Below are positions 1-45,770 of a DNA stretch of 45,770 nt, one piece after another. The translations under genes were made by a program, and so were the position numbers. The notes under the pieces are model-generated. The model saw only the letters and a list, made by a program, of their open reading frames with translations. It ran no database searches and had not been told where the DNA came from. Numbering within the stretch: the first letter of the stretch is position 1; each line of letters begins with the position of its first letter. Location: positions 2,062 through 47,831 of the forward strand of contig PHAD01000016.1 of NCBI GenBank assembly GCA_002841595.1. The letters run 5' to 3'. The DNA comes from Firmicutes bacterium HGW-Firmicutes-12 (GTDB taxonomy: Bacteria; Bacillota; Peptococcia; DRI-13; PHAD01).

Positions 1-30
1 ATGAAGGGAATATTCAAAGGAGGCAGATAA
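1..30 (+). other. possible 3' end of an upstream gene
   Basis: A reading frame open from the first base of the window ends at TAA (28-30) and is followed by a good intrinsic terminator. It may be the last codons of a gene that begins outside the window, or chance. Nothing in the ten codons identifies a product. Confidence 0.3.
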
Positions 31-61
31 TAGTATTAAGTAAAATTATCTGAAGATGAGC

Positions 62-106
62 AAAAACGGTCGTTGATATTAAGTATATCAGCAACCGTTT
101 TTTATT
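62..106 (+). terminator. intrinsic terminator of the upstream gene
   Basis: An inverted repeat (left arm about 62-78, right arm about 84-100, with G-U pairs in the middle) ends in a run of six T. It separates whatever lies upstream from the GH13 gene at 219. Confidence 0.7.
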
Positions 107-218
107 TTGATGATTTTTTCATGTGTTTCAACGAAGTTTCACTTTATCCTTGTAATGCTTGTATAAAATGATGCAATGAGTAAAAAATAGGCATAGTAAA
201 TATACAGGGGGTATTATT

Positions 219-2462
219 ATGCATCATCAAGTTCGCATTCATTATGATAATGCTAATGGCTTTTTAGATCCGGTAATGTGGGTTTGGGTAAGTGATGGGG
301 CAACACTGGAAAGAGAAGTTGAGGCAAGTGGTAGGGATGATTTTGGGGTATATTTTGATCTCGCTTATAATAGATCCAGTTTTAACATAATTTTCAAGGA
401 TGGAAAAGGGGAAGAAGTACGCTGGGAAGATGAAGACAAGAATAGATCTTTTCATAAGCACTTAGGTGAAGAGGCTTGGACAATGGCCGATCGGCATAAT
501 ATTTATAATGTACGTCCGGCCCAAACAGTTGGTAACGTGATAGATTACTATAATCTTATAAAGCATCTGATACCGCAAGAAAATTTTTACTTTCCCCAGA
601 CAGATGTTTCAGGTCTGGATATGCCTTCAATGCTAGGGGCTAATCTATTGACGGATGGATCGATTCTATTTGGTTTCTTTCATCCACGTGCAGCAAGAGT
701 ATATTTGGCAGGTAGCTTTAATAATTGGCAGTGTCCAGGGAGTCCAAGTCCTAATGCGGCCGAATTCATCGAAATGGAACTATATCGTGGATTCTATTAT
801 CAGCCCAATATCTGGTTAACTAGGATTACACCAGATCAGAGTAATGCGCAGATAGAGTATAAGTTCTTTATCCAGGGTGGATCTACTGATACAGAACGCT
901 TTGTCCCAGATCCATATACTAGAATGTTTAGTGATGATTATAAACATCGTAACTCGGTTATAGTTGATCCCACAATATTCATATGGACAGATCAAGAATG
1001 GAAAACACCAGCAGTGAATGAATTGATTTTATACGAGCTAAATATCTATGGTTTTACTGATAACGCATCGGAAATACCGGAGGATATTGAAGGTACGTTT
1101 AAGGGAGTGACCCACCGTATCAAGAACGGTTATTTTGGGAGACTCGGAGTAACAGCTCTGGCCTTAATGCCGACTGCGGAGGTTCCTGTCAAACGAGGCC
1201 TTGGTTACGAGCCTTGTACCTTTATGGCGGTGGAAAAGGATTTCGGTACACCCGATGATTTTCGGGAGATGATCAATGAGGCTCACCGACACGGATTAGC
1301 AGTGATGATAGATCAAGTATTTAATCATACTTCTAATGAGTTTAATCCTTTATGGAATCTCATTGATGATGGTTCTGGTCGGGGTGGCTTTTACTTCGCT
1401 GGTGAAACTATGTGGGGTAACAAAGTGGCTACCGGTAGAGATGAAGTTGATAATATGCTGATAGATTCCTGCAAGCACTTTATCAGAGAATATCATATAG
1501 ATGGTTTCCGTTTTGACGCTACCCATAGCTTTTTTCTAAACCATAAGCTGCTACATCGTTTGTCTCATGAAATCAAAGACAGTGGCTTTAAGTCTGATGC
1601 CGTCTTAATTGCTGAGAACCTACCAAATGAGAAGGATCTGAACCTACAAGGGTATAACGGTTATGCTCAGTGGTCTAATATTTTTCATGATAAGGTTAAA
1701 GCGTTGTTACGCGAAGGAGTGTATGAAAATATACCGAACAGCATCGACCATATGGGAACGATGATATATTTTAGCAAAGACTCGTTTGCTGCACATACAA
1801 ATAATGTAGTTAATTATTGTGAAAGCCATGATGAAAACAGCGTGCATTTTGAAGTGGCCACAACAGGGGCTAGCCATCTCCAGAATACGTTGATTAAAGA
1901 CCGCAAAGCGCGCTTGGGCTTGATGACAACAATGGTAGCCCTAGGCCAGCCCATGATCTATATGGGACAAGAATTTGGTGTAGAAAGGGAAAGAAATAAA
2001 ATACTAGTCGCTTGGGATAGCGAATCCGAGCAAAGTCGGAATTTCTACAAGTGGACATGTGGACTAATTAACCTGAGAAAGAATCATGAAGCCTTAAAAC
2101 TCAGTGGTTATAACCCCATTGATGATGGGAAGTTCTCTTGGATAATTGGTCCCTGGATGCACGGAAATAGAGGAGGAGGCAAAAGAGTAGTTGGCTGGAG
2201 GGTCAATGATAGCATGGATGAGAGGCTCCTGATAATGTTGAATTTTGAGAATCATGATGTCCCTGTAGAAGTAGATTTCCACACCCCAGGGCGTTGGGCT
2301 AAATTGGCCGATCTTAATCATGTCTGGAGTGAAAACCCAAGCGAACTTGAGGATGGATATAATGAGGCTGATGAAGGGATTTCTATAATAGAAACGGATG
2401 GATTGATGCCAGAATTCGTATTACCTCCTTATAGTGGTTTTATCTACAAACAGAATTCTTAA
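219..2462 (+). CDS. GH13 alpha-amylase/branching-enzyme-like glycoside hydrolase
   Basis: This 747-residue protein belongs to the GH13 alpha-amylase superfamily. All four conserved regions are visible: DQVFNH (365-370), GFRFDAT with the nucleophile Asp433, AEN with the acid/base Glu466, and ESHDE with Asp538. About 300 residues precede the barrel. They include an N-terminal segment (about 4-95, with a YDN...MWVWVSDG signature) resembling a pullulanase-type starch-binding domain, and a CBM48-like segment with AGSFNNWQ near 167-174. The layout fits an intracellular enzyme acting on branched or linear alpha-glucan; no signal peptide is seen. The exact reaction (amylase, branching enzyme or transglycosylase) cannot be read from the sequence. 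The ATG follows a GGGGG ribosome site. The next gene is a GH57 enzyme 43 bp downstream, and trehalose genes follow, so a storage-glucan/trehalose role is inferred. Confidence 0.85.
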   Translation: MHHQVRIHYDNANGFLDPVMWVWVSDGATLEREVEASGRDDFGVYFDLAYNRSSFNIIFKDGKGEEVRWEDEDKNRSFHKHLGEEAWTMADRHNIYNVRPAQTVGNVIDYYNLIKHLIPQENFYFPQTDVSGLDMPSMLGANLLTDGSILFGFFHPRAARVYLAGSFNNWQCPGSPSPNAAEFIEMELYRGFYYQPNIWLTRITPDQSNAQIEYKFFIQGGSTDTERFVPDPYTRMFSDDYKHRNSVIVDPTIFIWTDQEWKTPAVNELILYELNIYGFTDNASEIPEDIEGTFKGVTHRIKNGYFGRLGVTALALMPTAEVPVKRGLGYEPCTFMAVEKDFGTPDDFREMINEAHRHGLAVMIDQVFNHTSNEFNPLWNLIDDGSGRGGFYFAGETMWGNKVATGRDEVDNMLIDSCKHFIREYHIDGFRFDATHSFFLNHKLLHRLSHEIKDSGFKSDAVLIAENLPNEKDLNLQGYNGYAQWSNIFHDKVKALLREGVYENIPNSIDHMGTMIYFSKDSFAAHTNNVVNYCESHDENSVHFEVATTGASHLQNTLIKDRKARLGLMTTMVALGQPMIYMGQEFGVERERNKILVAWDSESEQSRNFYKWTCGLINLRKNHEALKLSGYNPIDDGKFSWIIGPWMHGNRGGGKRVVGWRVNDSMDERLLIMLNFENHDVPVEVDFHTPGRWAKLADLNHVWSENPSELEDGYNEADEGISIIETDGLMPEFVLPPYSGFIYKQNS

Positions 2463-2505
2463 CACCAAATAAAGGAATTCATGCGATAGGGAAAGGAAGA
2501 AGTTA

Positions 2506-4434
2506 ATGAAAAACATATATGTAATTATGGCCTTCCATGCACATGAACTACTCTGGGATCTACCTGAAAAGCTCCTTACTTATTTAGATGAAGATAATCC
2601 CATGAAAGAAGGCATTACTGAAGAGAATTATCTTAAAAAGAGAAAAGGAGAAGGCCGAGATATTTATTCTCAGTGCAGCAAATTAGGAGATATCCTGAAT
2701 GCACCAATGTGTGTTGATTATACAAATGAATTGCTCATTCAGATTAAGGGTGTAATGCCGGAGGTTTTTGAGGGTATGAAAAAGGACTATCAAAGACAAC
2801 GGCTTTATCCATTATATATTCAGGCACATCACAGCCATATTTCGCTGTTAGAGCCTAAGGAAATGACGCAAGAAATCCTTTGGAATATGCAGTATCTTCA
2901 TCAGGATATGGAGGTGCCTTATCCCAAATATAGCGGACTGTTCCCTACAGAAGATTCCTTTGATTCTAAAAAGATCTCGGCAATAGAGGATGCTAATATT
3001 GATTATGTTGTTTTCCCACATCTGGAGGAAGGAAAGGTTCACTATGAACTTGAAGGCGAAGGGGACTATGTGTATCAGCCTTTTTGGCTACAAGGGACTA
3101 GACGAAACATCCTAGCCCTTCCGCGTAATTTCCCTATATCCCAGGAAATATGGCGCCCAATAACTAAGATGAAACGTGATGAGGTTAAGTCACAGGGTTA
3201 CATGTTGGGAGACTTCGCAGTATTTGATAGCGAGTATTTGACCGGGGAACAGGAAAGCTACCCAATTAGCTTAGAGGTTGGGGTTGAAATGTACAAGGAT
3301 GTCCTCAGAAATGAGCTGGAAAAGGCCCCGGATGGAGGACTCCTCCTTTATGTGCAGGATTTGGAGTTGATGGATTACGGGGATATAGCGCTTGAAATCA
3401 TTGAAAAGGCTTGGCGGGATATCCTTGATGAAGGTGGACAAAAATACAATATTCATTTTAAAAGTCCTGATACTTATATTAATGAGGTTTTAAAACCGAT
3501 CGGATTAGAGAATCTACCGGTAGTCAAATTTAATAGAATTACCTGGGCCCCAGAAATACGTCTTATCCTCAGAGCAGATGGGCATTATCCCCCACTAGGA
3601 GTAAATAATGTTGGTCCTTATGACCTTAAGAAGACAGGCATATTTGATAATCCTCATGTCTTCTGGGAGAACGGTAAATACTATACAGGTGTTTTTGACG
3701 CATTACTTAACATATTTGATATATCTAACAATGTCCCAGTGGATATAGGGAAACTAGGAGATACAGAATATGAGCTGAAACGCGAAAGCCAAAATTCGCA
3801 AGTTATTATTTATCTGCGATTAATGAAAAGGGCCTGTAATTGGGGATGGCGACCAACGGAAGGCAGACAAAAACGGCCCTGTCTGCTAGGCTATTTGTTA
3901 TCTCAGGTACTCTTAGAAAAAATGCAGGATCGTCCAATTGCTCTTAACCTTATTAGGGATAGGCGTACAATAGATTCCCGTTGCTTTGTGGGTCTTTGTG
4001 AAGTATTAAAAGTTTTTATTGATAACAGAGTAGCCTATTTAAAATACGGATTAGATGAATACCGAAAAGAAAACAAGGACGATGATAATGAAAATCTTAA
4101 TGAGGCATATGTCCTGTTTGATAGCGTAGAAAAATGGAAAGGACTGGCTTTGGAAAAAGCAAAAGCCCTTTATATACAAAATCAAAAGGGCCTACCGGAC
4201 ATGTCACAGTTTCTTATTCTTTTACAGGAATACAGCCAGGCAGTATACATGGCTACTGATTATATCCAAAAGGTTTGGTCGAAGGTGCCAGATGTGGAGT
4301 ATATGGTAGATAAGATGTATCATTTTTTGTATGAACTATATCCACCACTCTTTCCAAGCATGATAAAGAGGATTGACAATATGCAGGAAACGGATATCGA
4401 AAAGTACTTTACCAAGGAAAAGGTCAAAGTTTAG
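2506..4434 (+). CDS. GH57 family glycoside hydrolase
   Basis: The 642-residue protein resembles GH57 retaining alpha-glucan enzymes (amylases, 4-alpha-glucanotransferases, branching enzymes). The N-terminus MAFHAHE matches the first conserved GH57 region. LFPTED holds a candidate nucleophile Glu149, and YVQDLE holds a candidate acid Asp285. The C-terminal 250 residues are a helical region typical of the longer GH57 proteins. No signal peptide is present, so it is probably cytoplasmic. The ATG sits behind a GGAAGAAG ribosome site, 43 bp after the GH13 gene, so the two are probably cotranscribed. Its last 11 bp overlap the tail of the convergent treZ gene. Substrate and product remain undetermined; transglycosylation and hydrolysis are both possible. 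Confidence 0.75.
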   Translation: MKNIYVIMAFHAHELLWDLPEKLLTYLDEDNPMKEGITEENYLKKRKGEGRDIYSQCSKLGDILNAPMCVDYTNELLIQIKGVMPEVFEGMKKDYQRQRLYPLYIQAHHSHISLLEPKEMTQEILWNMQYLHQDMEVPYPKYSGLFPTEDSFDSKKISAIEDANIDYVVFPHLEEGKVHYELEGEGDYVYQPFWLQGTRRNILALPRNFPISQEIWRPITKMKRDEVKSQGYMLGDFAVFDSEYLTGEQESYPISLEVGVEMYKDVLRNELEKAPDGGLLLYVQDLELMDYGDIALEIIEKAWRDILDEGGQKYNIHFKSPDTYINEVLKPIGLENLPVVKFNRITWAPEIRLILRADGHYPPLGVNNVGPYDLKKTGIFDNPHVFWENGKYYTGVFDALLNIFDISNNVPVDIGKLGDTEYELKRESQNSQVIIYLRLMKRACNWGWRPTEGRQKRPCLLGYLLSQVLLEKMQDRPIALNLIRDRRTIDSRCFVGLCEVLKVFIDNRVAYLKYGLDEYRKENKDDDNENLNEAYVLFDSVEKWKGLALEKAKALYIQNQKGLPDMSQFLILLQEYSQAVYMATDYIQKVWSKVPDVEYMVDKMYHFLYELYPPLFPSMIKRIDNMQETDIEKYFTKEKVKV

Positions 4435-6229
4435 ATTCGTAGATTATTAGCTGACCTTTAGTTAAGGTGTTCTTATCTTTTTCTACGGCTTTACCTCCGT
4501 AATCTTGTCGCTCGGAGTTAAAGATTACTTTTCCTTGAGAAGGCTCTATACGCGTAACTTCTAATCCTAGGTTGAAGACGGCTGTTACAAGGAGATCTTC
4601 ATTCCATCTTTTAATAGTAAGAATTTGCCTTGTCGGGATAGTCGTGACTTCCAAGTTCTTTTTATCTAGCTTCTTTAGGACAGGGTGAGATAGTCGTAGT
4701 TTAATAAGATCACGATAGTAATTATAAAGCCATGTGTTTTGTTCATCCCAACCATCTTTAGACTGAAGCTTAGATTTTAAAAAAGTATTGGGATCCTGTG
4801 GGTCAGGGAATTCACCCCAGCTAAACTGACTGAATTCCTTTCTCCGACCTTCTGATACTGCTTTTTGTAGGTGAGGGTCTTGGTAATCGGTAAAAAAGAG
4901 AAAAGGTCTTGTTTCCCCATACTCTTCTCCCATGAAGATTAGAGGAATATAGGCAGATATAAATACTACACCTGCCGCCGCTTTCAAGAAGGGGAAGTCT
5001 ACAAGTGTAGGTAATCTATCACCCTGGGCACGGTTGCCAATCTGGTCATGGTTTTGTATAGCTATCACAAATTGGTTACCAGGTCGGTTAGAACCGTCCG
5101 AACCTCGGTTTTTCTTCCAGAACCTAGAGTACTGACCGGTATAGAGGTAATTACTAAAAACCTTTATAAAGTTCTCAAAAGAGTCATAGTCCATGTAGTA
5201 GCCTTCATTTTCTCCTGTTAATGCCGTATGAAGAACGTGATGAAAATCATCTAGCCATTGAGCATCTAAGCCGTAACCACCCTCTTCTATTGATGTTATC
5301 AATTGTGCATTGTTTTCATCGCTTTCTGCTATAACTAGGCAATGGCGTTTTAATTGACTTGCTAGATAGTGTGCCGTTGTAGCGATCTCTTCTAGAATAT
5401 GAGGAGTAGAATCATCTTTGATAGCATGAACGGCATCCAAACGAAGTCCATCAAAATGATAGGTCTCAAGCCAATATCGGACATTATCGAGGACCATTTT
5501 TCTTGTGAATTCACAATATTTATCATCAAAGTTGACGGCCCGACCCCAAGGAGTTTGGTGTTTTTCAGTAAAGTATGGGCCGAAGAAGGAAAGGAAATTT
5601 CCTTCAGGGCCAAAATGGTTATAGACCACATCCAAAATAACAGCAAGATCATGCTGATGACACTGATCAATAAAAGCTTTTAGATCATCAGGGATGCCAT
5701 AATTATGATTTACACTGAAAAGATTAACTCCATCATAGCCCCAGTTCCATTTGCCCGGGGTCTGGGTTATGGGCATAATCTCTACTGCTGTAATACCTAA
5801 ATCAACAAGGTATGGGATTTTCTCGATAGCTTTTTGTAAGGTGCCTTCAGGAGTAAAAGTACCTACATGGAGTTCCATAATAATGAGCTCGTTTATGCTC
5901 TTACCTTTCCAGTTTCTATCTTGCCAATTATAGAGATCATGATCAACCACCTGTGAGAACCCATGTACACCGTTTGGCTGGAAGTAGGAATAGGGATCAG
6001 GATAGCTTTTTTTATCATCAAACCTAAACTTGTAAAGTAGATCTAAACCCAATCCGCTAACTTCTATTGTATAAATATGAGGCAGTTTTTCCAACATAGG
6101 GAGCTCGATTGTACCTTCTCCAGTCTTAATTAGGATATTAACGCTTTTCCTGTTGTAGGCAAAAGTATTGAACCGAACTATATTATTTTGACGGCTTATA
6201 ATTTCACCGCCCATTTTAATGCTAAACAT
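4424..6229 (-). CDS. treZ: malto-oligosyltrehalose trehalohydrolase (TreZ)
   Basis: TreZ (EC 3.2.1.141) cleaves maltooligosyltrehalose to free trehalose. The 601-residue protein has the family's N-terminal beta domain and a GH13 barrel with ELHVGTFTPEGT, LDVVYNHFG, the nucleophile Asp265 in LRLDAVHAI, Glu302 in IAESDEN and Asp395 in NHDQIGNR. DDFHHVLHTALTGE is characteristic of TreZ rather than of branching enzymes. Length is normal for the family. The ATG follows GAAGGATGAAAG. The gene is convergent with the GH57 gene (11-bp overlap) and divergent from the TreT-type gene. TreY, the usual partner that makes its substrate, is not in this window, so either treY lies elsewhere or another enzyme supplies the substrate. 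Confidence 0.9.
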   Translation of the reverse strand: MFSIKMGGEIISRQNNIVRFNTFAYNRKSVNILIKTGEGTIELPMLEKLPHIYTIEVSGLGLDLLYKFRFDDKKSYPDPYSYFQPNGVHGFSQVVDHDLYNWQDRNWKGKSINELIIMELHVGTFTPEGTLQKAIEKIPYLVDLGITAVEIMPITQTPGKWNWGYDGVNLFSVNHNYGIPDDLKAFIDQCHQHDLAVILDVVYNHFGPEGNFLSFFGPYFTEKHQTPWGRAVNFDDKYCEFTRKMVLDNVRYWLETYHFDGLRLDAVHAIKDDSTPHILEEIATTAHYLASQLKRHCLVIAESDENNAQLITSIEEGGYGLDAQWLDDFHHVLHTALTGENEGYYMDYDSFENFIKVFSNYLYTGQYSRFWKKNRGSDGSNRPGNQFVIAIQNHDQIGNRAQGDRLPTLVDFPFLKAAAGVVFISAYIPLIFMGEEYGETRPFLFFTDYQDPHLQKAVSEGRRKEFSQFSWGEFPDPQDPNTFLKSKLQSKDGWDEQNTWLYNYYRDLIKLRLSHPVLKKLDKKNLEVTTIPTRQILTIKRWNEDLLVTAVFNLGLEVTRIEPSQGKVIFNSERQDYGGKAVEKDKNTLTKGQLIIYESKL

Positions 6230-6244
6230 CTTTCATCCTTCTTT

Positions 6245-6273
6245 TTTAGTTAATGTATACATTTAAGTATAAC
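6245..6273 (+). promoter_or_regulatory. possible treT promoter with palindrome in the treZ-treT gap
   Basis: The divergent gap holds a perfect 12-bp palindrome AATGTATACATT (6252-6263). It falls in the 17-bp spacer between a weak -35 (TTTAGT, 6245-6250) and a -10-like TATAAC (6268-6273). A repressor site for one or both genes is plausible but unproven; the -35 is poor. Confidence 0.3.
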
Positions 6274-6314
6274 CATCAAATAAAAAATATTTCTGTTGAA
6301 AAAGGAGAAAAACT

Positions 6315-7553
6315 ATGGAAAAGGTGCAAATAGGAATAAAGAACTTTGAGGAGTACCGCCAATTCCTCGACAAGGATGTCGAAATCGAACTGGATTATTA
6401 TATACAATTGATGAAGGGTAAAAAAATAGCCATGGTAAATTCCACGGCTTATGGCGGCGGCGTGTCAGAAATTCTTCACTCTCTCGTTCCCCTGGCGCGG
6501 GATATGGGTATAGACATAGACTGGTGGGTAATAAAAGGAGCTGAAGAATTCTATTATGTAACTAAAGCTTTTCATAATTGCTTACAGGGACAAGAGGGTG
6601 AACTTTCAGATTGGGCTAAAAAAATTCTTGTTTACTATAATGAAATGAACGCTGAAGCAATGGCTGACTGGGATTATGATATTGTTGTAATTCATGACCC
6701 GCAACCTGCACCCTTAATTAATTATCGACATCCTCATGATAAAGCTAAATGGGTGTGGCGCTGTCATATTGATACCTCGACTCCCAACCAAGAATATTGG
6801 GATTTTCTATACCAATTCATAAGTAAATATGACTCTTGCATATTTACGATGAGGGATTTTGCAAATGAAGGTGATGTATTAAATAAACTAATTATTATCC
6901 CGCCTTCAATAGATCCCTTAAGCAACAAAAATACGGAGATAGGGATAGAGGAAGCGAAAAGCATAATAACTAAGTTCGGAGTAGATATTCATCGACCCTT
7001 GATTTCACAAATATCTAGATTTGATCCCTGGAAGGATCCGCTGGGTGTTATCGATGTATATAAAATAGTGAAGAAAGAATATCCAAGTGTTCAACTTTCT
7101 CTTGTGGGCTCAATGGCTACAGATGATCCGGAAGGATGGGAGTACCTGTACCGGACTTTGCGTAGGGCAGGGGAAGACTATGATATAGATATTGTGACTA
7201 ACTTCAACGGTGTTTCCAATCGTGAGGTTAATGCTTTTCAGACAGCTTCTCAGGTAATACTGCAAAAATCTATTCGCGAGGGATTTGGCTTGACAGTTGC
7301 TGAAGGAATGTGGAAGAGACGACCGGTTGTCGGAGGTAATACTGGTGGGATTAAATTACAAATTGATGATGAGATTAACGGGTATTTAGTTAATACAGTA
7401 GAAGAGTGTGCCGAAAGGGTGCTTAGCCTTTTGAGGAATCCAGGCTTAGGAGAACAAATGGGGGAAGACGGACGGGAAAAAGTACGTAAGAATTTCCTCT
7501 TAACCAGCCATATTCTTAAGTATTTGAAGCTTTTTGAAGAGTTATTGTCTTAA
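6315..7553 (+). CDS. treT: trehalose synthase, TreT-type glycosyltransferase
   Basis: This 412-residue GT4-fold enzyme resembles trehalose glycosyltransferring synthase (TreT, EC 2.4.1.245), which links an NDP-glucose to glucose and can run in reverse. Diagnostic stretches are NSTAYGGGVSEIL (about 42-54), SRFDPWKDPLGV, LVGSMATDDPEGWEYL and REGFGLTVAEG, which contains the GT4 EX7E motif (Glu322 and Glu330). The long N-terminal domain ahead of the GGG loop is also typical of this family. AAAGGAGAAAAACT precedes the ATG. It is transcribed away from treZ, so trehalose could be made or broken down by two different chemistries within 4 kb. A broader sucrose- or glucosylglycerate-type specificity cannot be excluded. 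Confidence 0.85.
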   Translation: MEKVQIGIKNFEEYRQFLDKDVEIELDYYIQLMKGKKIAMVNSTAYGGGVSEILHSLVPLARDMGIDIDWWVIKGAEEFYYVTKAFHNCLQGQEGELSDWAKKILVYYNEMNAEAMADWDYDIVVIHDPQPAPLINYRHPHDKAKWVWRCHIDTSTPNQEYWDFLYQFISKYDSCIFTMRDFANEGDVLNKLIIIPPSIDPLSNKNTEIGIEEAKSIITKFGVDIHRPLISQISRFDPWKDPLGVIDVYKIVKKEYPSVQLSLVGSMATDDPEGWEYLYRTLRRAGEDYDIDIVTNFNGVSNREVNAFQTASQVILQKSIREGFGLTVAEGMWKRRPVVGGNTGGIKLQIDDEINGYLVNTVEECAERVLSLLRNPGLGEQMGEDGREKVRKNFLLTSHILKYLKLFEELLS

Positions 7554-7577
7554 AGGTATATTTAGAAATCAAGTCCT

Positions 7578-7732
7578 TTATAGTAAATCAAAGTTGGGGA
7601 TGGGAGATATTAAAGTTTCTGCAAACATATTTGTAATTCCATCCCTCTTCAAATCAAGGAATAAGGTTTTGTATATTTTACTGCCTATGCTTTTACCAGT
7701 TAGATGGGGGTACATAGCTGTTCCAGGTATAA
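7578..7732 (-). pseudogene. acetyltransferase-like (GNAT) gene relic
   Basis: On the minus strand, directly downstream of the CLC gene, one frame translates to about 50 residues. They include MYPHLTGKSIGSKIYKTLF and then a helix and strand ending NFDLL before TAA. This resembles the acetyl-CoA-binding motif A of GNAT acetyltransferases (R/Q-x-x-G-x-G/A followed by a helix). No start codon with a ribosome site is present, and the frame is closed by a stop immediately upstream, so the N-terminal half is missing. I read it as the 3' remnant of a decayed gene. The opposing plus-strand ORF across this gap (7534-7770) shows nothing recognisable. Confidence 0.4.
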
Positions 7733-9313
7733 TTATTTTTTATCAAGGCATTCCCCAGCAAGATGAGTAAGCAGATTACTATCGGAGGTTTCGCTATTTT
7801 CACTGGTAAGTACAACAAGATGATCGCCAACATGAATAAGAGTATCACCTTTTGGAATGATTTCTGATTCACCTCTTTTTAAACTGACGAGTAAGCAGCC
7901 TTTTGGCCAGGAGATATCTTTAACTCTTTTACGATCAAGTTCCGAATTGAGACAGACGGGAATCTCCATAATAACTTTATTGTCGTGAGCATCTGGCTTA
8001 TATTCACTCCAACCATCTTTTTTCATTAAGCGTTCTAACAATACTTCATAGATGGGACGTGATTTTAGTAGATCTGAAACAAGGTAGGCGGACATTGAAA
8101 CAACAAGTGTTGCCAACAAATGATTGAAGGAACCGGTCATCTCTGTTAGTAGGATGCTTCCGGTTATGGGGGCTTTGATAATAGCTGTTAAGTAAGCAGC
8201 CATCGCATAAATAATAAAATTATGTAAATATTGTGGATTAACATTTAGGTACTTAATAATTAGTCCGCCGAAAATACTGCCTGAAAGAGCACCGATGACG
8301 AGTAGCGGTAGAAATATACCACCCGGCACACCAGAACCATAACTAAACATAGTAAAAAAGAACTTAAAGATAACAAGTATAACTAAGGTAGAAAGTGCAA
8401 TATTAAGGGTGCTCAATTCATTGATGAGGGTATCCCCTCCGCCTAATACCTGGGGTAGGAAAAAGCCGATTATACCTGCTGCTATAAGAGGGAGTATAGG
8501 ACGAAACTCAATAGGTAGGCCTGAATTTTGGTAAAAATTAAGAGATTTTTGCAGGCAATAATTGAAGTATACACCGAATAATCCCATTAAAAGACCTAGT
8601 ATAAGCAGATAAGGATAATGACTAAGAGGAAGTACAGGCAAATCAGCAAAATAAAAGACAGGCTTTTGGCCGAAAAAATGTCTTGAAACTAAATCGGCTG
8701 AAAGCGAGGCAGCCAACGCGGATGTAAGAAGAAGTGGGGAAAGGTTCTTATGCATTTCTTCGATAGCGAAGATTACACCTGCAAGAGGGGCATTAAAGGC
8801 AGCGGCTAAACCTGCACTTGTGCCGCAGGTAATCAGGTATTTTTCTTCTATTCGTAATCTTCCTAAATTTCGGCTCACCCCTTGGGCAATAGCAGCCCCC
8901 ATCTGAATAGAGGGTGCTCCTCGTCCGAGGGAAAGACCTCCTCCTACAGCTAAGAGGCTACCAATAAATTTACCGATTAGTACTGTAACCCAGTTAGATT
9001 TTATTCGGCCCCATATGATGCCCTTGACCTGCGGAATGCCGCTTCCACCCAGTAAAGGTTCTTTTTTACAGGCTCTACCAAGGAGATAACCAAGACATAT
9101 GAGGGCAAAAAACCAGATAGGAATTATCCACCAACTCCGGTTTTGCATAATATAATATACATTCCCACGTAAAGTTTCAGCGTGTACCAGCATTACTCTG
9201 TAAAAAACTATTACAGTTCCTGTTAATACACCAATTATAATACCCTCAAGAAAGAGGCGGAAGCGTAGGCTTAGCCAGTTTTCTAAAAGGTGCGATGTCT
9301 TACTTCGTCTCAT
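7733..9313 (-). CDS. CLC-family chloride transporter with C-terminal RCK_C domain
   Basis: A multi-spanning membrane protein of the CLC family (526 residues from this start). Visible hallmarks are the anion-binding loop GSGIP (90-94), AAFNAPLAGVIFAIEE with the proton-pathway Glu, and SGVPGGIFLP. The helix-N-terminus motif that is normally GREGP reads GRGAP (130-134), so the gating glutamate is Gly. About 80 C-terminal residues (IPVCLNSELDRKRVKDI... GDTLIHVGDHLVVLTS) form a TrkA_C/RCK_C-type ligand-binding domain. I chose ATG 9313, behind GGTGGTTAACA, because the longer frame opens at a TTG that is itself the -35 box of a near-consensus promoter. It diverges from trkA-trkH, suggesting linked ion homeostasis. 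Confidence 0.85.
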   Translation of the reverse strand: MRRSKTSHLLENWLSLRFRLFLEGIIIGVLTGTVIVFYRVMLVHAETLRGNVYYIMQNRSWWIIPIWFFALICLGYLLGRACKKEPLLGGSGIPQVKGIIWGRIKSNWVTVLIGKFIGSLLAVGGGLSLGRGAPSIQMGAAIAQGVSRNLGRLRIEEKYLITCGTSAGLAAAFNAPLAGVIFAIEEMHKNLSPLLLTSALAASLSADLVSRHFFGQKPVFYFADLPVLPLSHYPYLLILGLLMGLFGVYFNYCLQKSLNFYQNSGLPIEFRPILPLIAAGIIGFFLPQVLGGGDTLINELSTLNIALSTLVILVIFKFFFTMFSYGSGVPGGIFLPLLVIGALSGSIFGGLIIKYLNVNPQYLHNFIIYAMAAYLTAIIKAPITGSILLTEMTGSFNHLLATLVVSMSAYLVSDLLKSRPIYEVLLERLMKKDGWSEYKPDAHDNKVIMEIPVCLNSELDRKRVKDISWPKGCLLVSLKRGESEIIPKGDTLIHVGDHLVVLTSENSETSDSNLLTHLAGECLDKK

Positions 9314-9365
9314 TGTTAACCACCAGTCACTTTTGATATTAAAGTTAATTAGCGTTTCCAAAACT

Positions 9366-9394
9366 ATTATAATCCTATCAGAGAGAGTTATCAA
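9366..9394 (-). promoter_or_regulatory. sigma-A promoter of the CLC gene
   Basis: On the minus strand TTGATA (9394-9389), a 17-bp spacer and a perfect TATAAT (9371-9366) lie about 50 bp upstream of ATG 9313. This is a near-consensus vegetative promoter, and it fixes the start codon of the CLC gene downstream of the apparent TTG start. Confidence 0.7.
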
Positions 9395-9481
9395 TTAATG
9401 TAATAAGATAGTGGCAAATAAGTAGTATAAAAGCATTTATATAATCAAGAAGTTTTGTTCTATTCTAGAATGAATATTGTG

Positions 9482-9510
9482 TTGACTGGAGGCAATTATA
9501 GAGTTAGTAT
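9482..9510 (+). promoter_or_regulatory. probable sigma-A promoter of trkA-trkH
   Basis: TTGACT (9482-9487), a 17-bp spacer and TAGTAT (9505-9510) precede trkA by about 60 bp. A short inverted repeat, TTTACT ... AGTAAA, lies just downstream at about 9510-9526 and could be an operator or leader hairpin. Confidence 0.5.
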
Positions 9511-9571
9511 TTACTGAAGTGAGTAAAATAGACTTATTTAGTAGATTATATCCCGTGGGGGGGTTTGGCTT

Positions 9572-10912
9572 ATGCGTGTAATAATTATTGGTGCTGGCAA
9601 AATAGGTTTTAATATTGCTAGGATTCTGGTCGAACAGGGCCATGATATAGTTGTTATTGAAAAAGATGATGCGAGAGCGAGAGTATTGCAGGAAAACCTT
9701 GATATTCAGGTTGTTGTTGGTAATGGAGCGGGAACAAAAGTTCTAGTGGAAGCCGGTATTGGCGAAGCTAATTTACTGGTAGCAGTAACCGAAGTAGATG
9801 AAATTAATATGATTGCATGCATATTAGCCAAAAGCTATGGAGTAGAAAAAACTGTAGCTCGTGTTCGTAATTATGAATATGTTCAAGATGATAATAGTGG
9901 GAAAAGTGCTTTTGCAGGGATTGACTTGATTATCAATCCAGAGCTTGTTACTGCTCGTGAGATTGCTAAACGGATTGATGTGCCGGAAGCACTGGATGTT
10001 GTCTATTTCGGTGATGGGAATATACAGCTATTGGAACTAAAAATCATGAGTGAGGCAGTAGTTGCGGAAAAACACCTAAAGGACCTGAATATCCCGTATC
10101 CTTTCATTATAGTAGCTATAGTAAGAGCTGGGGAAATGCTAATTCCTCATGGCGATGATAAGCTTATGGCAAATGATATAATATTTATCTTGGCTAAAAC
10201 AAAGGATATGATGAAGATTGAACGGTTATTAGGAACCGAAAGAAAAAAAGCTGAACGCGTTATGATTCTAGGGGGCGGCTTCACGGGCTATCATTTGGCT
10301 AAGATATTGGAGGAAAGAAGATATTCGGTTAAAATTATTGAAAAAGAATATAAGCGTTGTATGGATCTTTCCAATGCTCTAAATAACACGCTAGTTCTCC
10401 ATGGGGATGCTGCGGATATCGATTTGCTTAAATCTGAAGGAGCGGGAGATGCGGATGTTTTTGTCTGTCTTACTGATGATGACAAATTAAATCTGCTTGT
10501 CAGCCTGATTGTTAAACATTTAGGAGCTAAAAAGACAATCGCTCAGGTAAGACGCTCGGATTATATCAGCCTAATGGAAAGTGTTGGTATAGATGTGGGG
10601 ATTAGTCCGAGAACCTTAACTGCGAATGCGATTTTGCGGTTTATTAATAGGGGGAATAATGTTGTTTCGGTAACTTTACTAAGTGATGATAAAGCTGAAA
10701 TGATGGAGTTTATTGTTTCGCAGCAATCAAAAATTGCAAATAAAAAGCTAAAAGACATAAACTTCCCTAATGGGGCGATTATCGGGACAATATACCGTAA
10801 TAACAAAATGTTAATACCAAAAGGTGAAGAGTGCCTTAAACCTGGTGATGTAGTTACGGTGTTTGCTTTACCCAAATCCTCATCCCGCATTATAGACTAC
10901 TTTGTGGTTTAA
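9572..10912 (+). CDS. trkA: Trk potassium uptake regulatory subunit TrkA
   Basis: TrkA is the cytoplasmic NAD(H)/nucleotide-binding gating ring of Trk potassium transporters. The 446 residues show the full duplicated form: RCK_N with GAGKIGFNIA (7-16), RCK_C (about 135-217), a second RCK_N opening with GGGFTGYHLA (about 234) and a second RCK_C to the end. Each Rossmann strand is followed by an acidic residue (VVIEKDD, VKIIEKEY) that fits ribose-hydroxyl contact. The length is typical. The ATG lies behind a GGGGGGG ribosome site. trkH follows after 15 bp, so the two subunits are made from one transcript. Confidence 0.95.
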   Translation: MRVIIIGAGKIGFNIARILVEQGHDIVVIEKDDARARVLQENLDIQVVVGNGAGTKVLVEAGIGEANLLVAVTEVDEINMIACILAKSYGVEKTVARVRNYEYVQDDNSGKSAFAGIDLIINPELVTAREIAKRIDVPEALDVVYFGDGNIQLLELKIMSEAVVAEKHLKDLNIPYPFIIVAIVRAGEMLIPHGDDKLMANDIIFILAKTKDMMKIERLLGTERKKAERVMILGGGFTGYHLAKILEERRYSVKIIEKEYKRCMDLSNALNNTLVLHGDAADIDLLKSEGAGDADVFVCLTDDDKLNLLVSLIVKHLGAKKTIAQVRRSDYISLMESVGIDVGISPRTLTANAILRFINRGNNVVSVTLLSDDKAEMMEFIVSQQSKIANKKLKDINFPNGAIIGTIYRNNKMLIPKGEECLKPGDVVTVFALPKSSSRIIDYFVV

Positions 10913-10927
10913 CGAAAGGATACAGTG

Positions 10928-12373
10928 ATGAATTATCGCAGTATTATAGCAGCTTTAGGAGTAGTTTTGATTATAATTGGATCCTCCATGATATTACCAC
11001 TTTTATGGTCATTGTATTATGGTGACTATGATTGGAGTGCTTTTTTACTTTCTAGTATTGTCACGATGATTACAGGGTTAATAGCTTATAAAGCAACTGG
11101 CATGAAAGGTGAGTTCCGTACGAAGGAGGCTTTCGCGGTAGTATCTTTAAGCTGGATTATAGCCTCAGCGTTCGGTGCAGCACCTTATCTTTTAACTGGA
11201 ACGTTTGCTTCTTTTGCTGATGCATTTTTTGAAACGATGTCAGGGTTCACAACTACTGGAGCAAGTGTGCTAACAGACATTGAGATCTTACCCCATGGTA
11301 TTTTATTTTGGCGTAGTCTGACGCACTGGCTTGGTGGTATGGGTATTATTGTTTTGTTTGTTGCAGTTCTCTCATCACTTGGAGTATGTGGATTGCAGAT
11401 GTTTAGAGCTGAGTCTCCAGGTCCTGTCGCGGAAAAAATCAAACCACGTATTAGCGCAACTGCTAAGATATTATGGTATACCTATGTTGGACTCACAATA
11501 GCGGAAACATTAATATTATGGCTATTAGGAATGCCCTTGTTTGATGCTCTCTGCCATACATTTGGCACCTTGGCAACAGGGGGGTTCTCTACTAAAAATG
11601 CGAGTATTGGTTACTATACGAGCCCGATGATTCACTGGGTAATAATAGTATTCATGTTTTTATCTGGCGCAAATTTTACGTTGCATTACCTAGCCCTTAA
11701 AGGAAGGGATATCAAGACATTTTGGCGGAATGGGGAATTTCGTCTTTATACAACCATTACTTTGCTGTTTATTTCTATTCTTGCAGGAGTTCTAATTATC
11801 TCAACTAATCAATCTTTTGAGACTTCCTTGCGGCAAGCTGCATTTCAGGTTATATCTATTATGACTACTACGGGATATGCTACTGCTGATTTTGAATTGT
11901 GGCCATATCTAGGAAAAGTGCTCCTGCTTATGTTAATGTTTGTTGGTGGTTGTTCGGGGTCTACCGGTGGTTCGATTAAAGTAGGTCGCATTCTCATTTT
12001 ATTAAAACAAGCTCGAATAGAACTTCAGCGCGCTTTGCATCCGAGGGCTATTCTTAATGCGAAGGTTAATAATAAGCCAATAAGCTCCGAGATGGTCATG
12101 AATGTTCAGCAGTTTTTCTTTATTTATATTGCAATTACAGGTGCAAGTGTAGTCATTATGTCTGCCTTAGGACTCGATTTGATTAGCGCTTTTACTTCTG
12201 TGGCAGCCACAATAGGAAATATTGGTCCAGGACTTGGTAAGGTAGGGCCAACACAGAACTACAGCTTTATTCCAGACGTGGGCAAATATTATTTATCATT
12301 TTTAATGTTATTAGGTAGATTAGAGTTATACACAGTATTGGTCTTGTTTGTACCTTCTTTTTGGAAAAAATAG
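10928..12373 (+). CDS. trkH: Trk-type potassium transporter membrane subunit TrkH
   Basis: TrkH forms the potassium pore, with four pseudo-repeated M1-P-M2 units. Pore-loop signatures are seen in order: TTTGASVL, ATGGFST, TTTGYAT and TIGNIGPG, plus SLTHWLGGMGIIVL after the first filter and GGCSGSTGGSIKVGR (the gating-loop region). About 481 residues, the usual size. The frame could open at GTG 10925, but ATG 10928 has the better spacing from GAAAGGA, so I use it. A terminator follows at 12411. With trkA it forms a complete potassium uptake system. Confidence 0.95.
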   Translation: MNYRSIIAALGVVLIIIGSSMILPLLWSLYYGDYDWSAFLLSSIVTMITGLIAYKATGMKGEFRTKEAFAVVSLSWIIASAFGAAPYLLTGTFASFADAFFETMSGFTTTGASVLTDIEILPHGILFWRSLTHWLGGMGIIVLFVAVLSSLGVCGLQMFRAESPGPVAEKIKPRISATAKILWYTYVGLTIAETLILWLLGMPLFDALCHTFGTLATGGFSTKNASIGYYTSPMIHWVIIVFMFLSGANFTLHYLALKGRDIKTFWRNGEFRLYTTITLLFISILAGVLIISTNQSFETSLRQAAFQVISIMTTTGYATADFELWPYLGKVLLLMLMFVGGCSGSTGGSIKVGRILILLKQARIELQRALHPRAILNAKVNNKPISSEMVMNVQQFFFIYIAITGASVVIMSALGLDLISAFTSVAATIGNIGPGLGKVGPTQNYSFIPDVGKYYLSFLMLLGRLELYTVLVLFVPSFWKK

Positions 12374-12410
12374 CAACACAAACATAGATAAGCTTATTCT
12401 TGCCAATAGT

Positions 12411-12443
12411 AACTCAGGGGATATGATAAACCCTGGGTTTTTT
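12411..12443 (+). terminator. intrinsic terminator after trkH
   Basis: AACTCAGGG pairs with CCCTGGGTT (one G-U pair) around an 11-nt loop and runs into six T. It ends the trkA-trkH unit. Confidence 0.8.
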
Positions 12444-12547
12444 GCATTAATTAGAAAACTTAAAGCTTAATATAAGATGACTGATTTTAAATTTTAACTA
12501 AAAGTGATAAAATTAGGTTTAAAAGTAAATTATATAATTGGAGTACT

Positions 12548-13432
12548 ATGAAAAAACTAACAATAAAGGCTTTTGCTAAAATTAATCTTGCTTTAGATGT
12601 TCTAGGCAAGAGAAAAGATGGTTATCATGAGGTGGAAATGGTCATGCAGGGTATAAACCTACATGACATTGTTGAGCTTGAAGCAGTAGAAGAAAAAGGA
12701 ATTACTTTGACCTGTAGTATCCCAGAGCTTGAAACTGGGCAGGGAAACCTTGCTTACCAGGCTGCAGTCTTATTTAAAAAGAATTTCAAGCAAGTATCCG
12801 GCGTGAAAATCCGGTTATATAAAAGAATACCGATAGCTGCCGGACTGGCTGGGGGAAGTGCAGACGCTGCAGCTGTTCTTATAGGTATGAATAAGATGTT
12901 TCAAATTGGCCTAACATTGGCTGAATTAGAGAAGCTAGCCGCAGAACTGGGTTCAGATGTACCTTTTTGCTTGCATCCGCTTACGGCACTTGCGCAGGGA
13001 AGAGGAGAAGTCATTACTGAGCTTACAACTAGTCCAATATTGGAGCTTGTGCTCTTAAAACCTCCGTTTAATGCCTCGACCAAAGAGGTTTATGGACACT
13101 TACAAAACATATCCGTGTTAAAAAGACCTAACATTAAAGAAGTAGTTAATGCTATAGAGACTAAGCGAGTAGAAGCTTTAGTAAAGGCAACAGGGAATGT
13201 TCTGGAGTATTCTACATTTGATTTATACCCTCAGTTAAAAGAATACTGTAAAGAGATAATGGCAAAAGGAGCGGAAAAGGTAATAATGTCTGGTAGTGGC
13301 CCAACCTTGATCGCATTCTTTTCGGATGAGCTTCCTATATATAAAATGATACCTACAAAAGATGTGTTAGGTTGGGGAATATTCAAAGTCAGGACACTGA
13401 TTAAGGAGGATTTAGAAGGGAGGATGAAGTGA
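12548..13432 (+). CDS. ispE: 4-diphosphocytidyl-2-C-methyl-D-erythritol kinase (IspE)
   Basis: IspE (EC 2.7.1.148) phosphorylates CDP-methylerythritol in the non-mevalonate isoprenoid pathway. The 294-residue GHMP kinase has the N-terminal AFAKINLALDV, the ATP loop PIAAGLAGGSADAAA (from Pro95), GSDVPFCL and the C-terminal SGSGPT motif. The ATG follows TTGGAGTACT. The next gene starts 1 bp after the stop, so ispE and the GntR regulator are very likely cotranscribed. The gene opens the conserved ispE-purR-spoVG-glmU-prs-pth run. Confidence 0.95.
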   Translation: MKKLTIKAFAKINLALDVLGKRKDGYHEVEMVMQGINLHDIVELEAVEEKGITLTCSIPELETGQGNLAYQAAVLFKKNFKQVSGVKIRLYKRIPIAAGLAGGSADAAAVLIGMNKMFQIGLTLAELEKLAAELGSDVPFCLHPLTALAQGRGEVITELTTSPILELVLLKPPFNASTKEVYGHLQNISVLKRPNIKEVVNAIETKRVEALVKATGNVLEYSTFDLYPQLKEYCKEIMAKGAEKVIMSGSGPTLIAFFSDELPIYKMIPTKDVLGWGIFKVRTLIKEDLEGRMK

Positions 13433-13433
13433 A

Positions 13434-14147
13434 TTGCGTGATAGTAGAATAGCCGCCCTACTATTGGATGAGTATAAGCCGCTGAGGGATATTGTCTTCG
13501 AAAGCTTGCGAGAGGCGATAACCAATCAGGTGCTGAAACCGGGTGAAAGGTTGCTGGAGAATGATTTAGCTGAAGAGATGGGTGTGAGCAGGACGCCCAT
13601 AAGGGAGGCAATGCATAAACTGGAACAAGAAGGATTAATTTCTATAATACCGCGTAAAGGCGCATTTGTTACTCAAATATCACTTCAGGATATTAAAGAA
13701 ATATATGAAATTCGCAGTACCCTTGAATCTTTAGCCAGTGGTTTAACTGCTGAAAGGGCAACTCTGGAAGAGATTGAAGAAATGCAAAGATGCCTAGTAC
13801 GTGAAGCAGGTTTTCTGAATTCTGAAGATATAACGGCAACAGTTAATGAGGATATATGTCTTCATGGTATGATATATAAAGCAGCCCGAAATGATAGACT
13901 TTTGAATACATTAGATAATTTGCGCGAACAGATTTATCGGATGCGCTTTGCTGTGACCATGCAACCAATTTGGAAAAAAAAGAGTTTGGAAATGCACAAG
14001 AGATTAGTTGAAGCAATCAGTGGACGAGATATAGAGGAAGCCCAGAATCTCGCACGAAGTCATATAGATGATGCCTGGGAAGCGATAGTAGAATTTCATA
14101 GTACTAAGATAGGGAAGGATAAGCTACACTATACTTATAGAAACTAA
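13434..14147 (+). CDS. GntR-family (FadR/FCD type) transcriptional regulator
   Basis: A 237-residue regulator with an N-terminal winged helix (about 18-82; GERLLENDLAEEMGVSRTPIREAMHKLEQEGLI is the GntR recognition region) and a C-terminal all-helical FCD ligand domain (about 95-225). LHGMIYKAARND, MHKRLVEAI and ARSHIDDAW place histidines where metal-binding FCD proteins have them. The start is TTG, behind GGGAGG. It abuts ispE. The effector and target genes are not apparent; autoregulation or control of the neighbouring nucleotidyltransferase are only guesses. Confidence 0.85.
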   Translation: MRDSRIAALLLDEYKPLRDIVFESLREAITNQVLKPGERLLENDLAEEMGVSRTPIREAMHKLEQEGLISIIPRKGAFVTQISLQDIKEIYEIRSTLESLASGLTAERATLEEIEEMQRCLVREAGFLNSEDITATVNEDICLHGMIYKAARNDRLLNTLDNLREQIYRMRFAVTMQPIWKKKSLEMHKRLVEAISGRDIEEAQNLARSHIDDAWEAIVEFHSTKIGKDKLHYTYRN

Positions 14148-14183
14148 AAAATATGTTTTAACCGGGAAGGGGTTTTCTATATA

Positions 14184-14945
14184 ATGGTTACTGCTATCGT
14201 GCTAGCAGGAGGTCAGAAAAAGGGTCTCATTTTAGGTCAGGAAGAGCTACTAATTAATGAAGCTATGATACAAATCGGTGAAAAACATATGATTGAATAT
14301 GTAATACAGGCATTAAAGGGCTCGTCTTATATTAAGGAAATTATCGTGTCTGGAACAGTAGAGAAAATACAAAAAATATTTTATGAAGTGCCCAATCTAG
14401 TCCTGGTGCAGAGCGGAGAAACGGTTATAGAGAGTTTCAAAAATGCGATTATGGCTCTAAATACACCCGATTGCAAACTTTTAATAGTTACGGCAGATTT
14501 GCCGTTATTAACCACCGAAGCGGTCGATTATTTTCTCAAAACTTGCTTTGAACGTGAGGGGGATTTGTTTTACCCAGTAGTGAAGAAAGAAATCAACGAC
14601 CAAAGATATCCAGGTGTTCAACGTACATATGTAAACCTTAAGGATGGAACCTTTACAGGTGGAAACATTTTCTTTTTAGATCCTACGATAATAAAGAGAA
14701 CCTTACCTGTGGCAGAAAAACTGGTGAAGTATCGTAAAAAACCTATAAGATTAGCCTCGTGTATAGGATGGGGTGTTTTGATACGATATCTTCTAGGTAC
14801 GCTTTCGTTAGAGAATGCGGAAGAAGCAGTATCAAAGATGATTGGTATTAGGGGGACGGTAATAGTTTCACCTTACCCTGAGGTGGGAATAGATGTGGAT
14901 AAAGATAGTGACCTAGAATTAGCCCGAAAGCTCTTATGCTCATAA
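14184..14945 (+). CDS. MobA-like NTP transferase domain protein
   Basis: The 253 residues start with TAIVLAGGQKKG, the nucleotide-binding loop of sugar-phosphate nucleotidyltransferase/MobA-like folds, and contain LIVTADLPLLT, where the Asp would bind a metal. The loop after AGG lacks the usual RMG...K form, and the protein is longer than MobA, so it is unlikely to be a true molybdenum-cofactor guanylyltransferase. A terminator follows directly. The role is unknown; from context it may supply an activated nucleotide compound, but that is an inference. Confidence 0.65.
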   Translation: MVTAIVLAGGQKKGLILGQEELLINEAMIQIGEKHMIEYVIQALKGSSYIKEIIVSGTVEKIQKIFYEVPNLVLVQSGETVIESFKNAIMALNTPDCKLLIVTADLPLLTTEAVDYFLKTCFEREGDLFYPVVKKEINDQRYPGVQRTYVNLKDGTFTGGNIFFLDPTIIKRTLPVAEKLVKYRKKPIRLASCIGWGVLIRYLLGTLSLENAEEAVSKMIGIRGTVIVSPYPEVGIDVDKDSDLELARKLLCS

Positions 14946-14946
14946 T

Positions 14947-14978
14947 AGGCGAGTCTTTTAATGACTGCCTTTTTTTTA
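14947..14978 (+). terminator. intrinsic terminator after the MobA-like gene
   Basis: AGGCGAGTC pairs with GACTGCCT (one bulged G) and is followed by eight or more T. Confidence 0.75.
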
Positions 14979-15063
14979 TACTACAGGAAGTATAAGCGAT
15001 CAAGAGCAGACGAATGTAGTCATAAAATGGTAAGTGCTACTAGTAAAACATGAATAATTAAGA

Positions 15064-15097
15064 TAGAATAAAAGACGAACATTCGGATTATGGTTCG
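15064..15097 (+). promoter_or_regulatory. candidate PurR autoregulatory site upstream of purR
   Basis: A -10-like TAGAAT (15064-15069) is followed by CGAACATT (15076-15083) and, facing it, GGTTCG (15092-15097). CGAAC is the core of the B. subtilis PurBox, which occurs as inverted pairs. The arms here are closer together than in the classical arrangement and the second is degenerate, so this is a candidate only. Confidence 0.35.
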
Positions 15098-15125
15098 CCA
15101 GTGCATAAAAAGAGGGGGTAAAATC

Positions 15126-15941
15126 ATGGAAAAGTGGCGCAGAACTGAACGTATTACCGTAATCACCAAATATATTTTAGATAGGCCAAACGAGCTAATA
15201 TCCCTAAATAACTTTACTGAGCTGTTTCAAGCTGCAAAATCAAGTATTAGCGAAGATATTAGCATCGTTAGAGATGTTTTTCAACAATTTGGCTTTGGGA
15301 GAATTGAAACGCTGGCTGGTGCGGGTGGAGGAATGATTTATTTTCCTCAGATTAGCGGAAAGAACAGGGACGATTTTCTAAAAGAGGTTGCCTTTAAAAT
15401 TGCTAATCCTAACCGGATTTTACCAGGAGGGTTCCTGTATATGACTGATATCATCTTTGATGCTCGGACCGCCCAAAAAGTAGGAGAAATATTTGCACAG
15501 CATTTTGCTGCAATGGAACCACAATACGTTGTAACGATTGAGACAAAGGGTATACCCTTAGCACTCATGACTGCTAAAGCCCTAAACCGGCCCCTTGTTA
15601 TTATTAGAGATGGCAGTCGTGTTACGGAAGGTTCTGCAGTTAGTCTAAATTATGTTACGGGATCATCGCGACAGATTAGAACAATGTCCCTTTCAAGAAG
15701 GGCTCTTCCGATAGAAAGTCGGGTTGTAATAGTTGATGATTTCATGAAAGCGGGTGGGACAGCAAAAGGTATGGTAGAGCTCCTGTTAGAATTCAAGTCC
15801 GAGGTTTTGGGTATTGGAGTGTTAATTGATACCAAAACACCTGAAAAGAAGCTTGTGGAAGAGTATTATTCATTACTTAAACTTGAGGAAGTAAATGAAG
15901 AAAAAAAGCAAATATTGATTGAACCATATCTTGTTAAATAA
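15126..15941 (+). CDS. purR: pur operon repressor PurR
   Basis: PurR is a PRPP-sensing repressor of purine genes in Firmicutes. The 272 residues have an N-terminal winged helix (TERITVITKYILDRPNELISLNNF) and a type-I phosphoribosyltransferase domain with the PRPP loop VVIVDDFMKAGGTAKG (about 199-214). An upstream in-frame ATG (15090) exists, but the start at 15126 has a strong AGAGGGGG at the right distance and matches the known N-terminus of the family, so I use it. A pair of CGAAC elements lies just upstream. spoVG follows after 129 bp with its own promoter. Confidence 0.92.
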   Translation: MEKWRRTERITVITKYILDRPNELISLNNFTELFQAAKSSISEDISIVRDVFQQFGFGRIETLAGAGGGMIYFPQISGKNRDDFLKEVAFKIANPNRILPGGFLYMTDIIFDARTAQKVGEIFAQHFAAMEPQYVVTIETKGIPLALMTAKALNRPLVIIRDGSRVTEGSAVSLNYVTGSSRQIRTMSLSRRALPIESRVVIVDDFMKAGGTAKGMVELLLEFKSEVLGIGVLIDTKTPEKKLVEEYYSLLKLEEVNEEKKQILIEPYLVK

Positions 15942-15998
15942 CACCGCAGGATATAGATGTATAAAAAAGCTAAATTATGGGAAATTTCATAAAGAGAA

Positions 15999-16027
15999 GA
16001 AGGAAAATCCAAATATATGACGAATAG
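15999..16027 (+). promoter_or_regulatory. sigma-H-type promoter of spoVG
   Basis: GAAGGAAAA (15999-16007), an 11-bp spacer and GACGAATAG (16019-16027) closely match the B. subtilis sigma-H consensus (RnAGGAwww, 11-12 bp, RnnGAAT). spoVG is a classical sigma-H gene, and the element sits about 45 bp upstream of its start. Motif seen directly; function inferred. Confidence 0.7.
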
Positions 16028-16070
16028 GACATATTAACCAGGTGGTTAGTGGGGAAGGTGGTGAAGACAG

Positions 16071-16325
16071 ATGAATATTACTGACGTAAGAATTAGAAAA
16101 ATAAATCAGGAAGGTAGAATGAAAGCAATTGTATCAGTTACCTTTGATAATGCTTTCGTTGTGCATGATGTTAAGGTTGTGGAGGGCACGAATGGGCTGT
16201 TTGTAGCTATGCCAAGCCGGAAAACACCTGAAGGTGAGTTTAGAGATATTGCTCATCCTATTTCTTCGGATGCTCGTGAAGTGATCCAGTCAGCAGTATT
16301 GAAGGCTTATGAGGAGGTTGTATAG
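16071..16325 (+). CDS. spoVG: SpoVG, RNA-binding stage V sporulation/septation regulator
   Basis: The 84-residue protein matches SpoVG over its whole length: [11 protein letters not shown] at the start, [37 protein letters not shown] and a C-terminal helix. SpoVG is a small nucleic-acid-binding regulator that affects septation, sporulation and gene expression. The ATG lies behind AGGTGGTG. A sigma-H-like promoter lies upstream and a terminator downstream, so it is a single-gene unit. Confidence 0.97.
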
Positions 16326-16371
16326 AATTTCATATAGTTTATTATTGAACATTTTAAAATTTTGTAAATTT

Positions 16372-16404
16372 ACGCATGTCTATTCATATGACATGCGTTT
16401 TTAT
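16372..16404 (+). terminator. intrinsic terminator after spoVG
   Basis: A perfect 9-bp stem, ACGCATGTC with GACATGCGT, around a 9-nt loop, followed by a T run. Confidence 0.85.
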
Positions 16405-16499
16405 TATAATTTCAAAGGAGTTTTTCTTAAAGATGGAGTTTGCATCAAAATTGTGATATAAATATTAATGATGTATTAGTTTTTTAGGAGGGGATTGGT

Positions 16500-17876
16500 T
16501 TGGCACAACTCGTGTCTGTTGTACTTGCAGCTGGACTTGGTACCAGAATGAAATCTAGCTTGCCAAAAGTACTACATAAACTGGTCGGAGTTCCAATGAT
16601 ACAGCATGTAGTTAAAACGTTGCAGGAGACAGGGATTAACGACATTATCGTGGTGCTTGGCTACCGGGGGGAATTGGTAGAAGAGGAGCTAGGAGGGAGT
16701 TGTCGCGTAGTATACCAGCAGCAACAATTAGGAACTGGTCATGCTTTACTTCAAACTATGTCCGAATTGCAGAATTATAAGGATGCTGACTGTTTAGTGG
16801 TTTGTGGCGATACACCCCTTTTGCGGTCAGAAACACTCCTAGGCCTAATTAGTGCTCACCAGCAACAAAAAGCTCAGGCAACGGTTCTAACTGCATACTT
16901 GCCTAACCCCATGGGTTATGGCAGAATAATCAAGGGAGCTTTAGGCTTGGAAAAAATTGTTGAAGAAAAGGATGCAAGTTTTGAGGAGAAAGCCGTTCAG
17001 GAAATCAACACAGGTACATATTGTTTTTCCATTAATACTTTACAAGACAAGCTTACGCACCTATCAACATCGAACGCACAGGGTGAGTACTACCTTACAG
17101 ATATAATAAAAATGGTAGCAGAAGAAAAGGGAAAGCTTGAGACTCTATTAATGGAAGATCATGTAGAAGCAATGGGTATAAATAACAGAGTTCAGTTGGC
17201 TGAAGCAGAAAGGTTATTGCGGCAGAGACTGCTAAGAGAATATATGCTAGAAGGTGTTACTTTCATTGATCCATTGAATGCATATATAGAAAGCGGGGTT
17301 TTAATTGGACAAGATACAATTATATACCCAGGTGTAATTCTAGAAGGACAAACCAAAATAGGAGAGAATTGTGTAATAGGACCTGATACAAGAATAACAG
17401 ATTCCACAATATCTGATAATGTAGGGATTAATTATTCCAATTTGCAAAATGTTAAAGTTGCAAGAGGTTGTAATATTGGTCCGTATAGCTTTTTGCGGCC
17501 GGGAACTGAATTAGCTGAGAATGTAAAAATTGGTGATTTTGTAGAAGTGAAGAATACTTTTGTAGGAAAGGGTGCAAAGATACCGCACTTAAGCTACGTG
17601 GGTGATAGTAGCCTCGGGGAAGAAGTAAATATCGGGGCAGGAACAATCACCTGTAATTATGATGGCGTTAAAAAAAATAAGACAGTTATAGGTAACCGGA
17701 GTTTTGTTGGAAGCAATTCTAATCTCGTGGCGCCAATTATAATAGGTGAAGATGTCTACATAGCTGCAGGGTCTACAGTAAACAAAGATATCCCTTCTGG
17801 TTCGTTAGCTGTAGCGCGCAGTGAGCAGCGCAATATAGATAACTGGCGGCAGAAAAAAGCAAATGAGAGAGAATAA
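16500..17876 (+). CDS. glmU: bifunctional UDP-GlcNAc pyrophosphorylase / GlcN-1-P acetyltransferase (GlmU)
   Basis: GlmU makes UDP-N-acetylglucosamine for peptidoglycan and other wall polymers. The N-terminal pyrophosphorylase has LAAGLGTRMKSSLPKVLHKL (residues 10-29) and the UTP-site CGDTPLL. The C-terminal left-handed beta-helix (from about 250) carries NIGAGTITCNYDG and the acetyl-CoA-binding tail. 458 residues is normal. The start codon is TTG, supported by AGGAGGGG 8-13 bp upstream, with no better ATG nearby. prs follows after 34 bp, as in B. subtilis. Confidence 0.97.
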   Translation: MAQLVSVVLAAGLGTRMKSSLPKVLHKLVGVPMIQHVVKTLQETGINDIIVVLGYRGELVEEELGGSCRVVYQQQQLGTGHALLQTMSELQNYKDADCLVVCGDTPLLRSETLLGLISAHQQQKAQATVLTAYLPNPMGYGRIIKGALGLEKIVEEKDASFEEKAVQEINTGTYCFSINTLQDKLTHLSTSNAQGEYYLTDIIKMVAEEKGKLETLLMEDHVEAMGINNRVQLAEAERLLRQRLLREYMLEGVTFIDPLNAYIESGVLIGQDTIIYPGVILEGQTKIGENCVIGPDTRITDSTISDNVGINYSNLQNVKVARGCNIGPYSFLRPGTELAENVKIGDFVEVKNTFVGKGAKIPHLSYVGDSSLGEEVNIGAGTITCNYDGVKKNKTVIGNRSFVGSNSNLVAPIIIGEDVYIAAGSTVNKDIPSGSLAVARSEQRNIDNWRQKKANERE

Positions 17877-17910
17877 GGACGCTAACTGATAAAGCAGGGA
17901 GGATAATAAG

Positions 17911-18855
17911 ATGTCAAACTTCAGGAAACTAAAGGTTTTTACTGGTAATGGACATCCTGGTTTAGTTTCAGAAATTGCTGAGTACCTAGGAGTAGACGTA
18001 AGCGCTGCTTCTGTAAAAACATTTTCCGACGGGGAGATTAATGTATTTATCGAAGAAAGTGTGCGAGGTGTAGATGTATTTGTTATACAACCAACATGTA
18101 CACCGATAAATGATAACCTCATGGAATTACTAATTCTTATTGACGCCTTAAGAAGAGCCTCGGCGAGAAGAATAACGGCAGTGCTTCCGTATTACGGTTA
18201 TGCTAGGCAGGATAGGAAGGCTAAAGCACGCGACCCAATTACCGCTAAATTAGTTGCCAATTTGATAACTGCCGCAGGAGCGCGTCGTGTTTTGGCAGTT
18301 GATCTTCATGCTGGGCAGATACAAGGTTTCTTTGATATTCCGGTTGATCATTTGCAGGCCGTGCCAATTATAGCTGAGTATTTCTTAAATAAGCATATGG
18401 AAAATGCACTAGTTGTCTCTCCAGATCTAGGTGGGGTAACCCGTGCTAGAGCTTTATCTGAAAGATTGAATGTACCATTAGCTATCATTGACAAAAGGAG
18501 ACCGCAGCCAAATCAGGCAGAAATAATGAACATCATAGGGGAAGTGAAAGGAAAAAGAGTTATTATGATTGATGATATTATAGATACTGCTGGAACGATA
18601 ACTCTTGGTGCTCAGGCCCTCATAGATCAAGGAGCGGAGGAAGTTTACGTGTGTTGTACTCATCCGGTTCTTTCGGGGGCAGCAATAGAAAGACTTGAAA
18701 AATCACCAATTAAAGAAGTTGTTATTACTAATACAATACCACTTCCTCCTGGAAAACAACTGGACAAGATAAAATCATTATCAATAGCGCCATTGCTAGG
18801 TGAGGCAATTATTAGAATTCATGAAGACCTGTCGGTCAGCAAACTCTTTGATTGA
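17911..18855 (+). CDS. prs: ribose-phosphate pyrophosphokinase (Prs)
   Basis: Prs (EC 2.7.6.1) makes PRPP for nucleotide, histidine and tryptophan synthesis. Diagnostic stretches include FSDGEINV, the flexible loop [20 protein letters not shown] and the PRPP loop [13 protein letters not shown]. The 314-residue length is standard. AGGGAGGATAATAAG precedes the ATG. It lies between glmU and pth; the ctc (L25-type) gene that B. subtilis has after prs is absent here. PRPP is also the effector sensed by PurR, encoded 2 kb upstream. Confidence 0.97.
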
Positions 18856-18906
18856 TAGTCTAAATATCCCTAGATAAATGGTCCAATTATAAAAGAGGTG
18901 TTAGGG

Positions 18907-19488
18907 ATGAAACTTATTGTAGGTTTGGGAAACCCAGGTTCTCGTTATGTTGGAAGCAGACACAACTTGGGTTTCATGGTTGTTGATAACTTGGCCAATA
19001 GATGGGGAATAATCGTTAATATGAAGAAACATCGATCTATTTTAGGTGAAGGTGTCTTTGCAGGGATAAAGGTAATGATAGTTAAACCCCAAACATATAT
19101 GAATAAGAGTGGGGAAGCAGTTTTAGAAATTGTAAATTACTATCGCGATAAGATCGATGATATTATTATTATCCATGATGATTTGGATCTAGATTTTGGA
19201 AGGATTCGGTTTAGAGAAAATGGTGGAACTGGGGGGCATAGAGGTCTCGGTTCCATAACCAATTTACTTAATTCTTCTGAGTACCCCCGTCTTAAAATCG
19301 GAATTGGACATCCAATTGGACAGGTACCAGTCGAAGCTTATGTGCTTAATGATTTCTTGCCGCAGGAGAAACAGATGCTTCCAAATATTATGGAGGCATG
19401 CCTAGATGGGCTAGAATGCTGGTGTAAGGAAGGTGTACTAAAGTCTATGAACGATTTTAATTCTAAGACGTTTATAGAAAATGAATAA
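18907..19488 (+). CDS. pth: peptidyl-tRNA hydrolase (Pth, SpoVC)
   Basis: Pth (EC 3.1.1.29) frees tRNA from peptidyl-tRNA that drops off ribosomes. The protein starts MKLIVGLGNPGSRYVGSRHNLGFMV, containing the catalytic His and Asn, and continues with KPQTYMNKSGEAV and DDLDLDFGRIR ... GGHRGLGSI. An upstream GTG (18898) is in frame, but ATG 18907 is correctly spaced from AGAGGTG and matches the family N-terminus (193 residues). It ends the conserved upstream block; the B. subtilis neighbour fin is found only 14 kb further on. Confidence 0.96.
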   Translation: MKLIVGLGNPGSRYVGSRHNLGFMVVDNLANRWGIIVNMKKHRSILGEGVFAGIKVMIVKPQTYMNKSGEAVLEIVNYYRDKIDDIIIIHDDLDLDFGRIRFRENGGTGGHRGLGSITNLLNSSEYPRLKIGIGHPIGQVPVEAYVLNDFLPQEKQMLPNIMEACLDGLECWCKEGVLKSMNDFNSKTFIENE

Positions 19489-19522
19489 TAGTACCTATAT
19501 TGAAAATATATATAGGTACTAT
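19488..19522 (+). repeat. perfect inverted repeat just after pth
   Basis: A 13-bp perfect stem built on TAGTACCTATAT (19489-19500) and ATATAGGTACTA (19510-19521) begins at the pth stop codon. No T run follows, so it may be a weak terminator, an mRNA 3'-end stabiliser, or a boundary mark of the accessory block. Confidence 0.5.
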
Positions 19523-19577
19523 ATATATGAATATAAACAGATGTGTTAGAATTGAATTACGATTTCATTTAATAGAG

Positions 19578-19607
19578 ATGATATGATGATATGATGATAT
19601 GATGATA
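19578..19607 (+). repeat. 8-bp tandem repeat at the diguanylate cyclase start
   Basis: Three perfect copies of ATGATATG (19578-19601) followed by the partial copy ATGATA. The gene's start codons (ATG 19599 and ATG 19602) lie at the downstream edge. Each ATG inside the upstream copies reaches a TGA after one or two further codons, and the TGA overlaps the next ATG. Confidence 0.9.
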
Positions 19608-21200
19608 AATTATTACTCAATATATGTATTAGTGCTCTTACTTACTTTTTTAGCTGCTACGTTTTTAGGAATCATTTTCTTAAAAAGAAGCCCGGCACCA
19701 GGCTCAATTACATTAGCGGTGCTTATGTGGTGTATTGCTATATGGTCCTTAATGGGTGCATTAATGTATTTTGACTTTTCTTTCAACACTAGGCTAATTT
19801 TAGCAAAACTACGGTATGTAGGTATATTTCCTAGTCCAATTGCCTTTTATATACTAGTTTTGAACTATAGTAAGGGTGAAACAACAGCCACATATAAGGG
19901 AGTAGGACTGCTATCAATTGTACCTATTGTTTCTTCTATCGTATTATATACGGATTCTATGCATCATTTATTTTACAGCTTTGTTGGAATGAGAGACGGT
20001 CTTTTGGTATTGGATAATGGTGCTTTTTTCTGGGTTAATTTTATATTTACATACTTACTAATCATGTTCGGAACCTGTCAGCTAGTACAGTTATACATCA
20101 AATCCCCGACAATATATAGAAATCAGGCAGGACTACTGATAGGAGCAACACTAGTTCCATTAGGGGCTAATTTCTTCTATGTGTTTGATTTACTCCCGGT
20201 TAAGTATTTTGATATAACACCAATGGCTTTCTTTTTAAGTGGTTTACTGTGCTATTATTCATTATTTCGTTATAAATTTCTAGATATTATTCCAGTTGCA
20301 AGAGAAAAGCTTTTTGAGAGTATAAATGATCCTGTAATTGTAATTGACCATAGCGGAAGGATAGTAGATCTGAATAAAAAAGCACTTGAGTTAGTAGTAA
20401 CTAATGAGACGCAGGATTTATCAGATGGTATTGTTGGCAAGAGTTTTCAAATTATTTTCTCCTCTTGGCCTGAGCTTGGAAGTATTGTTGAAGAAGATGG
20501 TGATATGCAAACTAGGTGTACACATAGTAATGAGGGGATTATTAAATACTATCATATTAGAATCTCTGGTATTAATGGAGTTGCTGGTATACCTGGAGGA
20601 AAGATTATAGTACTACGCGATATCACCGAAATAGAAATAGCTTTTCAAATGGTAAGGGACTCAAGAAAAGCATTGCATGAAAATAACCTACAACTTGCTG
20701 AGGCTAATCGCACTCTTAAGGAGAAATCGATTACAGATAGCCTTACTGGTATTTATAATCATGAATTCATTATCAATATGTTGGAGTCATATATACAAAA
20801 GACTGGTCCTGAGAAAATGCGACTTTCATTGATAATGCTAGATCTTGATTACTTCAAGAATATTAATGACCGATATGGTCATTTGACTGGGGATAGAGTT
20901 TTAAGGGAAGTATCGCAGAGTATTAGGAACTCTATCCGGATTAATGACCATGTAGGTAGGTATGGTGGAGAAGAATTCCTGGTTATTCTTCCTCGAACAG
21001 AAATAAAGGAATGTCGAGTAATAGCCGAAAGAATACGTTATAATCTAGAAAAAATAGATTTTCCAGAAAAAGGTCTAGTAGTAACCGCAAGTCTTGGACT
21101 AGCAGAGTATAATGGTGAAGAAATCAGTGAGTTTATTCATAGGGCTGATTTAAATCTGCTTAAGACTAAGAATAAGGGCAGAAACACAATTGAGGGCTGA
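19599..21200 (+). CDS. membrane diguanylate cyclase (7TM sensor, PAS, GGDEF)
   Basis: The protein would make cyclic di-GMP. Residues about 5-225 form seven hydrophobic segments resembling the histidine-kinase N-terminal 7TM sensor region. A PAS-like domain follows (about 235-345, INDPVIVIDHSGRIVDLNKKAL), then a short helical linker and a GGDEF domain. The active-site loop is GGEEF (456-460), which is functional in known cyclases. RIND (447-450), exactly five residues before it, matches the RxxD inhibitory site, so product inhibition is expected. MLDLDYFKNINDRYGHLTGD supplies the metal and substrate residues. No EAL domain is present. Only a weak ribosome site (AGAG) precedes the unusual ATGATATG repeat, and a terminator follows the gene. 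Confidence 0.9.
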   Translation: MMINYYSIYVLVLLLTFLAATFLGIIFLKRSPAPGSITLAVLMWCIAIWSLMGALMYFDFSFNTRLILAKLRYVGIFPSPIAFYILVLNYSKGETTATYKGVGLLSIVPIVSSIVLYTDSMHHLFYSFVGMRDGLLVLDNGAFFWVNFIFTYLLIMFGTCQLVQLYIKSPTIYRNQAGLLIGATLVPLGANFFYVFDLLPVKYFDITPMAFFLSGLLCYYSLFRYKFLDIIPVAREKLFESINDPVIVIDHSGRIVDLNKKALELVVTNETQDLSDGIVGKSFQIIFSSWPELGSIVEEDGDMQTRCTHSNEGIIKYYHIRISGINGVAGIPGGKIIVLRDITEIEIAFQMVRDSRKALHENNLQLAEANRTLKEKSITDSLTGIYNHEFIINMLESYIQKTGPEKMRLSLIMLDLDYFKNINDRYGHLTGDRVLREVSQSIRNSIRINDHVGRYGGEEFLVILPRTEIKECRVIAERIRYNLEKIDFPEKGLVVTASLGLAEYNGEEISEFIHRADLNLLKTKNKGRNTIEG

Positions 21201-21224
21201 GTAGATGGATACAAGGAATAACAG

Positions 21225-21266
21225 AAATGACGATATAGCGAATACGCTACATTCGTCATTTTTTTT
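21225..21266 (+). terminator. intrinsic terminator after the diguanylate cyclase gene
   Basis: AAATGACGA pairs with TCGTCATTT, with an inner TAGCG/CGCTA stem, ending in eight T. Confidence 0.8.
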
Positions 21267-21410
21267 CATATACTAGCCTAGTTATTAGAATAGTGGCGAT
21301 TGAAATATTGATTTTGCCAAAAATATAAGTCATTTATAACAACTGATGATAGAATAAGAATAAATGCAAATGTCTTTTTATTTAGTTATGTGATTTGAGG
21401 ATAAAATAGG

Positions 21411-22124
21411 ATGAAAAATTGGGAAACGAAAAAGGGTAGCATAATATACCAAGTGCTTGGAGGAAGAAGCAAGTCTTTTTTAATTTCGACCCAAAAGAAA
21501 TTTCTTCTTATAGATACTGGCAGAAAGAATAAACGCGAAACTTTGTTTAAAGCAATGGATAAAATTGGGGTAAGAAATGACTTATTAGCTGGCTTAGTAG
21601 TAACTCATACCCATTTTGATCATGTTGAAAACGCAGCTAGTGTGAAAGAAAGATATAAGACCCCAATAATAATTCATAAAATTGAATCCGATTACTTGGG
21701 AAATGGAGTAAACCCTGAGGTACATGGGACATTATTGTTCACAAAATTTCTGTCTGAGATTTTTAGTAAAAGGTTGATACGGAATTTTAAATATGAACCG
21801 GCTGCAAGTGATTATCAAATTGATGATTATTACGATTTAAGAAATATAGGTATTAATGCTTATATAATTCATACGCCTGGTCACACGGCCGGTTCGATTA
21901 GTATTATTGTAGATAACGAAGTAGCTATCGTTGGAGATACTATGTTCGGAATACTGAAGGGATCAGTGTTTCCGCCTTTTGCAAACGATTCAAAGTTGAT
22001 GATTGATAGTTGGAAAAAACTTTTAGAAACGGGCTGCTCAATTTTTTTACCTGCACATGGAACAAATAACAACAGAGAACTATTACATAAAGAGTACGAA
22101 AAATACAAAACAAAATTTAGCTAG
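21411..22124 (+). CDS. MBL-fold metallo-hydrolase
   Basis: A 237-residue metallo-beta-lactamase-fold protein. The metal-binding motif THTHFDH gives His66, His68, Asp70 and His71; HTPGHTAGSI, GDTMFG and PAHG supply the remaining ligands. The fold covers glyoxalase II-like, lactonase and phosphodiesterase activities, and the sequence does not decide among them. The ATG is preceded by GAGGATAAAATAGG. It stands alone between a terminator and a gap with a repeat-containing short ORF. Confidence 0.85.
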   Translation: MKNWETKKGSIIYQVLGGRSKSFLISTQKKFLLIDTGRKNKRETLFKAMDKIGVRNDLLAGLVVTHTHFDHVENAASVKERYKTPIIIHKIESDYLGNGVNPEVHGTLLFTKFLSEIFSKRLIRNFKYEPAASDYQIDDYYDLRNIGINAYIIHTPGHTAGSISIIVDNEVAIVGDTMFGILKGSVFPPFANDSKLMIDSWKKLLETGCSIFLPAHGTNNNRELLHKEYEKYKTKFS

Positions 22125-22130
22125 ATTGAC

Positions 22131-22256
22131 ATGTCCATCATTAAGGGTAGTAACACCATTGTAGTAGTGTACATGCTGTTCCAGTCCTCCGGGGTCAACG
22201 CTGCTCATGTTTCTTATGTAATGGATATGCCCATCATTATAGGTAGTATTTATTAA
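22131..22256 (+). other. short ORF with an internal duplicated segment
   Basis: The gap between the metallo-hydrolase and the flavin-binding gene carries a 41-codon ORF in the same frame as the upstream gene. Two 22-bp near-identical segments (22131-22152 and 22227-22248, three mismatches, 96 bp apart and so in the same frame) encode MSIIKGS and MPIIIGS. No ribosome site precedes ATG 22131. It may be a relic of a repeat protein, a small hydrophobic peptide, or a non-coding duplication. Confidence 0.3.
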
Positions 22257-22294
22257 CGAATAAAGTCAAATTATTAGGAGAAAGAAGAGTATTT

Positions 22295-22756
22295 ATGAGA
22301 AGAAATGATAAAGAAATAAAGGAAATGGAAGTTATCGAGCGGATAATTGACAAAGCTCAAATTTGCAGAGTAGCAATGTGCGATAATAACCAACCATATA
22401 TAGTCACGATGAATTTTGGATATAAGAGTGGTAATTTCTATTTTCATTCGTCAAGGGAAGGAAAGAAGATAGATATTCTGAGGAAAAACGGAAATATATG
22501 TATTCAAGTTGATACAGATATGGAATTGGTGACTGGAGTAAAAGCGTGTAGTTGGGGTATGAAATATCTTAGTGTAGTTGGACAAGGAGAAATAGAATTT
22601 ATTGAAGAACCAAAAGAAAAGATAGAAGCACTAGATATCATTATGGAGAAATACGCGGGTCAAGAAAAGTTTGAATATCAGGAGTCATTATTAGGAGAAA
22701 TATTAATAATAAAAGCAAGAATAACGGAACTGACAGGCAAGAAATCAGGGTATTAG
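22295..22756 (+). CDS. pyridoxamine 5'-phosphate oxidase-like flavin-binding protein
   Basis: 153 residues with the split-barrel FMN-binding fold of NimA-like/PNPOx-like proteins: RVAMCDNNQPYIVTMNFGY, FYFHSSREGKKIDILRKN and a later SWGMKYLSVVGQGEIEFI strand pair. Family members bind FMN or F420 and some reduce 5-nitroimidazoles, but a role in resistance is not shown here. GGAGAAAGAAGAG precedes the ATG. Next to it is a Cys-rich protein on the same strand after 31 bp, so these two may be cotranscribed. Confidence 0.8.
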   Translation: MRRNDKEIKEMEVIERIIDKAQICRVAMCDNNQPYIVTMNFGYKSGNFYFHSSREGKKIDILRKNGNICIQVDTDMELVTGVKACSWGMKYLSVVGQGEIEFIEEPKEKIEALDIIMEKYAGQEKFEYQESLLGEILIIKARITELTGKKSGY

Positions 22757-22787
22757 TGGAGCTAAAAACGTTAGGGGAGTAAGGAAA

Positions 22788-23198
22788 ATGAATGTTTGGC
22801 TAAAAGAATTACTTAAAAGCTTAGATGAGAACCTAGATGAGACGAGGATAATTGGAATTATGGAAGCTTGTGGTGAGGGATGTCCATTCACTCATCTCAC
22901 AGATGACAAGCTATTAGATATTAAGAACGAATCTAAAGATGAGTCTGATTTTATTGAAAAGTTATCTCAGAAATGGCGAGTTAGAATTGAAGGTAATAAT
23001 ATTTATGTTGTTTTTGATCAGTGCTACTGTCCGCTGATCAACGAAGATATTAGCGGAGTTTCGAAAACACTTTGCTACTGTACGCAAGGAAATATAAAAA
23101 AGAAATTTAGGCTTGGCTTAGGTAGAGATATAAATGTTTTGATGGAGAAAACCATTCTTGCAGGAGATAATGAATGCCGTTTTAGAGTATTCGTGTAA
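22788..23198 (+). CDS. cysteine-rich protein, possibly DUF6144/V4R-like
   Basis: 136 residues with six cysteines in clusters: EACGEGCPF, DQCYCPL, LCYCTQG and a C-terminal GDNECRFRV. The last strand resembles the ending of small-molecule-binding V4R and ATC-hydrolase-like proteins, and the general layout fits a DUF6144-type family. The CYC...CYC pairs could bind a metal. I do not recognise a specific function. The start has TAAGGAAA directly before ATG. It lies 31 bp after the flavin-binding gene. Confidence 0.6.
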   Translation: MNVWLKELLKSLDENLDETRIIGIMEACGEGCPFTHLTDDKLLDIKNESKDESDFIEKLSQKWRVRIEGNNIYVVFDQCYCPLINEDISGVSKTLCYCTQGNIKKKFRLGLGRDINVLMEKTILAGDNECRFRVFV

Positions 23199-23287
23199 TA
23201 ACGATTATTTTCACAGATGCTAATCGCTGCTCGTATAACAGCATTCCCACACGGCTGCCCGCGTAGGGTAAGGGCTAATAATACTCA

Positions 23288-24202
23288 TCAAGATGGGTTT
23301 TTGGGGTTTATAGTAATTGAATGTATTTTAATTAAACCTTTATCCTTGGACCAACGGAAAATAAAATCATTATCTTCCCCTTTAAAATAGCCTAAATCAG
23401 CAGGTATTAGCAGACCTTTCTCAAGATTCTTATTTAAGATAGGAAGTATGTTTTTATTAAGGTACCGTAGAAAAGAATCAAAGCTATTGTCATCAACGCC
23501 ATTAAGACCAAGAAAATAAGGGAGCTGAATTAACTCATAAGCTCTATTATATTTTGCCTTTGCAATACTTAATAAAAAGTACAGTGATATATTATGACCG
23601 ATACGATCTGTGTCTTGCGGTTGAAATGGTTTTTGCTTATATGTTTTGCCATCCCATTTATATAGATTACTCAAGCGCATGTGTGGGGAGGATTCTGCTA
23701 AGCTTAGTATATCCTTACCATACCAAATAGATTCTTCGATAACAACTTCAAAGATACCATCTAAGTCGACATCCATGACATCGAGTGATCCATGATAAAA
23801 AGTTTTATTTACTGTCCAGACTAATGTTGGTACTTTGTTTACCCAATTGAAAAGATATGGAGTTAGAAAATGGCCGTTTCCAGTTATCAAAGTTATTATT
23901 AATTCCGATTTTCCATCACCGTTAGTATCTGCAACAAAAGCATTATCAATAATACCTTCAATACCTGAACTTTCGTCATAAAGACTTTCAGGGTTACAAG
24001 TATTTGTTAGTATGCATTGATGGGTTAAATCTTGTCCGTTATAACTAATAAAAAAGACCGAGAAATTAGGGGGGGAAGTTTCACAATTAGTTAAACCTAA
24101 AATAATCTCATCTTGATTATCTCCATCAAAATCCTCCTGATATAGAAAAGTAATCTCGCTTGAGGGTGGTAGAAGTTTATGTATATATTGGGCAATACTC
24201 AT
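23288..24202 (-). CDS. FG-GAP/VCBS repeat-like protein, function unknown
   Basis: 304 residues with three calcium-loop-like motifs of FG-GAP/VCBS propeller repeats: DFDGDNQDE (about 23-31), DTNGDGKSE (about 92-100) and DVDLDGIFE (about 143-151). These repeats are usually found on secreted or surface proteins, but this one has no signal peptide or membrane segment. The C-terminal third has no recognised domain. ATAGGAGGTTACACT precedes the ATG. It is transcribed against both neighbours. Confidence 0.65.
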   Translation of the reverse strand: MSIAQYIHKLLPPSSEITFLYQEDFDGDNQDEIILGLTNCETSPPNFSVFFISYNGQDLTHQCILTNTCNPESLYDESSGIEGIIDNAFVADTNGDGKSELIITLITGNGHFLTPYLFNWVNKVPTLVWTVNKTFYHGSLDVMDVDLDGIFEVVIEESIWYGKDILSLAESSPHMRLSNLYKWDGKTYKQKPFQPQDTDRIGHNISLYFLLSIAKAKYNRAYELIQLPYFLGLNGVDDNSFDSFLRYLNKNILPILNKNLEKGLLIPADLGYFKGEDNDFIFRWSKDKGLIKIHSITINPKNPS

Positions 24203-24368
24203 AATAGTGTAACCTCCTATTTAAAAATAATAAAACTATAAATGGATTTTTACTTTGAATAATAATAGTTCTATATAGTCTATTCATACCAGGTATTTGA
24301 AGTAATGGATTAATGTAAGTAAATAGAATTATTTATATAATACGAAACTCATAAGGAGATTATGTAAA

Positions 24369-24845
24369 ATGTCAATCGATAGAGTAAGAGAATATTTAAA
24401 ACAGTGGAACATGGATGAAAAGATACAGGAGTTTAATGTATCAAGTGCAACTGTAGAACTGGCAGCACAAGCTTTGCATTGTGAGCCCGAACGTATTGCA
24501 AAAACGTTAGCATTTAAGGTTGACGGTAGTTGTGTATTAATTGTTACTGCAGGTGATGTGAAAATTGATAATGCAAAATTTAAGAGGTTGTTTAAGACAA
24601 AAGCGAAGATGTTTGCCCCGGACGAGGTAATAGAATTTGTTGGCCATGCAATTGGTGGCGTATGTCCCTTCGGAGTAAATGATCATATCAGGGTATATTT
24701 GGATATTTCTTTAAGGCGATTTAACACGGTCTTTCCGGCATGTGGTAGTAGTAATAGTGCAATTGAGTTAACTCCAGATGAACTAGAAAAGTATTCGAAC
24801 AGCATTGAGTGGATCGATGCCTGCAAAGGGTGGCAAGAAAACTAA
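24369..24845 (+). CDS. YbaK/EbsC-family aminoacyl-tRNA deacylase
   Basis: 158 residues of the YbaK/ProX editing-domain family, which clears mischarged tRNA such as Cys-tRNA(Pro) or Ala-tRNA(Pro). The key lysine lies in RIAKTLAFKVDG, and the substrate loop GHAIGGVCPFG is intact. AAGGAGATTATG is 10 bp from the ATG. The specificity (proline or another tRNA) cannot be called. The next gene begins 50 bp downstream with its own strong ribosome site. Confidence 0.85.
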   Translation: MSIDRVREYLKQWNMDEKIQEFNVSSATVELAAQALHCEPERIAKTLAFKVDGSCVLIVTAGDVKIDNAKFKRLFKTKAKMFAPDEVIEFVGHAIGGVCPFGVNDHIRVYLDISLRRFNTVFPACGSSNSAIELTPDELEKYSNSIEWIDACKGWQEN

Positions 24846-24895
24846 ATAGACTAATACAAGATAAAATAATTTATATAATACAAGGAGGAGAGATA

Positions 24896-25585
24896 ATGAA
24901 AACAATCGGCTTAATAGGGGGTATGAGCTGGGAGTCCACAGCGGAATACTATCGCCTTATCAATGAAGAGATAAAATCAAGGATGGGTGGCTTCCATTCA
25001 GCCAAGTGTCTTTTATATAGTGTTGATTTCGGAGAAATAGAAAATTATATGAAAACTGAGCAGTGGGACAAGATAGGTAGGATCTTGATAAATGCGGCAA
25101 AGAACCTGGAAAACGGTGGAGCAGGTTTTATTCTTTTATGCACTAACACCATGCATAAGCTTTTCGAGCAAATACAAAGAGAGTTAAATATTGAGTTATT
25201 ACATATTGCAGACGCGACAGCAGAAAAGATATTAGAAATGGGCATAAAAAAAGTCGGATTGCTAGGAACCCGACAGACGATGGAACAGAATTTTTATAAA
25301 TCGAGGCTTGAACAGGAAGGAATTCAAGTTCTAATACCCAATGAGAAAGACAGGCAAATAGTACATGAAGTTATTTTTAATGAATTATGCCTTGGGAAGA
25401 TTAAACAAGAATCAAGGAAAGATTACAAAACAATTATTGAAGACTTTATCTCACAGGGGGCAGAAGGAATAATTCTTGGTTGTACAGAGATTCCCTTGTT
25501 GATCAAAAAGGAAGATTCAAAAATCCCTTTATTTGATACGACCTACATACATGCAATGAAGGCGGTTGAAAGATCAATTAATTAA
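24896..25585 (+). CDS. aspartate/glutamate racemase family protein
   Basis: 229 residues matching amino-acid racemases of the aspartate racemase family. MKTIGLIGGMSWESTAEYY is the typical start. The two catalytic cysteines lie in LLCTNTMHK (near 83) and ILGCTEIPLL (near 191), so a PLP-independent two-base mechanism is expected. A longer frame opens at 24809 inside the upstream gene, but the start at 24896 is fixed by AAGGAGGAGAGATA. The likely product is D-aspartate or a related D-amino acid. Confidence 0.9.
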   Translation: MKTIGLIGGMSWESTAEYYRLINEEIKSRMGGFHSAKCLLYSVDFGEIENYMKTEQWDKIGRILINAAKNLENGGAGFILLCTNTMHKLFEQIQRELNIELLHIADATAEKILEMGIKKVGLLGTRQTMEQNFYKSRLEQEGIQVLIPNEKDRQIVHEVIFNELCLGKIKQESRKDYKTIIEDFISQGAEGIILGCTEIPLLIKKEDSKIPLFDTTYIHAMKAVERSIN

Positions 25586-25600
25586 TGATTAATTAATTGA
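25574..25600. repeat. perfect 27-bp AT-only-core palindrome between convergent genes
   Basis: Left arm TCAATTAATTAAT (25574-25586), centre G and an exact right arm (25588-25600). It overlaps the racemase stop codon and lies just before the end of the convergent nitroreductase gene. It may act as a weak bidirectional terminator, although it lacks a GC-rich stem. Confidence 0.6.
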
Positions 25601-25607
25601 ATGTACA

Positions 25608-26171
25608 TTATTTCCAAAAAAGAATCTCTGGAGCTTTTCTGGAATACCCTGTAGGGATTATAGCTGGGTAGCCTAAGATCATTGGGGATACCGCATAATA
25701 TGTTGGGGGGATGCCTAGTTCCTTTTTAAGGTCTGCGCTGTCTAATAGAGGTTCGGCAAAACCTATCCAACAGCTTCCAAGTCCTAAAGAATTAGCGGCA
25801 ATCATCAAATTTTGGGCAGCAAGACAGCAATCGCCTAAAGCAAGTTTATTTTTGGAGTTTGCATATATGGTAATTAATGTACTGGCATTATAGAAAATAT
25901 TAAAATCAGGTTTAGAAAGTTTGGCTCTATAACCATAAGGATCAGAAGCATTATCTTTAGTTTTCTCAAGAAAAATTGCTTTTGATCTATCAGAGAACTC
26001 TTTTAATAAATTCACATCCTGAATGACAACAAAGGACCAGGGTTGAGAGTTTGAAGAGCTTGGAGCAAGGGTAGCGGTTTCTAGAAGTTTATTAATCATT
26101 TCCACAGGCACAGGATCGGCTTTGAACTTGCGAATTGAACGTCTGTTGTAAATACACTCAATAACATCCAT
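25608..26171 (-). CDS. nitroreductase family FMN oxidoreductase
   Basis: 187 residues of the nitroreductase fold. RRSIRKFKADPVP contains the FMN phosphate-binding arginines, APSSSNSQPWSFVVIQD is the cofactor loop, and GLGSCWIG and ILGYPA appear in the C-terminal half. These NAD(P)H-dependent flavoenzymes reduce nitro compounds, quinones or flavins. AGGAGGTACTAATA precedes the ATG. Convergent with the racemase gene. Confidence 0.88.
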   Translation of the reverse strand: MDVIECIYNRRSIRKFKADPVPVEMINKLLETATLAPSSSNSQPWSFVVIQDVNLLKEFSDRSKAIFLEKTKDNASDPYGYRAKLSKPDFNIFYNASTLITIYANSKNKLALGDCCLAAQNLMIAANSLGLGSCWIGFAEPLLDSADLKKELGIPPTYYAVSPMILGYPAIIPTGYSRKAPEILFWK

Positions 26172-26313
26172 TATTAGTACCTCCTGATAATATTTATTTT
26201 ATATCTATTATCTTTCTAAACAGATTAATATTTTCCTTTAAAACAGGTGTAGTTTTTGTATTTAATGATTTTTATACCAGACAGTAATTTTTAAGAAGAG
26301 GAGAATAATTAGT

Positions 26314-26919
26314 TTGAAGATTAAAAATGAGTCTGAATATATAAATGAAGATTTTTCCAGACAAAGCTTTGCAGAACAAGAAATTATAGGAGTAGAGTTT
26401 ACAAAATGTAATTTTGATTATACAGATCTAAATGAAATCTCTACCAATGCATGCCTTTTTAAAGAATGTGGGTTTACTCAAACCAGTTTCAATGGATCGA
26501 GTCATAATAAATCAGCTTTTTTAAATTGTAGATTTATAGGCTCAAATTTATTCAAAGCTAGTTTCGAAAATTGCAAGATGACTGGAAGCACATTTGAAAC
26601 AGTAAATTTATTAGGTATAAATATTCTTGAAGGGGATTGGTCGTATGTCAATTTAAGAAATAGCGACTTAAAAGGGATAAATTTCAATAAAGCTCGTCTT
26701 ACTGAAATAGACCTATCCGGAAGCAACCTCGATAAGGCTGATCTACGTGATGCGGATTTAACAAGAGCGATCTTATCAAAAACAAGTTTATCTGGAGCTA
26801 ACTTAAGAGGGGCTAAGGTAGAGGGAATTGACTTTAAGAATGTAAGTATAAGAGGGGCGAAAATAGATATTTTTCAAGCAATCTTAATTGCAGAATCATA
26901 TGGGGGTAAAGTTGAATAG
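26314..26919 (+). CDS. pentapeptide-repeat protein
   Basis: 201 residues made largely of A(D/N)LXX pentapeptide repeats, which fold into a right-handed quadrilateral beta-helix. The clearest repeats are at about 118-175 (LRNSDLKGINF, IDLSGSNLDKADLRDADLTRA, LSGANLRGAKVEG). The N-terminal repeats are more degenerate and Cys-rich, and a short C-terminal helix follows (FQAILIAESYGG). The size is near that of Qnr/McbG proteins that shield DNA gyrase from quinolones or microcin B17, but the resemblance is structural and not proof. The start is TTG after AGAGGAG. Confidence 0.8.
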   Translation: MKIKNESEYINEDFSRQSFAEQEIIGVEFTKCNFDYTDLNEISTNACLFKECGFTQTSFNGSSHNKSAFLNCRFIGSNLFKASFENCKMTGSTFETVNLLGINILEGDWSYVNLRNSDLKGINFNKARLTEIDLSGSNLDKADLRDADLTRAILSKTSLSGANLRGAKVEGIDFKNVSIRGAKIDIFQAILIAESYGGKVE

Positions 26920-27018
26920 AAGCGAATATAAAAAGCACTTATGAGTTATGATTCAATATATACTAAATCGTAAGGGTCGATTATTCTGGATAAATATATT
27001 CAAGCACATGAATTATGG

Positions 27019-27729
27019 ATGAAATTCGAGAACAGTATAAAGTATAATAATAGATATATGCCGGATAATGATATACTAAAGTTTTTTGATGAAATATGTT
27101 TAGCAGGAAATATTGACATAGTAAAAAGGGGTAAAGTTTATTATAGAGCTAGAAGAATAAAACCTGAGAACATAAGACATCATGATGATTATCAATCAAA
27201 ATTCTATGGTTTTAATAAAGAAGAGTGTCTTGCTCCTCCTTCTAATCAAGCCAAAGCGGGAAGGGCAAATCCGAAAAATATTGCATATTTATATTTTGCT
27301 GAAGATGAATATACAGCTTTAGCGGAAGTCAGACCTTCGAGAAAGGATTATATCAGTATTGCAGAGATAGTAACTAATAGCGACTTAAAGTTATTTAGCT
27401 TTAGATTTGTTGAAAAGAATATTTCCAGTGAAAATTATTTAAAGAGAATTATGTCTTGGCTGTCGTATTCATTTGCCTTGCCGGTTGACAATGAAGACGA
27501 AATAGAATATCTCCCTACACAATATCTTGCAGAATACATAAAAAACAGGGGCTTTGATGGAATAAAATATGACAGTTCTCTTGCGGAAGATGGTATAAAT
27601 GTTGCTTTATTTGATCAGACGAAAGCGGAAGCGATAAGTTCAAAAGTATACCAGGTTCAGAGTGTACTGTATATGGCTGCAAGAGAAACACCAGGTGAGG
27701 GTAGGAAGGAATTAACACCGAAGATTTAA
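27019..27729 (+). CDS. RES-domain protein (NAD+ phosphorylase type), N-terminus uncertain
   Basis: 236 residues carrying a RES domain: YYRARRI, GRANPKNIAYLYFAEDEYTALAEVRP, YLPTQYLAEYIKNRGFDGIKYDSS and NVALFDQ. Characterised RES toxins degrade NAD+ and are paired with Xre-type antitoxins; no antitoxin-like gene flanks this one. ATG 27019 has no ribosome site. The same frame upstream reads LDKYIQAHELWM, which looks like coding sequence, as far back as TAA 26971. Beyond that stop lies a further short open stretch from ATG 26941. The 5' end may therefore be broken, or it may use a non-standard start. Confidence 0.7.
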   Translation: MKFENSIKYNNRYMPDNDILKFFDEICLAGNIDIVKRGKVYYRARRIKPENIRHHDDYQSKFYGFNKEECLAPPSNQAKAGRANPKNIAYLYFAEDEYTALAEVRPSRKDYISIAEIVTNSDLKLFSFRFVEKNISSENYLKRIMSWLSYSFALPVDNEDEIEYLPTQYLAEYIKNRGFDGIKYDSSLAEDGINVALFDQTKAEAISSKVYQVQSVLYMAARETPGEGRKELTPKI

Positions 27730-27806
27730 TTCTAGAATTTCTAAAAAACCCATAATAGATTAGTAGTTTCACAACGCATATTATCAAATGAGAAATACTT
27801 TAAAGA

Positions 27807-28724
27807 TCATTCTACTACTGCTAACGCAAAATGAACGTGTTCGCAGGTATAATATCCATCTGAGCGGCCTTGGAAATAGCGTTTTTCAATTTCGTTAGGG
27901 CATAAATTTTCTTGAAGGTGTATGCCTAAGGCGGCTAAATCAGAAGCTAGTATAGATGGTTCTAGGCTTGTTTTCATAGGTTCTCCGGCATATTGGGCCA
28001 TTTGCAGCATTCCTTGTACACGAGCGGCAGCTTTTTCAGGAATAAAGGCATCAGGATCTAGGTAATCGAAAATAATTATACTGCCAGAAGAAGTATTATT
28101 AGAAATATCTTGTAAGGTTGAGAAAACCTCTTCGCGTGATAAATACATAGTTACACCTAGCCAGCTAAAGAAACTGCTTGTATTGGGTTTATAAGATGCG
28201 GTTTTTAAAGAAGAGGCAAGATTGTTTTGGGTAAAATCAACAGGAACAAAATGAAGATGAGATGGTACTGTCCAGGCTAAATCAGCGATTCGTTGGCGCT
28301 TAAATTCCTGCATTCCAAATTGATCAACTTCAAATACATGGATTTCTTTTAACAGTTGTGAGTGACGAAAAGCAAAAGTGTCCATCCCAGCGCCAAGTAT
28401 TACGTATTGGTTAACACCTTGACTGATAGCCTTTAAAAGGATATCTTCAGTAAAACGTGAACGGCTTAGGACATTAGGTGGACCAGTAATGGTCTGCATA
28501 ACTAAAGAAAGGGCTTCTGCTTGCTCTTGACAAGTATCGTAAAGCAGAGGATTTTGGAGCTTAAGTGAATCTGCTAGACCTTGTTCTATGAGGGCCCTTC
28601 TTTCTACTGGAATAAAAGAATACGCTAAGAAGTCATCAAAGATCTTTGGTGTAACATATTTTGAGTGATAGGCTCGTATGTAGGCAGTCATCATAGCGGT
28701 CAGGCTTATTTGGTTCATTTCCAT
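27807..28724 (-). CDS. class I SAM-dependent methyltransferase (LCMT/TIGR00027 type)
   Basis: 305 residues of the leucine-carboxyl-methyltransferase-like O-methyltransferase family. YVILGAGMDTFAFR (SAM motif I), VFEVDQ, HFVPVDF and WLGVTMYLSREEV are the family signature. Targets of bacterial members are mostly unknown. The longer frame opens at TTG 28748; I use ATG 28724, spaced 10 nt from GGAGG. That GGAGG lies inside a long leader hairpin below a strong promoter, so expression is probably controlled after initiation of transcription. Confidence 0.85.
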   Translation of the reverse strand: MEMNQISLTAMMTAYIRAYHSKYVTPKIFDDFLAYSFIPVERRALIEQGLADSLKLQNPLLYDTCQEQAEALSLVMQTITGPPNVLSRSRFTEDILLKAISQGVNQYVILGAGMDTFAFRHSQLLKEIHVFEVDQFGMQEFKRQRIADLAWTVPSHLHFVPVDFTQNNLASSLKTASYKPNTSSFFSWLGVTMYLSREEVFSTLQDISNNTSSGSIIIFDYLDPDAFIPEKAAARVQGMLQMAQYAGEPMKTSLEPSILASDLAALGIHLQENLCPNEIEKRYFQGRSDGYYTCEHVHFALAVVE

Positions 28725-28733
28725 AATAAAAAA

Positions 28734-28772
28734 ACCTCCATTTAACAAGAATAGTCCTTGCTAAATGGAAGT
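28734..28772 (-). promoter_or_regulatory. leader hairpin that sequesters the methyltransferase ribosome site
   Basis: On the minus strand a 16-bp stem (28772-28757 with 28749-28734, only G-U irregularities, 7-nt loop) contains the whole GGAGG (28739-28735) in its 3' arm. It is followed at once by seven U (28734-28728), so it also looks like an intrinsic terminator. A nine-codon ORF including its stop (28787-28761, M W I C Y T S I) ends inside the 5' arm. The geometry resembles translational or transcriptional attenuation. Confidence 0.6.
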
Positions 28773-28812
28773 ATAACAAATCCACATCAGAATGTAAACA
28801 TAGTAAGATTAC

Positions 28813-28841
28813 ATCATAACACGATAAAAATATTTTGTCAA
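28813..28841 (-). promoter_or_regulatory. extended -10 sigma-A promoter of the methyltransferase gene
   Basis: On the minus strand TTGACA (28841-28836), a 17-bp spacer ending in TGT and TATGAT (28818-28813). A transcript starting near 28806 would carry a leader of about 80 nt that holds the hairpin. Confidence 0.7.
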
Positions 28842-29017
28842 GATAAATATATTCTTGTTCATATAGAATGTATACGGACCTCACTTTCAAAAGAATGTTG
28901 AAAAGATAATTAAAGGGATGGAAAGAATATATTATAGAGTAAGAAAATATTTTAAATTAAGAATATAATATAGTTAAGAAATAAAATAGATCAGAGATAT
29001 GAAGGTGAGGTATAAAT

Positions 29018-29767
29018 ATGTGGACAAGAAAAGAGCTTAAAAAAAGAGCCAAAGATGTTTTGAAAAATATTTACTGGAAGGCACTTCTTATAAGTATAGT
29101 AATATATTTAGCTGGAGGTAAATATGGTAGTGATGGCGGCGGGGGAGGCAACAATAGTAACTCAAACGGGGTTTTCCCTCTTGAAATAACAGATCTAAAT
29201 GAATTATTACCTTATTCTATAAGTATATTTGCTGTTGTTCTTTTCTTCACAATATTGATACTTTCGCTACGTATATTTTTAGGATACCCTTTAGAAGTTG
29301 GTGGGAGAAGGTATTTTATACAGTCAGCTTGTTATAATAACAATAAGGGATGTTTTAGATTTGCTTTTGATAGCAATAATTATAAGGGAATAGTACTTAC
29401 AATGCTGCTTAGAGGAGTACAAAATTTTCTCTGGTTCTTATTGTTGATTATCCCAGGGATTATTAAATTGTATTCATATAGAATGGTTCCGTATATTTTA
29501 GCAGATAATCCTAATATAGGAGCTAAGAAGGCTATAAGATTAAGTATTAATATGACGATGGGACATAAGTTCGATATTTTTGTTTTAGACCTATCATTTC
29601 TTGGATGGTATTTACTCGGTGCTTTGGCGTTATTTATTGGAACATTTTTTGTTATGCCCTATGATAATGCAACTAATGCAGAACTATATCTGGTACTGCG
29701 TCAAAATGCACTAGATAATGATTTATGTACTTATGAAGATTTATCCCCAAATGCTATCGAGGTTTAA
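29018..29767 (+). CDS. DUF975 family membrane protein
   Basis: 249 residues with about five hydrophobic segments and the DUF975 signatures RKELKKRAKDVLK at the N-terminus and GHKFDIFVLDLSFLGWYLLG near the C-terminus, ending with the AELYL helix. A low-complexity loop (about 39-50, Gly/Asn/Ser-rich) follows the first membrane segment and probably faces outside. The family's function is unknown. GAAGGTGAGG precedes the ATG. It stands alone between intergenic gaps. Confidence 0.8.
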   Translation: MWTRKELKKRAKDVLKNIYWKALLISIVIYLAGGKYGSDGGGGGNNSNSNGVFPLEITDLNELLPYSISIFAVVLFFTILILSLRIFLGYPLEVGGRRYFIQSACYNNNKGCFRFAFDSNNYKGIVLTMLLRGVQNFLWFLLLIIPGIIKLYSYRMVPYILADNPNIGAKKAIRLSINMTMGHKFDIFVLDLSFLGWYLLGALALFIGTFFVMPYDNATNAELYLVLRQNALDNDLCTYEDLSPNAIEV

Positions 29768-29887
29768 CAAGTATCTTATCTTTTCTAAAAAGCTAGGCTA
29801 TAGCGCGAACAAACTATGGGCACTCGGCTTGGAAAGATGAATAAATGTTATTGACTCCAAGATATTTAAAAAGGAAGATGTGTAAGA

Positions 29888-30850
29888 ATGGAGAAAAGAA
29901 TTTCTTTAGTAACGTTCGCGGGCGGATGCTTTTGGTGTATGGTCAAGCCATTTGACAAGTATCCTGGCGTTATTAAGATTATTTCTGGATATACTGGGGG
30001 ATTTAAGGAGAATCCAACTTATCAAGAGGTTTGTGCAAATGCAACAGGTCATTACGAGGCTGTACAAATTACTTTTGATGCGGATATTATTTCCTATGAA
30101 AGTCTATTGGATATATTCTGGCAGCAGTTTGATCCTACAGATTCAGGAGGGCAGTTCAATGACCGCGGGGAGTCATATCGATCTGCAATCTTTTTTCATG
30201 ATGAAGAGCAAAAGCAAATAGCCGAGAAATCAAAGCAAGCATTAGATGAGAGTAAACGCTTCGATAAACCGATTACTACAGAAATACTTCCAGCAACTAT
30301 CTTTTATCCTGCTGAAACATATCATCAAAATTATTATAAAAAGAATCCCTTTCATTATAAGCTATATCGTCATAGCTCAGGGCGGGATAATTTTATCAGA
30401 AAGCACTGGGGAAACATTGAAAGCAAAATAGAATTAAAGAAGAGATTAACGCCGCTACAATTTGAGGTGACCCAAAATAGTGCAACTGAATCTCCATTTA
30501 AGAATGAGTTTTGGTCTAATAAAAAAGAAGGCATTTACGTAGATATTGTTTCGGGTGAACCCTTGTTTAGTTCAAGGGACAAGTATAATTCGGGCTGCGG
30601 GTGGCCAAGTTTTACGAAAACAATTCATGAAAACAATATTATTGAAAAAGAAGACGTGAGTCACAGCATGTCTCGAACCGAGGTGAGGAGCAAAACTGCG
30701 GATTCTCATCTAGGGCATGTCTTTAATGATGGTCCCGGAGAAAAAGATTTGAGATATTGTATTAATTCTGCAGCTTTAAGATTTATTCCTATAAGAGACT
30801 TAGAAAAAGAGGGTTACGGTGAATATAAAAAGATTTTTGGTGAAGATTAA
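29888..30850 (+). CDS. msrAB: bifunctional methionine sulfoxide reductase MsrA-MsrB
   Basis: 320 residues fusing MsrA (about 5-155) and MsrB (about 175-315), which repair the S and R forms of methionine sulfoxide. MsrA has GGCFWCM with the catalytic Cys14 and the family signature GYTGG. MsrB has SGCGWPSF and the catalytic Cys291 in [11 protein letters not shown]. The zinc CxxC pairs found in some MsrB proteins are absent. There is no signal peptide, so it acts in the cytoplasm. AAGGAAGATGTG is about 8 bp from the ATG. Fits oxidative damage repair in an anaerobe. Confidence 0.95.
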
Positions 30851-30905
30851 TCCACCTGATTTAAGTCACTTATAAAGGTGGGGTAAAAAGCGGGGTAACG
30901 GTAAA

Positions 30906-31682
30906 TTGCATTGGGTATATATTATTGAGTGTAACGATGGCACCTTATATACGGGTTGGACAATTGATATAGACAAAAGGATTGAAAAACACAATAAGGG
31001 ACTGGGTGCAAAATATACACGGACAAGATATCCGGTGGCATTGAAGTATTCAGAAGAGTATGCTACAAAGAGAGAGGCTCTGCAAAGAGAATACTATATT
31101 AAACAAATGTCTAGAATTGAGAAACTGGAATTAATAGTATTGCAAGAAAAAAGTAAAAGTCACAGTATTGGGAGTAGTAACTTGTGTATAAAAAAATCAT
31201 TTAATTCTATAGTAAATGCAAATTCGCGAGTATTAATACTCGGATCTATGCCGGGAGAAGAATCACTTCGAAAACAGGAATACTATGCATATGCAAAAAA
31301 TCAGTTTTGGCCAATCATTTATACTATTTTTGATCGTGAGCTTGATTTGTCCTACGAAAGAAGAGTTGAGTTTCTACTGGAAAAAGGGATAGCCTTATGG
31401 GACGTAATCGAAAGATGTGAAAGAAAAGGAAGCTTGGATGCAAATATAAGGAATGAAAGACCCAATGATATCAATGGATTATTAGAAAACAATCCTAAAA
31501 TTGTATTAGTATGCTTTAATGGAACCAAGGCATACGAAACCTATAAAAAGAAGACGGGATTTCTTAAAGATGATAAGATAAAATATCAAAGACTGCCATC
31601 AACCAGTCCTATTCCCGGAAAGAATATTAAGTCTTTTGCTGAGAAAGTTGAGGACTGGAAAATAATACTTGAATATCTTTAA
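30906..31682 (+). CDS. fusion of GIY-YIG endonuclease and family 6 uracil/hypoxanthine-DNA glycosylase
   Basis: 258 residues in two domains. Residues 1-85 are a UPF0213-type GIY-YIG nuclease: VYIIECNDGTLYTGWT, the arginine in IDKRIEKHN, and the catalytic Glu in LQREYYIKQ. Residues about 95-258 resemble DNA-deoxyinosine (family 6) glycosylases of the UDG fold: LILGSMPGEESL, YYAYAKNQFWP, ALWDVIERCER and LPSTSPIPG. The parts would remove a deaminated base and cut a strand, so a coupled repair enzyme is inferred. The start is TTG, behind GGGGTAACGG. There is no frameshift at the junction. 55 bp downstream of msrAB. Confidence 0.8.
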   Translation: MHWVYIIECNDGTLYTGWTIDIDKRIEKHNKGLGAKYTRTRYPVALKYSEEYATKREALQREYYIKQMSRIEKLELIVLQEKSKSHSIGSSNLCIKKSFNSIVNANSRVLILGSMPGEESLRKQEYYAYAKNQFWPIIYTIFDRELDLSYERRVEFLLEKGIALWDVIERCERKGSLDANIRNERPNDINGLLENNPKIVLVCFNGTKAYETYKKKTGFLKDDKIKYQRLPSTSPIPGKNIKSFAEKVEDWKIILEYL

Positions 31683-31731
31683 TTTAGTATTAGATAAAAA
31701 ATACAAGTGCAATGAAAGGAGTTGAGAATAT

Positions 31732-31788
31732 ATGTTTAATACATATAATGTTGAGATAGTAGGAAAAGGGGAGGTGGGCGTGAACTAA
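31732..31788 (+). other. 18-codon ORF ending in a strong hairpin upstream of rsgA
   Basis: AAAGGAGTTGAG precedes an ATG that opens the peptide MFNTYNVEIVGKGEVGVN. Its last codons form the 5' arm of the hairpin at 31766-31809. It may be a leader peptide, a small protein, or the remnant of a gene start. Confidence 0.35.
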
Positions 31789-31809
31789 TTCAAATTACTA
31801 CCTCCCCTT
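31766..31809 (+). terminator. hairpin upstream of rsgA (terminator or attenuator)
   Basis: AAGGGGAGGT (31766-31775) pairs exactly with ACCTCCCCTT (31800-31809) around a 24-nt loop. Only a short T-rich tract follows, so its strength as a terminator is uncertain. Confidence 0.5.
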
Positions 31810-31845
31810 ATTTGGCTAGTAGAAAATAAGGGAGATGAATATGTG

Positions 31846-32940
31846 ATGAGTAGAACAGATTTATATAAATTAGGGCTTACTGAACGTTTCATACAGGAAG
31901 CTACAATATATAATGGTGACTTGCATTTGGCAAGAGTATCAATACAGTATAAGGACGCCTATAGAGTTATTGCAGAATACGGGGAGATACAAGCCGAGGT
32001 CTCTGGGAGACTCAGGTATTCGGTCGCTTCTCCTGTAGATTATCCTGCTGTAGGGGATTGGGTATTGATTGATCAGATAGATAATAAGAAGGGAAACGCT
32101 ATAATTCACTATGTGCTTAAAAGAAAGAGTTGTTTTGAGCGCAAGGCCGCAGGAACCGGCTGCGAAAGACAAGTTATAGCAGCGAATATTGACACTATAT
32201 TTATCTGTATGTCTCTTAATAGTGATTACAATCTGCGCCGAATTGAAAGATATCTTTCAATAGCCTGGGAAAGTGGAGCTATGCCTGTTGTCGTACTTAC
32301 AAAAGCGGATTTGTGTGAAGATATAAGTGCAATGATTAAGGAAATAGAATCTGTAGCATTTGGGGTAAATATATTAGTGACCTCAGGCATGAACGAGGAT
32401 GGTTATTCATGCGTTGCAGAATATCTGCAAGCGGGCAAAACAATAGCGTTTATAGGTTCTTCAGGTGTTGGCAAATCAACTCTAATAAATAAACTTATGG
32501 GGGAAGAGTGTCTAGCTACTAAAGCCATAAGAGAAGACGATGGTAAAGGAAGACATACTACTACCCATAGGCAATTACTTGTCTTACCACAAGGTGGAGT
32601 AGTAATCGATACGCCTGGTATGAGAGAAATTCAAATTGCTAGTGCTGACTTAGCAAAGTCTTTTACCGATATTGAGGAATTTGCGAAGAATTGTTTCTTC
32701 AAGGATTGCCGTCATGAAGCTGAGCCTCGGTGTGCCGTGAAAAGGGCAATTGAAGAAGGCGAATTATCTAAAGAACGTTTAGATAATTATAAAAAGATGC
32801 AGCAAGAGATATTATTTATAGAACGGAAGATTTCTATGACTCCGGCACAAGCAGAAAAGCACAAAATAATCGATATGATGGGTGCGCTTGATGCATGCAA
32901 AAAGTTACAAAAGGATAATAGGAAGTATAAAGGAAAGTAG
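31846..32940 (+). CDS. rsgA: ribosome biogenesis GTPase RsgA
   Basis: RsgA (YjeQ/YloQ) is a circularly permuted GTPase that checks late assembly of the 30S subunit. In order: an N-terminal OB-fold, the G4 motif LTKAD, then G1 SSGVGKSTL (from about 204), the G3 motif DTPGM and a C-terminal zinc motif (NCFFKDCRHEAEPRC). The G4-before-G1 order is the hallmark of the family. 364 residues from ATG 31846, which is better spaced from GGGAGA than GTG 31843. A strong terminator follows. A second RsgA-type gene may exist elsewhere; this copy lies in the accessory block. Confidence 0.92.
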   Translation: MSRTDLYKLGLTERFIQEATIYNGDLHLARVSIQYKDAYRVIAEYGEIQAEVSGRLRYSVASPVDYPAVGDWVLIDQIDNKKGNAIIHYVLKRKSCFERKAAGTGCERQVIAANIDTIFICMSLNSDYNLRRIERYLSIAWESGAMPVVVLTKADLCEDISAMIKEIESVAFGVNILVTSGMNEDGYSCVAEYLQAGKTIAFIGSSGVGKSTLINKLMGEECLATKAIREDDGKGRHTTTHRQLLVLPQGGVVIDTPGMREIQIASADLAKSFTDIEEFAKNCFFKDCRHEAEPRCAVKRAIEEGELSKERLDNYKKMQQEILFIERKISMTPAQAEKHKIIDMMGALDACKKLQKDNRKYKGK

Positions 32941-32949
32941 TAAGGCAAG

Positions 32950-32995
32950 AAAAAAGGGTAAGAACGAAACTTTAGTTTCGTTCTTACCCTTTTTT
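32950..32995. terminator. strong bidirectional terminator after rsgA
   Basis: A stem of about 20 bp (A6 and GGGTAAGAACGAAACT with its exact complement) around a tight loop, flanked by A and T runs on both sides. It marks the downstream edge of the accessory block. Confidence 0.9.
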
Positions 32996-33087
32996 ACTTA
33001 TTTATATAACTGTAAATGTACCATCTGCTTAGTATAATGCATTTCAGGACATACTATAGACTAACCTGCGGAAGGAAAGATTAGTGG

Positions 33088-33483
33088 ATGATTTCATGTA
33101 TGGCAGGATTAATTGCAGCCGCATTGGCTTGGGTTGGAAACATACTAATAGTAAAACGTTGGGGTGAAAGTGGTGTAATATGGATCGTTCCCGTATTCGA
33201 AGAATTGGCAAAGACAATGACCGCTTTGCTTTTAGGAGGATCTATTTCATTTGTGCATGGGGTTTTCGGTTTAATTGAAGCGGTTCATGACTATACCTCT
33301 TCTGGAAGGCTAGGTTTGTGGACTGCTTTAGCAGGACTGACAAGCCACTGGGTTTTCGGTCAGGTTACTTACTATACTATAATTTATACACGATTGTGGA
33401 TGGCTGGGATTGTAGCAGCAGCTTTACTACACACATATTTTAATTATATAATGATACGTTTTTTTAATTCTGATAGATATTAG
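33088..33483 (+). CDS. small PrsW-like membrane protein
   Basis: 131 residues, mostly hydrophobic, about four membrane segments. VFEELAKTM fits the EExxK motif, GVFGLIEAVHD the second acidic motif, and SHWVFG and LLHTYFNY the histidine motifs of the PrsW/CPBP-like glutamic-type intramembrane protease superfamily. PrsW cleaves an anti-sigma factor in B. subtilis but is larger, so this may be a minimal member or a relative with another role. GGAAGGA precedes the ATG. Immediately downstream (17 bp) is fin, which also concerns sigma-factor control. Confidence 0.6.
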   Translation: MISCMAGLIAAALAWVGNILIVKRWGESGVIWIVPVFEELAKTMTALLLGGSISFVHGVFGLIEAVHDYTSSGRLGLWTALAGLTSHWVFGQVTYYTIIYTRLWMAGIVAAALLHTYFNYIMIRFFNSDRY

Positions 33484-33500
33484 AAAGAGGGGGGAAGAAT

Positions 33501-33728
33501 ATGCGTCTTATCTATATTTGTGATGAATGTGGGAGATATATTGATGAGATAGAGATGGGAATCATTAATGAAGACAGGTTAGGATTTGATGTCTTAACCC
33601 CTGAGGAACGAGAGGATCTAGTTCATCTTGATTGGAATCGTCAAGTTGGAACGGTTAGGGCTATTTGTGACTCTTGTTGGGGTGAGGGAAGTACTGAAAA
33701 AGAACAGGATGGAGAGATAATCCATTAA
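33501..33728 (+). CDS. fin: anti-sigma-F factor Fin family protein (YabK)
   Basis: 75 residues matching Fin, a small zinc protein that in B. subtilis inhibits sigma-F to help the switch to sigma-G in the forespore. CDECG (8-12) and CDSC (56-59) are the zinc pair, and LGFDVLTPEERED is the family's central signature. The position just upstream of mfd is the same as in B. subtilis. AAAGAGGGGGGAAG precedes the ATG. Confidence 0.88.
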   Translation: MRLIYICDECGRYIDEIEMGIINEDRLGFDVLTPEEREDLVHLDWNRQVGTVRAICDSCWGEGSTEKEQDGEIIH

Positions 33729-33861
33729 CCAATTTCCTTTAACAAAATATTAACTTTTATGTAGTATAATCAGATTACAATGTTATATAATGTTAGGGAG
33801 ACTCAATTCCCGGTGGGGGTCAATAAAAGACGCCCACTATTTGACATGGGAGGAAATGGAT

Positions 33862-34602
33862 ATGACACTAAGACCGATATATGAATATCTCCAAGGAATG
33901 AAAGAAGTCAGCTTTTTTTTGGAACAAGTGAAAAAAGGACAGGACTCATTGATATACGGAGTAAGCGGGTCCTTAAAGAGTATGTTAGCTGCAATGATTC
34001 TGAATAATCAGGAGAAACCATTATTATATATAGTGGAAAATATCCAGCGAGGGAAAGAGGTCTTTGATGACTTAAACAATTTATTGCCGGGACATACAGT
34101 CAATTACTATCCAGCACTGGATATATTACCTTTTGAAGTGATAGCCCGTAGCTATGAGACCCAGCGAAAACGCCTCGAGGTGTTGGTCGGTTTGCTTGAG
34201 GGCAGAAAAAATGTAGTTGTTACTACCCTTGAAGCTATCAGCAAGGTGCTGATCTCACCAAAACTATTTCGATCAGTAGCATTTAATCTAAGGGTTAAAG
34301 ACAGGATAGATACTGTCTTGTTATTGGAACGACTCTTATCTTTGGGGTATCAGCGTGTAGATATGGTTGAAGGTAAAGGACAGTTTTCGCTACGGGGGGG
34401 TATTTTGGATATATATAGTTCCATTAGTGAAAACCCACTCAGATTAGAACTGTTTGACGATGAAATAGAATCTATTCGTCTTTTTTCTGCTGAGAATCAA
34501 CGTTCTATAAGTAAGCTGGAAGAGGTAGTTGTTTATCCGGCAGCCGAGTTTTTCATGGCGGGCCAAGAAAAAAAATTCAAAAAGAGGCCAAGCAACAGTT
34601 GA
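33862..34602 (+). CDS. mfd: transcription-repair coupling factor Mfd, N-terminal part (split gene)
   Basis: This frame encodes the UvrB-like N-terminal module of Mfd: GVSGSLKSMLAA, YYPALDILPFEV, TRSYETQRKR-type helix (SYETQRKRLEVL), FSLRGGILDIYS and LELFDDEIESIR. It runs on to MAGQEKKFKK, then meets a stop at 34602. The expected continuation (KEAKQQLKSIEKRGAREAYD) is present at once in the -1 frame. I prefer ATG 33862, with GGGAGGAA 8 bp upstream, over ATG 33790. The shift occurs near a run of eight A (34568-34575). Joined, the two parts give about 1175 residues, the normal Mfd length. Confidence 0.85.
   Translation: MTLRPIYEYLQGMKEVSFFLEQVKKGQDSLIYGVSGSLKSMLAAMILNNQEKPLLYIVENIQRGKEVFDDLNNLLPGHTVNYYPALDILPFEVIARSYETQRKRLEVLVGLLEGRKNVVVTTLEAISKVLISPKLFRSVAFNLRVKDRIDTVLLLERLLSLGYQRVDMVEGKGQFSLRGGILDIYSSISENPLRLELFDDEIESIRLFSAENQRSISKLEEVVVYPAAEFFMAGQEKKFKKRPSNS
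34568..34575 (+). other. A8 run at the mfd frameshift
   Basis: Eight consecutive A, read as GAA AAA AAA TTC in the upstream frame, form an A AAA AAA heptamer, the classical bacterial -1 slippery sequence. One extra A would also restore a continuous gene. Confidence 0.8.
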
Positions 34603-37388
34603 AAAGCATAGAAAAAAGAGGAGCTCGAGAAGCTTATGACAGTCTTTTTTCCAGGATGCAAGAAGTTGTAGAAAATATTAAGGAAGATCAGTATTTTCCT
34701 GGGTACGAACAATATCTACCTTATTTCTCGGATAAGAAATATTCGTTGCTTGATTATTTTAATGAAACACCTCTTCTTATTATGGATGAGCCTAATCGAC
34801 AAAGAGAGGGCTTTTTACAAAGTCAAAAAGAGACACAGGAGACATATAAGATACTTCTCGAAAAGGGTCGGGTTTTTCCAGGGCAAATTGATAATTATTA
34901 TCAGATAGAAGAAATTTTGCATAACCTAAAGAATTGTTCCAAAGTATTCTTTTCGCTATTACCCAAAAAACCTAATGGATTTGAGAAAATCAATCTTTTA
35001 AGCATTACGGCTAAAACACCAGGTCTTTTTATGGGAAAAACACGTCTTTTGGTCGACGAGTTGAAAGAATGGTTGCGGCAAAGATTGGCTACCTTGATTT
35101 ATGTAAATTCAATTGAACGTAGCCAACGTTTAAAGCAGGGTCTATGGGATTTGGGTATTGAGGCAATAGTTATAACTGATGATAAAGAACTCAATCTTCA
35201 GCCCGAGAAAATATATATTACTACAGGTCATTTAACGGGCGGCTTTGAATTGCCTGTTTGGAAACTAGCAGTTCTGACGGAACATGAGCTTTTTCACCAA
35301 CCTAAAAAACGTGCTCCGCGCAAGATTTTCTTGGAAGGAAAACGTGTTAACATACTTGAGGATCTAAAAATTGGTGACTATGTTGTTCATACAAACCATG
35401 GGATTGGCCGTTATATGGGTATTGAGAAATTGGCCGTTGGTGAGGCTGAGCGTGACTACCTTGTCATTAAATACCAGGGTGAAGATAAGCTTTACGTGCC
35501 TACAGAACAGTCAGGAATGCTACAAAAATACTTCAATCAGGAGGGGCAGTCACCCAAATTATCGAAACTGGGTGGAAACGAGTGGAATAAGATTAAGAGC
35601 AAGGTTAAGGGTGCAGTAAAAGAATTGGCTGATGATCTTCTTAAGCTATATGCTGCACGTGAAGCTCAACCAGGGTATGCTTTTTCTGCTGATTTATCGT
35701 GGCAAAATGATTTTGAAGAAGCTTTTCCTTATGAGGAGACGGCTGATCAGAAGCGGGCTATTAGTGAAGTTAAGCAGGATATGGAGAAGCCGCGTCCGAT
35801 GGATAGATTGCTTTGTGGAGATGTAGGCTATGGAAAAACGGAAGTTGCTATACGCGCAGCTTTTAAAGCAGTAACGGATGGTAAGCAAGTAGCAGTATTG
35901 GTGCCCACTACAGTTTTAGCCCAACAGCACTATAATACCTTTCGGGAGAGATTTGAAGGATTTGCAGTTAATGTTGGAGTATTAAGTCGTTTTCGTAATC
36001 CCAAGGAACAAAAAGATACACTAAAAGAGCTTAGGTCGGGAAAGATTGATATTATTATTGGGACACACCGACTGCTTTCGCAGGATGTAAAGTTTAAAGA
36101 TCTAAGTCTAGTGGTTGTAGATGAGGAGCAGCGTTTCGGCGTTGTACATAAAGAAAAACTCAAAAAACTGAGAAAAACGGTTGATGTACTCACCCTTACA
36201 GCTACTCCTATACCTAGAACTCTCCACATGGCATTAGTAGGAGCTCGTGATATGAGTGTAATAGAAACACCTCCTGAAGATCGTTACCCTGTTCAAACAT
36301 TCGTAGTGGAGCATAGTTCGCAGCTTATTCGTGAAGCAATAAGAAGAGAACTAGGACGAGGCGGCCAAGTTTATTATGTTCATAACCGTATTGAAGATAT
36401 TGACAGAGTAGCTAGTTTCGTTAGAGAGTTAGTACCCGAAGCAACTATTGGGGTTGGACATGGTCGAGTCACGGAAGAACAATTAGAAAAAGTTATGTTG
36501 GATTTTATGGAAGGCAGGCTCGATGTACTCGTTAGTACAACTATTATTGAATCGGGCTTAGATATATCAAACGTCAATACTCTAATAATCGATGATGCTG
36601 ATAAGCTCGGACTCTCGCAGCTTTATCAGCTCAGAGGTAGGGTTGGGCGTTCTAATAGGGTTGCCTATGCGTATTTAACTTATAATAAAGACAAGGTACT
36701 CTCTGAGGTAGCTGAGAAAAGATTGAACGCCATCCGGGAGTTTACGGAGCTAGGTTCTGGATTTAAAATTGCTATGAAAGATTTAGAAATTAGAGGTGCC
36801 GGTAACATCTTGGGAGCCGAGCAGCATGGTCATGTTGCTGCAGTAGGCTTTGATTTGTATTGCCGAATGCTAGAAGAAGCAGTTAAAGAAGCAAAAGGTG
36901 AAGAAAAGCCGAAAGAAAGGGATATAACCATAGACTTACAGGTTAAAGCCTTTATACCGCAAGATTATATTTGTGATACCGGTACAAAAATTGATTTCTA
37001 TCAAAGAATATATGCTGCTAGAGAGATTAAAGAGATAGAAGGATTGAAAGAAGAACTAGGAGATAGATATGGAACATTGCCGGAACCACTTCAGAATCTT
37101 TTAGAGATTGCTTCCATAAAGGTAATGGCTAGTAGATCTAAAATCTATGCAGTTTTGCAAGAGAAAGATCTGATTAAGATTAAGATAGAAGAAAACCATG
37201 GCCTTTCCGGCAAAGATCTAATGGAACTAGCCAGAAGATACCGTCGGCAAGTAAGTTTTAGTGTATCAACCGGATTAGAAATTATGGTAAACACGCAAAG
37301 GTTAGATATTGAAAGGGTTTTAAAACTCTTAGAAGAAGTAGTCATGGAAATATCAACTATTGCTGAAAGAGCGACCGTGCTGTTATAA
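34599..37388 (+). CDS. mfd: transcription-repair coupling factor Mfd, main part (split gene)
   Basis: Mfd removes RNA polymerase stalled at lesions and recruits UvrA. This 929-residue frame has the rest of the UvrB-like region, the RNA-polymerase-interaction domain (GDYVVHTNHGIGRYMGIEKL), and the RecG-like translocase with LLCGDVGYGKTEVA (Walker A), VVDEEQRFGV (DEEQ box), TATPIPRTLHMAL, STTIIESGLDI, QLRGRVGRSN and the C-terminal TRCF domain. The TTG at 34599 overlaps the upstream stop by 4 bp and has no good ribosome site, so it is not a credible independent start. Either a frameshift (real or an assembly error) or programmed slippage joins it to the upstream frame. Confidence 0.92.
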   Translation: MKSIEKRGAREAYDSLFSRMQEVVENIKEDQYFPGYEQYLPYFSDKKYSLLDYFNETPLLIMDEPNRQREGFLQSQKETQETYKILLEKGRVFPGQIDNYYQIEEILHNLKNCSKVFFSLLPKKPNGFEKINLLSITAKTPGLFMGKTRLLVDELKEWLRQRLATLIYVNSIERSQRLKQGLWDLGIEAIVITDDKELNLQPEKIYITTGHLTGGFELPVWKLAVLTEHELFHQPKKRAPRKIFLEGKRVNILEDLKIGDYVVHTNHGIGRYMGIEKLAVGEAERDYLVIKYQGEDKLYVPTEQSGMLQKYFNQEGQSPKLSKLGGNEWNKIKSKVKGAVKELADDLLKLYAAREAQPGYAFSADLSWQNDFEEAFPYEETADQKRAISEVKQDMEKPRPMDRLLCGDVGYGKTEVAIRAAFKAVTDGKQVAVLVPTTVLAQQHYNTFRERFEGFAVNVGVLSRFRNPKEQKDTLKELRSGKIDIIIGTHRLLSQDVKFKDLSLVVVDEEQRFGVVHKEKLKKLRKTVDVLTLTATPIPRTLHMALVGARDMSVIETPPEDRYPVQTFVVEHSSQLIREAIRRELGRGGQVYYVHNRIEDIDRVASFVRELVPEATIGVGHGRVTEEQLEKVMLDFMEGRLDVLVSTTIIESGLDISNVNTLIIDDADKLGLSQLYQLRGRVGRSNRVAYAYLTYNKDKVLSEVAEKRLNAIREFTELGSGFKIAMKDLEIRGAGNILGAEQHGHVAAVGFDLYCRMLEEAVKEAKGEEKPKERDITIDLQVKAFIPQDYICDTGTKIDFYQRIYAAREIKEIEGLKEELGDRYGTLPEPLQNLLEIASIKVMASRSKIYAVLQEKDLIKIKIEENHGLSGKDLMELARRYRRQVSFSVSTGLEIMVNTQRLDIERVLKLLEEVVMEISTIAERATVLL

Positions 37389-37431
37389 TTAAAATACTTT
37401 GTTTCACAAAACGAAAGGGGAAATTTAAAAG

Positions 37432-38475
37432 ATGAGAAAAATATTGAAATTTTCGGTTTGTTTATTTATTCTGGTATTACTTATTACTGGATGTACAAGC
37501 AATAATGATGCTGGAGATATAGGTGATGCTGTTGCTATGGTCAATGGGGAAAAAATTAGTTTTGAAGAATTAGAAACAAGAGCTCAGTATGTTGCTGCCA
37601 TGTATCAGTATGATTTGGATGCCCCAGAAAACAAAGACATGGGAAGTTTCGTAAGAGAGCAAGTATTAGAAAGCTTGATTGATGAAAAAATTATTTATGA
37701 ATTAGCAAAAAAAGAGAAACTAGAGGTTACGCAAGAAGATATTGATAATGAAATGAAGACTATTAGAGAGCAATATGGTTCGGAAGAGACTTACCAACAA
37801 TTCTTGAACCAAACAAAAATGACGAATGAAGAGCTTGAAGGGTTTATAAAAAGTCAAATAATAATAAATAAGCTGTTTGAAGTATTGACAGAGGATATTG
37901 TTACTTCGTCGGTACAACCAGAGGAATATTATGAGAATAACAAGGCAGAATTTGCAGAAGTTGAACAGAGAAAAGCTAGGCATATTCTTGTTGCTAGTGA
38001 AGAAGAGGCGAGGGCTACTATAGGCCGTCTTGATAAGGGAGAGGATTTTGCGGAATTAGCACGTGAGCTTTCTATTGATACTTCTGTTAACCAAAATGAA
38101 GGCTTAATTGATTATTTTAGTAAAGATGATATTAGATTGGTTAGGGAGTTTGTAGATGCAGCTTATGCATTAAATGAAGGTGAATACACGAAAGAACCTG
38201 TTCAGTCACTGTATGGTTTTCATGTCATTAAAGTAGAGGATATAAAACCTGGTAAGGATTATTCGTTTGAGGAAGTAAAGGATTTCTTATCAGATCGCTT
38301 GCTCATGGAAGATAAACAGAAAAAGTTCCAAGAATATGTAGATGAGTTAAAGGGTAAAGCCGAAATAATAAATAACCTTGAGGAAGTATTAAATAACAAA
38401 GGACAAAGTGCTGATGCATCCGATGAAACGTTAGAAAGTGAAGATGCTAAAGAGGAAACAACAGTAGAAAAATAG
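37432..38475 (+). CDS. parvulin-type peptidyl-prolyl isomerase lipoprotein (PrsA/SurA-like)
   Basis: 347 residues with a lipoprotein signal (LLITGC, lipidated Cys21), a SurA-like N-terminal chaperone region (about 40-170) and a parvulin rotamase domain (about 178-275: RKARHILVASEEEAR, GEDFAELARELSID, EGLIDYF, LYGFHVIKVED). It likely folds secreted proteins at the outer face of the membrane. The acidic C-terminal tail (DASDETLESEDAKEET) is low complexity. GAAAGGGG precedes the ATG. It sits between mfd and spoVT and is followed by a terminator. Confidence 0.9.
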   Translation: MRKILKFSVCLFILVLLITGCTSNNDAGDIGDAVAMVNGEKISFEELETRAQYVAAMYQYDLDAPENKDMGSFVREQVLESLIDEKIIYELAKKEKLEVTQEDIDNEMKTIREQYGSEETYQQFLNQTKMTNEELEGFIKSQIIINKLFEVLTEDIVTSSVQPEEYYENNKAEFAEVEQRKARHILVASEEEARATIGRLDKGEDFAELARELSIDTSVNQNEGLIDYFSKDDIRLVREFVDAAYALNEGEYTKEPVQSLYGFHVIKVEDIKPGKDYSFEEVKDFLSDRLLMEDKQKKFQEYVDELKGKAEIINNLEEVLNNKGQSADASDETLESEDAKEETTVEK

Positions 38476-38490
38476 AAAAAAACTTATAAA

Positions 38491-38521
38491 AAAAGGTCCT
38501 ATCTTATGATGGGGCCTTTTT
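38491..38521 (+). terminator. intrinsic terminator after the parvulin gene
   Basis: AAAAGGTCCTATC pairs with GATGGGGCCTTTT (G-U pairs included) around TTAT, ending in a T run. Confidence 0.75.
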
Positions 38522-38667
38522 GCATGCAATGTATAAAGAAAGTTTTCGTCTTGTTTTGACGAAGTATTTGTATTTTTAAGGTATAAAAATAGAAGTTTTA
38601 ACAAAATAATAAGCGTACAAGATAATAGTAGAGGAGGTCAGAATTTTATTCAAATCATTGTTAATGA

Positions 38668-38698
38668 AGAATAAATAAGATATCAAGAATATATACTA
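38668..38698 (+). promoter_or_regulatory. sigma-G/F-like promoter upstream of spoVT
   Basis: AGAATA (38668-38673), an 18-bp spacer and TATACTA (38692-38698) resemble the forespore sigma consensus (GnATR and CATnnTA). spoVT is a sigma-G gene in B. subtilis. The rest of the 267-bp gap holds the terminator above, a perfect SD (GAGGAGGT, 38631-38638) without a clear gene, and AT-rich sequence. Confidence 0.4.
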
Positions 38699-38742
38699 AA
38701 AATAAGGTATCCCTTAAATATTAAGGAGGGAAATAAGAAAAA

Positions 38743-39300
38743 ATGAAAGCAACAGGTATTGTACGTAGGATAGACGACTTAGGGCGTGTTGTAATACCAA
38801 AGGAAATTCGAAGAACCTTGCGTATTCGTGAAGGAGATCCCTTAGAAATTTTTGTTGATCGTGAAGGGGAGGTAATTTTAAAAAAATACTCTCCAATAGG
38901 TGAACTTGGGGAATTTGCGAAGGAATATGCTGATTCTCTTTATGAAGCTATTGGACATATTGCATGCATTGCTGATAGGGATCAGATAGTTGCTGTAGCT
39001 GGAGGGCCCAAAAAAGAATACTTAAACAAGAGAGTGGGCCCAGCAGTAGAGAAAGTCATGGAAGAAAGAAAAGCAATATTGATTAATCAACCTGGACAGC
39101 AAGCGCATTGCCAGATATGTGCTGGTGAAGAAGGGGAATGTAGGTATACGGCGGAAGTAATTGCTCCAATAATTGCTGAAGGAGATCCCATCGGAGCGGT
39201 AATAATTGCTTCAAGAGAGCCAAATGTGAAATTTGGTGATCTTGAATTAAAATTAGCAGAAACAGCTGCTTCGTTCTTAGCTAAACAAATGGAACAGTAG
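38743..39300 (+). CDS. spoVT: stage V sporulation regulator SpoVT
   Basis: 185 residues. The AbrB-type DNA-binding N-terminus is MKATGIVRRIDDLGRVVIPKEIRRT... with the EGDPLEIFVD strand, and the C-terminal GAF domain spans about 60-180. SpoVT tunes forespore sigma-G genes. AAGGAGGG precedes the ATG. The position after mfd and the parvulin gene matches the B. subtilis order. A terminator follows. Four cysteines near 116-130 (HCQICAGEEGEC) might bind a metal. Confidence 0.96.
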   Translation: MKATGIVRRIDDLGRVVIPKEIRRTLRIREGDPLEIFVDREGEVILKKYSPIGELGEFAKEYADSLYEAIGHIACIADRDQIVAVAGGPKKEYLNKRVGPAVEKVMEERKAILINQPGQQAHCQICAGEEGECRYTAEVIAPIIAEGDPIGAVIIASREPNVKFGDLELKLAETAASFLAKQMEQ

Positions 39301-39302
39301 AT

Positions 39303-39332
39303 AAAAGGTGGTGAAGTACGCCACCTTTTTTT
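39303..39332 (+). terminator. intrinsic terminator after spoVT
   Basis: AAAAGGTGG pairs with CCACCTTTT around a 9-nt loop, followed by more T. Confidence 0.85.
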
Positions 39333-39432
39333 GTCTACTTGGTTATTTAGCGAATAATAAGCTGAATAGCTTGCTAGTCCCTTGCTGCTAATGGTATTAT
39401 GAGTTAGTATTATGCAAAAGGGAGCGAAGGAC

Positions 39433-40923
39433 TTGAACGAGATTATTGTTGTAGGACTTGGACCGGGGACTATGGATAACCTTTCATTAGGGGTGTGGAA
39501 TATACTTCGAAAGAATGAAAGAATATTTATGCGTACATACAAGCATCCAGTTATTCAGGAACTAGCAAATTGTAATATTAAGTTTAAGACATTTGATTAT
39601 CTTTATGAAGAAAAAGAGAGTTTTAGTCAAGTATATGAGGCAATAGTTCAAAGTTTAATTAATGAACTGCAAGACAATGCAACACAAGAACAGATAGTAT
39701 ATGGGGTTCCTGGTAATCCGCTGGTGGGAGAGGAGTCGGTTAGAAGGCTTCTTCAGGTTGGAGAAGGTAAGGATATAAAGATTACAATCAAACCTGGCAT
39801 GAGCTTCCTTGATGCGGTATATGGATTGTTGCAGATTGATCCCGCTGAGGGATTTATGATCTTAGATGCTCTATCTGTAAATAAAGAAAATCTTAAGATA
39901 TCAACTCATCAGTTATTTTTACAAGTTCATAGTAGGTTGGTGGCATCGGATTTAAAGCTACTTTTGCTTGAGGTCTATAATCCTAGCCATCCAATAGTAA
40001 TTCTCAGGGCTGTTGGTATTAATGGGGAAGAAGATATAGTACGCGTACCACTTTATAAGATGGACCATTATGAAAGGTATGATCATCTCACCTCGATATA
40101 TATAGAGCCAAGCTACAGTGAAGAACATTCTAGAATGTCGTCTTACCCACTAGATCCCTTGGTAGAGATATTGAAAGAACTCCTTTCCCCACAAGGCTGT
40201 CCTTGGGATAGGGAACAGAATCATGATTCCCTAAAAACCTGTCTTATTGAAGAAACATATGAAGTTATTGAAGCGATAGATAGTAAAGATATGAATAAAT
40301 TAATGGAGGAATTGGGAGACTTACTGTTACAAGTGGTCTTTCATGCCACATTAGCACAAAATCGTGGAGACTTTACGAATAATGATGTGATAAATAATAT
40401 TGTTGAGAAAATGGTGCGTCGCCATCCTCATGTATTTGGTGATGGAATTGCAAAAGATACTGACGATGTCATAAGAAATTGGGAAGATATAAAAGCTGTA
40501 GAAAGAGGAGAAATTGATAACGGACATACAGCAATGAATAAGGTTATGAAGAAACTAAACAGATCACTTCCTGCACTTTTATTAGCTGAGGAAGTACAAA
40601 AAAACGCACATAAGGTTGGATTTGATTGGGAAAACGTTCAAGGCGCATGGGATAAGGTTTTTGAGGAAATAAATGAATTGAAAAATGTAAATGAGGACAA
40701 GATAGAGAAAGAAAATGAACTTGGAGATCTTTTGTTTTCAATTGTTAACTTAGCAAGATTTTTAAACGTATCTCCTGAACTGTCACTGCTACGGAGTACT
40801 AATAAATTTATTAGTCGTTTCAATTATATTGAAAGAAAAGTACTAGAAAGTAATAATAAATGGGAAGATTTGGGACTTGTCCAACTGGAAACGTTTTGGG
40901 AAGAGGCTAAAAAGGAATTATAA
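39433..40923 (+). CDS. mazG: tetrapyrrole methylase-MazG fusion (YabN)
   Basis: About 496 residues. The N-terminal domain (1-215) has the tetrapyrrole methylase fold (EIIVVGLGPGTMDNLSLG, YGVPGNPLVGEESV). The C-terminal half has two MazG NTP-pyrophosphatase domains, with EETYEVIEAID and EELGDLLLQVVFHA as metal-binding helices and ENELGDLLFSIVNLAR in the second. MazG hydrolyses NTPs and dNTPs, including faulty ones. The longer frame begins at ATG 39412 without a ribosome site. TTG 39433 has GGGAG at the right distance and matches the family start, so I use it. The stop overlaps an ATG (TAATG) opening a 22-codon ORF. Confidence 0.92.
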   Translation: MNEIIVVGLGPGTMDNLSLGVWNILRKNERIFMRTYKHPVIQELANCNIKFKTFDYLYEEKESFSQVYEAIVQSLINELQDNATQEQIVYGVPGNPLVGEESVRRLLQVGEGKDIKITIKPGMSFLDAVYGLLQIDPAEGFMILDALSVNKENLKISTHQLFLQVHSRLVASDLKLLLLEVYNPSHPIVILRAVGINGEEDIVRVPLYKMDHYERYDHLTSIYIEPSYSEEHSRMSSYPLDPLVEILKELLSPQGCPWDREQNHDSLKTCLIEETYEVIEAIDSKDMNKLMEELGDLLLQVVFHATLAQNRGDFTNNDVINNIVEKMVRRHPHVFGDGIAKDTDDVIRNWEDIKAVERGEIDNGHTAMNKVMKKLNRSLPALLLAEEVQKNAHKVGFDWENVQGAWDKVFEEINELKNVNEDKIEKENELGDLLFSIVNLARFLNVSPELSLLRSTNKFISRFNYIERKVLESNNKWEDLGLVQLETFWEEAKKEL

Positions 40924-40991
40924 TGCAAAAAAGAAGAAAAAGTTTACAGCTGACGCAGGATTTTGCAAGGCTTTGTAGAAAGATAGAATAG
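40923..40991 (+). other. 22-codon basic ORF coupled to mazG
   Basis: The mazG stop and an ATG share one base (TAATG). The ORF encodes a basic peptide (Arg/Lys-rich, beginning MQKRRKSLQL) that ends 31 bp before HU. It could be a translationally coupled small protein or chance. The same stretch may contain the HU promoter. Confidence 0.3.
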
Positions 40992-41022
40992 AAAAACCTT
41001 AATATTTTAGGGAGGGATTATT

Positions 41023-41295
41023 TTGAATAAAACTGAACTCATAAGTGCAGTAGCAGAAAAGGCAGAAATGACAAAGAAAGACGCTGAAAAAGCTGTTAAC
41101 GCAGTACTCGCAAGTATTGAAGGTGCGCTTGCTAGCAATGACAAAGTACAACTCGTTGGATTTGGTACTTTTGAAGTGAGACAGAGAGCTGCTCGTACGG
41201 GCCGTAATCCACAAACTGGCAAAGAGATTAAAATTGACGCTACTAAGGTTCCGGCCTTCAAGCCAGGAAAAGCACTCAAGGATTCAGTGGTTTAA
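41023..41295 (+). CDS. hup: HU family DNA-binding protein
   Basis: HU is a dimeric nucleoid protein that bends DNA. The 90 residues match the family fully: [48 protein letters not shown] with the DNA-inserting Pro in RNPQTG, and [13 protein letters not shown]. The start is TTG behind TAGGGAGGGA. It lies between mazG and rqcP and has its own terminator. Confidence 0.97.
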
Positions 41296-41337
41296 TAGTT
41301 TTTGTATCTATTTAATAATTATGTGAGTAAGAGACAT

Positions 41338-41369
41338 AATCAGGTTCGCAAAAGGGACCTGATTTTTTT
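41338..41369 (+). terminator. intrinsic terminator after HU
   Basis: AATCAGGT pairs with ACCTGATT around an 11-nt loop, ending in seven T. Confidence 0.8.
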
Positions 41370-41403
41370 CTCCTTATCTTCAATCATAGAAGGGGATGAT
41401 AGG

Positions 41404-41646
41404 ATGAGGCTTGATAAATTCTTAAAAGTATCCAGACTGATTAAACGTCGGACTGTGGCAAAAGACGTCAGCGAAGCAGGGCGTATTTCAGTTAATGGCA
41501 AAGTTGCCAAGCCAGCTACCGAGGTAAAAGTCGGAGATGTCTTGGAGATAGGTTTTGGTAGTAAATTGATTAGTGTCGAAGTCTTAGAGATAAAAGGGGC
41601 GGTTCCTGCCAATGAAGCAAAGAATATATATAGGATAATTGAATAA
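41404..41646 (+). CDS. rqcP: S4-domain RNA-binding protein RqcP (YabO/Hsp15-like)
   Basis: 80 residues forming a single S4 domain: MRLDKFLKVSRLIKRRTVAKD, EAGRISVNGKVAKPATEVKVGD and a C-terminal strand. In B. subtilis RqcP works with RqcH in tailing nascent chains on stalled 50S subunits. A longer frame starts at 41302, but the ATG at 41404 has GAAGGGGATGATAGG and matches the family start. Confidence 0.93.
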   Translation: MRLDKFLKVSRLIKRRTVAKDVSEAGRISVNGKVAKPATEVKVGDVLEIGFGSKLISVEVLEIKGAVPANEAKNIYRIIE

Positions 41647-41723
41647 TTTGACAGAGTTATAAATACATATAAACAGATCCCTCGGCTAAACTAAGCTCAT
41701 AATAGTTTGCTGGGGGTAATTTT

Positions 41724-42662
41724 ATGAAGAAAACAAACCTTCTCGTAATCTTTCTACTTTGTTTTCAATTACTTGCTTTTACTTCTTGTGGCGTATTACA
41801 AAGGCCTGAAAAATCTGAGATTAAAGAAGAGCCAACAATATCATTATATGTGGCAGAAACAGGTGAAAAGAAGCAACTTAAAATGGAAGATTATCTAAAA
41901 GGTGTAGTAGCAGCAGAAATGGATCCAAGTTGGCCATTAGAGGCATTAGCGGCTCAGGCGATTATTGCGCGTACTTTCACTTTGGAGAGAATGCAAAATG
42001 GAGAAGGAGTGCCGGCGCGGGGTACGGATGCTTCTACTAATCCTGAGGAATTCCAGGCTTATGATGCAAGACGTATTAACGAAAATGTCAATAAAGCAGT
42101 GGAAAGAACTAGAGGTGAAATAGTCACATATCAAGGAAAATATATAAAAGCTTGGTTTTTTGCTGATGGAGGAGGACAAACTGCAGCTTCGGCACAAGAA
42201 GGATTGGCGTATGGAAAACAACCAAGTCCCTATATAAAAAGTGTTAGCGATCCTGGTGCGGAAATAACCATACCAGAGAACAAATCTTGGCAGATATCAT
42301 TTCCTCTTGATGTTGTACGGCAGAGTGTGAAGGAAGCCACTGGTAAGGATACGGGAGATATAAACCAGGTCAATATAGTAGAAAAAGGACCTTCTGGACG
42401 GGCAACAAGCATAAAAGTAGGTAACGTTGTTGTGAGTGGACCTGCTTTTCGTCTGGCTTTAGGGAGCGAGAAAATGCGTTCAACTTTAATTACAGATATG
42501 AGAGTAGAGGCAAATAATTTAATAGTAAGTGGAAAAGGATTTGGACATGGTGTAGGGATGAGCCAGTGGGGTGCAAAAGCCTTAGCTTCACAAGGGAAAA
42601 AAGCAGAGCAAATTATAGAGTATTTCTTTAAAGATGTCCAGATAAAAAAAGAATGGGATTAG
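41724..42662 (+). CDS. SpoIID/LytB-domain lipoprotein
   Basis: 312 residues with a lipoprotein-type signal (FTSC, Cys22) and a SpoIID domain. DYLKGVVAAEMDPSWPLEAL holds the probable catalytic Glu65, and ARTFTLERM, FFADGGGQTA and GFGHGVGMSQWGA follow. SpoIID is a lytic transglycosylase acting on peptidoglycan during engulfment. The true spoIID lies elsewhere in Bacillus, so this is a SpoIID-like paralogue that may act in cell-wall remodelling. GGGGGTAATTTT precedes the ATG. The next gene follows after 13 bp. Confidence 0.88.
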   Translation: MKKTNLLVIFLLCFQLLAFTSCGVLQRPEKSEIKEEPTISLYVAETGEKKQLKMEDYLKGVVAAEMDPSWPLEALAAQAIIARTFTLERMQNGEGVPARGTDASTNPEEFQAYDARRINENVNKAVERTRGEIVTYQGKYIKAWFFADGGGQTAASAQEGLAYGKQPSPYIKSVSDPGAEITIPENKSWQISFPLDVVRQSVKEATGKDTGDINQVNIVEKGPSGRATSIKVGNVVVSGPAFRLALGSEKMRSTLITDMRVEANNLIVSGKGFGHGVGMSQWGAKALASQGKKAEQIIEYFFKDVQIKKEWD

Positions 42663-42675
42663 ATGAGGGGTCAAA

Positions 42676-43350
42676 ATGAAGGAAAATGAACTAAAATACT
42701 ATCAAAAACGACTAGAAGATTTGCGTTATAAAAATGAAAGAATTGCTAAGAACATTAGTGAAGGTTTAAGGACGCCTTTAATAGACTCTATAGGTGAGCT
42801 GTCATTGTATGATAATCATCCTGGCGATGTAGGGGATGCCACCTTTGAGAGAGAAAAAGACCTTGGTTTGAAGATCATGACTGAAGAACAATTAGCCATG
42901 ATCGATGAAGCGCTTGAAGATATAAAGGAACGAAAATACGGTATATGTAAATCATGTGGCAGGCAAATCAGCCAGGAGAGGTTGGAGGCAATTCCTTTTG
43001 CAGCGCTTTGTCTTTACTGTAAGGAAGCTATAGAAGAAGGCAAAAGACGGACACGCCCTATTGAAGAGGAGGTTATTATCCCACCCTTTGGTGGTTATAA
43101 TGAAACAAATAATGCTTTTGACGGAGAAGATGCCTGGCAAGCAGTGGCCAGATACGGTACGAGTAATTCACCCTCTGATATTGGAAGTATAGATGATTAT
43201 GATGATGTGTATGTTAATTCAGATGAAGCTATTGGAACGGTTGAAAAATATGAAGCGATAGCTTCACATAAAGAAAAGGATGGACAGTTTTATAAAGATT
43301 TCTTAGGTGAAAATGATGAAGATGCACCTTTTAACTGGGCTAATGAGTAA
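42676..43350 (+). CDS. TraR/DksA zinc-finger sporulation protein (YteA type)
   Basis: 224 residues. A DksA/TraR-type zinc finger (Cys91, Cys94, Cys112, Cys115; ICKSCGRQI ... LCLYCKEAI) sits in a coiled-coil-like N-terminal half that ends near 125. The acidic C-terminal half (EDAWQAVARYGTSNSPSDI, DDYDDVYVNSDEAIGTVEKYEAIA) is typical of YteA-like sporulation proteins. Its role is not well defined. Transcribed with the SpoIID-domain gene 13 bp upstream. Confidence 0.85.
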   Translation: MKENELKYYQKRLEDLRYKNERIAKNISEGLRTPLIDSIGELSLYDNHPGDVGDATFEREKDLGLKIMTEEQLAMIDEALEDIKERKYGICKSCGRQISQERLEAIPFAALCLYCKEAIEEGKRRTRPIEEEVIIPPFGGYNETNNAFDGEDAWQAVARYGTSNSPSDIGSIDDYDDVYVNSDEAIGTVEKYEAIASHKEKDGQFYKDFLGENDEDAPFNWANE

Positions 43351-43442
43351 TAGCCCAGTAATTTATTCCTAGAACTAAAGGTATATTTGGAAATCACCTG
43401 CATATGGATAAATGTAAAAAGGATTGCAGGGGGAAAAGTGTT

Positions 43443-43730
43443 ATGGAAAGTAGAAACGCTACTCTTTACCAAATTACGCTAACCAATAGAGAAGTATTGC
43501 AAGCGGACGGCGTGCTGGAAGTAGAGAGTTTTAATGAAAACCAGATTACTGCAATAAGCAAATTAGGAGTTCTGGTTATTAAAGGTGAAGGCCTGCATAT
43601 AGTCCAGTTAAACCTAGAAGATGGGAAAATGCTTATAGAAGGAAAAATAAACAGTATTTTGTATGTAGAGAATAAGAAGGCGCAAGTAAGACAAAGAGGA
43701 AAAGGTATTATTGAACGTCTACTTAAGTAA
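43443..43730 (+). CDS. yabP: sporulation protein YabP
   Basis: 95 residues matching YabP: LTNREVLQADGVLEVESFNENQITAISKLGVLVIKGEGLHI and LEDGKMLIEGKI. YabP is required with YabQ for spore development in B. subtilis and is expressed in the mother cell. A longer frame opens at 43404, but AGGGGGAAAAGTG supports the start at 43443. yabQ follows after 22 bp. Confidence 0.92.
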   Translation: MESRNATLYQITLTNREVLQADGVLEVESFNENQITAISKLGVLVIKGEGLHIVQLNLEDGKMLIEGKINSILYVENKKAQVRQRGKGIIERLLK

Positions 43731-43755
43731 TAACTTAAAATAGGGCGGTGAAATG

Positions 43756-44253
43756 ATGCAGCCCGTGGCTGATCAAATTATTGTATTTTTAATGCTAGTT
43801 ATATTAGGTACTATGATAGGCCTGCTTTTTGATATTTATCGTGTTCTTAGAAAGGCACACAGCTTGAAAAAATGGGGGACAAACCTTGGAGATGCAATAT
43901 TTTGGGTGTTAACTACTAGTATTACATATTGGTTTTTACTAAAATATCTTTGGGGTGAGGTCAGGGTATATGTCTTTATCAGTATGCTTATTGGTTTTAT
44001 TCTATATAGAAAATTCTTTAGTTTACTTATGCGTGAGAGAATATTTAATATACACTCCTTTATTTGCGGAACTTTAGTAGGAATGGTAGATATGCTTAAA
44101 CTACCCTTTAAAAGGCTAATATCTATACTACTTATTCCGATGAAACTCACAACAGGGCTATTTCATGTTTTAAGTAAGGGTATATTGAAGATGAAAAGTA
44201 TAAATAGGAGTATTGGTAAGGGAGTAAAACGAAAAATTCCCTTCATAAAATAG
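43756..44253 (+). CDS. yabQ: spore cortex protein YabQ
   Basis: 165 residues with four to five hydrophobic segments and the YabQ signature (FLMLVILGTMIGLLFDIYRVLRKA, LGDAIFWVLTTSITYWFLL, GEVRVYVFISMLIGFILY). YabQ is a membrane protein needed for spore cortex formation. GGCGGTG lies 5 bp before ATG 43756; the preceding ATG 43753 would be too close. The C-terminus is strongly basic (KGVKRKIPF). Confidence 0.93.
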   Translation: MQPVADQIIVFLMLVILGTMIGLLFDIYRVLRKAHSLKKWGTNLGDAIFWVLTTSITYWFLLKYLWGEVRVYVFISMLIGFILYRKFFSLLMRERIFNIHSFICGTLVGMVDMLKLPFKRLISILLIPMKLTTGLFHVLSKGILKMKSINRSIGKGVKRKIPFIK

Positions 44254-44371
44254 AAGGATTAATAATAATTGATGTAGAATATAGATCTGGACTAATGTAA
44301 TTAATATGTAATCAGTATGTAGTTGATTTGTATTTAACTGTAATAAAAATGTAAACCGTAGGTAGGTTATA

Positions 44372-44605
44372 ATGCATTTAGAATTGCGTGGAGCTGAAAA
44401 ACTGAGTCATAGGGAAAGACAGGTTGTTGTTTTAAAAGAGATGGGTAAAAGTAGCGACAATATAGGGAAAATTCTAGGGCTCGGTGTGGCTACTATTAAT
44501 ACTCTTTATAGCAGGGCGAAGACGAAAGGTTATCAGGTAGTTATTATAATACCGGGTGAGGAATGGGGTATGAACCTGTATGATACAGATGCAGAGGAAG
44601 AGTAA
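44372..44605 (+). CDS. small sigma-70 region 4-like helix-turn-helix protein
   Basis: 77 residues. LSHRERQVVVLKEMGKSSDNIGKILGLGVATINTLYSRAKTKGY resembles a sigma-70 region 4 / LuxR-type HTH, and the tail is acidic. No other sigma region is present. It could be an autonomous DNA-binding regulator or a dissociated piece of a sigma factor. TAGGTAGG precedes the ATG. The 118-bp gap before it is AT-rich with no structure seen. Its last 26 bp overlap divIC. Confidence 0.7.
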   Translation: MHLELRGAEKLSHRERQVVVLKEMGKSSDNIGKILGLGVATINTLYSRAKTKGYQVVIIIPGEEWGMNLYDTDAEEE

Positions 44606-45020
44606 TTCCCGAAAAGAAGCTGCGTTAAGTTCTCTCAGCTATCCTAATCCTTATGTAGAGAATGATATAAAAACAAAGCAGGTTGTACGCAGGATAAAAA
44701 GGAGAAAACCTCGCTATCTTAAGGTATGCCTGTCAGTTTTGGGTTTATATCTTATTTTTGCTTTTGTTGCTGGAGGATACCAGTTATGGCAACTTAGAAT
44801 GCAATTGCATATGCTTGAAGACGATCAAATAATACTATTGCAGAAACAAGAAGAGTTAGTAAGTGAAATTCAGTCTTTAAATGAACCGGAAATTATTGAA
44901 AGAATTGCCCGTGAAAGTCTCGGAATGGTAAAAAGTGGTGAAACTATAGTTATTCCGGCTATACCGGGGAACGACATACCAATGCCTAAAGAAGTTAGAT
45001 CAGAGGATATGGGGGACTAA
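44580..45020 (+). CDS. divIC: septum formation initiator DivIC/FtsB
   Basis: 146 residues. A basic cytoplasmic N-terminus (RRIKRRKPR) leads into one membrane segment (about 50-68, CLSVLGLYLIFAFVAGGY). A coiled coil follows (about 70-98, LRMQLHMLEDDQIILLQKQEEL), then the DivIC signature (EPEIIERIARESLGMVKSGE). DivIC forms a complex with FtsL and DivIB at the septum. Position before yabR matches B. subtilis. The start is uncertain: ATG 44580 and ATG 44589 lie inside the upstream gene, neither with an ideal ribosome site. Confidence 0.88.
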   Translation: MIQMQRKSNSRKEAALSSLSYPNPYVENDIKTKQVVRRIKRRKPRYLKVCLSVLGLYLIFAFVAGGYQLWQLRMQLHMLEDDQIILLQKQEELVSEIQSLNEPEIIERIARESLGMVKSGETIVIPAIPGNDIPMPKEVRSEDMGD

Positions 45021-45053
45021 GAAAAGCAAATAAATGGTAGTATCATATTAGTG

Positions 45054-45083
45054 TTGACACTATATTATAGTGTAAGCTATAAT
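45054..45083 (+). promoter_or_regulatory. consensus sigma-A promoter of yabR with embedded palindrome
   Basis: TTGACA (45054-45059), an 18-bp spacer and TATAAT (45078-45083): both hexamers are perfect. A perfect 17-bp palindrome, ACACTATATTATAGTGT (45057-45073), overlaps the end of the -35 and fills most of the spacer, which is where a repressor would block polymerase. Confidence 0.8.
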
Positions 45084-45127
45084 ATTTTATGTAGTATGCA
45101 TAAAAAGCTGGGGGGATATAAGACCGA

Positions 45128-45532
45128 ATGTCAATTACAGTGGGGATTATTTTAGAAGGAGCTGTTACTGCGATTACCCCATTTGGTGCGTTTGTCGAAC
45201 TGCCGGGCGGAGTTACTGGGCTAGTTCACATTTCTGAAGTAGCGGATGCCTATGTAAAGGATGTAAAAGACTATTTAAAAGAGCAAGATAAGGTTAGGGT
45301 TAAAGTAATTAATGTTGACGCCAAGGGGAAAGTTGGTCTTTCAATTAAACAGGCTAACCCTTCGGTAAGACCCCCAGCCAGAGATAATCGGAAAGATAGG
45401 CAGCGTGGTAACATCCAGGTATCCTTTGAAGACAAACTAACCAAATTCATGAAAGAAAGCGATGAAAAACTCTCTGAATATAAACGTAGTACTGATGCAA
45501 AACGTGGCGGAAGGGGTTCTAGCCGCTATTAG
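45128..45532 (+). CDS. yabR: S1 RNA-binding domain protein YabR
   Basis: 134 residues. The S1 domain (about 5-76) reads GIILEGAVTAITPFGAFVELPGGVTGLVHISEVA and continues to KGKVGLSIKQA. A basic, disordered tail follows (PPARDNRKDRQRG, KRGGRGSSRY). YabR is a general-stress-type S1 protein related to Gsp13 and the polynucleotide phosphorylase S1 domain; its role is unclear. GGGGGGATATAAG is about 12 bp from the ATG. It follows divIC as in B. subtilis but has its own strong promoter and a terminator. Confidence 0.93.
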   Translation: MSITVGIILEGAVTAITPFGAFVELPGGVTGLVHISEVADAYVKDVKDYLKEQDKVRVKVINVDAKGKVGLSIKQANPSVRPPARDNRKDRQRGNIQVSFEDKLTKFMKESDEKLSEYKRSTDAKRGGRGSSRY

Positions 45533-45572
45533 AGTAATGTCTAAGTTGTTTTTGAGAATATTTAATTGATTA

Positions 45573-45597
45573 AAAGAGACTCTGAGTCTCTTTTTTT
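45573..45597 (+). terminator. intrinsic terminator after yabR
   Basis: AAAGAGAC pairs with GTCTCTTT around TCTGA, with seven T at the end. Confidence 0.85.
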
Positions 45598-45680
45598 GTT
45601 TTACCTCATAATAAGATACATAATAGCTAAGAATAGTTTAAGAAGTTGGTAAGTTTTTAGTTTGTAGGGGGTGAAGGAAT

Positions 45681-45770
45681 TTGACTCCAGATAATGCAGA
45701 GGAAAGCTTTAAATGTAGTAGTTGCGGTGCGATATACTCTAGAGATAAGAAGAACAAGAGTAACGTAATG
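45681..45770 (+). CDS. start of a zinc-ribbon-like protein, cut by the window end
   Basis: GGGGGTGAAGGAAT precedes TTG 45681, which opens 30 codons without a stop: MTPDNAEESFKCSSCGAIYS and onward. CxxC (KCSSCG) at residues 12-15 suggests half of a zinc ribbon. The rest of the gene lies outside the window, so no function can be assigned. Confidence 0.55.
   Translation, partial: MTPDNAEESFKCSSCGAIYSRDKKNKSNVM

Follow-up and report, generated by a model that had tools for sequence, protein, structure and literature searches.

The leader of a methyltransferase gene was found to carry two promoters of the same orientation, together with a hairpin that begins, with its 5' arm, on the second of them, a module conserved with the TIGR00027 methyltransferase family. 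It lies in the window analyzed here, a 45,770-nucleotide stretch of contig PHAD01000016.1 of Firmicutes bacterium HGW-Firmicutes-12. From the sequence comparisons described below, we are somewhat inclined to read this leader as a promoter-choice attenuator, in which the upstream promoter (P1) would yield a long, silenced RNA and the downstream promoter (P2) a short, productive one.

Promoters and hairpin in the window leader

P1 is a sigma-A promoter on the minus strand (28813..28841), with TTGACA at 28841-28836, a 17-bp spacer and the extended -10 TG-T-TATGAT at 28821-28813. It scored 11 of 12 in a consensus promoter scan, and from its predicted start (~28804, minus strand) to the methyltransferase ATG at 28724 the leader is about 80 nt long. 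The same scan picked up P2, overlooked in the original prediction, 43 bp downstream on the same strand: a sequence of sigma-A type (28770..28798, minus strand; TTTACA-17-TATACT with a TG extended -10; 10 of 12) with a predicted start at about 28762 (A). The P2 -10 shares its last three bases with the beginning of the hairpin 5' arm, ACTTCCATTTAGCAAGGA (28755..28772, minus strand, from the fold). The 3' arm (28734..28751, minus strand, from the fold and the arm-swap permutation test described below) contains the entire Shine-Dalgarno (SD) sequence of the methyltransferase, GGAGG (28735..28739, minus strand), and directly behind the stem lies a terminator-like U7 tract (28728..28734, minus strand), the first U of which closes the stem. 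P1, the hairpin, GGAGG, U7, ATG 28724 and an upstream ORF had been described in the original prediction, and all of them were present on the minus strand where it had placed them. The hairpin had been drawn at 28772-28734 with 16 bp; the location held and the size did not, as the fold yields 18 pairs, three of them G-U, around a 3-nt loop.

When the RNA of 28806-28720 was folded, a check that had been proposed with the original prediction, an energy of -26.2 kcal/mol was obtained, compared with -12.1 ± 2.4 in dinucleotide shuffles (z = -5.95), and none of 200 shuffles folded as well. The hairpin is real, with 18 bp, GGAGG fully paired and U7 behind it. It was the only terminator-like site in 27500-29900, in a loose scan that gives 1.1 sites on average in shuffles. 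A known RNA family or riboswitch was discarded after an Rfam search of the leader, which gave no match at gathering score and three below threshold, the best with 21.2 bits where 48 are required; likewise, no conserved aptamer-like domain was found between P1 and the hairpin. A repeat or mobile element was also rejected, since the leader is single-copy in its own genome and its sole additional match there is an 18-bp piece.

Furthermore, the RNAs of both promoters were folded from their predicted starts, and the accessibility of the SD was taken as its unpaired probability. The entire hairpin is present in the P1 RNA (start ~28804), and the partner arm of GGAGG is missing from the P2 RNA (start ~28762); by the coordinates, GGAGG is left with no pairing partner wherever P2 transcription begins 4 nt or more past the -10. 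The predicted unpaired probability of the SD was 0.00 in the P1 RNA versus 0.59 in the P2 RNA, and the terminator-like stem was predicted at -21.5 kcal/mol in the former versus -1.2 kcal/mol left in the latter. From these folds, a short silent RNA is expected of P1 and the message of P2. A transcript start downstream of 28757, with which no hairpin can form, had been named beforehand as evidence against an attenuator; the predicted P2 start (~28762) nearly matches this case and is read here as the proposed ON state.

In the proposed mechanism, the stronger upstream P1 would produce an RNA whose hairpin ends transcription, hides the ribosome site or does both, leaving it short and unproductive. 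As the hairpin 5' arm overlies the P2 -10 and start, the P2 RNA would lack the outer arm, carry no terminator, keep its SD free and be the productive message. P1 traffic would also hold P2 down: with its footprint, RNA polymerase cannot occupy both promoters at a spacing of 28-43 bp, and P1 should therefore interfere with P2. Anything that moved initiation from P1 to P2 would turn the gene on. We infer the use of P2, the silence of the P1 RNA and the interference between the promoters. By analogy with other systems, the leading guesses for the signal are a transcription inhibitor or altered initiating nucleotides.

The upstream ORF of eight codons, MWICYTSI (28761..28787, minus strand; ATG 28787, TAG 28763-28761), had been put forward as a leader peptide of the erm/cat type, on which a stalled ribosome would open the hairpin. 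In erm and cat translational attenuators, a leader hairpin buries the SD in its 3' arm, and the present leader is like them in that the SD of the main gene is sequestered (unpaired probability 0.00 in the P1 RNA) in the 3' arm and the ORF ends within the 5' arm. Unlike erm and cat, it has no conserved leader peptide with an SD of its own: no SD precedes ATG 28787, as the original prediction had itself noted, and MWICYTSI is missing from nearly all homologous leaders. Most of the ORF is made up of the P2 spacer and -10, and the remainder is part of the hairpin 5' arm. Since its bases are already explained by P2, and both an SD and conservation are missing, the leader-peptide reading is unsupported and MWICYTSI is judged not to be functional. 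The hairpins of two of the three leader classes described below (A and C) are, moreover, terminators located upstream of the SD, and translational attenuation through this ORF is considered very improbable.

The module in homologous leaders

The layout of two promoters and a hairpin was found in about 60 leaders of the TIGR00027 family, spread over the Bacillota, which fall into classes with unrelated hairpin sequences. Class A comprises 45 distinct leaders from Bacilli, with a terminator beginning at the P2 -10, abutting promoters and a P1-P2 offset of 27-28 bp; the near-invariant leader reads TTGACA-N17-TATAATTTACA-N17-TATAATAAGATTCTCCTGGCCAGGGGAATCTTATTTTTT, followed by the SD and start codon, and a leader of this class was confirmed before the B. 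sonorensis homolog (L103). Class C (L076, L078, L080 and L100, of the Neobacillus group) has a terminator unlike that of class A and an offset of 38-39 bp. Class B, which includes the window, L035, L038, L004, L039, L043, L062, L069, L107 and others, has an SD-hiding stem (for example, 5' arm CTTCTTTTTAG opposite CTAAAAGGAG) and an offset of 39-45 bp. P1 is kept in all homologous leaders of the three classes, the core 5' arm begins within a few bases of the P2 -10 end in class A, class C and most of class B, and the offset between the 5' arm and P2 is conserved across homologous leaders.

The hairpins are terminators in Bacilli and SD-hiding stems in the group of the window, and the window hairpin has both features by its sequence, being the only one that combines SD hiding with a U tract immediately behind. 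The terminator-type attenuator, raised before as an option, is supported in part: the hairpin is a plain intrinsic terminator in the Bacilli homologs, and in the window it is terminator-like and SD-hiding together. In an intrinsic-terminator attenuator, a stem and its U tract separate the promoter from the gene, and the same arrangement is seen here (U7 in the window; a median of -16.3 kcal/mol in the P1 RNA of class A).

The comparison of orthologous leaders that had been suggested for the stem gave pair replacements in class A and arms that fit their own partner in classes B and C. The stem-pair counts are those of class A, as the MAFFT alignment of the class B hairpin was badly anchored and was left out. 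In the class A stem, 98.8% of 585 cells were paired; A-U, G-U and G-C alternate at two pairs, and U-G, U-A and C-G at a third. When the arms of classes B and C were combined with their own partners, the mean was -15.4 kcal/mol, compared with -10.0 kcal/mol for swapped partners (0 of 50,000 permutations), and in seven diverse class B leaders the swap gave 7 of 50,000 permutations; these figures are indicative, since the permutations ignore tree kinship. The attenuator with a buried ribosome site, the core of the original prediction, is backed by both the folding and this coupled evolution of the arms. A longer form of the class A hairpin, with additional outer pairs between the P2 spacer and the SD region, was striking in single folds and was dropped after permutation: it is not claimed because matched pairs were no better than swapped ones (-4.70 versus -4.46; 3130 of 20,000 permutations).

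P2 was evaluated in the same leaders. The information content of class A was 1.8-2.0 bits in the promoter hexamers (1.1 at the weakest position), mostly 1.4-2.0 in the stem and mostly 0.2-1.1 in the P2 spacer. The P2 hexamers are conserved and the spacer is not, and therefore P2 appears to be kept as a promoter and not as part of a long identical block. The class A P2 scored 10.7 versus 8.0 of 12 in dinucleotide shuffles, and the enrichment combined over ten representative leaders of classes B and C had p = 7.6e-6; the window P2 alone was only marginally above chance (p about 0.06). Additionally, 301 Bacilli genomes were searched for the class A promoter pattern without reference to the gene behind it; there were 10 matches, all directly before this methyltransferase, and the reversed-pattern control gave none. 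The looser class B pattern also matched three leaders of a small gene encoding a Veg-like protein (L137, L138 and L139), so that tandem promoters at class B spacing stand before this gene in three genomes. One viral match (L140) was set aside as unrelated.

In the predicted folds of class A, the median terminator had -16.3 kcal/mol in the P1 RNA, and 36 of 37 P2 RNAs were without a terminator by the criterion used. As in the window, the SD was freed in the predicted P2 RNA of L035, L038, L039, L043 and L062, less clearly in L004 and L107; it was predicted not to be freed in L007, L008, L013, L058 and L059, which speaks against the proposed mechanism. Also against it, the predicted P2 start falls on pyrimidines in class A, where a start 5 nt after the P2 -10 would keep 6 stem pairs. 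The sequence of the class A P2 start region, TTCTCCTGGCCAGGGGAA, is nearly invariant across many genera, loop included, and a U-G pair is retained in 40 of 45 leaders, which hints at an extra constraint on this stem beyond the needs of a terminator. In L069 (2910-2940; Pelosinus fermentans), the P2 -35 lies inside another palindrome, AACTTGACA-AACATA-TGTCAAGTT.

About half of the methyltransferase homologs are without the module, including a close one (L037, 62% identity), and the module is therefore dispensable for the gene. Orthologs lacking the stem, which had been named as evidence against the attenuator, do exist in that half. In a methyltransferase tree built by a quick method, with many weak branches, class A fell within a single 49-row clade, in which 44 rows carry the module, and the class B members were scattered among module-less leaders.

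Known systems and alternative explanations

In pyrC of E. coli and Salmonella, the choice of start is the switch: the longer RNA folds a hairpin over its SD, and the RNA that begins a few bases further on does not. The present leader is similar in that, by the predicted folds, the SD-hiding hairpin belongs to the longer RNA only; unlike pyrC, where the alternative starts of one promoter lie a few bases apart and no terminator is involved, it uses two promoters, separated by 28-45 bp among the homologs, and most members also have a terminator. A further parallel is found in the long undecoded isoforms of yeast, such as that of NDC80, in which the distal promoter drives a long RNA that goes undecoded while repressing the proximal promoter, the productive one. 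The same relation is proposed here, although NDC80 depends on upstream ORFs and chromatin, and the bacterial leader is compact and would be silenced by a single hairpin.

Among systems that respond to rifampicin, the helD/pps alarm of B. subtilis has convergent promoters with starts about 39 bp apart, one of them yielding a short terminated RNA (PMC12802891). It is like the present leader in having two promoters, one of which gives only a short terminated RNA and restrains the productive one, and in acting in cis with no dedicated regulator; the promoters of helD/pps face each other, whereas here they point in the same direction and the unproductive RNA is marked by the hairpin (PMC12802891). 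In mycobacterial rpoBC, an upstream promoter restrains a downstream sense promoter until rifampicin blocks the upstream one, a lowering of downstream output that is also proposed here (PMC6181997). The rpoBC mechanism differs in that it needs the inter-promoter region, and it is not reported to involve a hairpin over the second promoter (PMC6181997). In view of these systems, a transcription inhibitor is a reasonable candidate for the signal. In Actinobacteria, the palindrome of the rifamycin-associated element (RAE) is located on the second of two sense promoters, as noted by the authors of the helD/pps study (PMC12802891), and the leaders of actinobacterial helR/helD share this layout with the present one (PMC10719064). 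Compared by layout, the RAE is a 19-bp palindrome over the P2 -35 that is read as a DNA site, and the palindrome here covers 39 bp from the P2 -10, varies between lineages and comes with G-U pairs and a U tract or SD (PMC10719064).

More tentatively, the module may be a widespread, self-contained switch that senses the state of initiation without a regulator, with the P1 RNA as a decoy and the hairpin 5' arm doubling as the P2 -10 and start, a bacterial counterpart of long undecoded isoforms; this wider proposal is possible but not favored. No description of tandem promoters with a hairpin over the second promoter was found in the open-access literature searched, which is weak evidence of novelty. 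If the promoter-choice reading is right, promoter choice would be made into an on/off switch by one short DNA stretch and no protein regulator, and the logic of the switch would have been retained although different lineages acquired different hairpin sequences. The leader would then offer a defined system for gene control by overlapping-promoter interference, alongside the recent rifampicin alarm, and would point to a response-gene role, often on plasmids or prophages, for the TIGR00027 family.

A simpler account takes P1 as the sole true promoter and lets a ligand, a protein or an RNA open the hairpin, with P2 being accidental or a sigma-dependent pause site. The strong hairpin and U tract of the P1 RNA suit it, as does the window P2 taken alone (p = 0.06), and sequences resembling a -10 are able to pause polymerase when they lie in the early transcribed region. 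It does not explain why the -35 and -10 of P2 are kept at 17 bp around a variable spacer or why P2 is enriched across representatives (p = 7.6e-6), and the interval from P1 to the hairpin holds no conserved aptamer-like domain, nor did Rfam give a match at gathering score; it was considered unlikely. Alternatively, an unlinked repressor could bind the palindrome at the P2 start. Such binding has been proposed for the RAE, which sits on the second of two sense promoters (PMC12802891, PMC10719064); the near-invariance of the class A palindrome over many genera, loop included, would agree with a DNA operator. However, the palindrome is wholly different between classes, and its asymmetries are mostly G-U (three of three in the window; 57 versus 7 other mismatches in class A, with 40 of the 57 at one pair), an excess that is as expected for RNA. 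The U tract or the SD position is also conserved along with the stem and no linked regulator was found among the neighbors, and we regard such an operator as rather improbable.

The promoter-choice reading also has a specific form, whose probability overlaps with its own, an alarm for RNA polymerase inhibitors in which rifamycin-like drugs would be sensed by the tandem pair, much as by the convergent helD/pps pair, and the methyltransferase would give protection from those drugs. Responses to rifampicin are known for both the helD/pps dual-promoter alarm and the tandem promoters of rpoBC (PMC12802891, PMC6181997), and helD and a tetR gene are found close to one of the plasmid copies (L005); helD was nevertheless not recurrent among the neighbors. 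In synthetic tandem promoters, rifampicin strengthened attenuation (PMC11339919). With P1 and P2 28-43 bp apart, a polymerase halted at the former would also sit over the latter, and shortening the helD pair abolished induction (PMC12802891). Because of this possible block and the lost response of the shortened pair, an alarm of this kind was given a low probability.

The methyltransferase gene and its surroundings

The gene behind the leader (27807..28724, minus strand, ATG 28724) encodes a class I SAM-dependent methyltransferase of 305 aa of the LCM/TIGR00027 family, with matches to Pfam PF04072 (E = 5.8e-46) and NCBIfam TIGR00027 (E = 4.8e-49). This family is common and uncharacterised, and its member stands alone in the window. 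No relatives were found in 46 genomes of the class of the window; homologs are scattered across Bacillota, some on plasmids and some in prophage contigs, and further ones occur in Chloroflexota, deltaproteobacterial and Methanosarcina genomes. We take yktD to be the B. subtilis homolog, for which no regulation data were found in the literature searched. No neighbor family was present in more than 6 of ~105 methyltransferase loci; hence there is no linked regulator, and the gene appears to move alone with its leader, which accompanies it on plasmids and prophage contigs too.

In the viral contigs L141, L142 and L144, as in L120 and L121, prophages are apparently inserted within the 5' part of the methyltransferase gene, with the leader and first codons at one contig end and the remaining gene at the other. 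The gene seems to be a prophage attachment site.

Three loci on the plus strand of the window were also recorded. An ORF at 29888-30850 encodes an MsrA-MsrB methionine sulfoxide reductase fusion (PMSR and SelR domains), and a single ORF at 30906-31682 fuses a GIY-YIG nuclease domain with a domain of the uracil-DNA-glycosylase superfamily. An mfd-like gene is split into two overlapping ORFs (33790-34602 and 34599-37388), the first with the UvrB-interaction domain, which may reflect a frameshift or a sequencing error.
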